Shown here: positions 1-64,000 of the stretch, piece after piece
How positions within the stretch are numbered: the stretch's first letter is position 1
Layout: each line of letters opens with the position of its first letter
Assembly (NCBI RefSeq): GCF_002835935.1
Contig: NZ_PJCF01000013.1
Span: 124,001-188,000 of the forward strand
Reading direction: 5' to 3'
From: Paraglaciecola sp. MB-3u-78
GTDB taxonomy: Bacteria > Pseudomonadota > Gammaproteobacteria > Enterobacterales > Alteromonadaceae
DNA: 64,000 bases
Position numbers and translations under genes: made by a program
Notes under the pieces: generated by a model
Seen by the model: the letters and a program-made list of their open reading frames with translations, nothing else
Told to the model about the DNA's origin: nothing
The model's database searches: none

Positions 1-1
1 G

Positions 2-1078
2 GCTGGTGAACTTTACTTTATGCCATACGGTGGCGTTACTTTTTGGCATGCTCACGAAATGTTGTTCGGATTTGTGGCCGCTATTATTGTCGGCTTCTTA
101 CTTACCGCAGTTCAGAGTTGGACTGGCCTGAGAGCCACACATGGCAAGCCACTCATTATACTTTTTACCCTGTGGTTATTAGCTCGCGTATGTATGTTGT
201 TAGACATCTTTTCGATGCAATGGATCACCGCCCTAATTGATATCAGCTTTTTACTACTAGCCGCGTTTTTTATGGCAAAGCTAGTGTTAAAAGTTAAACA
301 GTACCGAAATCTTATTTTTGTGCCGATATTACTTTTGCTGGCAACGGCTAACTTGTTCACACATTTATCAGTTATGACTGGCGAGATACATTTTTATACT
401 CAAGGCATATACAGCACTGTGATGATTATCACTCTGATAATGACGGTTGTCGCAGGACGAGTGTTTCCGATGTTTACTGCAAATGGCACCCAAACAAAAA
501 AAGTAGATAATCTGGCTTGGTTGGAAAAGTCAGTGATTAGTGTAACTGCCATAGCACTGCTGATACATTTCTTCGGATTACAGCAAATAATATCCAGCAA
601 ACTAACGGTTTTATTATTTATCTTTTGCTCGCTGGGCCACAGCATTCGAGCAATACGCTGGCGACCTCAGGTAACCTTTAACACGCCTTTAGTGTGGTCA
701 TTACATCTGGCTTATTGGTTTATCCCAATTAGTTTTTTGTTGTTCGCTTTACACTATGCAGGTCTAAATATATCCACATCAAATGCGTTACACGGGTTAA
801 CCGCAGGGGCTATGAGTTCACTGATATTGGCGATGATAGCGCGAATTTCTTTAGGTCATTCAGGTAGGCCACTGACACCTCACTGGCTAATGAAGTATGC
901 CTTTAGCCTAATAATTTTAGCCGGCGGCATTCGGCTTCTCTCTCCTTATATTCAGTTATATTTCAACTTCAACTTACATGTTGTGTCCGCTTGTTTATGG
1001 GCATTGGCCTTTGGGATATATGTTGTTGTTTATGCACCCAGTCTGACCACTCCAAGACCTGATGGTAAGCCCGGTTAG
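2..1078 (+). CDS. nnrS: NnrS family membrane protein, 5' end outside window
   Basis: The frame is open from base 2, so the protein begins before the window; the first ATG seen (position 20) is internal, since the signature HAHEM follows ten residues later, where full-length NnrS proteins already have an N-terminal helix. About 358 residues are visible with roughly ten hydrophobic segments. A second family signature lies near residues 255-285 (LTAGAMSSLILAMIARISLGHSG). NnrS proteins are haem- and copper-containing inner-membrane proteins linked to nitric oxide resistance in denitrifiers and other bacteria; the histidines of HAHEM and GHSG are candidate ligands. No denitrification gene is next to it. 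Family call is firm; the role is from family knowledge. Confidence 0.85.
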   Translation, partial: AGELYFMPYGGVTFWHAHEMLFGFVAAIIVGFLLTAVQSWTGLRATHGKPLIILFTLWLLARVCMLLDIFSMQWITALIDISFLLLAAFFMAKLVLKVKQYRNLIFVPILLLLATANLFTHLSVMTGEIHFYTQGIYSTVMIITLIMTVVAGRVFPMFTANGTQTKKVDNLAWLEKSVISVTAIALLIHFFGLQQIISSKLTVLLFIFCSLGHSIRAIRWRPQVTFNTPLVWSLHLAYWFIPISFLLFALHYAGLNISTSNALHGLTAGAMSSLILAMIARISLGHSGRPLTPHWLMKYAFSLIILAGGIRLLSPYIQLYFNFNLHVVSACLWALAFGIYVVVYAPSLTTPRPDGKPG

Positions 1079-1219
1079 GCTGGATGCTTGAGCACGTTTT
1101 TATACAAGCGTGACACTCCATTCCAATGATAAAAATACATTTATTTCATTAAATAGTTGACAGACAAACCTTCTACCTCTACATTCGTAGATGTAAACTC
1201 GACAAATGTAGAGATAGAA

Positions 1220-1621
1220 ATGAAAGCCGATATTAAACTCAGTGAATTTGAATTAGATGTCATGAACATCCTATGGCAAGCCGGTAAAGCGTCTGCGCCT
1301 GAAGTACATCAAAAGATCAAGTTAGACAAAGACGTCAGTTACTCAACCGTTAAAACTATTATCGACCGCCTCGAACAAAAACTAGCCTTAACCCGGGCCG
1401 ATCAACAAGGTCGCACCATATATTATGCTCCAGCGATTGAACGTGAAGCCCTCTCTACACCTTTGCTAAAAGGGTTTCTAAAACGTATGTTTGCTGGTGA
1501 TCCACACAAAATGGTGGCGCAATTACTGGCTAATGAACAACTTGATAACAGTGAAATAGAGCAGCTTGAAAACATGCTGGCTGCACAAAAAGCTAAAAAT
1601 AAACATAGCACTAAAAAGTGA
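1220..1621 (+). CDS. BlaI/MecI/CopY-family transcriptional repressor
   Basis: A 133-residue protein starting MKADIKLSEFELDVMNILW, the usual start of BlaI-type winged-helix repressors. An in-frame TTG at 1157 would add 21 unrelated residues; ATG 1220 is preferred because it has a purine-rich site (AGAGATAGAA) just upstream and matches family length (120-130). Residues 8-75 form the DNA-binding winged helix; the C-terminal part is the dimerisation region that is cut in the family. The stop is 4 bases before the M56 peptidase start, so the two are one operon: the sensor protease is expected to inactivate this repressor in response to an envelope signal. No beta-lactamase is adjacent, so the regulated target is unknown. 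Confidence 0.88.
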   Translation: MKADIKLSEFELDVMNILWQAGKASAPEVHQKIKLDKDVSYSTVKTIIDRLEQKLALTRADQQGRTIYYAPAIEREALSTPLLKGFLKRMFAGDPHKMVAQLLANEQLDNSEIEQLENMLAAQKAKNKHSTKK

Positions 1622-1625
1622 GGCT

Positions 1626-3239
1626 ATGATGATTTCTTATCTCACAATCACCCTATTGATCAGCAGTCTCTGCGGCTTAGCCATTCTATTACTGCGCGGT
1701 GCTCCCGCCCGTTTACGTTTCTATATTTGCCTATTGATATTGGTGACTTGGCTTACACCTTGGCAGCTTATGCAATTTCAGACGGTGTCTAACGCTTTCG
1801 ACACTTTCACCTTACCGCTAAATATTCTGAGTGAATTCAATTGGGTGAAGTCAGCTGCCAAAACGCAAAACACTGAGTTAGTTGCACCAGTAACAGCACA
1901 ATCATCTTCTTCATTGTTTACATTCTATAGTTTATGGCTGGCCGCATTCTCAATAGGGTTAGTATTGTTTTTGAAAGACGCAGTGAGTTATTTAAAATTA
2001 CATAAACGCTGGATAAAAAACTCAACACTAGACAATCAAACTTGGAATACGGCACAAATCGCTCAGCCTAACTGTGATATTCGTCGCATCAATTCACACG
2101 CTCCAGGCATGACGACTGGCCTGACTACACCTATTATTTGGCTAGACAGTAATCAACATGACGCAGAAAAAATTCGCACTATTGTATTGCACGAACTCAC
2201 CCATATTCGTCAGCATGATCCCTATTGGTTATGGGCGATTAACCTAGTACAACGTTTGTTTTGGTGGAATCCTCTGATTTGGTTTACCGCACATTACGCT
2301 AGGCAACAAATAGAATTAAGCTGCGATGAGCAGTGCAAAAAGCATTTACCCGAAGGCCGTTATCAACTGCAGTTGATTAAACTGACATTACAGGTAAATA
2401 CGCAGCAACACTCTCTGCCTATGCCAGCAGTCTTACAAATGAGTGGTACACCGGCATTTAATTTACAACGGATCAATAAACTCAATGAGGAACATAACAT
2501 GAAAAAACGATATGTAGTTGTGATGGCATCATTGCTGTCACTAACAGGTTGGATTGGCTTTTCAAATGCCACTATCAACACACAGGGCAACACACAGGGC
2601 AACACACAGCAACCAGCTAGTCATGAGATGCAAACAGCGAGTCTTGTTAACGTGCTTAATACAATCAACAACCAAGATTTTATCGGGGCACAAACACAGT
2701 TAGGTAAATTAGCTAATAATGTGCAAAGTTTCGACACCTCACAACAGGCTAAAATTTGGAAACTGCACGCTCACGTATTATATGAGTTAGATGCCAAAAA
2801 CCCACAAATAATAGCCTACATGGATAAAGCGGTAGCCCTTGAAGATTCGCTATCAGCAAGTGAGCTTTTACCCATTCTTCAAATGGCACAAGCTTTAGCC
2901 GCAAGCCAAGAGCGATGGGACAAACAGCTGAGCTACTCAAACAAGTGGTTTGAAATTGCAGATAATAACGTAGACAAAAAAGAACTTTTGTTTATGACCG
3001 CAGTCTCGCACTATTCTTTGCAGCAATATGACACTGCCATCCCTTTGTTGAATGAGCTAGTCTTAATCAGCGAAACCCAAGGTTTTCAACCCAAAGAAAA
3101 TTGGTTGAATCTGTTAATGGCAAACTATGTCGAGAATAAAAACGCGACTCAAGCCATCGCTGTACAAGAAAAAATAGCTATGTTGTTTCCAAGTGATAAA
3201 AACGAAAAGCTGCTTAACGACTTATCCCAAAAGCGTTAA
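1626..3239 (+). CDS. M56 family (BlaR1-like) membrane metallopeptidase with C-terminal TPR-like region
   Basis: 537 residues from ATG 1626 (tandem ATGATG, with GTGAGG just upstream), 4 bases after the repressor gene. Three hydrophobic segments precede the zinc site HELTH (residues 189-193); the third ligand is the Glu of QQIELSCDEQ (about residue 230). A fourth hydrophobic segment (291-311) is followed by an Asn-Thr-Gln-Gly repeat and about 200 residues of helical, TPR-like sequence instead of the penicillin-binding sensor domain of BlaR1. The likely role is signal-dependent proteolysis that relieves the neighbouring BlaI-type repressor; the ligand is unknown. The longer ORF start at 1566 lies inside the repressor gene and is rejected. 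Confidence 0.85.
   Translation: MMISYLTITLLISSLCGLAILLLRGAPARLRFYICLLILVTWLTPWQLMQFQTVSNAFDTFTLPLNILSEFNWVKSAAKTQNTELVAPVTAQSSSSLFTFYSLWLAAFSIGLVLFLKDAVSYLKLHKRWIKNSTLDNQTWNTAQIAQPNCDIRRINSHAPGMTTGLTTPIIWLDSNQHDAEKIRTIVLHELTHIRQHDPYWLWAINLVQRLFWWNPLIWFTAHYARQQIELSCDEQCKKHLPEGRYQLQLIKLTLQVNTQQHSLPMPAVLQMSGTPAFNLQRINKLNEEHNMKKRYVVVMASLLSLTGWIGFSNATINTQGNTQGNTQQPASHEMQTASLVNVLNTINNQDFIGAQTQLGKLANNVQSFDTSQQAKIWKLHAHVLYELDAKNPQIIAYMDKAVALEDSLSASELLPILQMAQALAASQERWDKQLSYSNKWFEIADNNVDKKELLFMTAVSHYSLQQYDTAIPLLNELVLISETQGFQPKENWLNLLMANYVENKNATQAIAVQEKIAMLFPSDKNEKLLNDLSQKR
2577..2609 (+). repeat. 12-bp in-frame tandem repeat in M56 gene
   Basis: The unit AACACACAGGGC occurs twice and is followed by a partial third copy (AACACACAG), encoding NTQG-NTQG-NTQ just outside the fourth membrane segment of the M56 protein. 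Because the unit is 12 bp, gain or loss of copies would keep the frame and only change linker length. Confidence 0.8.
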
Positions 3240-3251
3240 CCAAGGTCGCTT

Positions 3252-3300
3252 AAATACAAAACACATAACGAGTTAAACACTCGCTATGTGTTTTGTATTT
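3252..3300 (+). terminator. Rho-independent-like terminator after blaI-M56 operon
   Basis: Arms AAATACAAAACACATA (3252-3267) and TATGTGTTTTGTATTT (3285-3300) are perfectly complementary; the inner loop can add a short ACGAG/CTCG stem. The descending arm is U-rich. It begins 12 bases after the M56 stop. Confidence 0.8.
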
Positions 3301-3341
3301 GATTAGATATAGTAGATCCAGAATAAAGTTACGGGGGGTAT

Positions 3342-3365
3342 ATGAAGCTAACTAAAATAAATTTT
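3342..3365 (+). other. Displaced first eight codons of the gene now starting at 4327
   Basis: ATG 3342 follows a G-run (GGGGGG then TAT) that can act as ribosome binding site and reads M-K-L-T-K-I-N-F up to 3365, the last base of the left 8-bp target duplication. Removing the IS1595 element and one copy of the duplication joins codon TTT (3363-3365) to ATT (4348-4350) in the same frame as the downstream ORF. This is therefore the original 5' end of that gene. Confidence 0.8.
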
Positions 3366-4339
3366 CATGCTTCTCCACTTTGCTCAGGCATGAACTAAAC
3401 TGTATATGAAAATAAACAGTTTAAGGGAGTTCGAACATGAACACGCCAGAAGCCAGTTTTTTAACGTGGCAACAGCAATTCAGAACGAATAAAGATTGTC
3501 TCCAGTATCTGAAGGAAATGAAGTGGCCTAATGGGTTTATGTGTCCTCAATGTGGTCACGACAATGGGATTGACCTTCACTGCCGAGAATTAACCGAATG
3601 CAGCCATTGTCATAAGCAAACATCGGTGATGTCAGGTACTTTATTTCATGGTAGTCATCTACCGTTACTCAAATGGTTTTGGGCACTGTATTTTATAGGC
3701 TCAGACAAAGGCAGTATTTCAGCGTTAAGGCTAAGCAAGCTTATTGAAGTGAATTGGAAGACTGCTCGGCTTATGTTAACGAAAGTGAGAGCGGCTATGG
3801 GACACAGGGATAGCCTCTACCGATTGTCGGGCACAATAGAGTTAGATGATGCCTTTGTTGGCGGTAAGCACAAAGGCAAGCGTGGTCGTGGAGCAGAAGG
3901 GAAAACCCCCATTATCATAGCATGTGAAAACAAGCATAAAAAGGCAGGGTTTATCGCAATGAAAGCGGTTAAAAATGTGAATTTTAAAACAGTAAAAGAA
4001 TTTGTATCACATCACCTTTTAGCTAATCAGCATGTCAGAACGGATGCTTATCCTGCGTTAAATATTATAGATAAAACACAGCAACATGAGCCAAGAGTCA
4101 CGCCAAGTGAAAAGGTAGACGAATGGTTGCCTTGGGTTCATATCGCGATAGGTAATTTGAAAACGTTTTTGTTGGGCACGTTTCATGGCGTTACGGGTAA
4201 TTACTTACAAGAATACTTGAATGAGTTTTGTTATCGGTATAATCGCCGTTTTGTGGAAAAACAAATACCTAATCGATTGTTAAACTTGGCAATTATTCAT
4301 ACTCCTTTAAAATCAACCTGAGTTAAATGGAGAAGCATG
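3366..4339 (+). mobile_element. Complete IS1595-family insertion sequence (974 bp)
   Basis: The ends are terminal inverted repeats: left CATGCTTCTCCACTTTGCTC and, read inward from the right, CATGCTTCTCCATTTAACTC; the match extends to 23 bp with three mismatches. The element is flanked by a perfect 8-bp duplication TAAATTTT (3358-3365 and 4340-4347), the size typical of IS1595. It carries one transposase gene in full. Intact ends, intact transposase and perfect duplication point to a recent insertion. It landed inside the 5' end of the gene now read from 4327. Confidence 0.93.
3437..4321 (+). CDS. IS1595-family transposase (ISXO2-like DDE)
   Basis: 294 residues. An N-terminal zinc ribbon has CPQC (about residues 36-39) and CSHC (55-58). 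The ISXO2-like catalytic domain follows, with the first acidic residue in GTIELDDAFVGG, the second in the VRTDAYPAL segment, and a C-terminal YLNEFCYRYNRR block. Start ATG 3437 follows GGGAGTTCGAAC. It fills most of the 974-bp element and has no visible lesion, so it is probably active. The stop lies 5 bases before the ATG now used by the interrupted host gene, so that gene may be translated by coupling to the transposase message. Confidence 0.92.
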   Translation: MNTPEASFLTWQQQFRTNKDCLQYLKEMKWPNGFMCPQCGHDNGIDLHCRELTECSHCHKQTSVMSGTLFHGSHLPLLKWFWALYFIGSDKGSISALRLSKLIEVNWKTARLMLTKVRAAMGHRDSLYRLSGTIELDDAFVGGKHKGKRGRGAEGKTPIIIACENKHKKAGFIAMKAVKNVNFKTVKEFVSHHLLANQHVRTDAYPALNIIDKTQQHEPRVTPSEKVDEWLPWVHIAIGNLKTFLLGTFHGVTGNYLQEYLNEFCYRYNRRFVEKQIPNRLLNLAIIHTPLKST

Positions 4340-5232
4340 TAAATTTTATTAATACTAATAATCAGAGTTCGAAGCTAGCCAATATTCCCAAAAAAACGCT
4401 TGTTAAACTTGGTGCTGTAGCCTTCCTTTTGACCGCAAGCACTATTTCAAGTTCTTTATTAGCGGCTTCAAGCCACAACACTCCGCTCTGGCTATCAAAA
4501 ACGGTACTTCATAAACCTATTGGGAAAAGTTATTTTTCAACGCTCAAATCCGTTGTAACTTTTCCTATTTTTGATGATGTCAGCACCAGACATCTAGCCG
4601 ATGACGATCAACCGAATTATACAAAAGCCGTTGTTTTAGCATCAATACGTTGGGTGTTCGGAGAGCGAAGTGAATGGGAGAGTAAAAACAAATATGTTGA
4701 CGTCCAAATGCAGGTGTCAATAGTTATAGCGTTGCACAACAGTGGTACTCCCAACAAAATGGCTATATTTTTAGCCTATGTTCAGAATGATATTTTACAG
4801 GAAATGGACAAGTCTAATAAAAAAGTGTTAGACATGTTGGATAAGGCTGCCTTGGCAAAAGAAAAAAAACTAGATAAAGAATTTGAAGATCGACAGGCAT
4901 TTATGCAGATGGCTAGACTTAGGCAAGTAGAAGCTTCTATGAAACAGTACGCAGCTTTAAACGACGAAGCTTATCAACTCGGATTTGAAACTTTTAACAG
5001 AATCAAAGATATTGATGTAAGTTTAAATATTCCTATCCATCAAAGACAAGCCTTCAAAACAGGTGTTGAGGTAGGCAAACACAGTTATGATTTATCTGTT
5101 GCTGACAGAGGCTTAATAAATCCGCCTGAAACTGACAAGCCACCTATCAGCTCTGAAAGTGGCTTAATTGAAGCAGACAATAGAACAAACAAAGACGAAA
5201 TCAAACTCAATTTAAGTGATTTTGAAAAATGA
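4327..5232 (+). CDS. Hypothetical exported or membrane-anchored protein, 5' end replaced by IS1595
   Basis: I do not recognise the family. The present ORF of 301 residues starts with an ATG inside the right inverted repeat of the IS1595 element and reads MEKHVNFINT; the ancestral start was MKLTKINFINT (see 3342-3365), so only the first five or six residues changed. A hydrophobic segment (about residues 27-46, ending SSLLAAS) looks like a signal peptide or anchor. The middle (about 150-215) is rich in Lys, Glu and Gln and probably helical; the C-terminal 50 residues are polar and probably disordered. Nothing catalytic is visible. Translation may depend on the weak CTGAG upstream of ATG or on coupling to the transposase stop. 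Confidence 0.7.
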   Translation: MEKHVNFINTNNQSSKLANIPKKTLVKLGAVAFLLTASTISSSLLAASSHNTPLWLSKTVLHKPIGKSYFSTLKSVVTFPIFDDVSTRHLADDDQPNYTKAVVLASIRWVFGERSEWESKNKYVDVQMQVSIVIALHNSGTPNKMAIFLAYVQNDILQEMDKSNKKVLDMLDKAALAKEKKLDKEFEDRQAFMQMARLRQVEASMKQYAALNDEAYQLGFETFNRIKDIDVSLNIPIHQRQAFKTGVEVGKHSYDLSVADRGLINPPETDKPPISSESGLIEADNRTNKDEIKLNLSDFEK

Positions 5233-5246
5233 ACTATGCCCTAATA

Positions 5247-5285
5247 CAAAACAGATAGAGGTTTAATGACTCCTTACCTGTTTTG
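5247..5285. terminator. Convergent terminator-like hairpin
   Basis: CAAAACAG (5247-5254) pairs with CTGTTTTG (5278-5285), between the stop of the plus-strand gene at 5232 and the minus-strand transglycosylase stop at 5331. A/T runs at both sides of the stem would serve both directions. Confidence 0.6.
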
Positions 5286-5330
5286 CTATTTAAGTGATGA
5301 TCCAATGTGCGATATATACTTTACAAACTC

Positions 5331-6578
5331 TCAACTATTTATTTCCGCTTCGATATTCAAAGGCGCATTCATCACTGCTTCAACCGTTTCTTTTGATGGA
5401 TAACCATCGGCAATTAAACCAACAGTCACCTGAAATCCGCGTACACCTTTGCGTGTGGCTGGACCTAAAATGCCATCAGCCTCACCTACATCAAAACCTA
5501 GTTGATTCAGTTTTTCTTGGAATTGCTGCATTTCGACTAATGTGTAATTGGGTAATTTAGGCAGAGGTTTGGATAACGTACCTTGTCCTTTTATTCGGTC
5601 AGCCAAGTGGCCTACTGCTATGCCGTAATATTCGGAATTGTTCCAACGCAGGATCACATCAAAATTAGGGTAAACCATAAACGCAGAGCCAGTATGTCCA
5701 GCAGGAACAAGTATGGCTGCTTTTAAGTCACTATCATCGAACGTTTTACCGCTCACTTGCGTTACATTTTGCTGTGACCAAAAAGACAACGTTTGCGGAT
5801 GGGATTTGCCTGCTAATTGATAATTAAAACCTGGGGGCAATAATACCTCGCGACCCCATTTAAAGCCGGTTTTCCAGCCTAAATTTTGCAAAAAGTGTGC
5901 AGCAGATGCCAGTGCATCTAATTCATTGTTCCATAAGTCGACTTTGCCATCTGCATCACCATCTTTGGCATATTTCATATAGGCTGTTGGCATAAATTGG
6001 GTATGCCCCATTGCGCCGGCCCAAGAACCAATCATGTCTTTTTCATCAAGATTTTCACGCTCAAGCAACAACAAAGCCTGTATTAATTCTTCAGAAAAAT
6101 AAACACTTCTGCGTTGATCACAAGCCAGTGTTGTCAAAGCAGGGATAGTGGGGATTTTACCTTTAATGCCCCCAAAATTAGTTTCTAGCCCCCAAAATGC
6201 AATCAGGTAATGGGCTGGTACACCATATTGCTGGGTAAGCTTAGCTAAAAACTCACGATGTTCTGCTAATTTTTCACGACCTTTATTAACCCGCCAATGA
6301 GTCACTCGTTTTGAAAAATAGCCAGAAAAAGTCTGTACAAATTCTGGTTGATTGCGGTCGTAACCTAGAATTTTTGGCAAAGGTTTAACATGCCCTAAAA
6401 TATCTACGGTCGTGTTTTCAGACACCCCAGCCTTCCGAGCTAGTTGCTGTAAACGTTCAATACACTGTGGAAACGATTCCAGTTCAGTTATTTGACTTTG
6501 CTGAGCGTGAGAAATAAAAGCCACAGACGTTAGGCCTGCGGCGATAAAAACTGTTTTAAATGAAGAAAAAGAAATCAA
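5331..6578 (-). CDS. mltB: Lytic murein transglycosylase, MltB family, with peptidoglycan-binding domain
   Basis: Cleaves the MurNAc-GlcNAc bond of peptidoglycan with formation of 1,6-anhydro ends. The catalytic Glu is in the WGLETNFG motif; MGHTQFMPTAY and DLWNNELDALASAAHFL are further family signatures. The last 60 residues form a PG_binding_1 domain (FQEKLNQLGFDVGEADGILG). I choose TTG 6578, giving 415 residues with a clean Sec signal (ISFSSFKTVFIAAG... cleaved after SHA); the ATG at 6668 would overlap the deformylase gene and put 30 unlikely residues ahead of the signal. No lipobox is seen, so this is a soluble periplasmic form. It follows def in the same direction. Confidence 0.88.
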   Translation of the reverse strand: MISFSSFKTVFIAAGLTSVAFISHAQQSQITELESFPQCIERLQQLARKAGVSENTTVDILGHVKPLPKILGYDRNQPEFVQTFSGYFSKRVTHWRVNKGREKLAEHREFLAKLTQQYGVPAHYLIAFWGLETNFGGIKGKIPTIPALTTLACDQRRSVYFSEELIQALLLLERENLDEKDMIGSWAGAMGHTQFMPTAYMKYAKDGDADGKVDLWNNELDALASAAHFLQNLGWKTGFKWGREVLLPPGFNYQLAGKSHPQTLSFWSQQNVTQVSGKTFDDSDLKAAILVPAGHTGSAFMVYPNFDVILRWNNSEYYGIAVGHLADRIKGQGTLSKPLPKLPNYTLVEMQQFQEKLNQLGFDVGEADGILGPATRKGVRGFQVTVGLIADGYPSKETVEAVMNAPLNIEAEINS

Positions 6579-6646
6579 TGTGACTATCCAAAAAGTGTTA
6601 GAAATTGTTGATCTTAGTTTTATGCTACCCGACTTAATAAAAATCG

Positions 6647-7165
6647 TTAAGCAAATTTCGCCGCCCATACGTCATTCGCCATAATATTTTCTGTACTGGT
6701 TATATGATCCAGCCATGTTTTGCCAATTAAATGATCAAACTCATGTAAAAATATCCGTGCGATAAAACCTTCAAGCTTGATATTTTGAGCCTTTCCTTGT
6801 CTGTCAAAATAGGCCACATCAACCCAATCCGGTCGTTCAATACGCCCACGTAAACCTGGCACTGACAAACACCCTTCCCACTCCCAGACCTTATTTTCGC
6901 TACTTTGTTTAAGCCGCGGATTAATCAAGACCAAAGGCTGCATATCAGGCGCATCTGGATAACGAGGATTAGGTCGTGAAGCAATAATCATAATGGCTCT
7001 AGGATCAAACACTTGTGGTGCAGCAATGCCAATACCGTTAGCCTCAAGCATAGTTGCCAACAACTCATCAATAAAGGTAACCAGTGCCTCTTGAGCAAAC
7101 TCAGACTCTGAAACCTGTCTAGCTGGAGTCCTAAGTATCTCCTCACCTACCTGCGCAATTTTCAT
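6647..7165 (-). CDS. def: Peptide deformylase
   Basis: Removes the formyl group from the N-terminal Met of new proteins. All three family motifs are intact: GIGIAAPQV (residues 44-52), EGCLSVPG (97-104, with the Cys metal ligand) and HEFDHL (141-146, two His ligands and the catalytic Glu). 172 residues is normal. It is not next to fmt or the topoisomerase-type neighbours of the main def locus, so it may be a second deformylase; that is an inference. It is the upstream member of a pair with the transglycosylase at 5331-6578. Confidence 0.93.
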   Translation of the reverse strand: MKIAQVGEEILRTPARQVSESEFAQEALVTFIDELLATMLEANGIGIAAPQVFDPRAIMIIASRPNPRYPDAPDMQPLVLINPRLKQSSENKVWEWEGCLSVPGLRGRIERPDWVDVAYFDRQGKAQNIKLEGFIARIFLHEFDHLIGKTWLDHITSTENIMANDVWAAKFA

Positions 7166-7323
7166 AAACTGCCTTCCTTTAAATATTGAATAAAAAAAGT
7201 TTTAAACCACCGAGGAAAAAGAGCACTGACGCTACACAGAGAAACAGATTTGAACTTATTGTTCTTGTCCTCGGTGATCTCATTTTCCTCTGTGGTTCAA
7301 ATTCTTTTAGCTTTTATCTGTTC

Positions 7324-7353
7324 GCTCGTAGCTCGTAACTCGCAGCTCGATGC
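7324..7353. repeat. Degenerate GCTCGTA heptamer tract
   Basis: Four adjacent heptamers GCTCGTA, GCTCGTA, ACTCGCA, GCTCGAT plus GCT lie 6 bases from the stop codon of the minus-strand ABC transporter gene. The same unit is repeated nearly seven times without error at 23391-23438. Confidence 0.75.
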
Positions 7354-7358
7354 TGCTC

Positions 7359-9107
7359 TTAACTCACCAACTGCAACTGCGCAAATTCTCTATACAGGGC
7401 ATTACTTGCCACTAATTCTTGATGAGTGCCAATGGCGACTATCTCACCTTTGTCCATTACCACTATCCGGTCTGCGTTGATAACCGTCGCCAGTCTATGG
7501 GCGATAATCAAGGTTGTCTTGTCTTTCATCAATTCTTCTAGCGCTAATTTAACATGTTGCTCGTTAGAGGCATCCAAAGAACTCGTGGCTTCATCTAACA
7601 ACAGAATTGGCCTATTGGCTAAAATGGCTCTAGCAATCGCTATACGCTGCTTTTGACCACCCGACAAACGCACCCCGCGTTCGCCTAAATTAGTATCATA
7701 ACCTTGGGGTAACTCACTAATAAAGTCATGGGCACGGGCCGCTTTTGCAGCGTTTTCAATATCTAACTGACTAGCATGGGTACGACCATAACCAATATTA
7801 TCTTTTACACTACTGGCAAATATCACAGATTCTTGAGGCACCAACGCAAATTGATCTCGCAATGCAGTGACATCTAACAATTTAATGTCTTTGTTTTCTA
7901 ATTTTATCTGACCACTGCTGACGTCATAAAAACGCAGTAATAATTGAAACAACGTAGACTTACCTGCCCCGCTTGGACCTACCAAAGCAACACGCTCACC
8001 ACTTTTTATTTTCAAATTCAGGTCTTTTATCACCGAAACCGTGTCGGCTTGAGGATAATAAAAATTTACATCTTGTAGCTCAATCTCACCACTGACTTGA
8101 TTGGGTAACGCAATAGCAGAGACCGGCGACTGAATACTGGTTTGGGTGTTCAGCAGTTCCATTAAACGCTCACTAGCCCCCGCTGCTTTTTGAACTTCGC
8201 CAATTACTTCGCTAATTGTCGCCACCGCACCGCCAGCCATCACCGCGTAAAACATAAATGCAGTGAGTTCCCCCGCACTCAGTTCTCCCGTTAATACCTG
8301 CTGTGCACCTATCCATGCTACTGACGTGATAGCAATAATACTAATAGCCATAATAAATGCCACCAGCAAAGCCCGGTATTTGATCCTTAATTGCGCAGCC
8401 CCCATCACGCCTTCGATACGAGATTGAAACAATGTCTTGTCTATTTCTTCATGAGAATAGGCCTGCACAGTATGAATTTCATGTAATGTTTCATCTACAT
8501 AAGCGCCCACATCTGCGACTTTATCTTGACTGTTTTTGGAGTGTAATCTTACTTTTGCGCCAAATACTCTAATCGGTAGTAACACTATTGGCACCGCAAT
8601 TAATACATATAAAGTCAGCATTGGGCTAGAAAAGAGCATCAAAAATAACGCACCGATAAAAGTAATACATGAGCGTAAGCCCATAGACAAACCCATTCCC
8701 ACCACTGACTGTAATAATGTGGTGTCTGCGGTAAAACGAGAGATCACTTCTCCGGTTCGCGTTTTAGCAAAAAAAGCAGGGGATAACGTCAACAAATGCC
8801 CATACACATTTTGACGAATGTCTGCGCTCACCCTCTCACCCAACCAAATCATCCAGTAAAATCGGAAATAAGCAGCAATGCTGCCTACAAGGGCAATACC
8901 CATGACCATGAACATCGTTTGATCTAGCTTGTCAGCATTGTTGGCAATAAACCCTTCATCCACCACAGCTTTAATACCTTGACCTAGTAGCAGCCAAGAT
9001 CCAGCGCCTACAATTAATGCTGAAATGGCAAAAGCCACTTTTGATTTGTATGGACGAAGTTGCCCAAATAGCCATTTCATTACGGTGCTGGTTTTAGGGG
9101 ATTGCAA
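7359..9107 (-). CDS. ABC exporter, fused membrane and ATPase half-transporter (MsbA/LmrA type)
   Basis: 582 residues: six hydrophobic segments in the first 310, with the type-1 exporter core (TRTGEVISRFTADT near 116-129), then an ATPase domain with Walker A GPSGAGKST (377-385), Q-loop LVPQE, signature LSGGQ (481-485), Walker B ILLLDE (501-506) and switch IIAHRL. It should work as a homodimer exporting a hydrophobic compound, lipid or drug. Nothing nearby tells the substrate; the true msbA normally lies with lpxK, which is absent here. The stop is beside the GCTCGTA heptamer tract. Confidence 0.9.
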   Translation of the reverse strand: MQSPKTSTVMKWLFGQLRPYKSKVAFAISALIVGAGSWLLLGQGIKAVVDEGFIANNADKLDQTMFMVMGIALVGSIAAYFRFYWMIWLGERVSADIRQNVYGHLLTLSPAFFAKTRTGEVISRFTADTTLLQSVVGMGLSMGLRSCITFIGALFLMLFSSPMLTLYVLIAVPIVLLPIRVFGAKVRLHSKNSQDKVADVGAYVDETLHEIHTVQAYSHEEIDKTLFQSRIEGVMGAAQLRIKYRALLVAFIMAISIIAITSVAWIGAQQVLTGELSAGELTAFMFYAVMAGGAVATISEVIGEVQKAAGASERLMELLNTQTSIQSPVSAIALPNQVSGEIELQDVNFYYPQADTVSVIKDLNLKIKSGERVALVGPSGAGKSTLFQLLLRFYDVSSGQIKLENKDIKLLDVTALRDQFALVPQESVIFASSVKDNIGYGRTHASQLDIENAAKAARAHDFISELPQGYDTNLGERGVRLSGGQKQRIAIARAILANRPILLLDEATSSLDASNEQHVKLALEELMKDKTTLIIAHRLATVINADRIVVMDKGEIVAIGTHQELVASNALYREFAQLQLVS

Positions 9108-9275
9108 GGTATGTCTCTTTTAATTTTGGCAGAAGAATTAGTATGGGGGCATGAGGGACATATTTCGATACGGCAGCCAAAGTAATAAGTATCAAACTGT
9201 TACAGATCTTTATTTATCGACTCTATACTGAGTAATATGCTAACAGTTCCTATAACAAGGTAATGATATGTATGC

Positions 9276-9695
9276 CTATCTTTCATCCACATTCAAAATA
9301 GCCAGTATCAACACAAAAAAACATAACACCAAATTGAACAACGGAATTTGAAAGCCATAAAATCCATTTATTATCCCACCCAACGCTGCCCAGACACTGA
9401 TATAAAAAAGCAGTTGTATGAAAGGTGAGAATCGAATTTTACCACTTAGAAACAAATATAAAAAAGGCAGCAAACCACCGAATATAGAAGTAGAAATGAC
9501 AGCATACATAGCACCATATTCTGCCTTTAAGTCAGCAAAAAATTGAAAAGTCTGCTGGGATGCAGGCCAATAAAAATAACTTAATCCAATTGTTAAAGCG
9601 AACAGCTGTAAACATAGGCCAGGTAATAAATTAGCGCCTATAGCACTTTTAATATTACTGACTAGTCGAGCACCATTAGATTGCTTGGATATCAT
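9276..9695 (-). CDS. Four-helix membrane protein of unknown function
   Basis: 139 residues with four clear hydrophobic segments (about 20-45, 60-82, 88-110, 112-135) and a short polar N-terminus. I do not recognise the family. Its start overlaps the stop of the DUF2177 gene by 4 bases (ATGA type), and that gene in turn overlaps the phosphotransferase gene, so the three are translated from one message. This suggests a shared function for two small membrane proteins and a kinase-like protein. Confidence 0.7.
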   Translation of the reverse strand: MISKQSNGARLVSNIKSAIGANLLPGLCLQLFALTIGLSYFYWPASQQTFQFFADLKAEYGAMYAVISTSIFGGLLPFLYLFLSGKIRFSPFIQLLFYISVWAALGGIINGFYGFQIPLFNLVLCFFVLILAILNVDER

Positions 9696-10111
9696 TTAGT
9701 TTTGCTCTGAAGGGGGTATTTTAACCACACATGTCCACCTAGCATCGCACAAATTGATGTCAATATAGCGCCCCAGAGCCAGTCTTTAATCGTAATAGAA
9801 AGAGGCCAATTTACCACTAGTGCATAGTTGGTTAAGTTATAAGTACCATAAGCCGCTGCACCTAAAACAAAACCTCGCCAGAGAAAGTAAAATCTAGACT
9901 GAGTGCTTAGTTGAACCTTAATGGCTAAGATCAAAATAGCCAATGGGTACAACAGATAAAAAACAATCCAAGGCCAAATGATGACCTGCTCTCGCATAAT
10001 ATGCCCCATCGCCTGCTGATAACCGTCCTTTGCAACCAAACCTAACCAAATGCCATCAAGAATAAGTAGGCTCAATAGTAGTGTTAAGTAAGTTAAAATA
10101 TTCGCTTTCAT
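9692..10111 (-). CDS. DUF2177 family membrane protein
   Basis: 139 residues with four hydrophobic helices. The N-terminus TYLTLLLSLLILDGIWLG and the central YGTYNLTNYALVVNWPL block are the features of DUF2177 proteins, small inner-membrane proteins of unknown function. The gene overlaps both neighbours by 4 bases, forming a tight three-gene operon from 11106 down to 9276. Confidence 0.82.
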   Translation of the reverse strand: MKANILTYLTLLLSLLILDGIWLGLVAKDGYQQAMGHIMREQVIIWPWIVFYLLYPLAILILAIKVQLSTQSRFYFLWRGFVLGAAAYGTYNLTNYALVVNWPLSITIKDWLWGAILTSICAMLGGHVWLKYPLQSKTK

Positions 10112-11106
10112 TTTGCTTCTAATCTGTTGTCTAAAATAGCTAAAGCTATATCGGTTTGCCTGTGCATGTAAGCATTAATTTTATAGTGGCCGGGGCTCCA
10201 GCCTAATAAAAACCGATAAAAGTCGGCCCACGCTAAAGGATATAACATGCGCCACTCTTGCTGTAATGGCATAAAATCCACGTTAATCTGGTAGTGATAA
10301 AGCGCATTTTTAAGATGCAAAAAATACTCATCTAGTAAATGTTGTTCATGTTTGAATAAATCATCTTGATTAAGACTAGCACCTAGAAAATAAGCAAGGT
10401 CTTTTACGCCGACTCCTTTACCCACATACTGGAAATCCACTGCGGCTAATCTGTTAGCGCCATTGTTATCAGAGAAACAGAAATTAGCCAGCTTCGCATC
10501 ACCGTGCACCAGCGTTTGAAAGCGGGCATGGTTCAATGCGGTATCTAAAGTCTGAGCAGCATCTTTGAGTTGACCTGCCTGCATCACCTCAAACTCATCT
10601 TGACGTGTAGCCAGATGCCAATACGTGCCGACAGGCCAAAGGTCACAATTGTCTTGTTGTAAAAACCTAGCATGAAAATAGGCCAACCATTTAATGCCTA
10701 ACTTCACGTCAGCCATTCCAGTTTGGTCTTTACGCAGCGAAAATCCAGCTTGATCTAAATCTTGTAATACTAATATCTGTTGTTGGTTTTCTGAAAACGC
10801 TGCCAACAGTTTAGGTACCACACAATGATCATCACATAAGGATGCGTAATCTCGATAAAAGTTGGCTTCAACTTGATAGGACTGCAATTTACGTTGATGG
10901 CTGGTTTGCGTATTCCAACCTTTTGGATGAGCGTGCTCGATGGGTGGTGAAATATGTTTAACAATAAAAGTAGTGTTAAGTCTTGGGCTTATATATCGTG
11001 AAATATCCCCATAGCCACTCCAAAGAGATTGCACGGTTTGTAATTTATGTAATGAGTTGTCCGCAAAATGCTGTTTAAGCTGGGCTAAAACATCGATAGC
11101 TGGCAT
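10108..11106 (-). CDS. Aminoglycoside/choline-kinase-like phosphotransferase (ecdysteroid-kinase-like)
   Basis: 332 residues with the kinase-like fold of the APH/choline kinase group. The catalytic loop is LVHGDAKLANFCF (Brenner-type HGDxxxxN) and the metal-binding Asp is in AVDFQYVGKGVGVKDLAYF. An N-terminal lysine in TTFIVKHI is the likely ATP-binding Lys. The sequence resembles the DUF1679/EcKL branch, whose bacterial members have unknown substrates. It heads a three-gene operon with two small membrane proteins, so a substrate that is lipid-like or membrane-delivered is possible, but that is conjecture. Confidence 0.75.
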   Translation of the reverse strand: MPAIDVLAQLKQHFADNSLHKLQTVQSLWSGYGDISRYISPRLNTTFIVKHISPPIEHAHPKGWNTQTSHQRKLQSYQVEANFYRDYASLCDDHCVVPKLLAAFSENQQQILVLQDLDQAGFSLRKDQTGMADVKLGIKWLAYFHARFLQQDNCDLWPVGTYWHLATRQDEFEVMQAGQLKDAAQTLDTALNHARFQTLVHGDAKLANFCFSDNNGANRLAAVDFQYVGKGVGVKDLAYFLGASLNQDDLFKHEQHLLDEYFLHLKNALYHYQINVDFMPLQQEWRMLYPLAWADFYRFLLGWSPGHYKINAYMHRQTDIALAILDNRLEAK

Positions 11107-11237
11107 CCGTTGTGTTTGTAAAATTGACTGACTGTCAATAGCTTACCCCAAACAGAAAACACGAAGAAGAGCGAATAGATAAAACAACTATGAACTGTCG
11201 CTTTATCTATTCTAAATATTTATCTATCGCGACATAT

Positions 11238-11552
11238 CTATCTCTCGCGTCGTGGCGGCTTATGACTGGTAAATTCTGCTTCGGTCAAGACACCGTCACC
11301 GTTTGCATCAATATGACCAAAAATAGTGGCATAATCATCGTTTGGCACTTCACTTTTTTCAAACTCGGCGAATGTGACTGTGCCATCTCCATCCAAATCT
11401 AAAGACGAGAATTGTGGGCGTTCGTGTTCTGGCTTATCATTTGATCCGCGATCTTGAGCATGTACAGATAGGCTTAGAGAAATTCCAATCAAACAACAAA
11501 GTGTTAATAACTTTACCGATCCATTCTTTTTTACACTGTTAACAAAATTCAT
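11238..11552 (-). CDS. Secreted EF-hand calcium-binding protein
   Basis: 104 residues from ATG 11552, preceded by AGGTCATATT; the longer frame to 11630 adds 26 residues without a site. A hydrophobic signal segment ends at SVHAQ. Two EF-hand loops follow: DLDGDGTVTFAEF and DANGDGVLTEAEF, each with Asp at 1, 3 and 5 and Glu at 12 or close to it. The protein is probably periplasmic and binds calcium. The C-terminus is very basic (KPPRRER). Confidence 0.8.
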   Translation of the reverse strand: MNFVNSVKKNGSVKLLTLCCLIGISLSLSVHAQDRGSNDKPEHERPQFSSLDLDGDGTVTFAEFEKSEVPNDDYATIFGHIDANGDGVLTEAEFTSHKPPRRER

Positions 11553-11693
11553 AATATGACCTACATGTTGATTTAAATTCAGGTAAAGCTTACCGAAAAT
11601 GTAAACAAACAGTGTGCAAGAAACCAGCAAATAATGTGTAACAAATGTGCAACAAACTAACTAAGGAAGGGTAAAAGCGTGATAACGGGAATG

Positions 11694-11724
11694 GGGCTCA
11701 GGTTAACGTTAATAACCTGAGCCC
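11694..11724. repeat. Intergenic palindrome, GGGCTCAGGTTA arms; possible terminator of hpf
   Basis: GGGCTCAGGTTA (11694-11705) and TAACCTGAGCCC (11713-11724) are perfect 12-bp arms around a 7-base loop, 20 bases beyond the hpf stop. No U-tract follows on either strand, so termination is uncertain. The AACCTGAG/CTCAGGTT core recurs at 21177, 28667, 39224 and 51492. Confidence 0.75.
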
Positions 11725-11744
11725 GCGGGGCAAGTTAAGTGTGA

Positions 11745-12101
11745 CTAGGTTAGATCCATACCCTGAATAATTTCATGGGCAATTTCAGGGGTGGTAACAC
11801 TGGGTTTTTCATGCAAATCACCTTTTAACTGTCCTTTACGATGTTTAAGTGCTGCATCTAATTTTTTACCTGCTTGGGATATAGCTGGGTACATCACATC
11901 GCCTTTGCCTTTTACCGCAATACTGGTCCCTTCATATTTAGTGGCAACCTCTGCACTAAACTCACCGTGCTCTTTAGTCACAATGATATCTATGGCGATA
12001 AGGGTAGGAAAATGGCTGGCTATTTTAGAGAACTTTTGATGAATATCTTCTTTAACTGACTCTGAGATTTCACAATGATGACCTGAAACATTTATTTTCA
12101 T
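11745..12101 (-). CDS. hpf: Ribosome hibernation promoting factor (HPF/RaiA family)
   Basis: 118 residues. The start MKINVSGHHCEISESVKEDI and the SAEVATKYEGTSIAVKGKGDVMYPAI stretch are the conserved core of the small-ribosome-subunit-binding fold; it blocks the decoding site and promotes inactive 100S ribosomes in stationary phase. The usual gammaproteobacterial HPF has about 95 residues; here there are some 20 extra C-terminal residues (TTPEIAHEIIQGMDL). It is not in the usual rpoN-ptsN neighbourhood, so it may be a second paralogue. Confidence 0.85.
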   Translation of the reverse strand: MKINVSGHHCEISESVKEDIHQKFSKIASHFPTLIAIDIIVTKEHGEFSAEVATKYEGTSIAVKGKGDVMYPAISQAGKKLDAALKHRKGQLKGDLHEKPSVTTPEIAHEIIQGMDLT

Positions 12102-12538
12102 AGATTTTCCTCTTTGCTCTGATTACATTTTTATTGTCGAGAGCGTATAGCTCCCGCATACATCGCCGAGACTGAGATCATTTGTTTTTATTGCAACGCG
12201 TTAATTGCGCGGCGCCCATCTTGAAGTTTAGTCATTCTAAACAAATCAAGCGAACAAATACTCCAGCCTCAAGGGTTTTCCTCAAAACATCCCCATCCTG
12301 CGTTAAACCAGTGTATTTGGATAGCCAAAACTCACTGCTTTTGCCTTGACTGAGAACGTTTTGATGAAAATCTCATAACATATGAGAGAACAACATCTAC
12401 ACATAGAGCTTGGGATAAGATGAGCAAAAAACAAGGAGAAATCAATATAAAAAATCATACTGTTTGATATTTTTTATTTCCCAAAGGGTCTGTGTTAAAT
12501 TTGCCATATTTTATTGTGACCATTCTTGGATAAATTAT
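12102..12538. other. Intergenic stretch between divergent hpf and DUF2797 genes
   Basis: 437 bases with no ORF I would defend. It must hold the promoters of hpf (leftward) and of the DUF2797 gene (rightward). No clear operator or hairpin was seen. Confidence 0.4.
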
Positions 12539-13378
12539 ATGACCTTGTACCAAGGTAATACCCGCAAGATGAGTGTGAGTGCTGATTCAAACAATATTGC
12601 GCAATATGCTCTGCCCATTGGCGATGACAAAATTAATATGAATGCGTTGATAGGCCAATCACTCAAGGTTGTGTATGGCGGGGAGATACATTGTGTGCAT
12701 TGTGGGACAAAAACCAAAAAGAGTTTTAATCAAGGATACTGTTATCGCTGCCTAATGAAATTAGCACAGTGTGATACCTGTATTATCAAACCAGAACTGT
12801 GTCACTACGAAAAAGGGACCTGCCGCGAGCCCGCTTGGGGTGAAGCTAACTGTTTATCAGACCATTTTGTCTATTTAGCCAATACCGGTACCATAAAAGT
12901 AGGTATTACCCGCCATGTTAGTGATGGTGTGTCTAGCCGCTGGATAGATCAAGGTGCCACTCAGGCTATTGCTATCATGCGGGTACAAAACCGGTTAACC
13001 AGTGGCTTAGTTGAGATGGCATTTAAAGAGCATATTGCCGACAAAACCAATTGGCGCACTATGCTCAAAAGTCAGCCCGAACAAGTGGATTTAGCCGCGC
13101 TAAAAGAATCACTACTGGAGCAAGTTGAAGCTGATTTAGACGAAATCATTGAAGAATATGGCTTTCAAGCGATTGATATCACCAATACTCCCGCTATTGA
13201 TATTTGTTATCCCGTTAAGCAATACCCCGAAAAAGTAAAGTCTATCAACTTAGATAAAGAACTGACCTTTGAAGGCACCCTACTGGGTATTAAAGGCCAG
13301 TATCTTATGCTGGATGGCGATCGTGTTATCAATATGCGCAAATATTCTGGCTATAATTTGCAGGTTGAAATAGCTTAG
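12539..13378 (+). CDS. DUF2797 family protein with Cys-rich N-terminus
   Basis: 279 residues from ATG 12539; the frame is open upstream to 12464 but those 25 residues look non-coding and ATG 12539 has GGATAA ahead. Four cysteine pairs lie between residues 65 and 125 (CVHCGTK, CYRC, CDTC, then single Cys in ELCHYEKGTC), fit for zinc binding. The segment HFVYLANTGTIKVGITRH resembles a GIY-YIG-like core, as in DUF2797. The remainder is helical with many acidic residues. Function is unknown; a nucleic-acid role is only suggested by the fold. Confidence 0.78.
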   Translation: MTLYQGNTRKMSVSADSNNIAQYALPIGDDKINMNALIGQSLKVVYGGEIHCVHCGTKTKKSFNQGYCYRCLMKLAQCDTCIIKPELCHYEKGTCREPAWGEANCLSDHFVYLANTGTIKVGITRHVSDGVSSRWIDQGATQAIAIMRVQNRLTSGLVEMAFKEHIADKTNWRTMLKSQPEQVDLAALKESLLEQVEADLDEIIEEYGFQAIDITNTPAIDICYPVKQYPEKVKSINLDKELTFEGTLLGIKGQYLMLDGDRVINMRKYSGYNLQVEIA

Positions 13379-13422
13379 CTGTTTTCACAATAAAAACAAT
13401 ACGAACCAAACATCTATTCATA

Positions 13423-13455
13423 CTGCGCAACACACTGATATTAGTCTGTGCGCAG
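13423..13455. terminator. Convergent hairpin
   Basis: CTGCGCA (13423-13429) pairs with TGCGCAG (13449-13455). It lies between the converging DUF2797 and SDR genes. There is no strong U-tract. Confidence 0.5.
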
Positions 13456-13487
13456 CGAGGAATATTTCGTTTAGCTAAGTGTTCTGG

Positions 13488-14468
13488 TTATTTTGCAGCA
13501 GGGTTGTTTTTTGAACCTTTAGCGATTTCTTCATCAAGCATTTCAATTAACCTTGCACGATCAAATTGGTGAACTTGCCCATCATTAAGCTCTAACATCT
13601 TGCTAATTTGGCGACGCAAAACTCGATCAGCTTGGGCCACTGTTCCTGTAACCATATAACGACTTTTAGGTGCGTTACTTTGCATAGCATTTAGCGCCGC
13701 TTTACCTACTGGGGCTGGGTCTGGTTGTTGGTCCATTTTGGTCAAAGCATCAAGCAGATAAGCAAGCTCTTGAGGATATGCAGTGTCTTCAGTCCAATAG
13801 TTGGCGTCATCCATTAGTTTTTTCGCCGCAACGCCTATATTCGATTTATAGGTACTTGGCTCAATGACATGTACGCTGACATCAAATCGCGCCATTTCTA
13901 TAGCAAGCGTGTCGTTAAAAGCCTCAATTGCATGTTTACTCATACTATAAGCCCCAAATATAGGGGGAGTGATAATGCCAGCGACAGAGCCCGTAGTGAC
14001 TATACGACCTTTACTCTCGATTATCAGCGGTGCAAATGCTTGAGTTACACGCACCGGGCCATAAACATTAACATCCATCTGGTAATGTAGTTGCTCTACT
14101 GGCACTTCTAACAACGGGCCAAAAACGTTAATGCCGGCGTTATTTATTAGCCCATATAAGCCGCGGCCTTGAGCTTCAACGAAGGTAACCGCTGCGTCAA
14201 TTTCAGCTTGGTTGCGTACATCAAATTGCACAGCAGTAACATTGTCCATCGCATTCATTGCTTTCATTTCGTCTTTATGCAAAACGCCAGCGTATACGTA
14301 GAAGCCATTTTCACTCAATTCTTGGGTCATTCTTAATCCAAGGCCCGAGTTGGAGCCTGTCACCAAGACTGCTTTTTGATGCGAATTTGCGTCACCGTGA
14401 TGAGCACTGTTGCCATTGAAACTGATGAATAAAGTTATGCTAAGCAGGACAATTCCAAATATTCTCAT
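13488..14468 (-). CDS. Short-chain dehydrogenase/reductase with N-terminal signal-like segment
   Basis: 326 residues. The Rossmann motif TGSNSGLGLRM, NNAG and catalytic YSMSKHA (YxxxK) are intact, so it should be an active NAD(P)-dependent oxidoreductase of the classical SDR family. Unusually, a hydrophobic segment (about residues 3-20, ending GNSAHHGDANS) precedes the Rossmann fold and looks like a signal peptide or membrane anchor. NAD(P) is scarce in the periplasm, so a cytoplasm-facing anchor is as likely as export. Substrate unknown. Two GGTAA-type inverted repeats lie just upstream (see 14483-14590). Confidence 0.85.
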   Translation of the reverse strand: MRIFGIVLLSITLFISFNGNSAHHGDANSHQKAVLVTGSNSGLGLRMTQELSENGFYVYAGVLHKDEMKAMNAMDNVTAVQFDVRNQAEIDAAVTFVEAQGRGLYGLINNAGINVFGPLLEVPVEQLHYQMDVNVYGPVRVTQAFAPLIIESKGRIVTTGSVAGIITPPIFGAYSMSKHAIEAFNDTLAIEMARFDVSVHVIEPSTYKSNIGVAAKKLMDDANYWTEDTAYPQELAYLLDALTKMDQQPDPAPVGKAALNAMQSNAPKSRYMVTGTVAQADRVLRRQISKMLELNDGQVHQFDRARLIEMLDEEIAKGSKNNPAAK

Positions 14469-14482
14469 TAATATTCCTTTTT

Positions 14483-14590
14483 GGGTAATGTTTAGGGTGG
14501 ATTATTCGACATATTGAGTCGTAATAGCAGTCAGTATATGGGAATGTACTGATTGGCTACATTTACATCTGCTATAGGTAAACATTACCC
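14483..14590 (-). promoter_or_regulatory. Candidate operator pair upstream of SDR gene
   Basis: GGTAAACATTACCC at 14577-14590 contains a perfect GGTAA-N3-TTACC palindrome. A related inverted copy GGGTAATGTTTAGG lies at 14483-14496, 15 bases before the SDR start. Together TAAACATTACCC and its complement are 12-bp inverted copies 84 bases apart, as expected for two binding sites of a dimeric repressor. No regulator gene is adjacent. The rest of 14469-14849 holds no gene. Confidence 0.4.
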
Positions 14591-14849
14591 ATAGCTATTT
14601 TAAGTTTCTCGCAGTTGATTAGGTCCCATGCAACATTAAATCTGAGATAAAAAGAAGAGGCGAAAAAGAGTACGCTGTACACCATAGACGTTATTTTGAA
14701 ATTTCAAGGGTGGGAATAAGCTGGGAATAAAAGCTGGGTATCATGACAACTGTACTACTTTAAAGACTAAGGGGAGCAGATTCCCCCCTTACATCTTGCT
14801 TGCTCTCTAAAAAAACATATCAATAGCAAACCACCCTGATATTTTATAA

Positions 14850-15500
14850 CTAAATCAACGGCTTATTGAACCTCTCTTTACGAGGTAAAGAATAGTTTTC
14901 AGGATCCAGAGATACCAACACTTTATTCGCCTTGCCCTGAATTTCTATGGCTGGCACAAATCCGTAGTACCTAGAGTCTGCACTATTATTTCTGTTGTCA
15001 CCTAACACTAAATAATGCCCTTGTGGCACTATCACTTCAGCAAAATTATCACGGGCTTCAGCTACGGGTATAAATTGCACAAGATGCGCAACATTCCCTA
15101 AATACTCGGTTTTGCGAAGGGTATTTTTGTTGTCTTCGTAGAGGATGGGTTCACCATTGATAATCAATTTATTATCAAACATCGCGACCCTGTCGCCCGG
15201 CTCTCCAATCAAGCGTTTAATCAATCTATTACCCGCTTTTTCAGAATTAAACACCACTATGTCACCTCTTTTGGGCTGACCGGTTTGCATAATCTCAATA
15301 TCGGTAAAGGGCACTTCTAAGCGGTAAGCCATTTTATCTACAAAAATCCGATCACCTTCCACAATAGTCGGTAACATCGATCCAGTAGGCACCACATACC
15401 AATCAGCAAAACTGCTACGTGAGGCAAATAACACAACAGTAAAAAGCAAAATACCCCAGTTTTCTTTTACTAATTTATTAAATGAAATGTTGATATTCAT
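14850..15500 (-). CDS. lepB: Signal peptidase I
   Basis: 216 residues from ATG 15500 (MNINISFNKL); the longer frame to 15647 adds 49 residues that do not look like LepB. One membrane helix (about 12-30) is followed by VPTGSMLPTI with the catalytic Ser41 and NRLIKRLIGEPGD with the general base Lys95. The box LGDNRNNSADSRYYGFVP is intact. It cleaves signal peptides of exported proteins at the outer face of the inner membrane. E. coli LepB has two N-terminal helices and about 324 residues and sits with lepA; this short, isolated form may be a second paralogue. Confidence 0.9.
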   Translation of the reverse strand: MNINISFNKLVKENWGILLFTVVLFASRSSFADWYVVPTGSMLPTIVEGDRIFVDKMAYRLEVPFTDIEIMQTGQPKRGDIVVFNSEKAGNRLIKRLIGEPGDRVAMFDNKLIINGEPILYEDNKNTLRKTEYLGNVAHLVQFIPVAEARDNFAEVIVPQGHYLVLGDNRNNSADSRYYGFVPAIEIQGKANKVLVSLDPENYSLPRKERFNKPLI

Positions 15501-15691
15501 TGTGTAATCATTTGGAAGAGTTGTGAGGTATAAGACCGAGAAAATAGATGAAAGTTTATAAGCAGTTTGTAACCCTTTGTGTCTAAAAATTGGCAAAGCT
15601 AATTGACGCCGACCGGCCAAAGTAGTGGAAGTCTGACACCTGGGCATTGTTACGTTGTTTAGTTCGCTATTAGCCGAGTCGTGACAGGGAC

Positions 15692-17404
15692 TTATTTCTC
15701 AAAGATTATCGTCTGGTTTCTACCATTTTCTTTGGCTTGATATAAGGCATTGTCAGCGTGTTTGAATAATTTTTTTTCGTCCAAAGCCTCTCCTTTAAGA
15801 GAGGAGATGCCCATACTAACCGTAATTATATCAGCCACTTTGGAGTACTCGTGTTTTATCCCCCGTGCATCAATATTTTTCTTGATTTGTTTGGCTAGGA
15901 TCTTAGCGCCTTGTAAATCGGTGGCGGGCATTAGCACCACAAATTCTTCTCCGCCGTAACGTGCAACAAAATCGGTGCTGCGAATTAATGAGTTCGAAAT
16001 CGTCTGAGCCACTTCTGTTAAGGTGGTATCCCCTTTGTCGTGACCGTAATTATCGTTATACGTTTTAAAGAAGTCGATGTCGATGACCATCAGGGACATC
16101 ACTTGAGACGTTCTTTTAGACAAAGCAATCAGCTCGCCTAGAGTATGCTCGTATAGACGGCGGTTGGCAATTTGGGTCAGTGGATCGATGTCACACAATT
16201 CTTTAAGTGTTATATTGGCCTCTTCCAGTTCTGAAGTACGCGCCGACACCATTTTTTCAAGGTCGTTACTGTACTTTTTTAAAGCTTCCGTCTGTCTTGC
16301 TTGAACCCATAAAGGGATAAACACCAGTCCAATCGTGAGTAATATCACCACCACCATCACCATGATGACCACAATATGTGTCACTTCTAAGGGGTGTAGC
16401 GCCTCTTTGCCGTCGATTTCGGTTGTTAGACCAAATCCTAATCTGTCGTTCCATAACCATGCACCAAAAACAGGCACGCCACGATAATCCCGGTAGGTTT
16501 CAAGATAAGGCTTATTATCACCTGATATGGCGCTAGCTGCCATGCGTGTTAATGGTCTGTTGTCCTTGGATTTTTTGGGCATATGCCCTTTAAGCAGGTT
16601 ACCACCGGGGTCGGTCAACCGAATGGATAATATGCCGTTTCCATCGTCAGCAATGGCCTCGACCGCTTTTAATTGATCGTTAAATCGGCTTGGGGTGATG
16701 AGCCACCCCTCATTGTCGAAGGCGTAGGTCTCGCCGGTCTCACCCACTCTGCCCAACTGGGTAATGCGGGAGAAACCGGTAATGGGATTGAGGCGGATTA
16801 TCAAAGCCGCCATCACATTTTTTGTTTCATCCAATATTGGGGTCGCGATAAAAATACAGTGTTGTTTACTGGGCATTATTACTGATATAGATTTTAAGTG
16901 TATATCTGCAACGACATTGTTAATAAACAGGGTTTCACCCAAAAACACTCGGTCAAGATAAGCTTTGCTCTGTTGATTGATGATATTTTCGCTGCCGATA
17001 TTGGCATTCAGTTTAGAGGCGACACTCACCCTGTCAGGGGCGATGATGAAGAAATCGAGGTCATCATGACGCCGCATTTTCTCACTCACCATAGCTCTGA
17101 TTTTTTGCAGCGCCTCAGAGTCCATACTGCTTATGCCGCTGTCATATTCATTGAGTAGAGTTTTGCTCAAGTCACCCAGCGATGGATCTTTTGCAAAGTA
17201 GATCAAATTATCCAGTCGATTGCTTACCCAAAGTTCCAGTGCTTCCTGGGTAATCTGCAACACCGTATTCAGCGATTTATGAATGTTTTGTTTTGAGTTG
17301 GTTTCAATATACGACAATGTAGCCCACATGGTAATGACCACACATAACACAAAAATCAATGGGTATAGTATTGGGCCCATTAATTTTTTCACAGATAACT
17401 TCAT
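15692..17404 (-). CDS. Diguanylate cyclase with periplasmic dCache sensor
   Basis: 570 residues: membrane helix at 10-32, a periplasmic double-Cache-like domain (about 40-320), second helix near 347-370, a short coiled linker and a C-terminal GGDEF domain. The active site reads GGEEF (484-488), a functional variant, and the inhibitory site RSTD (475-478) is present, so product inhibition by c-di-GMP is expected. It should make c-di-GMP in answer to a small extracellular ligand such as an amino or organic acid. Single gene with no co-directional neighbour. Confidence 0.9.
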   Translation of the reverse strand: MKLSVKKLMGPILYPLIFVLCVVITMWATLSYIETNSKQNIHKSLNTVLQITQEALELWVSNRLDNLIYFAKDPSLGDLSKTLLNEYDSGISSMDSEALQKIRAMVSEKMRRHDDLDFFIIAPDRVSVASKLNANIGSENIINQQSKAYLDRVFLGETLFINNVVADIHLKSISVIMPSKQHCIFIATPILDETKNVMAALIIRLNPITGFSRITQLGRVGETGETYAFDNEGWLITPSRFNDQLKAVEAIADDGNGILSIRLTDPGGNLLKGHMPKKSKDNRPLTRMAASAISGDNKPYLETYRDYRGVPVFGAWLWNDRLGFGLTTEIDGKEALHPLEVTHIVVIMVMVVVILLTIGLVFIPLWVQARQTEALKKYSNDLEKMVSARTSELEEANITLKELCDIDPLTQIANRRLYEHTLGELIALSKRTSQVMSLMVIDIDFFKTYNDNYGHDKGDTTLTEVAQTISNSLIRSTDFVARYGGEEFVVLMPATDLQGAKILAKQIKKNIDARGIKHEYSKVADIITVSMGISSLKGEALDEKKLFKHADNALYQAKENGRNQTIIFEK

Positions 17405-17795
17405 AACCAGCTACACCTATTTTTATTTTTATGCTTATCCTTATGCTTATTTTTTTCAGGCCTAAGTGTAACTGAATTTCTCGCCAAAGACATGTAAACC
17501 GTTAACCGATGTGCTACAGACTAAGGCCGTCAAGCTCCGGAAACCTTTTCGCCACGACGCATCAATGTCATTAACTTAAGAAATTAACACATACGTTTAT
17601 AACTCAACTTCTACCGGGACTTATCGAACCTGTTTTATGCTTATATTGCTGCTTTGCTGGCGCTAGGCGTAGTACTTTAGTCTGCTTTTAAATTTAAAGC
17701 GGAAGATTCACCGACAAAGAGCAGCTTAAAATATCAAGCTTGCTGCTTCTCATTCTCTAGTTAAAATTCAATCGACAAGTGATTAATCCAACGAA
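17405..17795. other. Intergenic stretch upstream of the diguanylate cyclase
   Basis: 391 bases with no credible gene. It should include the leftward promoter of the cyclase. Low-complexity ATTTTTATGCTTAT-type sequence is seen at 17418-17458. Confidence 0.35.
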
Positions 17796-17945
17796 ATGAT
17801 AATAACAAACATCCGAGCTAAACCAATTCAAAGTAAAGCCTCTAGAAAAAGACCAAGTATTATTGATGCTGTGAATGACGAGTCAGATCAGCAAAAATTG
17901 ATTGTCGAAAAGCAGCCTTTAACTGTAGCGGACCTCGTACGGTAA
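17796..17945 (+). CDS. Possible 49-residue protein or gene fragment
   Basis: ATG 17796 to TAA 17945 reads MIITNIRAKPIQSKASRKRP and ends QPLTVADLVR. The composition (basic N-terminus, then acidic-helical stretch) looks protein-like. No strong ribosome site is seen; AACGAA precedes the ATG. It could be a small real protein or the 5' remnant of a longer gene, in a stretch that also holds a transposase remnant. No family recognised. Confidence 0.3.
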   Translation: MIITNIRAKPIQSKASRKRPSIIDAVNDESDQQKLIVEKQPLTVADLVR

Positions 17946-17964
17946 AGAAGGGAGTAAATCGGTG

Positions 17965-18162
17965 TCACATACCCACTTTTACCAGCATATTATCGCTTTG
18001 TGATTGCTCAAGATAAGTGATTGCCAAATCAACACTGCCAAAGTTTCTATTAATCATTCTTTTAGCATGGTCTCTAGCTTCATCAGAAGAACTTAAATTA
18101 ATTAACATAAGCCAAGTTTGTACTAAAACGGGTGGTGGGCAGTACCCTGACATAATTTTCAT
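17965..18162 (-). CDS. Possible small hypothetical protein (65 aa)
   Basis: Reads MKIMSGYCPPPVLVQTWLML and then a helical, polar segment with DEARDHAKRMINRNFG and YLEQSQSD. The composition is compatible with a real soluble protein or a fragment. It lies tail to tail with the ORF at 17796-17945 in a gene-poor region. No recognised family and only a weak upstream AAAG as ribosome site. Confidence 0.3.
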   Translation of the reverse strand: MKIMSGYCPPPVLVQTWLMLINLSSSDEARDHAKRMINRNFGSVDLAITYLEQSQSDNMLVKVGM

Positions 18163-18560
18163 CTTTGATTAGAAATAGATTGGGCTTTAAATCTACGGTG
18201 TGGCTATTTATTCGTCAAATATGAAAGCTTGGATTCAAATAATAAGTGACCAAATCTTGACCGTCGTCAACCTCAATTCAATATTGATAGAAATGGCTGG
18301 TAAGTACCTTTTTACTTTGCTAGCCGGTTACTATCTTTCACAACCTCATATAAATAAGAGCATACAAGCCTTTCACCAATGAGCAATATCAACAAAAAGT
18401 TGGATTTGAAAATGCTCGCACAAATGGAAACATGAGCTGCGTATTACCCTTGTGGTATATGGCTAAAAAGGACCCATTAAATCACCTGAGCTTTGAAGGT
18501 TACTGCTGCTAAGCAGACACCCACAAATAGTTGAATAGATAAAATAGTGAACTAGGGTAT

Positions 18561-18779
18561 GTGTACCGTAGATTTTTGAAGGTGGTGGTTTATGTAGACC
18601 TAAATCCTATTCGCGCCAATATGGCCAAAACCCCAGAAACCTCAGACCATACCAGTATTCAACATCGTATTAATACAGCGGTAGGCAGCGAACACCTGAT
18701 GCGCCAATTTGGTATTCATACTCAACACCAAAGAATACGAGGCATAGGTAAAGCGAAAACGTTGTTAAAACACGCCTAA
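18561..18779 (+). pseudogene. Remnant of REP-associated tyrosine (IS200-like) transposase
   Basis: The 72-codon frame contains YVDLNPIRANMAKTPETSDHTSIQHRI, a hallmark of the Y1 transposases associated with REP palindromes in marine gammaproteobacteria. Full proteins have 200-330 residues; the catalytic N-terminal half (HUH motif and Tyr) is missing. The piece after IQHRI (AVGSEHLMRQFGIHTQHQRI) looks like the C-terminal tail, so the middle also seems deleted. It cannot be active. Intergenic palindromes that such enzymes mobilise occur elsewhere in the window. Confidence 0.65.
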
Positions 18780-19062
18780 ATCTACCCTTTGAAAGTTTAA
18801 CGAATATCAATCGTAGTGATTGAGATAAGGACTTGTTCTAAATTCTAGAAAAACATTATTCCCAGGCTGGTTTCAAACTAATTTATCTAAAAACAGATAT
18901 CTTGATATCTACCATTTTTTTGTTACCCATAATTCGATAAATTAAACCTTGTTGGTCGAGTGTATTTTTGGTGGTTTATTATTGTGGGTGTCATCATATT
19001 TTTGTTCGTTTACTAAAGACGCTATTTAAGCACTAAAGACATTTGCATAAACCGGCATTATA

Positions 19063-19278
19063 TTACACCTCTTCACCCCCATATTTACTCGCCAAATCAT
19101 CCAGTTCTGAACACGTATAATCAAAACCCTTTCCGTCAAACTCATAGATGATCTTGACGGTATCTGACCCGTTAAATAATTTGGCTTTTACATCTGCCAC
19201 TGTCCAGTGTTTGAGTTCGTTTAAAAATCGATTGGCTAATTGTGCTCTTTCAAAACGATAACTAATTTCTGTTTGCAT
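19063..19278 (-). CDS. Small conserved-looking hypothetical protein (71 aa)
   Basis: Starts MQTEISYRFERAQLANRFL and is preceded by AGGTCATCATT, a good ribosome site at normal spacing. The sequence alternates hydrophobic and charged residues in an alpha/beta-like pattern, with Trp in LKHWTVADVKAKLF and an acidic C-terminus (KYGGEEV). It is cytosolic. No family recognised. It stands alone, about 270 bases from the next minus-strand gene. Confidence 0.55.
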   Translation of the reverse strand: MQTEISYRFERAQLANRFLNELKHWTVADVKAKLFNGSDTVKIIYEFDGKGFDYTCSELDDLASKYGGEEV

Positions 19279-19547
19279 AATGATGACCTGTTTGTCGTTA
19301 AGAAGCGGGATTTTCGAAGTTGAGCAGTTTGGACATTTTTATACGTTAGTCAAGATACTTATTTTCATCTTCTGGGTGATCATTTTGCTTCATTTGCATA
19401 ACTAGCGAAGCTACGGAAATAATGACAGTTATGGAGAGCATCATTGACTACCTCTCTAGGCCCTCGCTTGCACTAAGCCTAGAGAGATGTCCTAACTTGG
19501 TTAAAATGTAAAAAAGGCTTATTCACTATCCATAATCATTAGCAGAA

Positions 19548-20087
19548 CTATTGAGTTAATTGACTACGCACCTCGTTCAACGCTTCAACAGAAAACCCTC
19601 GGTCATAGAAATAAACAATATTCCCTTGTGTATCGAGCAACATAACACGGGCATTGTTAGGGTTTAGATTGCCAGTAAAACGCTGCACTTTATCGCCGTC
19701 TTCATATACTGTGACCACACCTTTCCATAAATCTTTAGGGATGCCTTTACGCATACCGCTATCGATAAAACCGCTAAACATACGTGGCAACATGCCTTGG
19801 ATCGTCGGAATTTCATAAGCAGCGACCTTAGTTTGCGTCATATCTAAACCGATTAACCAGCGGTCGATATCAAATTGTGAGTCTTGTTTATAACCAAACA
19901 ATAGTAAGGTTTCTTGCCCGGCAAAATCTTGCGGGATAACCACTGGATTGCCTTCCAAACTCTGACCCGTCGCTGCAATCATTTTATCGCCAATGGTCAC
20001 TTGGCTAGGGTACTCGTAATTAGCACAACTACTAAAAAACAATACAAATACCGATACCAACACCAATGATTTATAACATTGTTTCAT
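19548..20087 (-). CDS. Lipoprotein with thioredoxin-like (Atp10-like) fold
   Basis: 179 residues. The signal ends in a lipobox (FFSSC, Cys about residue 21), so it is a lipoprotein. The body resembles the thioredoxin-fold Atp10-like group: ETLLLFGYKQ near the first strand, a GMLPRMFSGFIDSGMRKGIP segment, and a C-terminal NARVMLLDTQGNIVYFYDRG strand-turn-strand. There is no CxxC, so no redox chemistry is evident. Role unknown, perhaps chaperoning or binding at the envelope. Downstream of the M14-like gene in the same direction, with a 66-base gap. Confidence 0.65.
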   Translation of the reverse strand: MKQCYKSLVLVSVFVLFFSSCANYEYPSQVTIGDKMIAATGQSLEGNPVVIPQDFAGQETLLLFGYKQDSQFDIDRWLIGLDMTQTKVAAYEIPTIQGMLPRMFSGFIDSGMRKGIPKDLWKGVVTVYEDGDKVQRFTGNLNPNNARVMLLDTQGNIVYFYDRGFSVEALNEVRSQLTQ

Positions 20088-20153
20088 TATATCAATCGCT
20101 TATATTAGTTAATCATATGTTTATAGTTAAACACCGAGAAAGGATTCATTAGA

Positions 20154-21071
20154 CTAAGACTCATTTTTATCTACAAAATTCAAGGCACCTATTATGGCAG
20201 CAACTTGGGCTTGTATGCAGTTTTCAGCATCTACTTTTGGACTATCTGGGTACACTTCTGTGGTACTTACAAACTTGGCGTTGGTTAACCCTGCGCATAA
20301 TCCTAAAGATTTAGTGGCATAGTTAATCACGCCCTTTTGCTGCAACGTTTCTCCAATCAGTCTGCCACTTTCATCAGCGGGAGCGATGTGGGTGACTTTT
20401 TCAACAGACTCAATGATGGCTTTCTGAAATTCAGGGCAAGGTTTTAAGGTATCGCCCACTGCATAAAAACCATCTGGGATGGCCCATTCTTTATGCTCTA
20501 CCGCATCTCTTGCGCCCAAAGCAGGTCTAAACTCAGAGTTATCGGTATCTGTGGTTTCATGTAAGTCTATGTGTATAAGAAATTCTAAGCCTGAAACCAA
20601 ATTCATCAAAGCCGCAGACTCTGGCGCAGGGCTATTTATACAGAATGATCGATTAGGGTCGACAGCATTTGGGTTCCAACGATTAATCGTTTCGTAAGCC
20701 CAGGGACTAACACAAGGCACGATCATAATATTAAACTTATCATAATATTCATGGGCTGCAGATACAGCAAAACGTAATGCGCCATGTACACCACTGGTTT
20801 CATAACCATGTACACCACCGGTTATTAACACATTGGGTTTCGACTTATCCCAAGTGAGGCTACTCAATGAAAATAGCGGAAAGGAAGCAGATGCATACTC
20901 CAAATTTGCGTATTTTTTTATATCAAATTGATTTCTTAATGCGTCTAATTGACTCAGCACATCATCAGCATATGAACGTTTAACATTTTGCAAAGCCAAC
21001 CACTGAGCTTTTTCTGCAGATCCCCATTTCACGCCGGCTTGACCTATTGCATAGGTGTCGTTGTTTTCCAT
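20154..21071 (-). CDS. M14-family zinc peptidase/deacylase-like protein
   Basis: 305 residues, cytosolic (no signal). The zinc site is GGVHGYETSG (His and Glu, about residues 85-90); the substrate-binding block NPNAVDPNRSF and the third ligand in HIDLHETTDTD fit M14-type carboxypeptidases and the succinylglutamate desuccinylase/aspartoacylase group. Likely reaction: removal of a C-terminal amino acid or an acyl group from a small substrate. It lies upstream of a lipoprotein gene on the same strand and next to, but divergent from, the gamma-glutamyltransferase gene; a joint role in peptide use is possible. Confidence 0.78.
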   Translation of the reverse strand: MENNDTYAIGQAGVKWGSAEKAQWLALQNVKRSYADDVLSQLDALRNQFDIKKYANLEYASASFPLFSLSSLTWDKSKPNVLITGGVHGYETSGVHGALRFAVSAAHEYYDKFNIMIVPCVSPWAYETINRWNPNAVDPNRSFCINSPAPESAALMNLVSGLEFLIHIDLHETTDTDNSEFRPALGARDAVEHKEWAIPDGFYAVGDTLKPCPEFQKAIIESVEKVTHIAPADESGRLIGETLQQKGVINYATKSLGLCAGLTNAKFVSTTEVYPDSPKVDAENCIQAQVAAIIGALNFVDKNES

Positions 21072-21461
21072 AAAACATTTCCTTAATTATTTTTTAATAC
21101 TATTCAGTAAAGATGTTTAGTTGATTTCACATTTGATTAATTCAGTCATCAAAGACTCTACAAGTGCATATTAATAGTTAACCTGAGCCTCTATTATTCT
21201 ATGCATTGGTTCTAGCGCTTAAGAATCTCCCGTGATGGCAAACAGTTTATCATTCTTTATCGACTGTTGATCCAAACAGGCTTGACTGTGGGAATTGATT
21301 TGTTTGTTTGTTTGTTTGTTTGTTTGTTTGTTTGTAAATAGTCTATATCTCGGTAAAATCCAAGAGCAATACTTCTTTGAATCCAACGCAAACACTGTTG
21401 TTATTCATAGCTTAAATCATTTTTCAGAAATCATTCTTTAATTTTTAAAAGGTCACACCTT
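21072..21461. other. Divergent intergenic region between M14-like and ggt genes
   Basis: 390 bases with no gene. It contains a copy of the GTTAACCTGAGC half-palindrome (21177-21188) and nine TTTG repeats (21299-21334), and must hold promoters for both flanking genes. Confidence 0.5.
21299..21334 (+). repeat. Tetranucleotide repeat (TTTG)9
   Basis: Nine perfect TTTG units lie 128 bases before the ggt start. Tetramer tracts of this length are prone to slippage. In a promoter region, copy changes would alter spacing rather than frame. Confidence 0.9.
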
Positions 21462-23198
21462 ATGAATCAATACAGTTTTTTGTGTCTGTTTATGTTCACA
21501 AGCCTTATGGCATGTTCTAGTGAAAAAGCGCCCACGGAAGAAAAAAAATCACCTATGATGGTGGTAACGGCAAATCCCCACGCCACTGAGGCAGGATTAG
21601 AAGTATTAAGAGCTGGCGGCTCTGCTGTTGATGCGGCCATCGCTATTGAAGCGGTACTTAGTTTGGTAGAACCACAGAGCTCTGGCCTAGCAGGTGGTGG
21701 ATTTATGGTGCATTTTGACGCCTCAGAAAATGCAATCTCTGTATTTGATGGCCGTGAAACGGCTCCTGCTGCCGCCACTGCAGATATGTTTTTAGATGCA
21801 GACAATAAACCTATGGGTTTTCTTGATGCCAAAACCAGCGGTTTATCTACTGGTGTACCTGGTCTGTTAGCAATGTTGTCACTTGCCCATGAAGACCAAG
21901 GTTTATTAGAATGGAGTTTACTGTTTAAGCGTGCCTCCCAGTTGGCAACAGACGGCTTTAATATTTCCCCACGTTTATATGGCATGTTAGAGCGCTATGG
22001 CAAATATATTCCAGCTACCTTAGAAGAAGGGCCTACTGAGGCACATGAGTATTTTTTTGGTGACAATGGCCAACCTCATCCTGTGGGCCATTTATTAAAA
22101 AATCCAGACTATGCCAACACCTTAAAATTGGTTGCCGCAGATGTGTCTGCATTTTATAAGGGCCCTATTGCGGCACAAATTGCTGAGATGGTGCAGCGGC
22201 CTCCTCGTGCTGGTAGATTGACAGTAGAAGATATAGCCGGTTACAAAGCGGTCAAACATCACGCTTTATGTCAGCCCTATAAAGATGTTCAGGTTTGTGG
22301 CGCTCCTCCGCCGTCTTCATGGGTAGCAGTGGGTATGATTTTAGGCATATTAGAAAACAGCCATGGATTCTCAGAAAAAGGTGCTGAAGACCCAATGAAC
22401 TGGGCGCTATTTGCTCAAGCCCAGCAACTGGCTTATGCAGACAGAGATCAGTATGTCGCTGATACTAGTCAAATTGATGTGCCACTTCAGGGCATGTTGC
22501 ACCCTGACTACCTTGCACAACGCGCCGAACTGATATCTAAAGACTCAGCCATGCCGTCTATTTCTGCTGGTGATCCTTGGAAATATAACACCGCTACCAC
22601 TGCTCAGGTTAATGGAATAGATGCCACTCAAGACGTACACGGTACGACTCACTTTGTCATTGTTGATGCACAGGGTGACGTTGTATCAATGACTGCAACA
22701 GTTGAAAGTATATTCGGTACCACGCGTATGGTGGGTGGCATGTTTTTAAATAATGAATTAACTGACTTTTCCTTTAGACACACCGATGACAAAGGCTTAC
22801 CTATTGCCAATGCAGTGGCGCCAAACAAAAAACCTCGTTCATCCATGTCACCGAGCATAGTGTTAGACAATAAAGGGCAATTTTTGATGGCTACCGGCTC
22901 CCCCGGTGGAAACAATATTATCGCCTATACCGCAAAAACATTAGTAGGTGTATTTGACTGGGGGTTGAGCCCACAAGCAGCAGTAGATCTGCCAAACTTG
23001 GTGGCACGGGGCGAAAAAGTGAGATTAGAAAAAGACGCCACCCCCGACTCTTTAATCCAAGCCTTACGAGACTTTGGTCTCAACGTAGACGCATCTCGGG
23101 GTGAAAATTCAGGGTTAAGTGTCATTTTACGTAAACCAGATGGCACCCTAGAAGGCGCAGCAGATAAACGGCGTGAAGGGGTGATCGGCACATTATAA
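21462..23198 (+). CDS. ggt: Gamma-glutamyltransferase, lipoprotein form
   Basis: 578 residues. The N-terminus ends in a lipobox (SLMAC, Cys18), so the enzyme is probably tethered in the envelope. It transfers or hydrolyses the gamma-glutamyl group of glutathione and related peptides. The precursor is expected to split itself before the first Thr of TTHF (Thr395), the nucleophile. Further markers are PQSSGLAGGGFMVH near the start, and KPRSSMSPSIV and GSPGGNNI in the small subunit. Length is normal. The TTTG tract upstream could affect expression. Confidence 0.92.
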   Translation: MNQYSFLCLFMFTSLMACSSEKAPTEEKKSPMMVVTANPHATEAGLEVLRAGGSAVDAAIAIEAVLSLVEPQSSGLAGGGFMVHFDASENAISVFDGRETAPAAATADMFLDADNKPMGFLDAKTSGLSTGVPGLLAMLSLAHEDQGLLEWSLLFKRASQLATDGFNISPRLYGMLERYGKYIPATLEEGPTEAHEYFFGDNGQPHPVGHLLKNPDYANTLKLVAADVSAFYKGPIAAQIAEMVQRPPRAGRLTVEDIAGYKAVKHHALCQPYKDVQVCGAPPPSSWVAVGMILGILENSHGFSEKGAEDPMNWALFAQAQQLAYADRDQYVADTSQIDVPLQGMLHPDYLAQRAELISKDSAMPSISAGDPWKYNTATTAQVNGIDATQDVHGTTHFVIVDAQGDVVSMTATVESIFGTTRMVGGMFLNNELTDFSFRHTDDKGLPIANAVAPNKKPRSSMSPSIVLDNKGQFLMATGSPGGNNIIAYTAKTLVGVFDWGLSPQAAVDLPNLVARGEKVRLEKDATPDSLIQALRDFGLNVDASRGENSGLSVILRKPDGTLEGAADKRREGVIGTL

Positions 23199-23390
23199 AT
23201 CACTAGTGGCTGATAAATTTACGGCCTAAACATGAATGACTGCAATGAAAAATTGCAGTCATCTCTCGCCAAGACAATCCAGACGAACTAAAAAAACTAA
23301 CACATATGCTGGCCAAGCCAAAACGGGGTGCATGTACCAATCAACTGACCTAAATCTGTCTCACCCGACTGATCTATTCCTCGTCCGAAA

Positions 23391-23438
23391 GCTCGTAGCT
23401 CGTAGCTCGTAGCTCGTAGCTCGTAGCTCGTAGCTCGT
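23391..23438. repeat. GCTCGTA heptamer tandem repeat
   Basis: Six perfect copies of GCTCGTA followed by GCTCGT, ending 6 bases before the stop codon of the minus-strand gene at 23445. The same unit in decayed form lies at 7324-7353. Spacing between units is zero, so this is not a CRISPR. Confidence 0.92.
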
Positions 23439-23444
23439 CAAACA

Positions 23445-23972
23445 TCATATCCCCACTTGTTTAAACATAGTGAGAATGTCTTTTTCAATTTTCTGCTCCC
23501 ATTGTTGTTTTTTACTCGCAACCAACTGCTCAAGCAATGGCTTGATAGACAGTATTAACCCATCACAATTTAAATTTGAATCAGGCACGGGGACCGACAC
23601 TGCAACACTGGCCTTTGATGTTGGCGGGTCTATCATCGGTTTAATATTTAATGTTGCTTCAGTGACTATCTCAGACGAACAATTAAGTAGAATTTTTTGC
23701 CCTAAAAATTCTTTATTTACTTGGCCTGTCATCACTATTTTAATAGGCACAGTTAAGCTCAAATAATTAAGAGAACTAGAAAATACTGCACCGCCGGTTT
23801 TATTGACGGTTAAATCATAAGTACCCATTTCCCAAGGTGTGGATTTTTCTTGATGCAAGACTTGAGGCAAGTGTTTGTCCACCAAAGCCACGATTAACTG
23901 GTCAGTCACGCTTTGGGCATTAACAGCTTGTACACAACCCACAATCAGGCCTAGTAGTATGCAAACTTTCAT
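23445..23972 (-). CDS. Periplasmic hypothetical protein
   Basis: 175 residues from ATG 23972, preceded by GAGATACAAA; the frame begins 4 codons earlier at a TTG but that lacks a site. The signal peptide ends near VNAQS. The mature part has beta-rich stretches (YLSLTVPIKIVMTGQV) and two Cys (NCSSEI, NLNCDG) that could form a disulfide, then an amphipathic C-terminal helix. I do not recognise the family. The GCTCGTA tract lies directly after its stop. Confidence 0.6.
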   Translation of the reverse strand: MKVCILLGLIVGCVQAVNAQSVTDQLIVALVDKHLPQVLHQEKSTPWEMGTYDLTVNKTGGAVFSSSLNYLSLTVPIKIVMTGQVNKEFLGQKILLNCSSEIVTEATLNIKPMIDPPTSKASVAVSVPVPDSNLNCDGLILSIKPLLEQLVASKKQQWEQKIEKDILTMFKQVGI

Positions 23973-24061
23973 TTTGTATCTCAATTTTTAATAGTTGTTT
24001 GATTTGATGATCTTAATAATCATGCTTTTCGTTCAAAAAAAAACCAACAGAGAACCATAAA

Positions 24062-24310
24062 ATGAAATTATACATCGAATCGATTGAAGGCGGGACTTAT
24101 CTAGCTGCAGTGGGGGAAAAAGACCAACACAATCTTGTCCGAGATCGTAAGAGTAAACCCATGAAATTTAATTGTCTTAACGAGATAAAAAAACATTTTA
24201 AGAATAAACATTTTGACCAAGTATGGTTAAAACAAAACACGCCTTACGATGAAATGTGTGGGTTAGATGACAAAAATGAAAAATTAGAAATGTTGATTGA
24301 TTGGCATTAG
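24062..24310 (+). CDS. DUF6482-like small protein
   Basis: 82 residues, starting MKLYIESIEGGTYLAAVGE, with no signal peptide. The pattern (two short strands, then FNCLNEIKKHFKNKHFDQVWLKQ) fits the small DUF6482 group found in marine gammaproteobacteria, which I recall only by overall look. Function unknown. AGAGAACCATAAA precedes the ATG. Convergent with katG. Confidence 0.6.
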   Translation: MKLYIESIEGGTYLAAVGEKDQHNLVRDRKSKPMKFNCLNEIKKHFKNKHFDQVWLKQNTPYDEMCGLDDKNEKLEMLIDWH

Positions 24311-24344
24311 CGGTTAGATGTATGAATAAATAGAAATACATTAA

Positions 24345-24370
24345 GTTGTGGTTAATCCCTTAACCGCAAC
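24345..24370. terminator. Convergent hairpin before katG end
   Basis: GTTGTGGTTAA (24345-24355) pairs with TTAACCGCAAC (24360-24370), 11 pairs including one G-U, with a 4-base loop. It lies between the DUF6482-like gene and the converging katG gene. No long U-tract. Confidence 0.6.
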
Positions 24371-24391
24371 CCAATGTGAGTCAAGTCTAGA

Positions 24392-26665
24392 TTATCGGTC
24401 TAAATTCATCACCTTAGTCCATGCCTTAACAAAATCGTCTACAAATTTTTGTTTTGAGGTGTCATAGGCATATACCTCTGCCACAGCACGTAGTTCTGAG
24501 TTAGAGCCAAAGATTAAATCCACAGAGGTAGCAGTCCATTTAGCTTGCCCTGTTTTACGGTCTACACCTATATAGACACCATCAGTGTCGGATTTTTCCC
24601 ATAGGGTTGCCATATCAAGCAAGTTCACAAAAAAGTCATTACTTAATGTCCCGGGTTTATTGGTCAGCACACCATGTGCAGCTTGACTATGGTTTGCGTT
24701 CAGGGCTCGTAAACCACCGACTAACACTGTCATTTCTGGCACGCTTAAATCCAATTGGTCCGCTTTATCAACCAACATTTCTGTGGGCGACTTATAACTA
24801 GCCGAAGAGTTAAAGTAGTTGCGAAAACCATCTGAATTTAACTCAAGCAAGCTAAATGAGTTCACATCAGTTTGCTCTTGGGTCGCATCACCTCTACCTG
24901 GAGTAAAGGGCACAGTGATGTCAAACCCAGCGTCTTTTGCTGCTTTTTCGATAGCGGCTGCTCCACCCAGTACAATCAAATCTGCCAGCGACACTTTGTC
25001 ACTATTAAACAAACCGCTAGTGGCGTCATCTTGAATGTCTTTTAAGACTTTCAACACTTTTGCAACTTCAGCAGGGTTATTGACTTCCCAATCTTTTTGC
25101 GGTGCAAGCGCGATACGTGCTCCGTTTGCGCCACCTCGCATATCGGTGTCACGATAACTTGCTGCAGAAGCCCAGGCCACGCGCACTAATTCTGCAGGTG
25201 AAAGTCCTGAATCAAGAATGTTAGCTTTAATCTGTTTCACAGCATCAGCATCAATATTAGATTGGCTGTCTTGAGATATAGGATCTTGCCAAATATGCAT
25301 ATCTTTGGGCACGTCATTTCCGAGGAAATTACGGGCTGGCCCCATATCTCTGTGAGTTAGCTTGTACCAAGCTTTTGCAAAAGCTAAGCGATATTCTTCT
25401 GGATCAGCCAAGAATCGCTCAGCAATCTTTTTGTACTCTGGGTCAAACTTCAACGCCAAATCAGCAGTGGTCATAACGGGTGCATTAAACTTACCTTTGA
25501 TGTGCGCATCAGGTACCACGTTTTGCATCGATTCATCTGTGGGTATCCACTGAATGGCACCAGCAGGGCTGCGAGTTTGCTTCCATTCAAAGTTCAATAA
25601 GTTACTCAAATACAAAGATGTCCAACGTGTGGGTGCTTGGGTCCATGCACCTTCTAGCCCACTGGTGGTGGTATCTTCAGAGTGACCCTTGCCACATTTA
25701 TTTATCCAACCTAGGCCTTGTTCTTCAATGCCTGCAGCGGCGGGCTCTGGTCCTAAACAGTCGGCGGGTTTGCGTGCCCCATGCATTTTTCCAAAGGTAT
25801 GGCCACCAGCAATAAGCGCCAGAGTTTCTTCATCATTCATCGCCATGCGTTCAAAAGCGACGCGAATATTTTTAGCAGAGCCTATTGGGTCAGGCACACC
25901 TTTGGGGCCTTCGGGGTTCACGTAAATCAACCCCATGTGTGTGGCACCCAGTGGCCGTTGTAATTTACCGTCTCTGTCTTCACGATCACTGGCCAGCATT
26001 TCTATCTCTGGGCCCCAATAGACCAAATCAGGTTCCCAGTCATCGGCTCGGCCACCAGCAAAACCATAGGTTTGAAAACCCATATTATCTAGGGCGACAT
26101 TACCCGCCAGCACGATCAAATCAGACCATGAAAGCGCTTCACCATATTTTTGCTTGATGGGCCATAAAAGGCGTCTTGCTTTATCTAGGTTACCGTTATC
26201 AGGCCAGCTATTCAGTGGTTCAAATCGTTGCTGCCCCCCTCCTGCACCACCACGACCATCTAAGGTGCGGTAGGTACCTGCACTATGCCAAGTCATACGA
26301 ATAAAAAACGGCCCATAGTTACCAAAATCTGAGGGCCACCAGTCTTGTGACGTGGTGAGTAAAGTATCGATATCTTTTTTTGCCGCTTCTAAATCCAGTT
26401 TGCTAAATGCCTTGGCATAATCAAACTCAGCTCCATAAGGGTTGGATTTAGTGTCGTGATCTCTAAGAGCAGATAAATCGAGTTGATCTGGCCACCAAAA
26501 TTGATTGGATTTTGGCTGACCGTCTTTAGTATTAGCATTTCCCGTTCCCATAGCCCCTTTGGGTTTGGTCATTTCAGCGGTTTCAGCAACGGCACTTCCT
26601 GTCATCAAAACCATACTGACCAAGCCAGCTATGGTTGATTTTAAGAAGACATGTTGTTTTTTCAT
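24392..26665 (-). CDS. katG: Catalase-peroxidase with Sec signal peptide
   Basis: 757 residues. Both halves of the duplicated peroxidase fold are present. Distal haem residues Arg123, Trp126 and His127 lie in [11 protein letters not shown]; the Trp126-Tyr248-Met274 set needed for catalase activity is complete ([18 protein letters not shown]); the proximal haem ligand is His289 in [11 protein letters not shown]. Residues 1-27 form a clear signal peptide (ending GSAVA), so the enzyme should act in the periplasm, like KatP and some marine KatG forms, removing hydrogen peroxide from outside. No oxyR or ahpCF is adjacent. Confidence 0.95.
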
Positions 26666-26915
26666 TTTTTGTTACTCCGTACTAGATCGTAATGACTCGT
26701 CTATTTTTTAGACAACTTAGCTAACCCCCGTATTTACTGTAAATACACCTTATTTTACAGACGTTCGTGGATTTTCATGACTTATTCTCCCCTAAAAATA
26801 CTCATCAGGAATTAGGTCAGAGAGTTAAAGTTCTCATGTAGCTTAGTTAATAATGTGTAAAAAGGAATTTGAAAAAAAACGATTTGTTTAATCGTAAAAT
26901 TAGAATTGAAGAAAA

Positions 26916-27092
26916 ATGAAAGTAATTTGCATAGGCGAGATGCTCAACGATTTTGTTTGCAATGATACCAACATGGGATTAACCAACAGCGTCAATTATA
27001 CTCAACTTGCCTATGAGTCATCTAAACCTCGTAATTCACTCTTAAATCTGTTCCTTTGGGGCGGTTTTGTACTGCAGTATCTAGACACTTAG
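26916..27092 (+). pseudogene. 5' remnant of a PfkB-family sugar kinase
   Basis: ATG 26916 after GAAGAAAA opens MKVICIGEMLNDFVCND, the typical start of fructokinase-like PfkB proteins (usually MKxxCIGEMLIDF). After about 30 residues the likeness stops and the frame ends at 27092, 58 codons in all instead of about 300. The rest of the gene is not found. A ruin left by a deletion. Confidence 0.55.
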
Positions 27093-27150
27093 CAGTATGC
27101 TATTTAAGATGATTTAGCTTGCTCAATCGACAGCATAGACTTTGGGGAAA

Positions 27151-27176
27151 AGGCCGAAGGTTTAAGACTCCGGCCT
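27151..27176 (-). terminator. Rho-independent terminator of the tautomerase gene
   Basis: On the minus strand AGGCCGgAG and CTtCGGCCT form a GC-rich stem around TCTTAAAC and are followed by TTTTCC. It starts 18 bases after the tautomerase stop. Confidence 0.75.
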
Positions 27177-27194
27177 AATTTGTTTCGTATACTG

Positions 27195-27410
27195 CTAACC
27201 TTGTTGCATTGCATGAATCGCAGCAGCCGTGAGTTGTTGGCCGCCAATAGCCCAATCTCCTTCATTTGTTTCCTTAATTCTGACCCAAGTGACTCCCCGC
27301 AAAGCTTCACCTTCAATTTGCACCATAGTGTCTGTAATCTTTTCTATGATTTCTTTTTTCTGAGCTGGATTAAATACGTTTTCAATTACATGTATGTCGA
27401 TAAGTGGCAT
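27195..27410 (-). CDS. 4-oxalocrotonate tautomerase family enzyme
   Basis: 71 residues from ATG 27410, which has AGGAG seven bases upstream; the longer frame to 27473 is rejected. The protein begins M-P-L-I-D-I-H, leaving the catalytic Pro1 after Met removal. The length and the FNPAQKKEIIEKITDTMVQ helix fit the small 4-OT family, which catalyses keto-enol tautomerisation and works as a hexamer. The usual Arg near residue 40 may be the one in VTWVRIKE. Substrate unknown. Single-gene transcript with its own terminator. Confidence 0.85.
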   Translation of the reverse strand: MPLIDIHVIENVFNPAQKKEIIEKITDTMVQIEGEALRGVTWVRIKETNEGDWAIGGQQLTAAAIHAMQQG

Positions 27411-27599
27411 GGTCTTGCTCCTAAAATAGTTAATAAGTAAATTTATGTTTTCCGCCGTTGCGTCAACATGCACACAAGATTAGCCCCCTTTTTAAAAGCA
27501 AACATGGGGGAAAAGTGGGGATTAATTGGAGATTACATTTATGCAATTCAGAGTTAAACTGACTTAACGATAATCTGACGCGTCTTTTTTGATAATTTA

Positions 27600-28661
27600 A
27601 TGATATATAAATTTGATGACTTTGAGCTCGACACCCATAATTTTTCCGTGTCAAAACTAGGCGAGTCGGTAGCGCTGGAACCACAGGTCTTTGACTTGCT
27701 AAGTTACCTTGTTGCCGTTTCAGAATATGAGCAACGACCCTGAACAACAATTTTTTGCCGAGGGCATGAGCGAAGACATTACCACTGAGCTATCCAGATT
27801 TTCTGATATCCAAGTAGTTTCAAGCCACTCCGCATGTCAGTTAAAAGATACATCCGCAGCAACTGAGTATTTTAGTGAAAAGCGTCATATGAATTACTTA
27901 GTAGAAGGCAAAGTAAGACGCTCAAACGACAGAGTTAGAATCAATGTGCAGCTAATTGATGCCTCGACAAGCCATACTATTTGGGCTGAGAAATATGATC
28001 GTTCGTTGCAACAAGTATTTCAGACACAAGATGAAATAGTCGAAACTATCGTCTCAACTCTTAGTGGGCAAATTCAAAAAGTGGAAATGGTCAGAGCCAA
28101 AAATCGAGCAACGACTAACTTACGTGCCTACGATCATTTACTCCGTAGCCTTTCAGCCCACAAAAATGGCTATACCAGTAAAAACAATTTCAAGATTGCT
28201 CGCCAAGAGTTTATCGATTAAGCGGTTACCACTACGGTGAGGCACGCAGACTAAGCCCAAATGATGCGCATATTGCTGTGAAAATGGGGCGTTATCTGGC
28301 TTTTACAGATCAACTTGATGAAGCATTAACTTTGGTAAGGCATGCCATGTTTCTTAATCCTTTGCACCCAGGTTGGTATTTTCAAGAATTAGGGGTGGTG
28401 TATTACAGTATGGATAAGTTCGACACTGCCATAGTCGCATTCGAGAGAAACTGGGAATTAGGACCCTATGATTTAGCCTTTATTGCCGCTTGTCAGGTCG
28501 CCAATAATCAAATGGCTGATGCGAAAGTGACTTGTGCTCGAGCATTGGAGTTAGCACCAAACTCTTCTGTAAAGCTCTTCACCCAATTCGAAACTTATCA
28601 GGATATAAATAAAAGCAAATTACTTAGTGAACGTATGATTAAAGCAGGGTTTCCTGCTTAA
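27600..28661 (+). pseudogene. Broken winged-helix / adenylate-cyclase-like / TPR regulator
   Basis: Three fragments of one architecture lie in order but in different frames. First, 27600-27740 gives MIYKFDDFELDTHNFSVSKL and EPQVFDLLSYL, the start of an OmpR-type winged helix. Second, from about 27709, LPFQNMSNDPEQQFFAEGM through YLVEGKVRR and IWAEKYDRSLQQVF is the middle domain often annotated as adenylate cyclase-like (TolB/FlgO-like). Third, after a stop at 28221, the frame at about 28224-28661 carries TPR repeats (SPNDAHIAVKMGRYLAFTDQLDEAL). Two deletions with frame change have removed the rest of the DNA-binding domain, the membrane helix and several TPRs. Confidence 0.75.
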
Positions 28662-28666
28662 GTGAG

Positions 28667-28738
28667 TTAACTAACCTGAGCTCGGAATAAGCCATACTGT
28701 CCAGCGGCACGTCTTAACCCTAGTTCAGATTAACTAGC
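28667..28738. repeat. Two degenerate copies of the AACCTGAG palindrome family
   Basis: TTAACTAACCTGAGCTC at 28667-28683 and TTAACCCTAGTTCAGATTAAC at about 28714-28734 match the halves of the palindrome seen intact at 39224 and 51492. They follow directly after the decayed regulator. Confidence 0.55.
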
Positions 28739-28855
28739 TAAAAACCTTTAGGGCAGAGCCGATGAAATGCCACTGTTGGGTCTAAAAAATCGATTAAATC
28801 AGGACCAGCGAACGGTCGTAATGGTGGCTAATGGTGGCTGAGGTTATCTACCATA

Positions 28856-29749
28856 TCAGCTATCTCCATTTTTAAGCCATTCAGCACATTCATTTCCTAG
28901 CTCTAGTTTGGCTCGGCTTTCATATTCTGTGACCTCTGCGGGGGTCAATGTATCCATCCACCGGCCATTAACACCTTTGTTGATGAAGACTTTCGCACCT
29001 TCATCCCAAAACGCGCCACCAAGAGGCACAGATTTAATCGCATTTTGTTTCATCCATTGAAAGGAAGAATATTCTAGAATTTTGGGCCAATATTGGTCGT
29101 TAATCTCAATCTCTAGAAAAGCAGCTATTCGGCGAATTTCACTTGGCATATCTTTTTTAAGATCAGAAAAATGTATGAGCATCACATTGGGTAGATCACG
29201 AATTTCCCACCAGCTTCTAACATTTTCCCAAAATGGCCAAAATGGAAAACCATCCTTTTGGCACCACTCATTCCAATACTCTCTTATGTCTTCAGTGGGT
29301 TTTCCGATTTCGGGGCCAACTAATCCAGGTGTTTTGTTAAGAGCGTCGTACCACATTTGATTAGCGTTAGCATGGTGATTATACAAACTCCAAATCACGT
29401 CTCTGGCATCCCTACCGATATAGATATATTTTGCTTTATCGGAAAAACACAGCGCATCAACAGGCAAATGCGTTTTTAGAAAACGCCTGTGAGTCTGAGC
29501 TTCAACCAACTCAAGCTTAATCTCTTTGGGCGGCAATCGAAGATCCATCCAAGGCGACATTTCGGCCACTTCAAGCTTGGGATCTCCACCAAATAATAAT
29601 TGGGCAATGATTTGTTGCATCCAAGTTGTTCCAGCTTTGGCATAGGTGGAAATAACAATATCGTCATTGCGAAATTTAAAATCATTCCAAATTGTTGAGT
29701 CAAAGTGATGGCTATGCATTTCTCTGGTTTTTATCGGTAAATTCGTCAT
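28856..29749 (-). CDS. Sulfotransferase family protein
   Basis: 297 residues, cytosolic. The PAPS-binding 5' loop is STYAKAGTTWMQQI (35-44), the 3'-phosphate-binding segment is YIGRDARDVIWSLYNH (about 108-123), and the C-terminal GVNGRWMDTLTP matches the GxxGxW motif. This is the layout of the animal-type cytosolic sulfotransferase family, which transfers sulfate from PAPS to an alcohol or amine. The acceptor is not known; no PAPS synthesis genes are adjacent. Confidence 0.87.
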   Translation of the reverse strand: MTNLPIKTREMHSHHFDSTIWNDFKFRNDDIVISTYAKAGTTWMQQIIAQLLFGGDPKLEVAEMSPWMDLRLPPKEIKLELVEAQTHRRFLKTHLPVDALCFSDKAKYIYIGRDARDVIWSLYNHHANANQMWYDALNKTPGLVGPEIGKPTEDIREYWNEWCQKDGFPFWPFWENVRSWWEIRDLPNVMLIHFSDLKKDMPSEIRRIAAFLEIEINDQYWPKILEYSSFQWMKQNAIKSVPLGGAFWDEGAKVFINKGVNGRWMDTLTPAEVTEYESRAKLELGNECAEWLKNGDS

Positions 29750-29928
29750 GTTATCGGTGCTCCTGCCATATTATTATTTAGCGAATTTTTTAAAGATAAC
29801 ATTACAGTTTAATCATTGTTTAAATATACCGCTAGCATTTTTCCACCCACTCATAGTGGAGCGGGTGGAATAGATCCCAGTTAGTCGAAGTGGTCAACTA
29901 ACTGGGTGTCTTCAACTCTATATACAGC

Positions 29929-30870
29929 TTATAAGTTTGGATGAACCCCAGTCATTTCAATAGACAAATCCCATAGCTTTTTTGCAATCGCTTCGTTGTG
30001 ACTGCGCCGATTCGACTTGACTTTAATCGCTGGGCCCGCAATTTCCCCTCGTTTCGAAGGTCCGTAGTATTCTCCGCCCGTTACCCCCTCCATAGTGGCT
30101 GCACATAAAGTTGGCCAGGCACCTTGTTCGGCCGAATTAAAAAACAATTTTAAAACAGGCATCATTAACATAAAGGGTTTTGGGATGTATCGAGGCAATT
30201 CTGTATCGGCAACACCAGGATGAGCCACAACTGAAATAGTGTCATCACCTTTGGCGTTTAAACGACGTTGTAGTTCATAGCCAAAATACACATTTGCTAT
30301 TTTGCTTTGAGCATAACGCGCCCAAGCACGATAAGATTTTTTGGCATTAATATCGTCAAAATTAATTTTCCCTTTTCTGTGGGCAATACTGGCGGTACTC
30401 ACAATTCTGGCATTAGGGGTAGCACGGATTTTATCCAATAATAATGAAGTTAATGCAAACGGCCCTAAATGATTAACCCCAAATTGTGATTCAAAACCAT
30501 CTTGTGTGTATTCAAGTGGTGGCACCATAATACCTGCGTTGTTGATCAATACATCCAATCGAAGTTCTTGATTAATCTGCTGTGCTGCTTTTTGAATGGA
30601 CGCCAGACTAGCTAAGTCCAATTCGACAATTACCAAGTCAGCTTTAGGGTAAGCAGCAAGTATTTTGTCTTTGGCTGCTTGCGCCTTCGACTGAGAGCGA
30701 CACCCAAGTAATACTCGTGCGCCTTTACTCGCTAAGGTTTTTGCTGCTTCAAACCCCAAACCTGTATTCGCACCAGTAACAACCATTGTTTTTCCTGTTT
30801 GATCCGGCACGTCTGCTGCTGTAAAACCTGTCATATTTATCGCCATCTTTGTCGTCATACTTGTCGTCAT
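29929..30870 (-). CDS. SDR oxidoreductase (retinol-dehydrogenase-like)
   Basis: 313 residues. Cofactor loop TGANTGLGFEAAKTL, the Arg of LLGCRSQ (NADPH preference), NNAGIM and the catalytic YAQSKIAN (YxxxK) are all intact. It resembles the RDH/WWOX-like or protochlorophyllide-reductase-like SDRs that act on aldehydes and ketones. The start could be the ATG 8 codons further in (MAINMTGF). It lies one base after the stop of the GST gene, so the two form an operon and may handle the same electrophile. Confidence 0.88.
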   Translation of the reverse strand: MTTSMTTKMAINMTGFTAADVPDQTGKTMVVTGANTGLGFEAAKTLASKGARVLLGCRSQSKAQAAKDKILAAYPKADLVIVELDLASLASIQKAAQQINQELRLDVLINNAGIMVPPLEYTQDGFESQFGVNHLGPFALTSLLLDKIRATPNARIVSTASIAHRKGKINFDDINAKKSYRAWARYAQSKIANVYFGYELQRRLNAKGDDTISVVAHPGVADTELPRYIPKPFMLMMPVLKLFFNSAEQGAWPTLCAATMEGVTGGEYYGPSKRGEIAGPAIKVKSNRRSHNEAIAKKLWDLSIEMTGVHPNL

Positions 30871-30871
30871 A

Positions 30872-31807
30872 TTACGCGGTGACTATTTTGTAGCCAACGC
30901 GGGGAAAGTGAACATAAACCTCTCCAGCCTTTTCATCGATTCGTTTAATCGCAATTTCATCGCTCTTAGACACAATCAATTCGCCAGTTACTGGTGCAAT
31001 ACCATAGTCAGTGGGTACAATTTCGACGCACTCACCAAACGTAATACCATTTACCACTAAAAAATCATCTTGCGAAAACAATACCTTCGGTGCCGAGTGC
31101 GCAATATTAATTGCCGCTGTCGCATCGATACTTGTTTGTGTGCCGTGCCCAATGGCCTTTATAGTTTCAAACCACTGATGCAGTTTTTGGTAACCTGCCA
31201 ATAACGGACTTACACCTGCGTTATTGTTAATGAACCAGAGGCAGTGATAAATAGAAAAATCTGCAATGCTAATGTGATCGCCACAAATATAAGGACCGCC
31301 CCGGCTAAGTTGTTGCTCCATCTGTTGCAGATAAATGGGGATAAGCTGCAACGCGGTATTGGCATCCATAGATAAACCGTTGCCACCTTCGCGCATTTTC
31401 GCTCGATCGTTCACAAAGGCTTCCACAAATTTTTCGGGAACCCGTTGCCGAAACGCTTCAAATCCTGCGGGAGAAAACGCCAGGGCCGCGGCAACACTAA
31501 ACAAGTGTTGGTCAGCCCATTGAGCCAAGATATTGGCGGTGAGTGATAACTCAGGAGGGAATATACTCTCTGTACCAAATTGTTCGTCAATTACCCTAGC
31601 TATTAGGCGCGTATCGCAATAGATGTGATTGTCACGCTGCAACACCGGGGTTTTACGATAACCTCCAGTTAGTGCCACAAGGTCTGGTTTGGGCATAATT
31701 ATCGGAATGTTAACCACGTTATAGTGTGCGTTTTTATGTCCTAACAAGATGCGGATTTTTTCCGCAAAGGGAGAGGCATCATAATGGTGTAAAATAAATT
31801 CATTCAT
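30872..31807 (-). CDS. Glutathione S-transferase-like protein with long C-terminal extension
   Basis: 311 residues. Residues 1-80 form the thioredoxin-like GST domain (HHYDASPFAEKIRILL), 90-205 the helical domain (ISIADFSIYHCLWFI). GSTs usually end near 200-230; here about 90 further residues (VLFSQDDFLVVNGITFGECVEIV onward) form a beta-rich tail of unknown type. The likely role is glutathione-dependent detoxification. Co-transcribed with the SDR gene directly downstream. Confidence 0.82.
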   Translation of the reverse strand: MNEFILHHYDASPFAEKIRILLGHKNAHYNVVNIPIIMPKPDLVALTGGYRKTPVLQRDNHIYCDTRLIARVIDEQFGTESIFPPELSLTANILAQWADQHLFSVAAALAFSPAGFEAFRQRVPEKFVEAFVNDRAKMREGGNGLSMDANTALQLIPIYLQQMEQQLSRGGPYICGDHISIADFSIYHCLWFINNNAGVSPLLAGYQKLHQWFETIKAIGHGTQTSIDATAAINIAHSAPKVLFSQDDFLVVNGITFGECVEIVPTDYGIAPVTGELIVSKSDEIAIKRIDEKAGEVYVHFPRVGYKIVTA

Positions 31808-32021
31808 CGACAGTATCCTTTGTGAGTATTCTGACCCATAGTAGCACTTGGCTAAAATTGTGATTGACTATAGCGTGCACGAGCAATGAAGACTCATTCA
31901 ATCATTGAATATTTGATTATTGATACTGGCAATAGTGGTGTGCACAAAACATTTATCAGAGTGTTTAAAAAAAACAAAAAGAAACGCTCTCTAACTAGTC
32001 ATGGAAAGAGCAGGCATACGG

Positions 32022-33407
32022 CTAATTTGACGGAGTAGACGTTGCTGATGGTATATCCATGGTTAGATTACGCAGCCAGTACTTTGCTTTCAGACGAGAC
32101 ACAAACAAGACCGATTTAACCACCTCTTCTGAATAGGTAATCAACACGACCCAGTAAATCGGTAAGGCAAAATAAAATGCGGCGGCAAAGGTTAACGGAA
32201 TGCCTATGATCCACATTCCAGAAAAATCGATAAGCAGGCAGTGTTTGTTGTCGCCCCCAGCTCTCAAAATGCCCATTGAAGCTGTCATGTTAAACACTTT
32301 GATACAGGTGCCAAACGTAATGAGCATAAAAATATCATGGGCGACAGCTAAGGTATCCTGATCCAGATTGTCATAGGGCATGAAAACAATAGATTCCAGA
32401 CTCCACATCACTAGACCTAAGAAAAAGGTGACAATAGGTGCGCTAATAGCAAAACCTCTGGCCACAGACCAAGCAGAACTAAATGCATTTTGCCCCAGTC
32501 GTTGACCCACCATAATCGAACAGGCGGAAGCAAAACCAAAAAAGAAGGCAATCAATAAACCTTCCAATGGTGCCATAAGACTCATTACGGCAAGTTCTTG
32601 GGTGCCAATACGACCGTAAATAAGCTGGTAAACAAAGGTACCCAATGACCACACACCAAAGCTCACCATCATCGGCCACACTAATTTAATTAAATGAACC
32701 CACTGTGCTTTGTCATACAACTCGTTACCGATTGGGCGAGTAGGAAAGACAACATGTTTTCTTTTATACAGCCAGAATACAATTAGTGACGCATGAAGAC
32801 CTCTGGCAATAAAGGTTGCCCAAGCAGCACCTGCCACACCCAGCGCATCAATCCCTAAACCGCCATTAATTAGCCAATAGTTCAGAGCGATATTGATAAC
32901 AATCGCAATCATTCCAAGCATCATAGAAAACTTAACCTGACCGAGCCCACGCAAGGCATTCTCAAAAACCATGACCACTACAACAAACGCTAAACTGGGC
33001 ATAGTGACCCACAAATAGGCTTTGCCTGTATTGATGATGACTTGGTCAGTGGTTCCCAGCCCAACAAGAAGATCCCCAAAGGCAAAGGTCAGCAATACCA
33101 CAGGCAATAACACCCCAGCGCCAATAACGAGGGTTTTTATAATGATTGGACTTATACGGCCATTTTTACCTGCCCCAAAGTACTGAGCAGACAACACCCC
33201 CACCCCTGTGGCTAACCCAGACAAAATGATCAGCACCACAAACTGAATCCGATTGCCTAAACCAACAGAAGCCACCGCTGTGTCGCCCAAATGCCCCACC
33301 ATCATGATGTCGCTCATTCCCAGCATGGTCACTAGGATACTTTGCAACGAAATGGGCCAGGCAAGTTTAAGGCTTTGCCGCAGTGTTGATGTGTTGTTAT
33401 TTAGCAT
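32022..33407 (-). CDS. MATE family multidrug efflux transporter
   Basis: 461 residues with twelve predicted membrane segments in two related halves. Family features are WPISLQSILVTMLGMSDIMMVGHLG at the start, GLATGVGVLSAQYFGAGK, and ASMGILRAGGDNK in the second half. It should export cationic compounds in exchange for Na+ or H+. The gene diverges from an AraC-type regulator across 127 bases, which suggests that the regulator controls it. Confidence 0.92.
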   Translation of the reverse strand: MLNNNTSTLRQSLKLAWPISLQSILVTMLGMSDIMMVGHLGDTAVASVGLGNRIQFVVLIILSGLATGVGVLSAQYFGAGKNGRISPIIIKTLVIGAGVLLPVVLLTFAFGDLLVGLGTTDQVIINTGKAYLWVTMPSLAFVVVVMVFENALRGLGQVKFSMMLGMIAIVINIALNYWLINGGLGIDALGVAGAAWATFIARGLHASLIVFWLYKRKHVVFPTRPIGNELYDKAQWVHLIKLVWPMMVSFGVWSLGTFVYQLIYGRIGTQELAVMSLMAPLEGLLIAFFFGFASACSIMVGQRLGQNAFSSAWSVARGFAISAPIVTFFLGLVMWSLESIVFMPYDNLDQDTLAVAHDIFMLITFGTCIKVFNMTASMGILRAGGDNKHCLLIDFSGMWIIGIPLTFAAAFYFALPIYWVVLITYSEEVVKSVLFVSRLKAKYWLRNLTMDIPSATSTPSN

Positions 33408-33534
33408 ATTTTTTGATAAAAAATTGATTCAGGGCAGATAAGCGACATTAGGATGTATTTTATAAGAGTGCGAGCAAATAAACATCATTACGAATATCAT
33501 GTATTATGTCTAAAACTATCATCTGAATAAAAAT

Positions 33535-34416
33535 ATGTGGCGTGAAACTCTTAATATCGACCCTAGTTGTAAAGAATATTTCCTTAACTTTGAATCACTT
33601 CCCGGTAACGGGAAAGCCTTTATTGCCTGCGCGGGCGTATCACACTTAAGAAAGACCTATCAGATAGGAAAAACAGGTAAGGGTGAGTATTTCAATGGTC
33701 GGCAAAATGATTCAGTTCATGTCCATTACTTAATTTCAACCCAATCAGGTGCAGGCAAACTCACTCTAGACTCAGGCTGCCAATCTATTACCCCAAACAC
33801 CATGATGCTGATCCCAGCAGGGACCCCTTTTCTGTATGAGCTTGACGCTGATCATTGGGACATGTGCTGGATGTTGTTGCATGACTGCCCAGATTATCAG
33901 TTTATCCACCAACTCAAGGCAGGAGTTTGGCAAAGTGATAACACATTGTTGTTATATCAAACCATGGCATTGATTAGGGATTTTGATCACAGTGATGGCC
34001 GTTTCCAGCCCGACATTCAGTTAAGACTCATCGAAGTGTTGCTTTACCAGATTGAACAGACGCTAAATAAAACCCCTACACAAAATGCGCAGCAGCAGCG
34101 TTTTCATACACTAATACGTAACGTTAACAAACAGTTGCAATTGTCATGGACAGTAAGCGCTCTCGCATCTGAACTCCACATGTCAGAGCCACAATTTTAT
34201 CGGTTATGTAAAAAAGAAACAGGTAAGACCCCTATGAAATTACTGACCCAAGCGCGAATGGGTTATGCCTGCTACCTGCTGCGTTATACCAATTACAGTC
34301 TAGAGCAAATAGCCGATACTGTAGGTTATGCCGACAGTGCCAGCTTCGCCCACCGCTTTAAACAACTCTATCAACTTAGTCCTGGGCGATGGCGTAATAA
34401 TGAAAACGTGATTTGA
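33535..34416 (+). CDS. AraC-family transcriptional regulator
   Basis: 293 residues: a cupin-like sensor domain (about 20-160, with VHVHYLISTQSG and MMLIPAGTPFLYEL) and a C-terminal pair of helix-turn-helices (ASELHMSEPQFYRLCKKETG and YSLEQIADTVGYADSASFAHRFK), ending in the usual LSPGRWR box. It is transcribed away from the MATE pump gene, so the pump is the likely target. The ligand may be a sugar or a toxic compound. No strong ribosome site is seen before ATG 33535. Confidence 0.9.
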   Translation: MWRETLNIDPSCKEYFLNFESLPGNGKAFIACAGVSHLRKTYQIGKTGKGEYFNGRQNDSVHVHYLISTQSGAGKLTLDSGCQSITPNTMMLIPAGTPFLYELDADHWDMCWMLLHDCPDYQFIHQLKAGVWQSDNTLLLYQTMALIRDFDHSDGRFQPDIQLRLIEVLLYQIEQTLNKTPTQNAQQQRFHTLIRNVNKQLQLSWTVSALASELHMSEPQFYRLCKKETGKTPMKLLTQARMGYACYLLRYTNYSLEQIADTVGYADSASFAHRFKQLYQLSPGRWRNNENVI

Positions 34417-34459
34417 AATCAAGTGCTTGGGCCCATGAAATTGCCCCTAAGATTCACCT

Positions 34460-34819
34460 TTACAAGGTTTCCAATTTAGCCACCATCTGGCTAAATTCCA
34501 CCAGCTCTAATTCTATGTATTCACCGCCATCACGCCATTCCACGCCTATTAACACATTATCTTCGGCTAAGTCTTCTACCCAAAATTCCAACCAGTCAGC
34601 TAACGTAATAGCCATAGGTACGTAATCTTGCCATTCGTCAACACAGTGGCTTTTGGCTAATTCAATGGTTGACCATACTGGCATCACATCTGCATTTTCA
34701 AAATTAACGGAATCGAGAACCACCCAACCTTCGCTGGCTTGGTCTTGCAATGCCCATAATGTTTGAGTGGCTTTTACTTGAGCCATAAAATCGGCAGGTG
34801 GAGAATTGGTATCTGTCAT
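34460..34819 (-). CDS. DUF2750 family protein
   Basis: 119 residues, cytosolic and acidic. The pattern TLWALQDQASEGWVVLDS, PVWSTIELAKSHC and LADWLEFWVEDLAEDNVLIGVEW is that of DUF2750, small proteins of unknown function that are common in gammaproteobacteria. It converges with the AraC-type gene. Confidence 0.85.
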   Translation of the reverse strand: MTDTNSPPADFMAQVKATQTLWALQDQASEGWVVLDSVNFENADVMPVWSTIELAKSHCVDEWQDYVPMAITLADWLEFWVEDLAEDNVLIGVEWRDGGEYIELELVEFSQMVAKLETL

Positions 34820-35091
34820 AATGAGTTCTTTGTTGTCTAGGTATGCGGTTAATCATACGGAGTTAATAAGGTACGAACAACGCTAAACTTAGCTTTGTTC
34901 ATAAACGAGATCAGAGTTGGGTTGGGATCTACAAGGTTAGAACTATTGAAAATCAAATCTATATTTTAACTTCTGTTTTACTTCAGGAACCAACCTGATC
35001 AGATTCCATTTCGCCTAATCTGACCAAGCGCTAACAAACTGCGTATTTAATTGTGATTAAATCTCTATGGCGCTTTAAAAACCGCATGTAC

Positions 35092-37287
35092 TTAGCTTAT
35101 TTTCACAGGTAGATCTCGAATTCTATTTCCTGTTGCCGCGAATATAGCGTTGGTTAATGCAGGTGCAATGGGTGGGGTCCCGGGCTCACCGGCACCACCT
35201 GTTCTTTCTCCACTGTTGATGATTTCAACATATATATCTGGTGCAGTATCCATTCTCACCATTTTGTAATCGTGTAGATTACTCTGCATGACGGCACCAT
35301 TTTTAATAGTGATCTCTCCATGTAAGGCGGCAGATAAACCAAAAATAATGCCGCTTTCCATTTGTGCCCTAAACGCATTTGGGCAATAAGCGAAACCTGC
35401 ATCAGCGACACAAAAAACCTTATTCACTCTTAGTGAGCCCTCAGACATGTCAACTTCGACTACTTCGGCAACAATACTATTAAATGAACCATGAATGGCA
35501 ATTCCCCTACCCCATCCGTCTGGTAATGGGCGCTCCCAGTCTGACATGTTTGCAACCGCATCAAGTACTTTTAGGTAACGGGGTTCTGATTGCAACAGTT
35601 TACGTCGATAATAAAGCGCATCTTGGTTTGCTGCATGAGCCAGTTCATCAATGAAGGATTCGGTAAAAAACGCATGTTGGGAATGATCAACACTTCGCCA
35701 AGCTCCAAAGGGAATGTGAGTCAGACTTTCGGTGTAATGCACAAATTGATTATCGACTTGATAAGGAATATACGGCGCTTCTTTTGGCTCATGTTTATCA
35801 ACGTATTGATTTTCCCAAGCAATGGGTAAACCAGAATTCCCCAACGCTGCCTTGAAACGGCTTACAATTGCAGGACGATAAAAGTCATGTTGCACATCTT
35901 CCTCCCGGGACCAAATCATTTTGACCGGTACCCCAGGCAAGGCATTAGCCAGTTTTACCGCCTGAATAGGATAATCTGTCATGGCTCTGCGCCCAAATCC
36001 ACCACCAAGGTAAACATTGTTAACCACCACGTTTTCTGCAGCGATATCAAAATAATCTGCTATTGCAGCTTTGACCCCTAATGGGTTTTGCGTGCCACCC
36101 CAAACTTCAATTTCACCGTCTTTAACCCAAGCGGTGCTGTTCATCGGCTCCATAGTGACATGCGCTAAATAAGGGACGCTATATTCCGCTGTAATAACGT
36201 GAGTGGCTGCTTGGATAACGTTACGAGCATTACCCTCTGAAAAATCCTCTTCCTCATCGCCGTTGGTGACCGCTTGGTCCATGTCTAAACGAAATTGTGC
36301 CATGATGCTTTGGGAACTGGTGTTATCCCACTCACTCGCTGAATAAGTGACGGTGACAGCGGCGATAGCTTTTTTTGCTTGCCAATAACTATCCGCAATC
36401 ACACCCACTCCATCGCCAAGATTAACCACCTTGATAACACCCTGCATGTTTTCTGCCGCGGCCCCATCGATTGAGTCAACTTTGCTACCAAACACCGGTG
36501 AGGTTTTAACCGTTGCGTATTTCATACTGGGCAACACCACATCAATTCCAAATTTGGCTGTGCCGTCCACCTTTTCAGGGATATCCAAACGCTGAATATC
36601 TTCATTGCCCATTAAGTTGAATTGTTCTGGTGTTTTGAGGGTTGGAAATTCAGGACCTTGTTGCTCAGCCGCCATTTTAGCGAATTTTATATAGGGTGCG
36701 GTGCGGTTACTGCCGTCATGATACAAGTAACTTTTTTCTGCTCTAATTTCAGATGCCGCAACCTGCCATTCTTGCGCTGCCGCTTGCACCAACAATTCTC
36801 TTGCTGCAGCCCCCGCCACACGCATACCACGCTCACCGGTTGATCGCACAGAAAAACTACCGCCTGTGACTTGCAGCGCGATGGATTTAGAAATTGTCAG
36901 AAACACACCATTGATAGTTTGATTAACAAAACCGGGCATTTTTCCTGGTAACAAAAATTCTCTGGCCATATGAAAATTGGCATATTCATCATGAGCGGGC
37001 GCTTCTTCTATTGTGACTGAGTCCCAGTCAACGTCCATTTCATCGGCCAACATGATAGCTAGCGCTGATTGCGCACCTTGTCCCATTTCTGCGTGAGACA
37101 CTATGACTGTGACACTGTTGTCTGGGAGTAATTTAACCCATGCGTTGACCAGCACTTCATCGTTATGCTCCATAAATTTAGCCAATTTAGGGGTGCGATG
37201 TCCGGGCCGGATCGCCACACCAACAATCAGTCCACCGCCAACAATAAGGCCAGCGGTCAAAAAAGCTCTTCGTGTCAATTTACTCAT
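35092..37287 (-). CDS. iorB: Molybdopterin-binding large subunit of isoquinoline 1-oxidoreductase type (IorB)
   Basis: 731 residues. A twin-arginine signal (SKLTRRAFLTAG) opens the protein, so the folded enzyme is exported. The xanthine-dehydrogenase-family large-subunit architecture follows, with AEMGQGAQSALAIMLADEM, GGGFGRRAMTDY (molybdopterin contacts) and GGAGEPGTPPIAPALTNAI near the C-terminus, where the active-site Glu of the family sits. It should hydroxylate an aldehyde or N-heterocycle. The 2Fe-2S subunit gene is directly upstream with a 21-base gap. No cytochrome subunit or XdhC-like chaperone gene is adjacent. Confidence 0.9.
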   Translation of the reverse strand: MSKLTRRAFLTAGLIVGGGLIVGVAIRPGHRTPKLAKFMEHNDEVLVNAWVKLLPDNSVTVIVSHAEMGQGAQSALAIMLADEMDVDWDSVTIEEAPAHDEYANFHMAREFLLPGKMPGFVNQTINGVFLTISKSIALQVTGGSFSVRSTGERGMRVAGAAARELLVQAAAQEWQVAASEIRAEKSYLYHDGSNRTAPYIKFAKMAAEQQGPEFPTLKTPEQFNLMGNEDIQRLDIPEKVDGTAKFGIDVVLPSMKYATVKTSPVFGSKVDSIDGAAAENMQGVIKVVNLGDGVGVIADSYWQAKKAIAAVTVTYSASEWDNTSSQSIMAQFRLDMDQAVTNGDEEEDFSEGNARNVIQAATHVITAEYSVPYLAHVTMEPMNSTAWVKDGEIEVWGGTQNPLGVKAAIADYFDIAAENVVVNNVYLGGGFGRRAMTDYPIQAVKLANALPGVPVKMIWSREEDVQHDFYRPAIVSRFKAALGNSGLPIAWENQYVDKHEPKEAPYIPYQVDNQFVHYTESLTHIPFGAWRSVDHSQHAFFTESFIDELAHAANQDALYYRRKLLQSEPRYLKVLDAVANMSDWERPLPDGWGRGIAIHGSFNSIVAEVVEVDMSEGSLRVNKVFCVADAGFAYCPNAFRAQMESGIIFGLSAALHGEITIKNGAVMQSNLHDYKMVRMDTAPDIYVEIINSGERTGGAGEPGTPPIAPALTNAIFAATGNRIRDLPVKIS

Positions 37288-37308
37288 AATGTTACCCTTG
37301 CAATATTG

Positions 37309-37764
37309 TTAAACCGACGCAGCGTTTTTGATTGCTTGTTTGATGCGGCCATACATGCCGCAGCGACACACATTACCGCTCATTGCGGCGTCAATATCAC
37401 TATCAGAAGGATTGGGATTGCTTTTAAGCAGAGCCACAGCAGACATAATTTGACCTGACTGACAATAACCACATTGTGGTACTTGTTCATCAATCCATGC
37501 TTGTTGCACCTTGGATAACTGCCCGCTGTCATCCGCGATACCTTCTATCGTGGTAATGGCTCGCCCTGCGATTGCAGAAACAGGCATTACACAAGAACGG
37601 ATAGGTTGACCATTGAGATGCACCGTACACGCACCACATTGAGCCATACCACAGCCAAACTTGGTGCCGACCAGATTCAGTTGTTCACGGATAACCCACA
37701 AAAGTGGCGTGTCGGCTGCTACGTCAACTTGTTGTATTTGGTCATTAACCTTGAGTTCAATCAT
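37309..37764 (-). CDS. iorA: 2Fe-2S subunit of isoquinoline 1-oxidoreductase type (IorA)
   Basis: 151 residues. The plant-type cluster ligands are Cys38, Cys43, Cys46 and Cys58 ([13 protein letters not shown]...RSC); the second cluster uses Cys98, Cys101, Cys133 and Cys135 ([12 protein letters not shown]). It passes electrons from the molybdenum site of the partner encoded downstream. It has no signal peptide, so export would be as a complex carried by the Tat signal of the large subunit. Confidence 0.92.
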
Positions 37765-37970
37765 GTTTTACCTTTATTTAAAATAACATGGCTATCAACG
37801 TCTAATTCATACAGAAATTATTCGCATATTATGCCTATTCTATAACAGCGTAATTAGATTTTAATACGCTTCTATTAAGCTTCCAATACACTCCATTGTA
37901 GAATTGGCTAGCTCAACTGTTGTTGATTCTGGAATATAAAACGAGTCCTTTCTTTCTAATAAAAGCGGCG

Positions 37971-39134
37971 CTACACCCAGCCATTTTGCCTGAATGCCAT
38001 TAAGGTTTGAGCGAATATCTTCATTTCATCAGGCGTGCCCAAGGATATCCGATTCCAGCGATCGTCCACGGTCATTTTTCTACCCACGCGCACACCGTTA
38101 CGCTGCATATGCTCGGTATAATCAACCAATGGCGTGCCAATCCTGTGTAATACAAAATTGGTATCACTGGGAATAGACTCTAGATCCAATTCATTCAAGG
38201 TATTGATTAATATCGTTTTAGAAACCTGATTGTATTCAATGCTCTTTTTATAAAATGCTTTGTCATCCAGTGCTGCAGAAGCGGCAGCGATACCCGCTGC
38301 ACTTAGGTTAAATCCTGCGGCAAAGGGTTTTATTTTACTCGCTGTTTTTATGGTAGTAATACCGTAACCCATTCGCATACCCGCCATACCAAACACTTTA
38401 GAAAACGTTCGACTGATCACCACGTTGTCTTTACCTTGGTTAATTAAATCTAATCCGCTTTTATAACGGGGATTAGCTTGGGCGTAGTCAAAATAGGCTT
38501 CGTCGAGCAAAAACAAATGGGTATCAGGGGCATTATTTATCCAGTCGAACATGATGCTGAAATCGACAATGTTTCCGGTGGGATTATTAGGGTTACAGAT
38601 ATTGATCAAGACTGGGCCAGACTGTGCCATTGCCTGTTTTTTCATAGCCGCGATATTCATTTCGAAATTTTGAGCAACAGGGACCTGAATAACATTCAAG
38701 TTTTCTGCTTTACAATATCCTCTGAGCGCACCAAATGTAGGCGAAGGTTCAATCATAGTAGCGTGTTGTCGAGCAGCATAGGTAGCAATGGCTTGTAATA
38801 CTTCAGTTGAACCGTTGCCAAAAATTAATTGTTCGGGCTTAACCTGATGATGGTCTGCGAGTTTAACTTTGAATTCATCAATTGACTCACTTGGGTAACG
38901 GTTACCATAACGTTCAATGGCAAATTTTGCCGCAGACAAGGCATTGGGCGACATGCCAAGAGAGTTTTCATTATAATGCAACAAAAGAGGCGAAGCGTTT
39001 TGGCGAAAAGGTAAAATGGGCGTGTTGTTAGCCAATGCAAATGAGGTGTTCGCGGCCAGTCCTAACCAAGCAGCGCCTAAACCTAATTGTTGTATAAATT
39101 GTCTACGAGAAGGTTGCATACCCAAAGTCTTCAT
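37971..39134 (-). CDS. PLP-dependent aminotransferase (histidinol-phosphate type) with Tat signal
   Basis: 387 residues. The fold-type I aminotransferase motifs are intact: NPNNPTGN (181-188), LLDEAYFDY (about 210-217) and SRTFSKVFGMAGMRMGYG with the PLP-binding Lys246. The closest class is HisC-like. Residues 1-35 carry a twin-arginine motif (SRRQFIQ, 9-15), a hydrophobic stretch and SFALA, so the PLP-loaded protein should be exported. A ribosome site AAGGA precedes the ATG. It is not in a his operon, so it is not the biosynthetic HisC. The substrate is unknown. Confidence 0.87.
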   Translation of the reverse strand: MKTLGMQPSRRQFIQQLGLGAAWLGLAANTSFALANNTPILPFRQNASPLLLHYNENSLGMSPNALSAAKFAIERYGNRYPSESIDEFKVKLADHHQVKPEQLIFGNGSTEVLQAIATYAARQHATMIEPSPTFGALRGYCKAENLNVIQVPVAQNFEMNIAAMKKQAMAQSGPVLINICNPNNPTGNIVDFSIMFDWINNAPDTHLFLLDEAYFDYAQANPRYKSGLDLINQGKDNVVISRTFSKVFGMAGMRMGYGITTIKTASKIKPFAAGFNLSAAGIAAASAALDDKAFYKKSIEYNQVSKTILINTLNELDLESIPSDTNFVLHRIGTPLVDYTEHMQRNGVRVGRKMTVDDRWNRISLGTPDEMKIFAQTLMAFRQNGWV

Positions 39135-39223
39135 TGTTTGTATTCCTTTCTTGAATTACAACAACTTTAAAGGGGTTTGCGCAAAAAAGAAATGACGCAA
39201 ATGCTCAAACCTGCGTTTATTGC

Positions 39224-39260
39224 TTAACTAACCCGAGCTCAGGTTAACTAATGATTAGGT
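39224..39260. repeat. Copy of the TTAACTAACCTGAGCTCAGGTTA intergenic palindrome
   Basis: TTAACTAACCCGAGCTCAGG followed by TTAACTAATGATTAGGT. The arms AACCCGAG/CTCAGGTT have one mismatch, and the 3' GATTAGGT tail is shared with the copy at 51492. It lies between two minus-strand genes. The rest of 39135-39430 shows nothing further. Confidence 0.7.
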
Positions 39261-39430
39261 ATTGTGACGGGTTATGCATGCCTCTGCCCAAGTGGTAGGA
39301 GTGTATGAAGAAGCCAATATATCTTTGGTTAAGACACCTCCATCAGCGCTTAGAGGGAAGAGCAGCAGGTTCGTTGAAATTCAACACAACCCACCCCACA
39401 TAAATAGATTAAGCTAGAGGTTTGTATGCG

Positions 39431-40945
39431 TTAGGATAAATTGTTACTAGATAATTTTGCAGCTTGAATGCCCAAACCCTCGCACACTGAGTTAAATGCA
39501 TCTCCTTCCATAAGGGGCAAACCGGGCAACATGTCTAATAGCTCTTTTTTGACTATAGGCGACAAACTCATACCGCCAGTAATAAATAACATCTCTGGTG
39601 GTTCCGAGCTATTTTCTAAACATTCGGTCACTAAACTCTTCACCCTAGCTAACCAGGATTGCATTGAGCGTTTAAGCTCCGCAACGTTCAGCTTAACATC
39701 GTAGTCTTCTTCTATATAATGCAATGGTAAGATGATCTCATCTTTTGAAGATAGTAATTCTTTGGCTAAGCGTGATGAATTCACTAACCTAGCTGAGAGT
39801 TTTTCTTCTTGTACTTCTAACAACCGCTCTAACAATTTAGGCTCTTTAACCAAGGATTTTGTGTTAGCAATATCCAACCAGTACTCTTCTGAGAAAAACC
39901 GATTGAGTTTTGGAATGTCGTCTACTGCACACATATCAGAAAAATAAGCAGGTGGCACAGGCAAGCCGTTATACATCAATAAACCTTGTCCCATCGTTGG
40001 CGCAATGGATTTTATGATTAGGTTTTTATCGCATTCCATGCCGCCTAAGCGAGTGCCGGTTACCGACATCACATCTTGTTGACGATCGACATTGGCTAGT
40101 TTCTCTGGTGACAACTTAATGCAGCAAATATCCGTAGTACCACCACCAATATCCACTACTAATACGTTAGTGTGTTTATCAAGAGTACGTTCAATCTTGT
40201 ATGCAGCGGCTATAGGCTCTTCAAGGAAGTCAACTTGGGTAAAACCTGCAATTTTTGCTGCTTGAGTCATGATATCAATGGCTTGGTTGTTACCATCTAG
40301 CCCGCGTGTACCATGAAAGCGTACTGGGCGACCAATAACGGCAGTATCCACAGATTGTCCTAATTGTTGTTCGGCACTTAAACGGAAAAATTCTAATTGT
40401 TTGGCTATCAAACCGACAAATGCCTGATGCTGGCCTGCCACTAAGTTGGCACCTAAAAAGTTTTTGGGAGAATAGATGAGCCGACCCTTTTCAGGGGTTT
40501 TCAAATATCGTCTAAATCCATCTTCACCAAAAGCAAACTCACCCGTTTCAACTAGCTGTTGTAGAGGCAAATCTTGCACTGTCATGTTTTCCAACAAAAG
40601 CTCAATAGCAAGCTCTTGCAAAGCAGGAACATCATGAAATTCAGCCCGCAGTTCATTTATTCTTGTGCTGTGTATACGCTGCTCTTTTGGTTCTGAAGCC
40701 TCGTAATATCCATCTTTGGCTTTATCAATTTTGTCAGAAATAGCGCGCTTTAGTTGCGCGATTTTTCCTTCAATCATTGGAATAGGTGGTGTAGGTAACT
40801 CGTCTTTATAATAAATAAAAACCGATGAACGAATTTTGTTTACTGCTTCTAGACTAGGATCGAGTTTAACAAAATGATGCTGCTGACCATCAAAATACAC
40901 CACCTCGGAGTTCGAAGTCCCATAATCTATACCTATTGCTGCCAT
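39431..40945 (-). CDS. yegD: Hsp70-family chaperone-like ATPase (YegD type)
   Basis: 504 residues. The actin-like ATPase is complete: phosphate 1 loop AIGIDYGTSNSEVVYF at the N-terminus, phosphate 2 VLVVDIGGGTTDICCI and an adenosine-type motif MLFITGGMSLSPIV near the C-terminus. There is no DnaK-type substrate-binding domain, and a family-specific insertion (about residues 45-130) follows the first motif, as in YegD. Function is not well known; it may be a specialised chaperone. It stands alone. Confidence 0.85.
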   Translation of the reverse strand: MAAIGIDYGTSNSEVVYFDGQQHHFVKLDPSLEAVNKIRSSVFIYYKDELPTPPIPMIEGKIAQLKRAISDKIDKAKDGYYEASEPKEQRIHSTRINELRAEFHDVPALQELAIELLLENMTVQDLPLQQLVETGEFAFGEDGFRRYLKTPEKGRLIYSPKNFLGANLVAGQHQAFVGLIAKQLEFFRLSAEQQLGQSVDTAVIGRPVRFHGTRGLDGNNQAIDIMTQAAKIAGFTQVDFLEEPIAAAYKIERTLDKHTNVLVVDIGGGTTDICCIKLSPEKLANVDRQQDVMSVTGTRLGGMECDKNLIIKSIAPTMGQGLLMYNGLPVPPAYFSDMCAVDDIPKLNRFFSEEYWLDIANTKSLVKEPKLLERLLEVQEEKLSARLVNSSRLAKELLSSKDEIILPLHYIEEDYDVKLNVAELKRSMQSWLARVKSLVTECLENSSEPPEMLFITGGMSLSPIVKKELLDMLPGLPLMEGDAFNSVCEGLGIQAAKLSSNNLS

Positions 40946-41137
40946 ATCCGCCGTTCGTCACCTAAAAATTAGGCCGAGAATTGTAATTGAAATGAACGTT
41001 GAATTCATTAGATGATTTGGCATAAATGGAATCAAAAAAAAAGAAATATAATCTAAACAAAATAGCATTCTCGATAAATAAAGAACAATATCAGGTCAAG
41101 ATAAATGGATGATACCTATCTCATTAAATTATAGAGG

Positions 41138-43198
41138 TCAAGAATGCCCCGTTATTTTCAATTCATTAATTGGGCAAGGTTTAGCGATGCCATATCCTTG
41201 CGAATAATCAATGCCTATTTCCTTCAGTTTTAATCCAATCTCAGTGTTTTCAACAAATTCTGCTACTGTCTTTTTACCCATCACACGACCCACTTCGTGA
41301 ATTGATTTTACCATGGCATAATCGATGGGGTCGTCCACTATTCCTTTAACAAACAAACCATCAATCTTTAAAAAATCGACTGGTAAATATTTTAAGTAAG
41401 CGAATGAGGACAATCCAGTGCCAAAGTCATCTAGTGCAAAACTACAACCCTTACTGTGCATTGCTTCGATAAAGGTTGTCGCATCGGAGAGGTTAGAGAT
41501 AGCCGCCGTTTCTGTGATTTCAAAACATATCTTCTTTGCCGGAATTTGGTAATGATCAAGACAATCAATCACAATCTTTAGAAAGCCGGACGCCGTAAGT
41601 GATGGTCCAGATAAATTAATTGAACACAGTTCAAGTGCGGCCAAATGTTCTGGATGTTTGGATAGATAATTAAATTGGTTTTCGATCACCCACTTGTCGA
41701 TTTTTGTCATCAAATGATAACGTTCCGCTGCGGGCAGAAAAATATTGGGCGAAATAAGCGAACCAGATTCATCAACCATACGCAAAAGCACCTCATAGTG
41801 AAGTCCATTTCTATCAGTTGGTTTATTGGGTTGGATAACTTGGGCGTACAAACAAAAGCTATTATTTTCTAGAGCCGAATTAATTTTTGTCACCCACTGC
41901 ATATCTCCATGAACCTTGGCTATGTCGGAAACACTTTCAGTGTAGATACGGAAACAATCACGACCAGCATCTTTTGCAGCGAAACATGCAATATCTGCGT
42001 TACGGAGTAAGTCATTGGTGTTATTAATACTTTCACTAATGGGTGCAATACCGATACTGACACTAATAGCAAAAGGTTTATTTTCCCATAAAAACCTATG
42101 CTGATTAACTTTATCAATCAGTTTTTGAGCAACCTCTTTGGCGTTTTTAATATTACAATTTAGCATCAAAATACCAAATTCATCCCCCCCTAAACGGGCT
42201 AATACGTCATGGCTACGGATATGCGTTTTTAGTATCCGACTTATTTGGCGCAATAATTCATCACCTGCGATATGACCACAAGTGTCATTGATAACCTTGA
42301 ACTGATCTAAATCGAGGTAACAAAATATATGTTCATAATTTTCGGCCTGTCTACTTTGCATTGCTTGAAATAAATGAAGTTCAAAACCTCTTCGATTGAC
42401 TAGGCCGCTCAGTAAGTCATGATTAGCTTGATAGGTAAGTTCTTTTTGGCTGACATGAAGCGCTTGTTCCCTTTGTTCACGCTTTTTTATATCACTATAA
42501 ATAATGTCTAATAATCGGTTGATTGAGTCGCCTAAATCATCAAGTTCATTTTTTTGCTTCTTATTAACTGGGGGAATACGATTCTGTCTGGGATTGTTTA
42601 GATCAAAATCATTGAGCGCTGCGCCTATAGCAATAACTTTTTTTGTTGTGGTTCGATAAAACAAAAAGACAAGGATAAAAGCCAAAAGAATATTTCGCAC
42701 TAATCCAGACAAAATAACCAATATAGAACGATCAATAAATCTGTCTGAGGCTAAAGCTGGGTCAATATAAATTCTCAAATTACCAATGTTCTCACCACTT
42801 TTCAAATATAAAGGTTGGTTAAAACCTTTAATTTCCCCAAAGATTTCAAACCCCTGAGTGAGGTTTGTTCTCCCAGTTTTTTCAGAAGCCAGTTGAGTCA
42901 GCACCTCATCACGTTCATTAGTAATAGTGACTGATGTTATAGAGTAATACTGAAGAATACCTTTAGCTACTTCTTCAGCGGCAGGTGCGTCAAGGTGGAA
43001 AGAAGCATCAGCCGCAGCAAACTGATTAGCTGCCAGAATTTCCGAGGCAAACTGTTCTATCTCATTCTGTTCACGCACAAAATCAACAGCAATCTGAATG
43101 CAACTAAGAGAAAAGCCAACTAATAGTGTCACTAAAACACTATTTTTAGCCAGCGTGTATGACAAACTATCAGTAAAAGGCTGGCTACTTTGTCTCAT
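41138..43198 (-). CDS. Membrane GGDEF-EAL protein, MbaA-like partner of a polyamine-binding protein
   Basis: 686 residues from ATG 43198, whose TG belongs to the TGA stop of the upstream binding-protein gene (ATGA overlap); the ATG at 43252 lies deeper in that gene and is less likely. Two membrane helices flank a periplasmic domain of about 120 residues. The cyclase site GGDEF is intact, with inhibitory site RSHD five residues before it, and the EAL domain keeps YEVLLR (a Val variant of EAL), DDFGTGLSSFAYL and the KIDG segment, so both c-di-GMP synthesis and breakdown are possible. The gene pair matches NspS-MbaA of Vibrio cholerae, where the binding protein reports polyamines to the enzyme. 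With the partner gene split, this protein may be unregulated. Confidence 0.85.
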   Translation of the reverse strand: MRQSSQPFTDSLSYTLAKNSVLVTLLVGFSLSCIQIAVDFVREQNEIEQFASEILAANQFAAADASFHLDAPAAEEVAKGILQYYSITSVTITNERDEVLTQLASEKTGRTNLTQGFEIFGEIKGFNQPLYLKSGENIGNLRIYIDPALASDRFIDRSILVILSGLVRNILLAFILVFLFYRTTTKKVIAIGAALNDFDLNNPRQNRIPPVNKKQKNELDDLGDSINRLLDIIYSDIKKREQREQALHVSQKELTYQANHDLLSGLVNRRGFELHLFQAMQSRQAENYEHIFCYLDLDQFKVINDTCGHIAGDELLRQISRILKTHIRSHDVLARLGGDEFGILMLNCNIKNAKEVAQKLIDKVNQHRFLWENKPFAISVSIGIAPISESINNTNDLLRNADIACFAAKDAGRDCFRIYTESVSDIAKVHGDMQWVTKINSALENNSFCLYAQVIQPNKPTDRNGLHYEVLLRMVDESGSLISPNIFLPAAERYHLMTKIDKWVIENQFNYLSKHPEHLAALELCSINLSGPSLTASGFLKIVIDCLDHYQIPAKKICFEITETAAISNLSDATTFIEAMHSKGCSFALDDFGTGLSSFAYLKYLPVDFLKIDGLFVKGIVDDPIDYAMVKSIHEVGRVMGKKTVAEFVENTEIGLKLKEIGIDYSQGYGIAKPCPINELKITGHS

Positions 43199-43623
43199 TG
43201 GGTGTTTGAACCTTTTGAACTTTCTGAAAAGTGTTTTAATGCTGTATTCCATAAATTGTCGATTCCATTGCGAGTTCGCCGATCAAGCTGGGGCATGAGC
43301 ACGATTAGAGCTTTTGATTCACTCAGAGACGTAGCGTAGAACCCTCGCTTCTGAGCCTCAGTAGCCGTTTCGACTGTCATCATATTAACGGGGTTAGTAC
43401 CTAATGCTTCAACTAGTACACTGTTCTGGAATTCAGTACTGATAGTAAAATTTATCCATTCCTCTGCAATACGTTTCAATTCTGGCTTATCTGCGAGCTC
43501 TTGACTTAATACGTGATTATCAATCCAGCCAGGAACACCTTCTCTAGGGTAAGCCCATTTCCAAATCTCACCGCGCTTTTTTAACTCTGGTAGAGAAAAC
43601 CCCCAGGAAGACGCTAATTTGTT
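43195..43623 (-). pseudogene. 3' part of the polyamine-type binding-protein gene cut by IS66
   Basis: The frame below the left target duplication reads ASSWGFSLPELKKRGEIWKW and continues PREGVPGWIDNHVL, the C-terminal lobe of PotD-like binding proteins, to the stop at 43195 that overlaps the GGDEF-EAL start. It has no start of its own; an ATG at 43641 lies within the IS end and could give a 148-residue fragment without signal peptide. In-frame continuity with the 5' part (45175-45908) is exact once the IS and one duplication are removed. Confidence 0.88.
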
Positions 43624-45174
43624 GTAACTATTCAGCCTCATGAAAATATATTTTGACGATCCCAGCGATCGTATTGACTGATCCCGCTAGGATGTCAGAC
43701 TTGCCTTAATATCACTTTAGTTATTAACCAATGAAGATTGACGGCATTGAAATCGACAGTGTGATCGATTCAACAAAAAAGTTGCTTACAGAGGATAAAT
43801 CAATTTCGCCGGCCTTAAGAGCGGCAATTGAATTGATCATGCTGGTTGTGTCTTTGCTTGCTAATCGATTAGGACTAAATAGCCAAAACAGCAGTAAACC
43901 ACCCTCCACAGATTTTGATAGAAAGAAGAATTCAAGGACTAAATCTGACAATCCGGCCGGCGGCCAGAAAGGGCGGGAGGGTAAAACGCTGAGCCCGTTC
44001 GAAGAGCCCGATGTAGTCAAGGATATTCCCGTAAACAGGGCGCTATTGCCTCCTGGGAAGTATCGTGATGCTGGCGTCCAGTGTCGTCAAGTGGTTGACA
44101 TAGAAATATCACGCATGGTCACCGAATACAGAGCGCAAATACTGCTCAACGAAACAGGCAAGAAATTCACAGCTGAGTTTCCACAAGGTGTTAACAGTGC
44201 TATCCAATATGGCGATGGCATTAAAGCGCACGCGGTTTACCTGTCACAATATCAATTGCTGCCTTATAAACGTATTGAAGAGTATTTTTCCGATCAACTC
44301 AATATTCCGATCAGTGCGGGAACCTTGTTTAACTTCAATCAAAAAGCGTCAGATTTAATTGAGCAAACAGGTGCCGCGGATCGGATCAAAGCCGCACTAC
44401 GAGCATCACCCGTGCTGCATGTTGATGAAACAGGCGTCAACATTAACGGCAAGCGGCGTTGGTTACATTGTGCCTCATCACTTACCTGGACGTATTTCCA
44501 TGCCCACGATAAACGTGGGAAAGAGGCCATGGATGCGGCCGAGATACTGCCATGCTTTACGGGCATTCTGTGCCATGACCACTGGAAACCTTACTACAAA
44601 TATATCCTATGTGAACATTCTCTGTGCAATGCCCATCATTTGAGAGAATTGGAAAGAGCGTGGGAGCAAGACAAGCAGAAATGGGCCAATGAAATGCGTG
44701 CACTGCTGACCAAGCTTTGTCAGGACGTGAAGGATAATGACGGTAAGTTAACGCCAGAGTCTGCCCGCGTCGCCAGAGAACAGTACCGTGAAATACTCTT
44801 TGAGGGTGATAAGGAGTGTCCGCCACCAAATGAGGAGGACCGACCAGCAGGACAACGGGGTCGTTTAAAACGAACCAAAGCGCGCGCCTTGCTTGAACGG
44901 CTCAGAGAATTTGAAAATGATGCGCTTAGATTTATCGAAATAAAAGATGTCCCCTTTACTAACAATCAAGGGGAAAACGATATTCGAATGACAAAAGTAC
45001 ATCAAAAAATATCGGGATGTTTCAGAAGTCAAAACGGTGCGGATATGTTTTGTTTGCTTCGCAGTTACATATCCAGTTGTCGCAAGCAAGATGTTTCAGC
45101 AAGTGAGGCGTTGCGACTATTGTTCAAGGGCAGGCTTCCTGACATCTTTTCATCTGCGCGACCTGAATAGTTAC
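43624..45174 (+). mobile_element. Complete IS66-family insertion sequence, single-ORF type (1551 bp)
   Basis: The ends read GTAACTATTCAG inward from both sides (43624-43635 and the complement at 45163-45174); GTAA is the usual IS66 terminus. A perfect 8-bp duplication AATTTGTT flanks it (43616-43623 and 45175-45182). There is one transposase gene and no tnpA/tnpB accessory genes, as in the ISBst12-like subgroup. Perfect duplication, intact gene and a host gene without further decay indicate a recent event. Confidence 0.93.
43731..45170 (+). CDS. IS66-family transposase (TnpC type)
   Basis: 479 residues. N-terminal coiled or helical region with NSQNSSKPPSTD (about residues 50-61), typical of IS66; a short zinc-binding-like domain; then the DDE core with HVDETGVNINGKRRWLH (first Asp), GILCHDHWKPYY (second Asp) and TNNQGENDIRMTKVHQKISG (Glu). 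The stop falls within the right inverted repeat. The frame has no lesion. Orientation is opposite to the gene it interrupts. Confidence 0.93.
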   Translation: MKIDGIEIDSVIDSTKKLLTEDKSISPALRAAIELIMLVVSLLANRLGLNSQNSSKPPSTDFDRKKNSRTKSDNPAGGQKGREGKTLSPFEEPDVVKDIPVNRALLPPGKYRDAGVQCRQVVDIEISRMVTEYRAQILLNETGKKFTAEFPQGVNSAIQYGDGIKAHAVYLSQYQLLPYKRIEEYFSDQLNIPISAGTLFNFNQKASDLIEQTGAADRIKAALRASPVLHVDETGVNINGKRRWLHCASSLTWTYFHAHDKRGKEAMDAAEILPCFTGILCHDHWKPYYKYILCEHSLCNAHHLRELERAWEQDKQKWANEMRALLTKLCQDVKDNDGKLTPESARVAREQYREILFEGDKECPPPNEEDRPAGQRGRLKRTKARALLERLREFENDALRFIEIKDVPFTNNQGENDIRMTKVHQKISGCFRSQNGADMFCLLRSYISSCRKQDVSASEALRLLFKGRLPDIFSSARPE

Positions 45175-45908
45175 AATTTGTTTTGCATTAAATCATCTGC
45201 AGTATCAACACCTTCCCATAGAGATTTTGCGTTGGCTATCAATGAAGTTAATTTTGCTTGGAATGCTTTATTATTTAACTGATCAAAATCACTTAGGGCC
45301 TTTTTGTCATAACCCATTGCTAAAGCCGTAAGATAAACATTAATCTCACCGTAATCAGCAACACTATATTGCCCCTTATATTTAGGATCCCAAAGTATAT
45401 TCCAGCTTTGAGGTGGCTCATCAAAATACGCTGTGTTATATACCAGTCCATAAGGTCCCCAGGCAAAGGGCAAACCATAATGAACACCATCTTTAACCAA
45501 ATACTTTGAATATTTAAAGGAGGGGTTAAGTTGTTGGTAATTTGGCAAATTATCAAGGTTAAGCGGGAGCAATAGTCCTGAATCAATCATTTTAAAACGT
45601 TTATCGTTGATACGATTATGAGCGGGACTAACAATATCTGCTTTTTTTAATCGTAGTGCAGCAAAGCCATCTTCTGCATCTACTATATAATTTACCTTTA
45701 ATATGACATCAATAGAATACTTTTCAGATATGAGTTTTCTAAATTTTTCACGCTGTGTTACGGGTGCATAACCTTCCCAAACCAGTAAACGGAGTACTTG
45801 CTGTTTTTCTGCAAATACACAAACAGAAACAATATTAATAGATACTCCCATGCAAATGAATGCGAGCTTTTGGGCGATGTATTTTAACATTGTTGATGCA
45901 AACTCCAT
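45175..45908 (-). pseudogene. 5' part of a PotD/NspS-like periplasmic binding-protein gene, cut by IS66
   Basis: The first 244 codons: a signal segment (about residues 9-33, ending VCVFAEK), then VLRLLVWEGYAPVTQREKFR, the start of spermidine/putrescine-type binding proteins, and the ligand-lobe features VHYGLPFAWGPYGLVYN and WNILWDPKYKGQYSVAD. The frame runs into the IS and stops at 45171 after only one codon. Joining base 45175 to 43615 restores one frame of about 384 codons. A second ATG (45890) could be the start. The split protein has lost its C-terminal lobe and cannot bind ligand as usual. Confidence 0.9.
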
Positions 45909-46288
45909 TTATTTAAAACAGACGTTAACGAATATTAAGGATTCGATTAGCATTGAATAAGACAAGAAAAAAAAAGTTACGCATTGGAGTGCTATGACTT
46001 CTAATTTTTTTACTTAACTTTACATAGTTTTTGTCCGCGATTAAATAGTAACAAATGTAAAAAATTCAATCTGAGGTGAAGTTTAAGAAAGAGGCATCTA
46101 GACTCCAACCAATAATGTTAATAAAGCTTGAATTTATATACACAGTGGAATGATTAAGAGTCTCTTCACTTTGTTCTACAACTAAAATCGGCAGTGGTAA
46201 CATCTCAAAAACTTAGTTGGGATTGAAGTAATCAAAGTAACACCTCTAACATGAAGTTTATATATAGCGTTTTCGTAGAATACAAACG
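45909..46288. other. Intergenic stretch upstream of the binding-protein gene
   Basis: 380 bases without a credible gene, AT-rich. It should contain the leftward promoter of the former binding-protein/GGDEF-EAL operon. Nothing else recognised. Confidence 0.35.
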
Positions 46289-46680
46289 TTAATCTTTCCA
46301 ATTCGTAACGTCAACTTTGCGAATGATAAGGAAGCAAAAATAACTCAGTAACAATTTTTGAGGGAATTGACCAGCATAATAAGCCGTGGTTATCACTGTT
46401 AAAAACAACAATGATAGATACGTTGAGAGCGACTTGTTCTTTTTTGACTGCAAGTTTTTTAGCTTTTCACCTGAAAAAGTCCCATCGCTTGCGCAACGTC
46501 TGCCGTCTTTACCTTTAGACATTGAGAAGCTAATAATGTCGTTAATCTGTGGAGTACGTTTTCTATTAAATAATGCCGATTTATGAATAAAAATATCATC
46601 ACCACCAGCATTTGGCTGGATAAAACCAAAGGCCTTATCAACATTGCCCTCTGTTCCTAATAAAAATTTAGCCTAATCAT
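46289..46680 (-). pseudogene. Damaged cold-shock-domain / DUF1294 membrane protein gene
   Basis: The minus-strand frame from 46672 reads KFLLGTEGNVDKAFGFIQPN, then GGDDIFIHKSALFNR, INDIISFSMSKGKDGRRC, which is a cold-shock fold, followed by a Lys-rich linker and a hydrophobic segment (YLSLLFLTVITTAYYAG). There is no start codon between an in-frame TAG (46673-46675) and Met at 46522; an ATG at 46680 is in another frame, so one base seems lost near the start. The DUF1294 part stops after one helix instead of two or three. From 46522 a 77-residue piece could still be made. Confidence 0.65.
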
Positions 46681-46728
46681 GGTGAAAGTTAAAACTATCA
46701 TTCAAAGGAACAAAGAGTCTGCTCACAA

Positions 46729-47355
46729 TTAACTATTTTTAGATTCATTATTGGCTAACAGTGTCTTTGCCTGTTCTTTCCAGGTATTAAATCCTCTTTC
46801 CTTTTCAAACTGCTTTAATGCCTCAATTTTACTTTTCGGGGTATTTCCAATATCTGCAAGGGTCGTAATACCCTGTTCAGCTAGTTTTTTTTGCATGACT
46901 GGTCCAATGCCTTTGATTGATGCAATGGTCGGAGTCTTAACAGGCGGTTTAGGTCGTGGTTTTGATATTGGCGTTTTAGTTTTGAGAGCGACAGGTTTAG
47001 TGGATTTGGCTTTACCAGTTTTAGTTGGATTGCTTTTGACAGAGAAAATATTGGGTAAACTTTCAAGCACCTTATCCTGCACTGTTGATAACGCCGCAAG
47101 TCCTTGTTCGAATTCAGTTTGCAAATGAACTAATCTTCGGTGATAGCTTGCATCTAATTTTTTAAGCATTTTCGATGCTTTTTTACCTGATTTTTTACGC
47201 AGTTTTTTTAATTGGGCACTTAAGTCTTCTACTTGAGTTTCTAGATCTTTTTTGGTCGACGTAAGTGTATTATTAATTTCTTTTAAAGTAGCTGCACTTT
47301 TGGTTTTTTCTACTGTTACTTTCTTTGCAGATTTTTTTGCGGTCTTTTTAGTCAT
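46729..47355 (-). CDS. Lys-rich coiled-coil protein with C-terminal helix-hairpin-helix domain
   Basis: 208 residues. The N-terminal 120 are very rich in Lys and helical (KKTAKKSAKKVTVEKTKSA, then a coiled coil), the middle is a Pro/Lys/Thr-rich linker, and the last 65 carry helix-hairpin-helix motifs (IASIKGIGPVMQKKLAEQG and TTLADIGNTPKSKIEALK) like those in DUF4332/Rad51-N proteins. Binding to DNA or RNA is likely from charge and fold. It resembles histone-H1-like bacterial proteins only in composition. Confidence 0.75.
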   Translation of the reverse strand: MTKKTAKKSAKKVTVEKTKSAATLKEINNTLTSTKKDLETQVEDLSAQLKKLRKKSGKKASKMLKKLDASYHRRLVHLQTEFEQGLAALSTVQDKVLESLPNIFSVKSNPTKTGKAKSTKPVALKTKTPISKPRPKPPVKTPTIASIKGIGPVMQKKLAEQGITTLADIGNTPKSKIEALKQFEKERGFNTWKEQAKTLLANNESKNS

Positions 47356-47449
47356 TTTAAGGCTCTAAATGTTCAGAAGGGTTTAAGAAAAAAGTGAAGT
47401 CTAAAGGACGTTGTAATTCTCCGCCCTTTCCTTTATTTAAAAAACAGCG

Positions 47450-47572
47450 TTAGGCTGCCTTCTTCAACGCTTTTTTAAGTTTGCTTATTTTACTTGCCTG
47501 TTTTTTCATTTTTGCTTTTCTTAATTTGATCTCATCTTTGATCTTAGTTACTTTTTTGGATGCTTTAGCCAT
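47450..47572 (-). CDS. 40-residue highly basic small protein
   Basis: Reads MAKASKKVTKIKDEIKLRKA and ends KLKKALKKAA; nearly half the residues are Lys, with a helical heptad pattern. AGGAG lies ten bases before the ATG (AGGAGAAAATGAA), so it is probably translated. No family recognised; its charge suggests nucleic-acid or ribosome contact. It lies between the Lys-rich HhH protein gene and the small gene at 47605 on the same strand. Confidence 0.65.
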   Translation of the reverse strand: MAKASKKVTKIKDEIKLRKAKMKKQASKISKLKKALKKAA

Positions 47573-47604
47573 TTCATTTTCTCCTAAGTGCAAAATTGCA
47601 CATT

Positions 47605-47781
47605 TTAATTTACCGCTTTATGTTCAGCCACAAAACGACGAATAAATTTTCTTAGTTCCCTTGCTGCGCTGGAATCTAAGTCTTCGCAAAGTGATACAAA
47701 TTCGTCTCTTTCTTTGCTATTAATACGGATAACCAATTGGCTATCTTTTTTACCTAGCTTAGTCCGCTGTTTTTTGATCAT
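47605..47781 (-). CDS. Small ribbon-helix-helix-like protein (58 aa)
   Basis: Reads MIKKQRTKLGKKDSQLVIRI, then NSKERDEFVSLCEDLDSSAARELRKF. One strand (SQLVIRIN) followed by two helices is the ribbon-helix-helix pattern of Arc/CopG-type DNA-binding proteins, so it may be a small repressor or lone antitoxin. No toxin-like gene is adjacent; it runs in the same direction as the 40-residue gene 33 bases downstream, which it might control. The upstream region has AGATTAG only as a weak ribosome site. Confidence 0.6.
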   Translation of the reverse strand: MIKKQRTKLGKKDSQLVIRINSKERDEFVSLCEDLDSSAARELRKFIRRFVAEHKAVN

Positions 47782-47946
47782 CTAATCTATAACCATATAA
47801 GGAGAGCTTTCGAACATGCTACACAATGTATATACAAACAATATACGCAAATATAATTGGTGTCAAATGCGTCAAGAATATCCACTATTGTTTCACTGGT
47901 AACGGCTTACAACGTGCCTCTATACCTTGCCCCGAAACCTTAAGTG

Positions 47947-48261
47947 TTACAGAACAATATAAGCGGTAAAACCTAACCAGCTTAACCCTAGCAATATCCA
48001 TGGCAAAGCCTTCATAGGATTATGATTAGATGCCGATTCCACGGTTTCGGTACTTTCATTATCTCGCTGTTTTATTCTTTGTTTACGCTGTTTATCTATT
48101 TCACGTAACTTTTTACCCTGCTGTTTTTTATATTCAGCAATCCCCTTCTCAATACCTTGAGCTATTAACTTAGTTTGGTCTTTAGTTTGACCCATTTTTT
48201 GGGTGCCTTTGGCCATTTTCATCGCTTGCACTTCAACTTCAGGAGATACTTTATGTTTCAT
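47947..48261 (-). CDS. DUF2956 family protein
   Basis: 104 residues. The core QAMKMAKGTQKMGQTKDQTK followed by LIAQGIEKGIAEYKKQQGKK is that of DUF2956. It ends in a single hydrophobic helix (LPWILLGLSWLGFTAYIVL), so it is a tail-anchored inner-membrane protein with a basic cytosolic part. Function unknown. Confidence 0.87.
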   Translation of the reverse strand: MKHKVSPEVEVQAMKMAKGTQKMGQTKDQTKLIAQGIEKGIAEYKKQQGKKLREIDKQRKQRIKQRDNESTETVESASNHNPMKALPWILLGLSWLGFTAYIVL

Positions 48262-48419
48262 TTTTGGATTTAGTATATAAGAATTTATCCGAATATTAGC
48301 AGTTTATGAGTGACTTTAAGACAAGTACTTTTTTAATGTTTATCATCTTAATGGCCTTGCTAATTTGCGTAGGAAAAAAATCAGATTAACTCAATCATGA
48401 TTTTTTTGTTCACGGGGTT

Positions 48420-49778
48420 TTATCCAGGGGCTGTCCCATAGGCTACCAGCAGTATTAGCAGTAACCCCACCAGCGCCACCATTATTGTGGTATCAAGAAT
48501 GTCCATTGTATGATCATTTTCTAATAGCGACGCCAGAGTATGTAAGGTAGGAAACAGAAATATTAACAGTAAAATATTTGGCACCGAAAACAAGATAGGT
48601 AAATCGGGTTGGGTTGGGTTAACAAATGCTTGATAATAAGCGATGGCAAGAAAGGTAAAAGGCACAATCAAAAATAGTAACTGTGCAATGCCACCAAAGG
48701 CATTTGCCAAAGCTATTCCGTATTCTTTTTTACGATGAGATGTCCACAATATTACGTATTCACTCATACCAGCAAAACCGGCCAGGATCATTGCCGCGAC
48801 AATTCCACTGAGTCCCATTTCTTCTATTGCGACTGAAGCAAAATCGGCAATACTTTCGCCCCCAAGAAATGCACCTGAAATACCCAAAGCTAGCAATAAT
48901 ATGATTTGACCTAGGCTGCTTCGCTCAACATTTTTGAATGCCAATTGTTGCCGTTCTAGCATTTCGTCTTCGGTTAATTTTAGTGTGGCTTGGACGTCAT
49001 CTTCCTCTTTCCCAAGGTCTCTTACCAATTTATAGAGATACACTACAAAAATGGCCAACAGCAAACATGCAATAACAGTCAAATCAATAGCGTCAAAAGC
49101 TTGTTTAGGGTGTCCCTTCGAAGAAAAAATCAACATAACAATGCCCAAAATCAACCCCAAGGCACCACCAGCAATCAACACTTGGGTGCCAGCATCTGTA
49201 ATGGGTTTAGGCATCAGATATTTGCCTTTATAGTCTTTTGGCAGAAAGTAAGAATAAATACTAAACACCAAGGCATTGTTGTAGATAGTTATCATAGCAA
49301 CAATAAAGGCAGTCAAAGGGCTCACCGGCACAAGGAACCCAATAACCACAAGTTCAGGCAAAGTAGACAGGATTTCTGACGCTGTCCCTGCCACATAGTG
49401 GGTCCACCCCATTCGCGCCGCAAAGCGCTCAGTGGCAGTCACCAAAACCTGGCAGGCCACCTGAATAATAATCAGTCCAACCACAAGTGAAAATATGGCT
49501 TCAAGGTAGTGAGGTAGCTCAATCGAAAACACCTCAAGAAGAAATAACGCTATCCATAACAGATATCCCACAGCCATCCGCACTACCCAAGGTGGGGTTG
49601 TATACTTGTGCAGATAAGCGGGTCGGCCTAAATGTAAGATGGATAATCTGTCGGGGTCGATACCTGTTTTACGCAAATATTTGTGTAGTGCTGATGGCGC
49701 ACCAGGTAAGCCCGCGGCGACTTCAGGTCTTACCGATTCTGGACGTTCAGATTGGGAATGGGTTTTAGTGTGTTTCAA
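48420..49778 (-). CDS. Sodium/calcium exchanger-like cation antiporter
   Basis: 452 residues with about ten membrane helices after a 65-residue polar N-terminus. Two inverted alpha-repeats are seen: AGTASEILSTLPELVVIGFL and GFAGMSEYVILWTSHRKKEY, the second with Glu where the CaCA family coordinates the cation. A large acidic cytosolic loop (GKEEDDVQATLKLTEDE) separates the halves. It probably exports Ca2+ or another cation in exchange for Na+ or H+. It differs enough from YrbG-type exchangers that the ion is uncertain. Confidence 0.75.
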   Translation of the reverse strand: MKHTKTHSQSERPESVRPEVAAGLPGAPSALHKYLRKTGIDPDRLSILHLGRPAYLHKYTTPPWVVRMAVGYLLWIALFLLEVFSIELPHYLEAIFSLVVGLIIIQVACQVLVTATERFAARMGWTHYVAGTASEILSTLPELVVIGFLVPVSPLTAFIVAMITIYNNALVFSIYSYFLPKDYKGKYLMPKPITDAGTQVLIAGGALGLILGIVMLIFSSKGHPKQAFDAIDLTVIACLLLAIFVVYLYKLVRDLGKEEDDVQATLKLTEDEMLERQQLAFKNVERSSLGQIILLLALGISGAFLGGESIADFASVAIEEMGLSGIVAAMILAGFAGMSEYVILWTSHRKKEYGIALANAFGGIAQLLFLIVPFTFLAIAYYQAFVNPTQPDLPILFSVPNILLLIFLFPTLHTLASLLENDHTMDILDTTIMVALVGLLLILLVAYGTAPG

Positions 49779-49965
49779 TATGACTCACCGTAAATCTAAC
49801 CTAAGGAAAATACCTCAAAATTGAAGGGTTTGCTAACCAGAAGAAGTCTAACTCTATCGGGACTTGATGTGCGTCAATAAGCCACATATTAGAAGCTTTA
49901 TTAACGACGATATTCGCTTATCTTAGAGGGACTTACATTAGGTCTGTGACAAACGCGACATAAAT

Positions 49966-50418
49966 ATGAATAAATTACTGTTTTCTATTGCCTTAATCCT
50001 TGGTTTGCAAGCTTGTGTTCCTGGCCCTGAGTCTCCGGTAGGCTTTAGTCTGCCCAAGGGAGATGCCGTCGAGGGTGAGAAGGTTTTCATGAATTATCAG
50101 TGCCTAGCCTGTCATAATCTTGATGGATTTGCATATGAAATGGTCAACAAACAATTTGAACCCCCAGTACTATTAGGCGACACCTCAACACGGGTTAAAA
50201 CCTATGCCGATCTGGTCACCTCGGTCATTAACCCCTCTCACAAGCTAGCCCACAACTACCCACTTGCACTTATCCAACAGCAGGGTGTGTCAAAAATGCT
50301 GGTCTTTAATGATGTGATGACAGTCACTGAGCTAGTCAATTTAGTCACTTTTTTACAACCTAACTATAAGATACCCCATTATGAATATACGTATTTTGGG
50401 CCCTATGAAATTGAGTAA
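49966..50418 (+). CDS. Cytochrome c lipoprotein
   Basis: 150 residues. The signal ends in a lipobox (GLQAC, Cys17). The haem site is CLACH (CxxCH, about residues 46-50), after EGEKVFMNYQ, as in class I c-type cytochromes; Met in SKMLVFNDVMTVTEL is the possible distal ligand. The protein should be membrane-tethered in the periplasm as an electron carrier. No oxidase or dehydrogenase gene is adjacent. Convergent with the next gene by 14 bases. Confidence 0.85.
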   Translation: MNKLLFSIALILGLQACVPGPESPVGFSLPKGDAVEGEKVFMNYQCLACHNLDGFAYEMVNKQFEPPVLLGDTSTRVKTYADLVTSVINPSHKLAHNYPLALIQQQGVSKMLVFNDVMTVTELVNLVTFLQPNYKIPHYEYTYFGPYEIE

Positions 50419-50432
50419 TGAGGGGGCAATTA

Positions 50433-51476
50433 CTATTCACTGGTGACACACACTCCGTTTTTTTTGTGGGGAGCCAATGAAATTGAAGCATCCCAAATTC
50501 TATCCCAAATATTGCCTAATTGACTCAAATCAGGCCGACCACTCACCTTCTCAAAAGTGCCCGTAACAATCCCATTGCTTGTTTGCTTACCTACAATAAA
50601 ATTAAAAACATAACTGCACTCCACGCCCATACGTAAATCAGATAGCACAATATTCTGTTCATCCTGTTTGACTGAATAAAATCCTTTAGTGAACCATTGA
50701 AGTCTCTGCACACCCCATTCATCTTGAATATTGTCGAGCAGATAGTCTGACGAGTCATACACACTTAAGCTCACATCAGATGCCGAATCAAAAACAGACA
50801 CATACCCCTCATAATACTGATCATCCGACATGATCAATATTCGCCAAAGCAATGTGGATAATGGCGCAGGTGTACTCAAATAATGATTAACTTTTATCTG
50901 TCTATCGTTAAGAGCTATGGCTACTGTGTTGTCTATATAGACTTTTGCCACCAAAGACCAGCACGCATAAAGGCTACTGATTACTATGGCAAACAGATTG
51001 ATTTTAGAAGCACGTTTGGGCTTAATATTGGGTAACAACACAACAATAAAAGCGATCAATAAAGGCAAGGTATAAACAGGGTCAATAATAAATAAATTAG
51101 AGATAGCAAAGGGATACTCAGTGATAGGCCATAACAATTGTGTACCATAAACCGTGAAGCTATCTAAAATCCCATGGGTGGATAAGCACAGAAATACCAG
51201 CCAAAACCAGTGTTTCTTAAATTGTGCTGCACCTTGATCGTATGTGCTTATTAACCATACGATCAACGGACTGATTAACAAATGTACTAATAAAGAATGG
51301 CTAAATCCTCGGTGAAAAGTGAAAGCTTCGACTTCCCCTCCGTAAGGTAAAAACACATCTAAGTCTGGCAAAGTACCCAGAATAGCCCCGTAGATAGCCG
51401 CTTTACGACCCACTTTGTTACCGAGTACAGCATAACCAACCGCACCTCCCAATACTGCTTGCGTTAATGAATCCAT
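50433..51476 (-). CDS. Inner-membrane metal-dependent hydrolase, YdjM/DUF457 type
   Basis: 347 residues. The N-terminus DSLTQAVLGGAVGYAVLG, the PDLDVF motif, HRGFSHSLLVH and STHGILDSFTVYG hold the conserved Asp and His residues of the family, embedded in about five membrane helices. The C-terminal 150 residues form a soluble domain. YdjM of E. coli is LexA-regulated; no LexA box was identified here. The reaction is unknown. Confidence 0.85.
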   Translation of the reverse strand: MDSLTQAVLGGAVGYAVLGNKVGRKAAIYGAILGTLPDLDVFLPYGGEVEAFTFHRGFSHSLLVHLLISPLIVWLISTYDQGAAQFKKHWFWLVFLCLSTHGILDSFTVYGTQLLWPITEYPFAISNLFIIDPVYTLPLLIAFIVVLLPNIKPKRASKINLFAIVISSLYACWSLVAKVYIDNTVAIALNDRQIKVNHYLSTPAPLSTLLWRILIMSDDQYYEGYVSVFDSASDVSLSVYDSSDYLLDNIQDEWGVQRLQWFTKGFYSVKQDEQNIVLSDLRMGVECSYVFNFIVGKQTSNGIVTGTFEKVSGRPDLSQLGNIWDRIWDASISLAPHKKNGVCVTSE

Positions 51477-51491
51477 ACTGCCCTTGTATAC

Positions 51492-51530
51492 TTAACTAAC
51501 CTGAGTTCAGGTTATCTATTATTGATTAGG
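51492..51530. repeat. Copy of the intergenic AACCTGAG palindrome with GATTAGG tail
   Basis: TTAACTAACCTGAGTTCAGG then TTATCTATTATTGATTAGG. The arms AACCTGA/TCAGGTT are perfect. The flanks match the copies at 39224 (TTAACTAAC, GATTAGGT) and at 21177 (TCTATTATT). It lies in the divergent region upstream of the YdjM-like gene. Confidence 0.7.
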
Positions 51531-51638
51531 TGATACGAGTTAACTCTCAAGTCTAGACCAGTTAAGTCATGCTTTTTCCTATGTCATCCTCCAAAATCTA
51601 TTCCAATAACCCATTTTGCATCATGATGACACTTCAAG

Positions 51639-51688
51639 CTCAATCTTGTTTTTAATCTCTTGTCTCAATCTTGTTTTTAATCTCTTGT
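51639..51688 (+). repeat. Perfect 25-bp tandem duplication
   Basis: Two identical 25-base units, each starting CTCAATCTTG and ending TAATCTCTTGT, lie 51639-51663 and 51664-51688, just 12 bases before ATG 51701. TATAAAAT follows the second copy and could be a -10 element, so the duplication would repeat upstream promoter sequence. Confidence 0.9.
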
Positions 51689-51700
51689 ATAAAATATCCA

Positions 51701-52033
51701 ATGGAAAATTTTATTTATCAGAATAATGAACTATATGTGTTATCAATTGACTTAATAATGCCAGATATTACATTGGCATATAGAATCCCAACAACTAAGG
51801 AGTACGAGTTGAAAAACAAATATTTCAATAGGTTTCGTGAATTTTTAAGGCTAACAGGCCACGCATTTAAAATAAATAAGTCGTCTATCGTGATCATAGA
51901 TTGCCCCGATATCATTTTCATATTCGAGCAAGACTGCGTAGTCGTAAAACGACCATTATTGCCACTACGGAAAATCAGGTATTCGCGCCTCAATTATGAC
52001 CGCTTATTGAATCTGGGTATTTCTCCCAATTAA
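51701..52033 (+). CDS. Hypothetical protein (110 aa)
   Basis: From ATG 51701 (MENFIYQNNELYVLSIDLIM); the frame opens 10 codons earlier inside the tandem repeat, which is unlikely as coding. No signal peptide. The pattern is alternating strands and helices, with a strand pair SSIVIIDCPDIIFIFEQDCV and a basic C-terminus (RKIRYSRLNYDRLL). No family recognised. AT-rich relative to neighbours, so it may be acquired. Confidence 0.5.
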   Translation: MENFIYQNNELYVLSIDLIMPDITLAYRIPTTKEYELKNKYFNRFREFLRLTGHAFKINKSSIVIIDCPDIIFIFEQDCVVVKRPLLPLRKIRYSRLNYDRLLNLGISPN

Positions 52034-52497
52034 ATGTACAGGGTGGCCTAAAATAGGCTGGCAGTTCAGTGTTCTCTCATTATCTATATTATTCTTAAGC
52101 TAAAAGTTGGGTAAAACGAATACACGGTAACAATTACCCACCACTTGTTTTTAGCGTTATCTCTTTTTAATATAATTAATTGCTGAAGATACCCTCCCCG
52201 GTATCGGTCTACCAAAAATATAAACATATGAAATAGGGTTATATTAATCGCCATTCACAGCGTTAGCCCTTGATCTATATATAGAATACACTACAAAAAA
52301 CATCTCAAAACCAAATCCCCCTACACTGATTTGGGTATCAATCATGAGGTACCCTCACAGACCCTTCCCCCTAAAAAATGGGTCTATAAACCAATGAACT
52401 AACCTTAATCAACATCCATAAAAAGAGTTGTTTACGTAAAAATTTGTTCGGCTATACTGCACCTTTTTAACCATCTCAAAAGTTTCTCGGAAATCTC
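52034..52497. other. Intergenic stretch before the MFS gene
   Basis: 464 bases, AT-rich, with no credible ORF. It should include the MFS promoter. A weak inverted pair GGCCTAAAATAGGC-type lies just after the upstream stop. Nothing else recognised. Confidence 0.35.
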
Positions 52498-53805
52498 ATG
52501 CGTTCAATCCTTATTTCCATCACAGCCTTATTTTTGGCTATATTTTTGCTGTTATTGGGGAATAGTTTACTAAGCACACTGCTGATACTTCGTGGGATTG
52601 CAGAGGGCTTTTCAAGTAAGTTTTTAGGGATCCTCACTTCGGTCTATTTTTTGGGCGCTTTCATCGCGACTTTGATGGCTTCGAAGATGATCAAGCGGAT
52701 GGGCCATATCCGCTGTTTTACATTCTGTACTGCCTTACTTGGCTGTTGCACGCTGGCTTACGCCTTAGTTATCTCTCCTTACGCATGGCTAATTATTCGA
52801 TTTGCTACTGGCTTTGGGGTATTTGCTATGTATACAGTGGTCGAGAGTTGGTTAAATGGTCAAACACAGGACGCCTACAGAAGTCGCGTATTTTCCGTAT
52901 ATACCCTAATCAACCTGTTAGCGGTTGCCGCTTCCCAACAACTTCTGCTGATTGACAATGCCACCGGTTATACACTTTTCATAGTCGCGAGCCTACTTGT
53001 CACAGCTGCAATCATGCCAATTTCTTGGACCAGACTACAACAACCGAATGTGGATGTTGATATGCCATCCATGAGTATTTTAAAAGTATTTGATGCCGCA
53101 CCCGTTGCAGTAACGGGATGCTTAGTATCAGGGCTGATTATGGGACCATTTTGGGGCCTGACACCCATATTTGTGAGCGGCCTAGGTTATACCGAAAATG
53201 AACTTGCTGTCTTTATATCCCTTTCTATTCTCGGGGGAGCATTGCTGCAATACCCTGTTGGCCGTTGGTCTGATCGAATGGATCGTCGACGTGTCATTTT
53301 ATTTACTTTTATACTGGGTAGTCTGTTGGCATTGACTATGGCTCTGTGTGCTAAGTATTTAGCAGTTGAGCGGGGGCTAATTACTGGATTGTCAGCCATT
53401 TTTTGCGGCCTAGTGTTAGCTATATATCCTATTTCGGTAGTGCATCTTGTGGAACGTATACATAAAGATCATCTGGTAGCCGGTTCCAGCTGCCTTTTGA
53501 TGATCTACGGCTTGGGATCTTTTGTTGGACCCACTGTTGCTGGATTTGCTTTGGAATATATGGGCGCTGGCGCCCTACCGGCTTATTATCTGATGGTGTT
53601 AGCCGTTTTTAGCGTGGTGCTTATCATACAATTAATTCGCTCACGTATTGTTGAAATACCCGAAGACCATGAAAGTCATTACGTGGCTATGGTGCGCACA
53701 TCACCGAATGTACTGCCCATGCACCCAGAATCTGAAGAGGTGCTGTATGCACCAGAAGACTTCCCACATGGGCAGCAAGAGCAGCAAAAGCCTGAGAAAA
53801 TGTGA
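52498..53805 (+). CDS. MFS transporter (YcaD-like)
   Basis: 435 residues, twelve membrane helices. The loop 2-3 motif is ASKMIKRMGHIR, and the second half repeats it as GRWSDRMDRRRV. Resemblance to YcaD and similar exporters comes from FATGFGVFAMYTVVESWLNGQ and the SRVFSVYTLINLLAVAASQQ block. The C-terminal 45 residues are a polar tail with Glu/Gln (GQQEQQKPEKM). The substrate is not known. The next gene follows after 70 bases in the same direction. Confidence 0.88.
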   Translation: MRSILISITALFLAIFLLLLGNSLLSTLLILRGIAEGFSSKFLGILTSVYFLGAFIATLMASKMIKRMGHIRCFTFCTALLGCCTLAYALVISPYAWLIIRFATGFGVFAMYTVVESWLNGQTQDAYRSRVFSVYTLINLLAVAASQQLLLIDNATGYTLFIVASLLVTAAIMPISWTRLQQPNVDVDMPSMSILKVFDAAPVAVTGCLVSGLIMGPFWGLTPIFVSGLGYTENELAVFISLSILGGALLQYPVGRWSDRMDRRRVILFTFILGSLLALTMALCAKYLAVERGLITGLSAIFCGLVLAIYPISVVHLVERIHKDHLVAGSSCLLMIYGLGSFVGPTVAGFALEYMGAGALPAYYLMVLAVFSVVLIIQLIRSRIVEIPEDHESHYVAMVRTSPNVLPMHPESEEVLYAPEDFPHGQQEQQKPEKM

Positions 53806-53875
53806 CATATTATGCTCCCCCTCAAAAAGAATCGAGTGTTAGAATACCCATCATCAAACATTAATAGGACGAGTT

Positions 53876-54346
53876 ATGAAATTTATTGTTTTAGCGGTTG
53901 TCATTGCATTGACGATTTTCTACTTCGCTAGAAACTCAATGAATAAAAAAGAAGCAGTTGAAAATATTGCGATAGGAAAAGACTTCTTAGCAAAAAACAA
54001 AGCGAAGGAAGGTGTCATAGAAACGGCTTCTGGTTTGCAATATCAAGTATTACAAAAAGGTGAAGGAAGTGATCACCCAAGTGCAAGCACAACGGTAAAA
54101 GTCCATTACCACGGTACGTTATTAGACGGCACAGTATTTGATAGCTCAGTAGAACGTGATGAACCTATCAGTTTCTCTTTAAATCAAGTCATAAAAGGTT
54201 GGACCGAAGGGGTTCAATTAATGGTTGTTGGTGATAAATTTAAATTTTTCGTCCCATCTGAATTAGGCTACGGCAATAGAGCAACGGGAAAAATAACCTC
54301 AGGCTCGTTACTCATTTTTGAAGTGGCACTTTTAGACATCCAATAA
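53876..54346 (+). CDS. FKBP-type peptidyl-prolyl cis-trans isomerase
   Basis: 156 residues: a single N-terminal hydrophobic helix (KFIVLAVVIALTIFYFA), a short helical linker, then a full FKBP domain with TVKVHYHGTLLDGTVFDSSVERDEPISF, VIKGWTEGVQLM and a C-terminal GSLLIFEVALLDI. The helix has no clear cleavage site, so the enzyme is probably anchored and faces the periplasm. It speeds proline isomerisation in folding proteins. GGACGAGTT precedes the ATG. Confidence 0.92.
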   Translation: MKFIVLAVVIALTIFYFARNSMNKKEAVENIAIGKDFLAKNKAKEGVIETASGLQYQVLQKGEGSDHPSASTTVKVHYHGTLLDGTVFDSSVERDEPISFSLNQVIKGWTEGVQLMVVGDKFKFFVPSELGYGNRATGKITSGSLLIFEVALLDIQ

Positions 54347-54469
54347 TGAAGTAGCTATCTGTCAATGGGATGACTGATAGTCTGCTTGATGGCAGTCAAC
54401 AATTCTAGCTGTAACAAATCCTATTTGTTACAGTGATAAACACTCTAATCATCAAGGAAACTTGCAACT

Positions 54470-55474
54470 ATGTCTGAGCTCAATACTTTTAAAGCTTTGC
54501 TGGTAGAAGAAACCGCCAATAAACAATTTACTTTGAATATAGTCAATCGCTCAGTGAGTGACTTACCAGAAAATGACTTACTCGTTAATGTTCACTATTC
54601 ATCATTGAATTACAAAGATGCGTTATCTGCTAGCGGCAATAAACGGGTCAGCGCACATTTTCCTCATACTCCCGGGATAGATGCTGCAGGTGTTGTTGTG
54701 CGCGATAAGTCAGGCACCTTTTCGCCCGGAGATGAGGTAGTGATGTTTGGCTATGATTTGGGTATGAACACCCCAGGCGGTTTAGGTCAGATGATATCCA
54801 TTCCCGCCAACTGGGCAGTTAAACGCCCAGATAATTTAACCTTAAAAGAAGCCATGAGTTACGGAACTGGCGGTTTAACAGCGGCTCTTTGCGTCCAAAA
54901 ACTAGAAAAAATGGGTGCACGTCCTGAAGATGGCCCCGTTGCGGTGACTGGATCAACTGGGGGGGTCGGCAGTATCAGTATCGCCCTCCTGAAGCAATTG
55001 GGTTATAGCGTGGTAGCCTTTTCAGGCAAACCTGAACAAACTGCGCATTTAAAGTCTATTGGTGCCGATGAAGTATTGCATCGTGATGTGCTCAATGAAG
55101 TAGCTGATCTGCCAATGGGAAAAGAAAGATGGGCTCATGGAATAGATACCTTAGGCGGTGACTATCTAAGTAACCTTTTAAAACAAATTAAATCCGGTGG
55201 CGGCGTATCCGCATGTGGACTCGCGTCTTCTGATTCATTTTCCTCTACCGTATTTCCTTTTATTATCAGAGGTGTGTCGTTACTCGGTGTGGACTCGGTA
55301 TATATCCCACTTAGTGATAAACAACATATTTGGCAACGTGTCGCTAGCGATATGAAGCTGCCGAATCTGCAAAATTTATGTGAAGAAATATCCTTAGAAC
55401 AAACCCCAGAATATCTGAAACGCTTTATGCAGGCTAAGGTTGTGGGGCGTTATTTGGTCAATTTACAAGGTTAA
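54470..55474 (+). CDS. acuI: Acrylyl-CoA reductase / YhdH-type quinone oxidoreductase
   Basis: 334 residues of the medium-chain dehydrogenase family without zinc ligands. Family markers: VHYSSLNYKDALSASGN, PHTPGIDAAGVV, YGTGGLTAALCV and the NADPH loop VTGSTGGVGSISIALL. In DMSP-using marine bacteria AcuI reduces acryloyl-CoA to propionyl-CoA; no dmd or ddd gene is nearby here, so a general detoxifying role as for E. coli YhdH is equally likely. AAGGAAACTTGCAACT precedes ATG. Confidence 0.9.
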   Translation: MSELNTFKALLVEETANKQFTLNIVNRSVSDLPENDLLVNVHYSSLNYKDALSASGNKRVSAHFPHTPGIDAAGVVVRDKSGTFSPGDEVVMFGYDLGMNTPGGLGQMISIPANWAVKRPDNLTLKEAMSYGTGGLTAALCVQKLEKMGARPEDGPVAVTGSTGGVGSISIALLKQLGYSVVAFSGKPEQTAHLKSIGADEVLHRDVLNEVADLPMGKERWAHGIDTLGGDYLSNLLKQIKSGGGVSACGLASSDSFSSTVFPFIIRGVSLLGVDSVYIPLSDKQHIWQRVASDMKLPNLQNLCEEISLEQTPEYLKRFMQAKVVGRYLVNLQG

Positions 55475-55510
55475 AATAGTAAATTTATAGTGCATGAGTG
55501 AAGAGCATAA

Positions 55511-55551
55511 ACTATCGGGGTCATACACTATGGTGTGCTGCCTCCGATAGT
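55511..55551 (+). terminator. Possible hairpin after acuI
   Basis: ACTATCGG (55511-55518) pairs with CCGATAGT (55544-55551). The loop is long (25 bases) and no U-run follows, so it may be structure only. Confidence 0.35.
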
Positions 55552-55750
55552 CACAGTTACCACTTTTGAGTCGTGATTATGCAACCTTGTTACTCTCGTA
55601 AAGCGGTTGTTGTGTGGTGGTTAGGATTAAGAGATAAAAAATGAGTGATTAAATGCTAAAACTCAATTCAAAGAAGTAGTGTATTCCCCTTGGTATAGGC
55701 TCCACTTTACCTATTAGCAAAATTATCCTTCTATTCGTTTGCGCCCTAAG

Positions 55751-55777
55751 CCACTAGCCACTAGCCACTAGCCACTA
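55751..55777. repeat. CCACTAG heptamer tandem repeat overlapping a stop codon
   Basis: Three full CCACTAG units and CCACTA of a fourth. On the minus strand the unit contains TAG, and the copy at 55775-55777 provides the stop codon of the ThrE-type gene. It is a different unit from the GCTCGTA tracts but sits in the same position relative to a minus-strand gene end. Confidence 0.9.
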
Positions 55778-57001
55778 CAACGATTTTCTGGTGGGCATCA
55801 CCACGTTAGCGAATATTAACCCTGCCACCAAAGACATCAATATTAAGAAGGTTTCCTGACCAATATGATCGGTTTTGATAATATCTTGGCCTGAGATAAA
55901 CAAATTCAATCCAATATAGGTTTTTGACCCCGGAACCAGCACAATTAAACCGGGCATAGCCACTATAGTAGAGGGAGCGTTAACAATCCGTGAAAACAGA
56001 TTCGCAAATACCCCCAGTGCAAATGCCCCCACAAAAGCGCCAAGTCCGTTTTCAAGGTAACCTGAACTCCAAGTCGATGTCCCATAGGCAATAAAGGTGG
56101 AAGCGATTGCCCAATGCACATGTTTCATTCGAGTTCGAAAGATAGCAACCAGACCCACGCTAAGCATGAGTACGCCTAACCAGTTGACCCAAACAGGCAA
56201 GGTGACAGCCATTGCCAGCTCTTGTTGATCAAATAATTGGTAGCCCAAACTCACCCCTAAAAAAGCACCAAAATACAGTTTAAATAGCTGCATGGTGGCA
56301 TCCATTATCCGCACCGTTCCAGATACCATATTCCGTGAAGACAATTCAGCTAATCCCATGGTCAATGACAAACCCGGCACTAATATGATCAAAGAGGAAA
56401 GAATGATCAGCCAGATGTTAAATCCTGATGATGAGTAATGGTTAATCGCACACGCCACAAAGCCCACTGTAAAAGATGCCACAGGCTCCAGCATCAAATT
56501 AACCCGTCTTGAACGAAGTGCCCATAGGGTCCACAAGTACACCATTACCCCCAACAAACCAGAATACATAATTTCTGACCAACCGGCTCCCATCAACATT
56601 GCAAATGCGCTGGTAGACAAGCCAAAAGCAAAACCGGTTAAGCTCTTGCCGTAAGGACTGGGCATGACGTCAATCTCGTTCAAGCGTTTATCGGCTTCAT
56701 TAAGGGAGATTTCGCCAGACAGCAACTCTTGGGCTAATTCATCAGTCCTAGACAAGGAATTCATATCCAGCTCACCCGGCTGCATGCGTGCAGAATGGTT
56801 ATATTCCTCTTCGTGACCATCACTCCATAACACAATAGTTAACGAGGTGGGTGTAGAAATAAAGGATGCATGCAGACCAAAATGCGTAGCAATTTCAGTT
56901 AAATACGCTTCCAAACGAAAAGAGGGTGAGCCATACTTGTGCAACATTTTAGCCAGTTTAAGGATAAAACGACGTATTTGGATAAACTCTAACTGGTCCA
57001 T
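55775..57001 (-). CDS. Threonine/serine exporter ThrE family protein
   Basis: 408 residues in one chain that joins the two parts known separately as YjjP and YjjB. Residues 1-110 form the soluble N-terminal domain (LAKMLHKYGSPSFRLEAYL); ten membrane helices follow (for example LVPGLSLTMGLAELSSRNMVSGTVR, and IVAMPGLIVLVPGSKTYIGLNLF in the second part). It is expected to export Thr/Ser or, as YjjPB, succinate-like compounds. Its TAG stop lies within the heptamer repeat. Confidence 0.88.
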   Translation of the reverse strand: MDQLEFIQIRRFILKLAKMLHKYGSPSFRLEAYLTEIATHFGLHASFISTPTSLTIVLWSDGHEEEYNHSARMQPGELDMNSLSRTDELAQELLSGEISLNEADKRLNEIDVMPSPYGKSLTGFAFGLSTSAFAMLMGAGWSEIMYSGLLGVMVYLWTLWALRSRRVNLMLEPVASFTVGFVACAINHYSSSGFNIWLIILSSLIILVPGLSLTMGLAELSSRNMVSGTVRIMDATMQLFKLYFGAFLGVSLGYQLFDQQELAMAVTLPVWVNWLGVLMLSVGLVAIFRTRMKHVHWAIASTFIAYGTSTWSSGYLENGLGAFVGAFALGVFANLFSRIVNAPSTIVAMPGLIVLVPGSKTYIGLNLFISGQDIIKTDHIGQETFLILMSLVAGLIFANVVMPTRKSL

Positions 57002-57205
57002 TTCTCTGCTACTACTTCAAAAGTTAAGGTCATGCAAGGAGCGCTAAAAAAGCTACTTGCATATACAAAGGTGATAATCAAGGCGTGGATTTTAGTGATA
57101 GATATCATTAGGGGCAATGAACATTTTTTGACTATTTCAATTAGAATAACTAATGAATAAAGTTCACTATAAAAAGACTATATTGCGGCATGGTCTAAGG
57201 AGGAA

Positions 57206-57316
57206 ATGTGCTTAATTTGCGCAATGAAAATTAGCAGGACACAGTGTATTTCATGGCATCACCATTGCAAATTAGCCGTTAGCAATGTCAAAAGCCTTTG
57301 TTTAAAAGGGGTTTGA
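57206..57316 (+). CDS. Possible 36-residue Cys/His-rich microprotein
   Basis: A perfect TAAGGAGG lies just upstream of ATG 57206, which opens MCLICAMKISRTQCISWHHH and runs to 57316. It has five Cys and three His in a row, a pattern that can bind metal. The AGGAGG-to-ATG spacing (2 bases) is too short for good initiation, while a GTG 3 bases later gives only 8 codons, so translation is doubtful. The remainder of 57002-57381 shows no gene. Confidence 0.25.
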   Translation: MCLICAMKISRTQCISWHHHCKLAVSNVKSLCLKGV

Positions 57317-57381
57317 ATGCGAGATGAAAACGTCAAAGACTATTTTCTATGCTGACAGTCATAAAACATGAAAAAGCAATA

Positions 57382-58011
57382 TTAACCACCGGCAGTAATA
57401 TGCTTACGCAGCTGTGTGTATGCCTGTAATATCGACTGAGACACTTCATTCCTGCCACCTTTATCGGGATGGTTTTCGTGTTGTAGTTTTCGATATTGCT
57501 GCTTGAGTTCAGATAAATTAGTATCCTTCAACGCGTCAATTTCCATCGTAATACAAGCTCGTTCAAGTGCCGATCCAGAGAGCTTGGCATGATGATCATA
57601 ACCTACCATTTTTTGCCAAAAACTGTCTAACAAGGCTTCCACGTCATTCTCATTGGTAGCGCTTAAATTACTCCAGTCTAAGTAGTAGTTAGCAAGTGGG
57701 TCTTCTGTTTGAATATTGGCAGCAGACTCCAAAATAGGGAGTAAGGTAATACGCGTCAGCCCAATGTCTAACTGCCCTATTTTTTGTTCGCGCCATTGAT
57801 TCTTCAACTGATAAAGACAGTGAAACAACACAAAGTGTGTTTGAAACATCATCAACGCGTCTCCCAGAGCATGCTCATCAAACACCAAGTAAGGCGGACT
57901 TTTTAAGGCCTTGATTAAGTCATACTCGCTGATCCCCTCTTCAAACTGTGATCGAAAGGTGACAAGTGCATCGATTAGTAATCTTTGTAGTTCGTTAAAC
58001 TTGTGTGGCAA
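57382..58011 (-). CDS. DNAJ-related protein with C-terminal J domain
   Basis: 209 residues. The N-terminal 130 match the DNAJ-related domain (ISEYDLIKALKSPPYLVFDE, FVLFHCLYQLKNQWREQ). The last 65 form a J domain with the essential HPD in HENHPDKGG (about 182-186). It should stimulate an Hsp70; note that a YegD-type Hsp70 is encoded at 39431-40945, though there is no genetic link. Found in many gammaproteobacteria as a cytosolic protein of unknown client. Confidence 0.88.
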   Translation of the reverse strand: MPHKFNELQRLLIDALVTFRSQFEEGISEYDLIKALKSPPYLVFDEHALGDALMMFQTHFVLFHCLYQLKNQWREQKIGQLDIGLTRITLLPILESAANIQTEDPLANYYLDWSNLSATNENDVEALLDSFWQKMVGYDHHAKLSGSALERACITMEIDALKDTNLSELKQQYRKLQHENHPDKGGRNEVSQSILQAYTQLRKHITAGG

Positions 58012-58186
58012 TTAACTCTCCGTATCAAACTTTGTATCTAAGCGTTCATTCATCTAAAGACTCTGGTCATAAATGGCTGCCCCTTTTCGCCTTAATCATG
58101 ATAACCCCCCATTAAAGCGGGTTTCAAATAAACGAATGAAGTCTGCAACTGGTAAGCTGATATTAAGATCGTTGCAGTCTGAATAT

Positions 58187-58795
58187 CTAACCAAAGCTCG
58201 CCGCTTTCTTATAAGCAGTGCGGTCTTGCACTTTTGCCAAATAAGCCAAGGTGTTATCCCGACCTTTAAGCAAGCCAAGACTAGCTGCAATTTCTAGCAT
58301 GATTTGCATCATAATGTCGGCAGCGGTGAATTCAGTGCCTGCAAAATACTCCCGCTCAGCCAAAATAGATTCAATATAACCAAAGTCTACAGCCACTTCT
58401 TTAGCAATATAGCCGTCCATCTTTTGGTCGCCGCTGCGGGTTTCCATGCCCATAAATAACCTAAACATCACCGGTAATGCCAAGGATCCTTCAGCAAAAT
58501 GTGACCATTCCAGATATTGATAATATTCTTTGGTCCCCTTTTCAGGGCGTAAACGTTTTTCAACGTCTTGATCCAAAATGTATTCCATTATGGTACTAGA
58601 CTCACACAAGGTAATATCACCATCAACGATAATGGGTGCTTTACTCAGCGGGTGAACTGCTTTCAAGCTTTCAGGGGCTAAATTCGTCTGAGCATCACGC
58701 TGATAATCAATACGTTGATACTCCATGTCTAGCTCTTCTAACAACCACAATACGCGTTTAGAACGAGATTTATTTAAATGGTGTACTGTTAACAT
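58187..58795 (-). CDS. Glutathione S-transferase
   Basis: 202 residues. Thioredoxin-like domain with LTVHHLNKSRSKRVLWLLEELD, then the cis-Pro in LSKAPIIVDGDITLCESSTIMEYI (the ES pair binds the glutamyl end of glutathione), and the helical domain with GTEFTAADIMMQIMLEIA. Normal length. It lies just downstream of a dehydrogenase ruin and the YqhD-type gene, all on the minus strand. Confidence 0.9.
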   Translation of the reverse strand: MLTVHHLNKSRSKRVLWLLEELDMEYQRIDYQRDAQTNLAPESLKAVHPLSKAPIIVDGDITLCESSTIMEYILDQDVEKRLRPEKGTKEYYQYLEWSHFAEGSLALPVMFRLFMGMETRSGDQKMDGYIAKEVAVDFGYIESILAEREYFAGTEFTAADIMMQIMLEIAASLGLLKGRDNTLAYLAKVQDRTAYKKAASFG

Positions 58796-58823
58796 AATAT
58801 GTCTCTTTAAAAGTTGTTATTAA

Positions 58824-59035
58824 TTATAATTCGTCAGGATCGACGAGCATCACAAGCTTGCCAAAGTTTTTGCCTAGTTTTAATAAGTTGACGCCATCGG
58901 AAATAGCATAATCTTGCCATCCCGAAGATGAAAGCTACCTAACGTTGGCGCACCCACCGGACGCGTCGCGAATGTCCACTGGCGATTAACCTGCACACTT
59001 TGAACCGTAGAATGATGTTGATTTACAATTGTCAT
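58824..59035 (-). pseudogene. Remnant of a medium-chain dehydrogenase gene (CurA-like start)
   Basis: ATG 59035 opens MTIVNQHHSTVQSVQVNRQW and TFATRPVGAPTLGSFHL, the start of CurA/YncB-type NADP-dependent oxidoreductases. The frame is lost after about 35 residues; near the end another frame reads AISDGVNLLKLGKNFGKLVM, a typical C-terminal tail of medium-chain dehydrogenases, to the stop at 58824. About 280 residues have been deleted, with a frame change at the join. The tail might come from a different dehydrogenase than the head. Confidence 0.65.
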
Positions 59036-59062
59036 CTTGATTGTCCTATACCAAAGGTCGAA

Positions 59063-60220
59063 TTAAAGAGCAGTTACTAATATTTCTCGGCTGATATCAG
59101 GTGTAACAGCGCTATGTTCACCTAACTTCACCATACCGTGTCGCGTTAGTTTTTCGATTAACAAATCTATATCCGCTACACCTAAATCAACATGGGATAA
59201 ACGAGTAGGCACTTGCATCTTTTCAAAAAACTGCTCGGTTAATGCAATAGCCCGATCAATACGTGCATCTTCATCACCCTCTGTCACATTCCAGACACGT
59301 TCAGCGTACTGTAATAATTTTTCACGCTTTGCTTCTTTACGTATTTTCATCACAGCAGGTAATACTATGGACAAAGTACGTGCATGGTCGATACCATGGG
59401 TACCCGTTAGTTCGTGTCCAATCATGTGAGTGGTCCAATCTTGCGGTACACCGGCTCCAATTAAACCATTAAGCGCCATCGTTGCTGCCCACATAATGTT
59501 GCCACGCACGTCTAGGTCTTTAGACGTTTCAGGGGCCAATGCTTTTGGTCCTTCTTCGATTAAAGTTAACAATAGTCCTTCAGCAAAACGGTCTTGCACC
59601 TTAGCGTTCACGCTGTAGGTAAGGTATTGTTCCATAGTGTGAACAAACGCATCCACAGCACCGTTACCGATTTGGCGGTCGGACAATGAAAGTGTTACCG
59701 CAGGGTCGAGTATCGCAAAAATAGGACGAACCAGAGGGCTTGCGAAGGGTAGCTTATTACCATTGCGGGTCACTACCGCACCAGTATTTGACTCCGAACC
59801 GGTTGCTGGCAAAGTAAGTACACAAGCAAGTGGCAACGCTTTGGTAATACGTACTTGTTTGCTCACTATATCCCAAGGATCTTCACCTTCGTAAAGCGCC
59901 ACAGCGGCGATAAATTTAGAACCATCAACCACCGAACCACCGCCAACGGCTAGAATAAAGTCGATATTATTTTCTTTAATAATATCTTGTGCCTTCATTA
60001 ACGTATCGTAACTTGGGTTTGGCTCGATGCCAGAGAATTCAAACCACGTATGCTTGGCGAGAGCTGCAACAACTTGGTCATAAACGCCATTACTTTTGAT
60101 TGAGCCACCGCCATAGGTCATCAGTATTTTTGCATCACTAGGGATCTGTTTACTTAACGAGGCTATTTGACCTTCACCAAAACGGATTTGAGTCGTATTT
60201 TGAAAACTAAAATTTAACAT
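59063..60220 (-). CDS. yqhD: Iron-type alcohol dehydrogenase, YqhD-like aldehyde reductase
   Basis: 385 residues. MLNFSFQNTTQIRFGEGQI and YGGGSIKSNGVYD are the YqhD-type start; GGGSVVDGSKFIAA is the nucleotide loop. Metal ligands lie in GAVDAFVHTMEQYLT (Asp, His), HMIGHELTGTHGIDHARTL (two His). YqhD reduces short aldehydes with NADPH and relieves lipid-peroxide stress. It lies upstream of a dehydrogenase ruin and GST in the same direction, so this may be an old electrophile-detoxification cluster. Confidence 0.93.
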   Translation of the reverse strand: MLNFSFQNTTQIRFGEGQIASLSKQIPSDAKILMTYGGGSIKSNGVYDQVVAALAKHTWFEFSGIEPNPSYDTLMKAQDIIKENNIDFILAVGGGSVVDGSKFIAAVALYEGEDPWDIVSKQVRITKALPLACVLTLPATGSESNTGAVVTRNGNKLPFASPLVRPIFAILDPAVTLSLSDRQIGNGAVDAFVHTMEQYLTYSVNAKVQDRFAEGLLLTLIEEGPKALAPETSKDLDVRGNIMWAATMALNGLIGAGVPQDWTTHMIGHELTGTHGIDHARTLSIVLPAVMKIRKEAKREKLLQYAERVWNVTEGDEDARIDRAIALTEQFFEKMQVPTRLSHVDLGVADIDLLIEKLTRHGMVKLGEHSAVTPDISREILVTAL

Positions 60221-60282
60221 GATTATGATTCCTGATTATTTCTAAAATTAAGCTAGAGCGGTTAAATCATCCACAACTAAAT

Positions 60283-60714
60283 CTAATAACCTCTTTTTTT
60301 CCAGAACTGGATCTCACCCTCTGTGTGTTCTACTAATAAACTGAAGGTTTTCTGCGCAATGACTTTGCCATCAAACTCTATCACCATTCGCCAATCTCCG
60401 ATTTTATCGTGAATAGGTGCCCATACTGTGTCACCTAGATAAAATTCCCAATCATTATTTCTTATATATACCACTCCCTCAAAGGGCGGCATGGCATGTC
60501 CACTTTCATCGGGTACGTCAGGATGAAAAATGCTCCAATCTAAGCGTTTTCCTTTAGATTTTTTAGCCTTAAGAATAAAACCAAATTCAATATCTAATTG
60601 TATTGGGATACGGGTAGTAAACGTTTTGATTTTTGGAAGGCTTTTACTTTTTTCATCCCAGCTTTCATAAATACCGTAACTGGTCATCTCAAAAGATGTA
60701 CGTAACTTAGACAA
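60283..60714 (-). CDS. DUF3859 domain protein
   Basis: 143 residues, no signal peptide. SYGIYESWDEKSKSLPKIK at the start, an immunoglobulin-like beta pattern (IQLDIEFGFILKAKKSKGK, RLDWSIFHPDVPDE) and GDWRMVIEFDGKVIAQKTF near the end match DUF3859. The function is unknown. Confidence 0.85.
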   Translation of the reverse strand: MSKLRTSFEMTSYGIYESWDEKSKSLPKIKTFTTRIPIQLDIEFGFILKAKKSKGKRLDWSIFHPDVPDESGHAMPPFEGVVYIRNNDWEFYLGDTVWAPIHDKIGDWRMVIEFDGKVIAQKTFSLLVEHTEGEIQFWKKRGY

Positions 60715-60839
60715 TTAAACTCCAAAAAATCAATGTTTTAAGTGATAGAAATGCCCACGCTTGAATACTGTTATCATTGCTGGCAGATAGTCATAAAGTG
60801 TAGATAATGCAGATTTTTCTGCAGTTAAGGAAAACGGCA

Positions 60840-62138
60840 TCAATCAGCCGATTTCATTACCATGCCGCCCTTCATAACAAAATGCACATTCCTTAAGGTA
60901 GAGATATCTTTCAAAGGGTTGCCGGATACTGCAATGATATCGGCAAGCTTTCCTTTTTCTAAGGTACCTAGTTTGTCCTGCACACCGAGTAGTTCAGCGC
61001 TGGTGATGGTGGCAGAGCGGATCGCATCCGCAGCTGACATGCCTGCATCAACCATCATAACAAATTCATCGGCATTCTCTCCATGTGGAGTCACAGCCGA
61101 GTCGGTTCCGAAGGCAATGTTAACCCCGGCTTTATAAGCATTCAGAAAGGTCTGCTGGGCGGCCGCTGAGGCAGCGTAGGCTTTAGCTTTGATAGCATCG
61201 GTGAAAAAAGGATTTCCTTCCATCGTTGACGGAAGCTTAACGCCAGGTGATAAGGTTGGCACTAAGTAGGCACCGGTTTGGTTGAAAAGTGTCATCGCTT
61301 CAGCATCAGAAAACGTGCCATGGTCAATGCTATCTACACCAGCCTTAAGGGCTGCAATAACACCGTTAGTGCCATGGGCATGAGCGGCCACTTTGACTCC
61401 TAAGCTATGGGCTGTAACGACTATTTCAGTTAGCTCGTCATCAGTCATTTGCTGATCTGTACCAGTGGCAGTATCCGAGAGAACACCTCCGGTAGCGGTG
61501 ATTTTGATCCAATCAGCGCCCATTTTAATGGCATTACGTGTGGCTTTGCGGCATTCGTATGGACCGTCACAAATGGTTTCAGGAGTCCAAAGCTTGAGCA
61601 ACTCTGGTTTAACACCATCAATATCACCATGTCCTCCAGTGGCAGCTAGGGCACTACCAGCTGCGAAAATACGCGGTCCGGGTATTAATCCTTTGCCTAC
61701 GGCATCCCGTAATGCATATATAGCTTCTGGATTACCGCCAAGATCACGGACGGTGGTAAAGCCAGCCATCAAGGTTTTATTCGCAAAGTGCGCCCCCATA
61801 AGGGCTTCCATAGAAGTGGTGACATAAAGTGCATCGGTGCGGCTTGACGCACTTAACTCAGACAATAAATGAACATGCATATCCATTAAGCCCGGTAATA
61901 CAAACTGGTCTTTTAAATCAATGAGTTTGGCACCGTTGTCTATATCCGCTGCAGGAATATACCCATTTGCAATGCGCTCAATGCGATTATCTCGCACCAC
62001 AATAGTTTGCTTGCTCAAGGGTTTTTCACCTGGTGTCACTAACACACTTCCTGCATGAATTACCCATACATTGTCAGCAGACGCTGTCGATATACAAAAC
62101 GCAAAAAAACATGTCAACAAGCTGATAATTTTGATCAT
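60840..62138 (-). CDS. Secreted amidohydrolase (prolidase/imidazolonepropionase-like)
   Basis: 432 residues with a signal peptide ending CISTASA. Metal-binding motifs of the amidohydrolase superfamily: LPGLMDMHVHL (HxH), IKITATGGVLSD (a Lys that may be carbamylated), VAAHAHGTNG and SIDHGTFS (His), and FGTDSAVTPHG (Asp). It belongs to the type often called Xaa-Pro dipeptidase-like or organophosphate acid anhydrolase-like; likely a peptide- or amide-cleaving enzyme in the periplasm. A second amidohydrolase is encoded divergently. Confidence 0.88.
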   Translation of the reverse strand: MIKIISLLTCFFAFCISTASADNVWVIHAGSVLVTPGEKPLSKQTIVVRDNRIERIANGYIPAADIDNGAKLIDLKDQFVLPGLMDMHVHLLSELSASSRTDALYVTTSMEALMGAHFANKTLMAGFTTVRDLGGNPEAIYALRDAVGKGLIPGPRIFAAGSALAATGGHGDIDGVKPELLKLWTPETICDGPYECRKATRNAIKMGADWIKITATGGVLSDTATGTDQQMTDDELTEIVVTAHSLGVKVAAHAHGTNGVIAALKAGVDSIDHGTFSDAEAMTLFNQTGAYLVPTLSPGVKLPSTMEGNPFFTDAIKAKAYAASAAAQQTFLNAYKAGVNIAFGTDSAVTPHGENADEFVMMVDAGMSAADAIRSATITSAELLGVQDKLGTLEKGKLADIIAVSGNPLKDISTLRNVHFVMKGGMVMKSAD

Positions 62139-62586
62139 CTTAGTACCTATTCTGATTATTGTGATTTAACGGTAGAAACGTTTACAGGAACTTTAAAGAA
62201 GTGTTCTCATGCTTCCAAAACCTTGAGGAATTAACCCAGTAATGAGGTGATAATGACCCTAAACACTGCATATTTTTTTCCTTGTATAAGCAGAATAAAC
62301 AACATCCTTGATCTATACAACATGCATCGATTCAGTTGGGTATAGAGTCATTATTCTTATTGTTAAACTGAATGATGAGAAAGGCAATTTCGCTTTAGAT
62401 GTCATTTTTCATGCGTTATTAGGAGGAGGAACAACATGGCTTCCCTACTAATTTAGCGGGTTAATTTACATGCATTTCTGCTTGCATGATTTTTATATCC
62501 TATTAATCTAACCACCATAAAACATGTACATATATGGAGCAATATCTGATTATTGTTCTTTAAAAAGGCTTCTGTAGGAGAAAATT
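62139..62586. other. Divergent region between two amidohydrolase genes
   Basis: 448 bases without a full-length gene. It should contain promoters for both neighbours. The strong ribosome-site/mini-ORF/hairpin set at 62421-62488 is described separately. Confidence 0.4.
62421..62488 (+). promoter_or_regulatory. Strong ribosome site with six-codon ORF and hairpin, possible leader
   Basis: AGGAGGAGGA (62421-62430) is followed five bases later by ATG 62436 and the six-codon ORF M-A-S-L-L-I stop (62454-62456). Then CATGCA (62469-62474) pairs with TGCATG (62483-62488), followed by ATTTTTAT. This is the order of a leader peptide and attenuator ahead of the amidohydrolase at 62587, but the stem is only 6 bp. 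It could also be the cut 5' end of a lost gene. Confidence 0.3.
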
Positions 62587-64000
62587 TTGAATCTCAAAAA
62601 CAAGTTAAAAATAACCAGTGCCCTAGGCCTTAGTTTGTTGTTGATGTCATGCGCTGAAAATGACGTGTCCACTGCAGAAATGGCGGCAGAATGTCTCGTC
62701 GCGGATATGGTGTTGCACAATACAAAGATATATACAGCAAATGACGCACAGTGGACCGCTGAAGCAACAGCAGTGCTTGGAGATAAAATTATATTTGTGG
62801 GATCAAATGCCAATGCTGCCAAATATATGTGCGGTGAAGCACAAATAATGGATTTGGCGGGAAAATATGTCTATGCAGGTTTCACCGACAGCCACCAACA
62901 CGTGGAAGGTGTTGGACAGCGTCCAAAAACATTAAGCCTGTTCGGTATTACAACACTGAAAGAAACCGTTGATGCCATTAAAACCTTCGCAGTAAAGGTA
63001 CCTGCGAATGAGTGGGTTCAGGGCCGTGGCTGGATTGAACGGGAATGGACCGACGAAAAAAGATTTCTCACACGACATGACGTTGATCCATTTACTGCCG
63101 ACAAACCACTGTTTATGCCACGTGCAGATGGCGTTTCTGCCCTTGTTAACTCAAAGGCACTGGCGCTTGCCGGCATAACCAAAGATTATCCTGATCCACT
63201 GGGTGGAAAATTTGAGCGTGAAGCAGACGGCACGCCAAACGGTTATATTCTTGCCACTGCCATGAATATTTTTCGGGGTCTTATTCCGCCAAAAACACGG
63301 GAATATAAAAAAGACAGCCTGATGCAAGGCATGTATGAAAACGCCAAAGTGGGTTGGACCAATACCCAAGACGCGGGAATGCCCTACGTTAACGTTGAAA
63401 TCATCAAGGAAATTCACGCAGCAGGAAATATGTCTACTCGTATATATGCGGCAGCAAATGTGATGGAAGCGGCGATAATGCTTGAGCGCGGCCGCGAAAC
63501 AACAGCCGATAACATGTTCGATTTGCGCGGTATTAAAGTGTATATCGACGGCACGCTTGGTTCGCGCGGTGCAGCACTACTTGAAAATTATGCGGACGCT
63601 GATCATAACGGATTTATGAACCGCACAACCAAAGAAGAACTAGATCCCATTTTACGAGCAGCACTACGTCAAGGGATTCAAATCGAAACCCACGTGATTG
63701 GAGACCGGGCGGTTCGTGAACTTTTGGATTGGTACGAAGAAGCGTTTAATGCGGTGCCAAAATCTGAACGAGCAGTAGCTGAGCCTCGATGGAGACTTGA
63801 ACACGCACAAATTATTCCACCTCAAGACCAAGAACGTTTAGTTAGTTTGGGTATTCTGGTGTCTATGCAACCAAGCCACGGAATTGGTGATCTTAACTTT
63901 GCACCCGATAGACTGGGTCCCAAACGCCTTGGTCACGCTTACCCATGGCAGCAATTGATTGACCGCGGTTTGATGATCCTGGGTGGGTCTGATGCGCCAG
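62587..64000 (+). CDS. Lipoprotein amidohydrolase (YtcJ-like), cut by window end
   Basis: The start is TTG 62587 with AGGAG six bases upstream. 471 residues are visible and the frame is open at the window end; the family usually has 550-600. The signal ends in a lipobox (LLLMSC). Markers are YVYAGFTDSHQHVEG (HxH), DLRGIKVYIDGTLGSRGA, IETHVIGDRAVRELL and WRLEHAQII, all of the amidohydrolase-3/YtcJ type, and GGSDAP at the edge. It should hydrolyse an amide or carbamate substrate at the envelope. Divergent from the amidohydrolase at 60840. Confidence 0.9.
   Translation, partial: MNLKNKLKITSALGLSLLLMSCAENDVSTAEMAAECLVADMVLHNTKIYTANDAQWTAEATAVLGDKIIFVGSNANAAKYMCGEAQIMDLAGKYVYAGFTDSHQHVEGVGQRPKTLSLFGITTLKETVDAIKTFAVKVPANEWVQGRGWIEREWTDEKRFLTRHDVDPFTADKPLFMPRADGVSALVNSKALALAGITKDYPDPLGGKFEREADGTPNGYILATAMNIFRGLIPPKTREYKKDSLMQGMYENAKVGWTNTQDAGMPYVNVEIIKEIHAAGNMSTRIYAAANVMEAAIMLERGRETTADNMFDLRGIKVYIDGTLGSRGAALLENYADADHNGFMNRTTKEELDPILRAALRQGIQIETHVIGDRAVRELLDWYEEAFNAVPKSERAVAEPRWRLEHAQIIPPQDQERLVSLGILVSMQPSHGIGDLNFAPDRLGPKRLGHAYPWQQLIDRGLMILGGSDAP

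Follow-up and report, generated by a model that had tools for sequence, protein, structure and literature searches.

What did the two genes at this locus do together, and what is left of that function now that an insertion sequence lies inside one of them? We analysed a window of 64,000 nucleotides from Paraglaciecola sp. MB-3u-78, in which the locus comprises the following features.

41138-43198, minus strand: GGDEF-EAL receptor, a two-helix membrane protein of 686 aa counted from the ATGA start
43195-43198, minus strand: ATGA overlap of the sensor gene and the enzyme gene
43195-43623, minus strand: C-terminal piece of the binding protein, 142 codons
43616-43623, no strand: target-site duplication AATTTGTT, copy 2
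43624-45174, plus strand: IS66-family insertion sequence, 1551 bp, with one transposase gene and 12-bp inverted ends
43731-45170, plus strand: IS66 transposase (TnpC type), 479 aa, with Pfam and NCBIfam profile matches
45171-45908, minus strand: N-terminal piece of the binding protein, PotD/YdcS-like and periplasmic, listed as 245 aa with the last codon or so inside the IS
45175-45182, no strand: target-site duplication AATTTGTT, copy 1

We propose, as the probable explanation, that these are the remains of a two-gene sensory operon that is broken in this strain. The binding protein would capture a small ligand, probably a cationic amine. Ligand-bound or empty, it would dock on the receptor's short, CHASE8-like periplasmic domain, and docking would set the c-di-GMP output of the membrane GGDEF-EAL enzyme. 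One IS66-family element, which appears to have multiplied recently in this genome, has interrupted the binding-protein gene at a point that separates the two halves of the pocket.

The insertion itself is well defined. The transposase frame matches DDE_Tnp_IS66 in Pfam (E=1.1e-47) and transpos_IS66 in NCBIfam (290 bits; cut-off 180), and the element ends, GTAACTATTCAG (43624-43635) and CTGAATAGTTAC (45163-45174), are fully complementary and both bordered by AATTTGTT. Transposase, 8-bp duplication and inverted ends are all shared with the IS66 family. The classical IS66 layout has tnpA and tnpB beside tnpC, whereas this 1551-bp element lacks both and consists of one long gene. A single-gene IS66 subgroup is known, and this element is perhaps ISBst12-like. 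ISBst12 is listed as an IS66 subgroup (PMC8024623).

The genome holds 15 copies of the element, 14 of them 100% identical over positions 1-1551 and the remaining one covering 46-1551. Perfect 8-bp duplications flank all 15, including a copy that contains a nested insertion, and in 21 other genomes of the genus the element yields just two fragments. Because of this near-uniformity, the perfect duplications and the scarcity of the element in congeners, the insertion looks recent. Five copies lie within long open frames (L004, L007, L008, L009 and L010) and a sixth (L011) borders long frames; the other nine have short open runs only, on at least one side. On these 15 sites, a preference of the element for signalling genes was rejected.

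Uninterrupted versions of the gene pair were found in four relatives (L039-L042), Colwellia hornerae among them. The empty site of C. hornerae (L040) aligns with the rejoined flanks at 118/121 bases without a gap; the other three relatives align at 94/119 (no gap), 89/122 (4 gap positions) and 87/123 (6 gap positions). The intact C. hornerae protein reads MQNKLASSWGF across the join, and the N- and C-terminal pieces from the window are 95% and 94% identical to it, respectively. An earlier sequence-only reading of this DNA had described an IS66 element at these coordinates with a perfect duplication, called it fresh, claimed one open frame across the join and suggested looking for the uninterrupted operon in relatives; all of this is borne out.

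The downstream gene encodes a well-preserved enzyme. Its GGDEF and EAL domains are clear (Pfam, 1.1e-40 and 4.1e-60), and a start within the ATGA (43198, 686 aa) agrees better with the relatives than the first ATG at 43252 (704 aa). The ATGA overlap recurs in all four relatives with the intact pair. RSHD-5-GGDEF (from residue 328) and EVLLR are intact, 154 of the 155 residues invariant among the 46 relatives kept are present, and GGDEF is invariant in those 46. The overlap, the two-helix GGDEF-EAL partner and the intact GGDEF, RxxD and EAL-type motifs had all been noted from the sequence and stand. Hydrophobic helices span residues 16-34 and 161-179 of the Glaciecola orthologue (L112), two helices are also present in the Colwellia model, and together these give a periplasmic part of about 125 residues. 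The nearest solved match to the GGDEF-EAL part is the PA0861 structure (48% identity over 427 columns), which we take to be RbdA; the likeness is confined to this part, as the input domain and the partner gene differ. An Hsp70-like gene and an HHH-domain gene are the direct neighbours of the operon.

The interrupted gene would have encoded the sensor. Its N-terminal piece begins, by eye, like a signal peptide and matches SBP_bac_6 (E=5.9e-19) and SBP_bac_8 (E=1.8e-15) in Pfam. The intact Colwellia sensor, modelled with a pLDDT of 91.9, retrieves YdcS, VcPotD1 with spermidine, PotD and PotF in a fold search, at about 17-20% identity. The sensor shares the fold and part of the pocket with YdcS, PotD and PotF but has no importer genes alongside. 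Across 71 homologues W45, W250, W276 and D278 never vary, and in alignment they correspond to residues of the ligand pocket in PotD. D168 and E171, presumably the acidic ligand contacts of PotD, do not align cleanly here, which counts against our explanation. The IS falls near residue 246, leaving W45 on one piece and W250, W276 and D278 on the other; since the gene is thus split between the two halves of the ligand pocket, no working sensor would be expected. There is no sign of decay in either gene: all 23 invariant sensor residues are kept, and dN/dS to Colwellia is 0.17-0.23 in both.

Loss of the sensor would most likely remove the input and bias the enzyme towards c-di-GMP breakdown, or silence it. 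The enzyme frame is intact behind the IS and would either be weakly expressed or run without input. MbaA without NspS is reported to be locked in phosphodiesterase mode (PMC8079147), and by analogy breakdown is the most likely bias here. A cyclase default is also possible, since GGDEF and the I-site are intact. The earlier suggestion of a constitutively set enzyme can be made more specific in this way but stays an inference.

Silencing of the enzyme by polarity, amounting to deletion of the whole operon, is close to an even prospect, though we place it just short of that; it concerns the outcome only and is compatible with a broken sensory operon. The IS separates the enzyme from the region upstream of the operon. 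Promoter-like matches number 14 against 16.6 in shuffled sequence, with none on the enzyme strand between 43641 and the enzyme start, so that an outward promoter in the IS finds nothing above chance in its favour and the loss of expression raised earlier is plausible. Against complete silencing, single promoter-like matches occur on the enzyme strand further upstream, at 44628 in the IS and at 45709 in the sensor piece. In addition, an ATG within the IS end (43641) begins a frame of 148 aa that runs in phase through the C-terminal piece into the ATGA overlap, and coupled translation would be possible if a transcript exists.

A bolder reading of the sensory operon is possible but rather doubtful. 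On this reading, the coupling of a PotD/YdcS-like protein to a CHASE8-like GGDEF-EAL enzyme would define a separate class of c-di-GMP sensors. Its two genes would move as one compact unit between genera of the same family, with repeated gain and loss, and a transposon, in principle still able to excise, would have turned the pair off in this strain.

The operon is patchy and accessory: one of the 21 congeners carries it. Its absence from the other 20, proposed beforehand as an outcome that would speak against the pair, marks it as an accessory operon and does not make the pair itself false. The intact C. hornerae pair is 96% identical to that of this strain at the DNA level. As dS is about 0.1 to Colwellia and 1.2-1.5 to a congener, the operon appears to have been exchanged recently between Paraglaciecola and Colwellia. 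A 34-base sequence common to G001 and Colwellia is present once in each and in 0 of 12 other genomes (at most 3 mismatches), and its origin as a repeat element was rejected. In another genus, 10 of 11 genomes give weak sensor matches (25-27%).

The input domain was compared as well. YfiN/DgcN has a CHASE8 periplasmic domain, and the receptor shares with it a short periplasmic domain. CHASE8 gives a weak match in the Colwellia receptor (E=0.018) and none in the copy of the window, which counts against our explanation. The receptor differs from YfiN in that its EAL domain looks active and its partner is PotD-like, whereas the partner of YfiN is YfiR. DgcN in NCBIfam aligns with residues 81-427 (numbered in the 704-aa frame), with a score under the cut-off and most of the aligned stretch being GGDEF. 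By description alone, the pair also resembles ScrB-ScrC of Vibrio parahaemolyticus, in which, according to PMC10269520, the periplasmic partner ScrB switches the dual enzyme ScrC.

That the pair is a true NspS-MbaA system, sensing norspermidine or spermidine, that lost its sensor is improbable. The sequence-only reading had favoured this type, and the arrangement, the overlap and the GGDEF-EAL architecture stand: as in Vibrio cholerae and Sinorhizobium meliloti, a PotD-like sensor gene lies directly upstream of, and overlaps, a two-helix GGDEF-EAL gene. The EVL phosphodiesterase motif of V. cholerae and the W-x-D pocket pair are also conserved. Several MbaA traits differ, however. According to PMC9993111, MbaA has SGDEF and lacks the RxxD I-site, its periplasmic part comprises about 233 residues (24-256 in S. 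meliloti), the NspS pocket includes W41, Y233, D236, W261 and D263, and assignment calls for at least 30% identity over 60% of known NspS and MbaA. In contrast, the window's enzyme has GGDEF and an I-site, and its periplasmic part is about half as long. The position of D236, mapped by spacing with NspS itself unaligned (D70, D90 and F131 unmapped), is S253, with S in 55 and A in 16 of the 71 homologues; an equivalent of D236 is apparently absent. Membership was not accepted on the motif, the I-site and the short periplasmic part; the pair probably works like NspS-MbaA without being filed with it.

It is quite improbable that an ABC importer encoded elsewhere in the genome used the binding protein and that the enzyme is an unrelated neighbour: the sensor fold is that of ABC binding proteins and, according to PMC11113362, adjacency of binding-protein and receptor genes does not always mean a functional link, yet no ABC permease gene lies beside the sensor in the window or in L039-L042 (by eye), the two genes overlap by ATGA and show contig linkage, and the genome's three other SBP_bac_8 hits (one below the Pfam cut-off) have ABC permease hits of their own nearby. 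An importer with adjoining permease genes, named earlier as the finding to fear, is thus not what the neighbourhood contains. Two of these hits come nearest to the NCBIfam models 2-aminoethylphosphonate (below cut-off) and PRK11622 (above it); for the third there is no NCBIfam model, and it lies beside a sugar-type ATPase match below cut-off. PMC11113362 also reports that neighbouring pairs did not interact and that, in P. aeruginosa, an SBP_bac_8 protein encoded next to a kinase bound GABA, not spermidine.

If a binding protein does gate the enzyme as proposed, such gating of c-di-GMP enzymes would reach beyond the MbaA type and use a short CHASE8-like domain. The broken operon here and the intact one in C. 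hornerae would form a natural experiment on a sensor-less enzyme; apart from that, the insertion is an ordinary IS knock-out.

Linkage of the two genes was also considered more widely. Sixteen of 70 enzyme clusters have a longest contig exactly equal in size to that of a listed binding-protein cluster, against an average of 0.4 after small shifts; the count took 120 listed binding-protein clusters and reads equal size as the same contig, with adjacency not seen. Among plasmid records, 97 match the sensor and 1490 the enzyme, and none of the three loci read is NspS-MbaA; of two that match the sensor, one is an ABC-transporter cluster and one lacks GGDEF motifs. One observation against our explanation comes from Azospirillum, where a distant relative of the receptor (29% over 97% of the query) lacks any annotated binding-protein gene closer than 4.5 kb. 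For more distant binding proteins, nine of the 21 loci read have no receptor neighbour, and in the other 12 the gene adjoins a two-helix receptor, the types being kinase, chemoreceptor, GGDEF and GGDEF-EAL.

What makes this locus interesting is its type of receptor and an apparent recent exchange between two genera rather than the insertion. The operon, a variant of a known arrangement, lies in a genome of 6.48 Mb (87 contigs) and comprises a periplasmic binding-protein gene (the sensor), here in two pieces, followed by a GGDEF-EAL gene (the receptor).

Features of the locus (window coordinates)
Upstream of the operon: HHH-domain gene
45171-45908, minus strand: N-terminal piece of the sensor gene
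43624-45174: IS66-family element, 1551 bp, 12-bp inverted ends, AATTTGTT on either side
43195-43623, minus strand: C-terminal piece of the sensor gene
43195-43198, minus strand: ATGA overlap of the sensor and receptor genes
41138-43198, minus strand: GGDEF-EAL gene
Downstream of the operon: Hsp70-like gene, with an NCBIfam PRK11678 match that falls just short of the cut-off

No ABC permease gene, the sign of an importer named by the sequence-only reading, was seen by eye beside the operon, and ARAGORN found no tRNA genes in the window. What looks by eye like the remnant of a cold-shock-type gene lies at 46300-46660, in the space that separates the operon from the HHH-domain gene; the same interval of an uncultured Paraglaciecola MAG has a different 140-aa frame.

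The sequence-only reading had also described the ATGA overlap and proposed a search for the uninterrupted operon in related strains. Both genes are uninterrupted, with the same overlap, in four relatives.

Intact pairs in relatives
Colwellia hornerae ACAM 607 (locus L040)
Uncultured Paraglaciecola MAG (L039)
Glaciecola pallidula (L041)
Glaciecola sp. 33A (L042)

A stop flagged in the MAG's match lies, on inspection of the sequence, upstream of the gene's start codon. The window is 96% identical to C. hornerae over 41109-43623 and 97% over 45175-45925, and the empty IS site in that species aligns without gap (118/121 bases identical). The pair is a genuine c-di-GMP sensing operon, though an accessory one.

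The receptor has 686 residues, with hydrophobic helices near 16-34 and 161-179 (Glaciecola orthologue L112). In a moderate-confidence model of the Colwellia protein (pLDDT 79.0, pTM 0.43), the stretch that separates them, approximately 125 residues, folds into a small alpha/beta domain. Of four proteins tried, only the Colwellia copy gave a weak CHASE8 match (E=0.018); no CHASE match was found in the window's copy. The catalytic part is closest in the PDB to PA0861 (RbdA), at 48%. As first read, the GGDEF, RxxD and EAL-type motifs are intact: the window's copy keeps 154 of the 155 residues invariant in 46 relatives, together with RSHD-5-GGDEF, EVLLR, SINLSG, EITET, DDFGTG, LKIDG, AEFVE and SQGYG.

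The N-terminal piece of the sensor matches Pfam SBP_bac_6/8, and the C-terminal piece has no Pfam match. The best NCBIfam match is YdcS, then PotD, both far below their cut-offs. The intact Colwellia sensor was modelled from a 71-sequence alignment (pLDDT 91.9); in the PDB it resembles YdcS, VcPotD1 with spermidine, PotD and PotF. In a numbering that starts one codon ahead of the first ATG used, W45, D92, W232, D236, W250, W276 and D278 are invariant across the 71 homologues. The HMMER alignment pairs W45, W250, W276 and D278 with PotD W34, W229, W255 and D257 (PotD numbering by counting), which are pocket residues of PotD. PotD D168 and E171 have no acidic residue aligned at the same positions, and the counterpart of NspS D236, matched by spacing, is Ser in 55/71 and Ala in 16/71. 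From this partly kept pocket the predicted ligand is likely an amine and possibly a polyamine; norspermidine is doubtful.

The operon had been likened to NspS-MbaA. The overlapping pair and the missing permease are in keeping with this, whereas the receptor departs on all three points from MbaA, which according to the excerpt of PMC9993111 has SGDEF, lacks an I-site and carries 233 residues in its periplasmic part. Among the literature matches listed, those on MbaA/NspS make no mention of CHASE8, and no description of this sensor-receptor family was found in titles and abstract openings.

Linkage of sensor and receptor was assessed using 70 enzyme clusters, found via the receptor's periplasmic part, and 120 listed of 271 binding-protein clusters found. 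For 16/70, the longest contig was equal to the base with that of a listed binding-protein cluster, indicating a shared contig, not adjacency, with several under 7 kb; control sizes shifted by 1-30 bases gave 0.4 on average and at most 3. Identity in these pairs extends down to about 47-58%. Of 21 loci read for more distant binding proteins, 12 have a two-helix receptor alongside: five of kinase-type layout (the two that were scanned with Pfam are kinases), two chemoreceptors 350-400 bp away, four GGDEF proteins, of which one was scanned, and an orthologous GGDEF-EAL; the other nine have no such neighbour. Elsewhere in the order, PotD/YdcS-like binding-protein genes are found beside histidine kinases, chemoreceptors or GGDEF receptors (L092-L096, L101, L102, L106, L108-L110), so proteins of this kind may serve as input parts in general. 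Counting against linkage, no binding-protein gene is annotated within 4.5 kb of a distant relative of the receptor (29% over 97% of the query) that lies on an Azospirillum plasmid. According to the excerpt of PMC11113362, binding proteins and receptors encoded side by side sometimes fail to interact, and one SBP_bac_8 protein bound GABA and not spermidine.

The operon is patchily distributed. Among 21 congeners, the sensor's N-terminal piece has one strong match (76%, in G020, the genome carrying L039) and a weak one (33%, G011). In a family sample (n=246), four genomes have a match of at least 71% to the Colwellia sensor, counting this genome and C. hornerae itself; an order sample (n=394) has two, this one and one already seen, the next best being 42-43%. 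dS between the window and C. hornerae is 0.09-0.12, against 1.2-1.5 for L039, although in the congener with L039 the Hsp70-like neighbour is 96% identical and its best-scoring C. hornerae match only 34%. Without a recent transfer of the operon between Paraglaciecola and Colwellia, in either direction, these data would be hard to explain.

The C. hornerae operon is flanked by two 965-bp direct repeats of a neighbouring gene, 98% identical (L040 1076-2040, 6250-7214); the left one holds this gene in a shortened frame of 233 aa, against 266 aa on the right. A congener, G001, whose match to the window is 89% along one flank of the operon and 81% along the opposite one, has the flanks at window positions 41114 and 45923 joined by about 220 bp at an empty operon site (L146 about 11061-11281). 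This stretch contains a 34-base sequence identical to one just downstream of the C. hornerae operon; it occurs once in each of these two genomes and is absent from 12 others searched, this one included. The comparison points either to loss of the operon in G001 or to an exchanged piece whose boundaries differ from those of the genes.

The insertion into the sensor gene is a recent IS66 knock-out, as the sequence-only reading had it. This genome holds 15 copies, 14 at 100% over all 1551 bases and one over 46-1551, with perfect 8-bp duplications at 15/15. One (L084, G000:C67) is interrupted close to its left end by a nested insertion of approximately 1.39 kb, which holds an open frame of 430 residues; the duplication around this copy is still perfect. 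In 21 other genomes of the genus no full copy was found; G020 has a fragment of 224 bases and G021 one of 156 bases. This strain also has eight copies, with identical scores, of another IS66-type transposase, whose identity to the first is 60%. Five of the 15 copies, the operon's included, sit within long open frames that extend to both sides, one borders long frames and nine have short runs alone on one side or both; special targeting of the operon was rejected from this mixed placement.

The element enters near residue 246 of the sensor, parting W45 from W250, W276 and D278, and the C-terminal piece would lack a signal peptide. By analogy with NspS-MbaA, the ligand state in the periplasm would set cyclase versus phosphodiesterase activity in the receptor, and in this strain that input would be gone. 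The excerpt of PMC8079147 describes loss of NspS as lowering c-di-GMP and locking MbaA as a phosphodiesterase; on this analogy the enzyme, if still expressed, would most likely be biased to c-di-GMP breakdown. With GGDEF and the I-site both intact, a cyclase default is possible. Dual enzymes of other designs are known, for example ScrC, switched by ScrB (PMC10269520, in excerpt). Expression of the enzyme may be lost; promoter-like matches do not exceed chance (14 vs 16.6). Given a transcript, an in-frame ATG in the IS end, which opens a 148-aa frame into the ATGA overlap, would offer a possible route for coupled translation.
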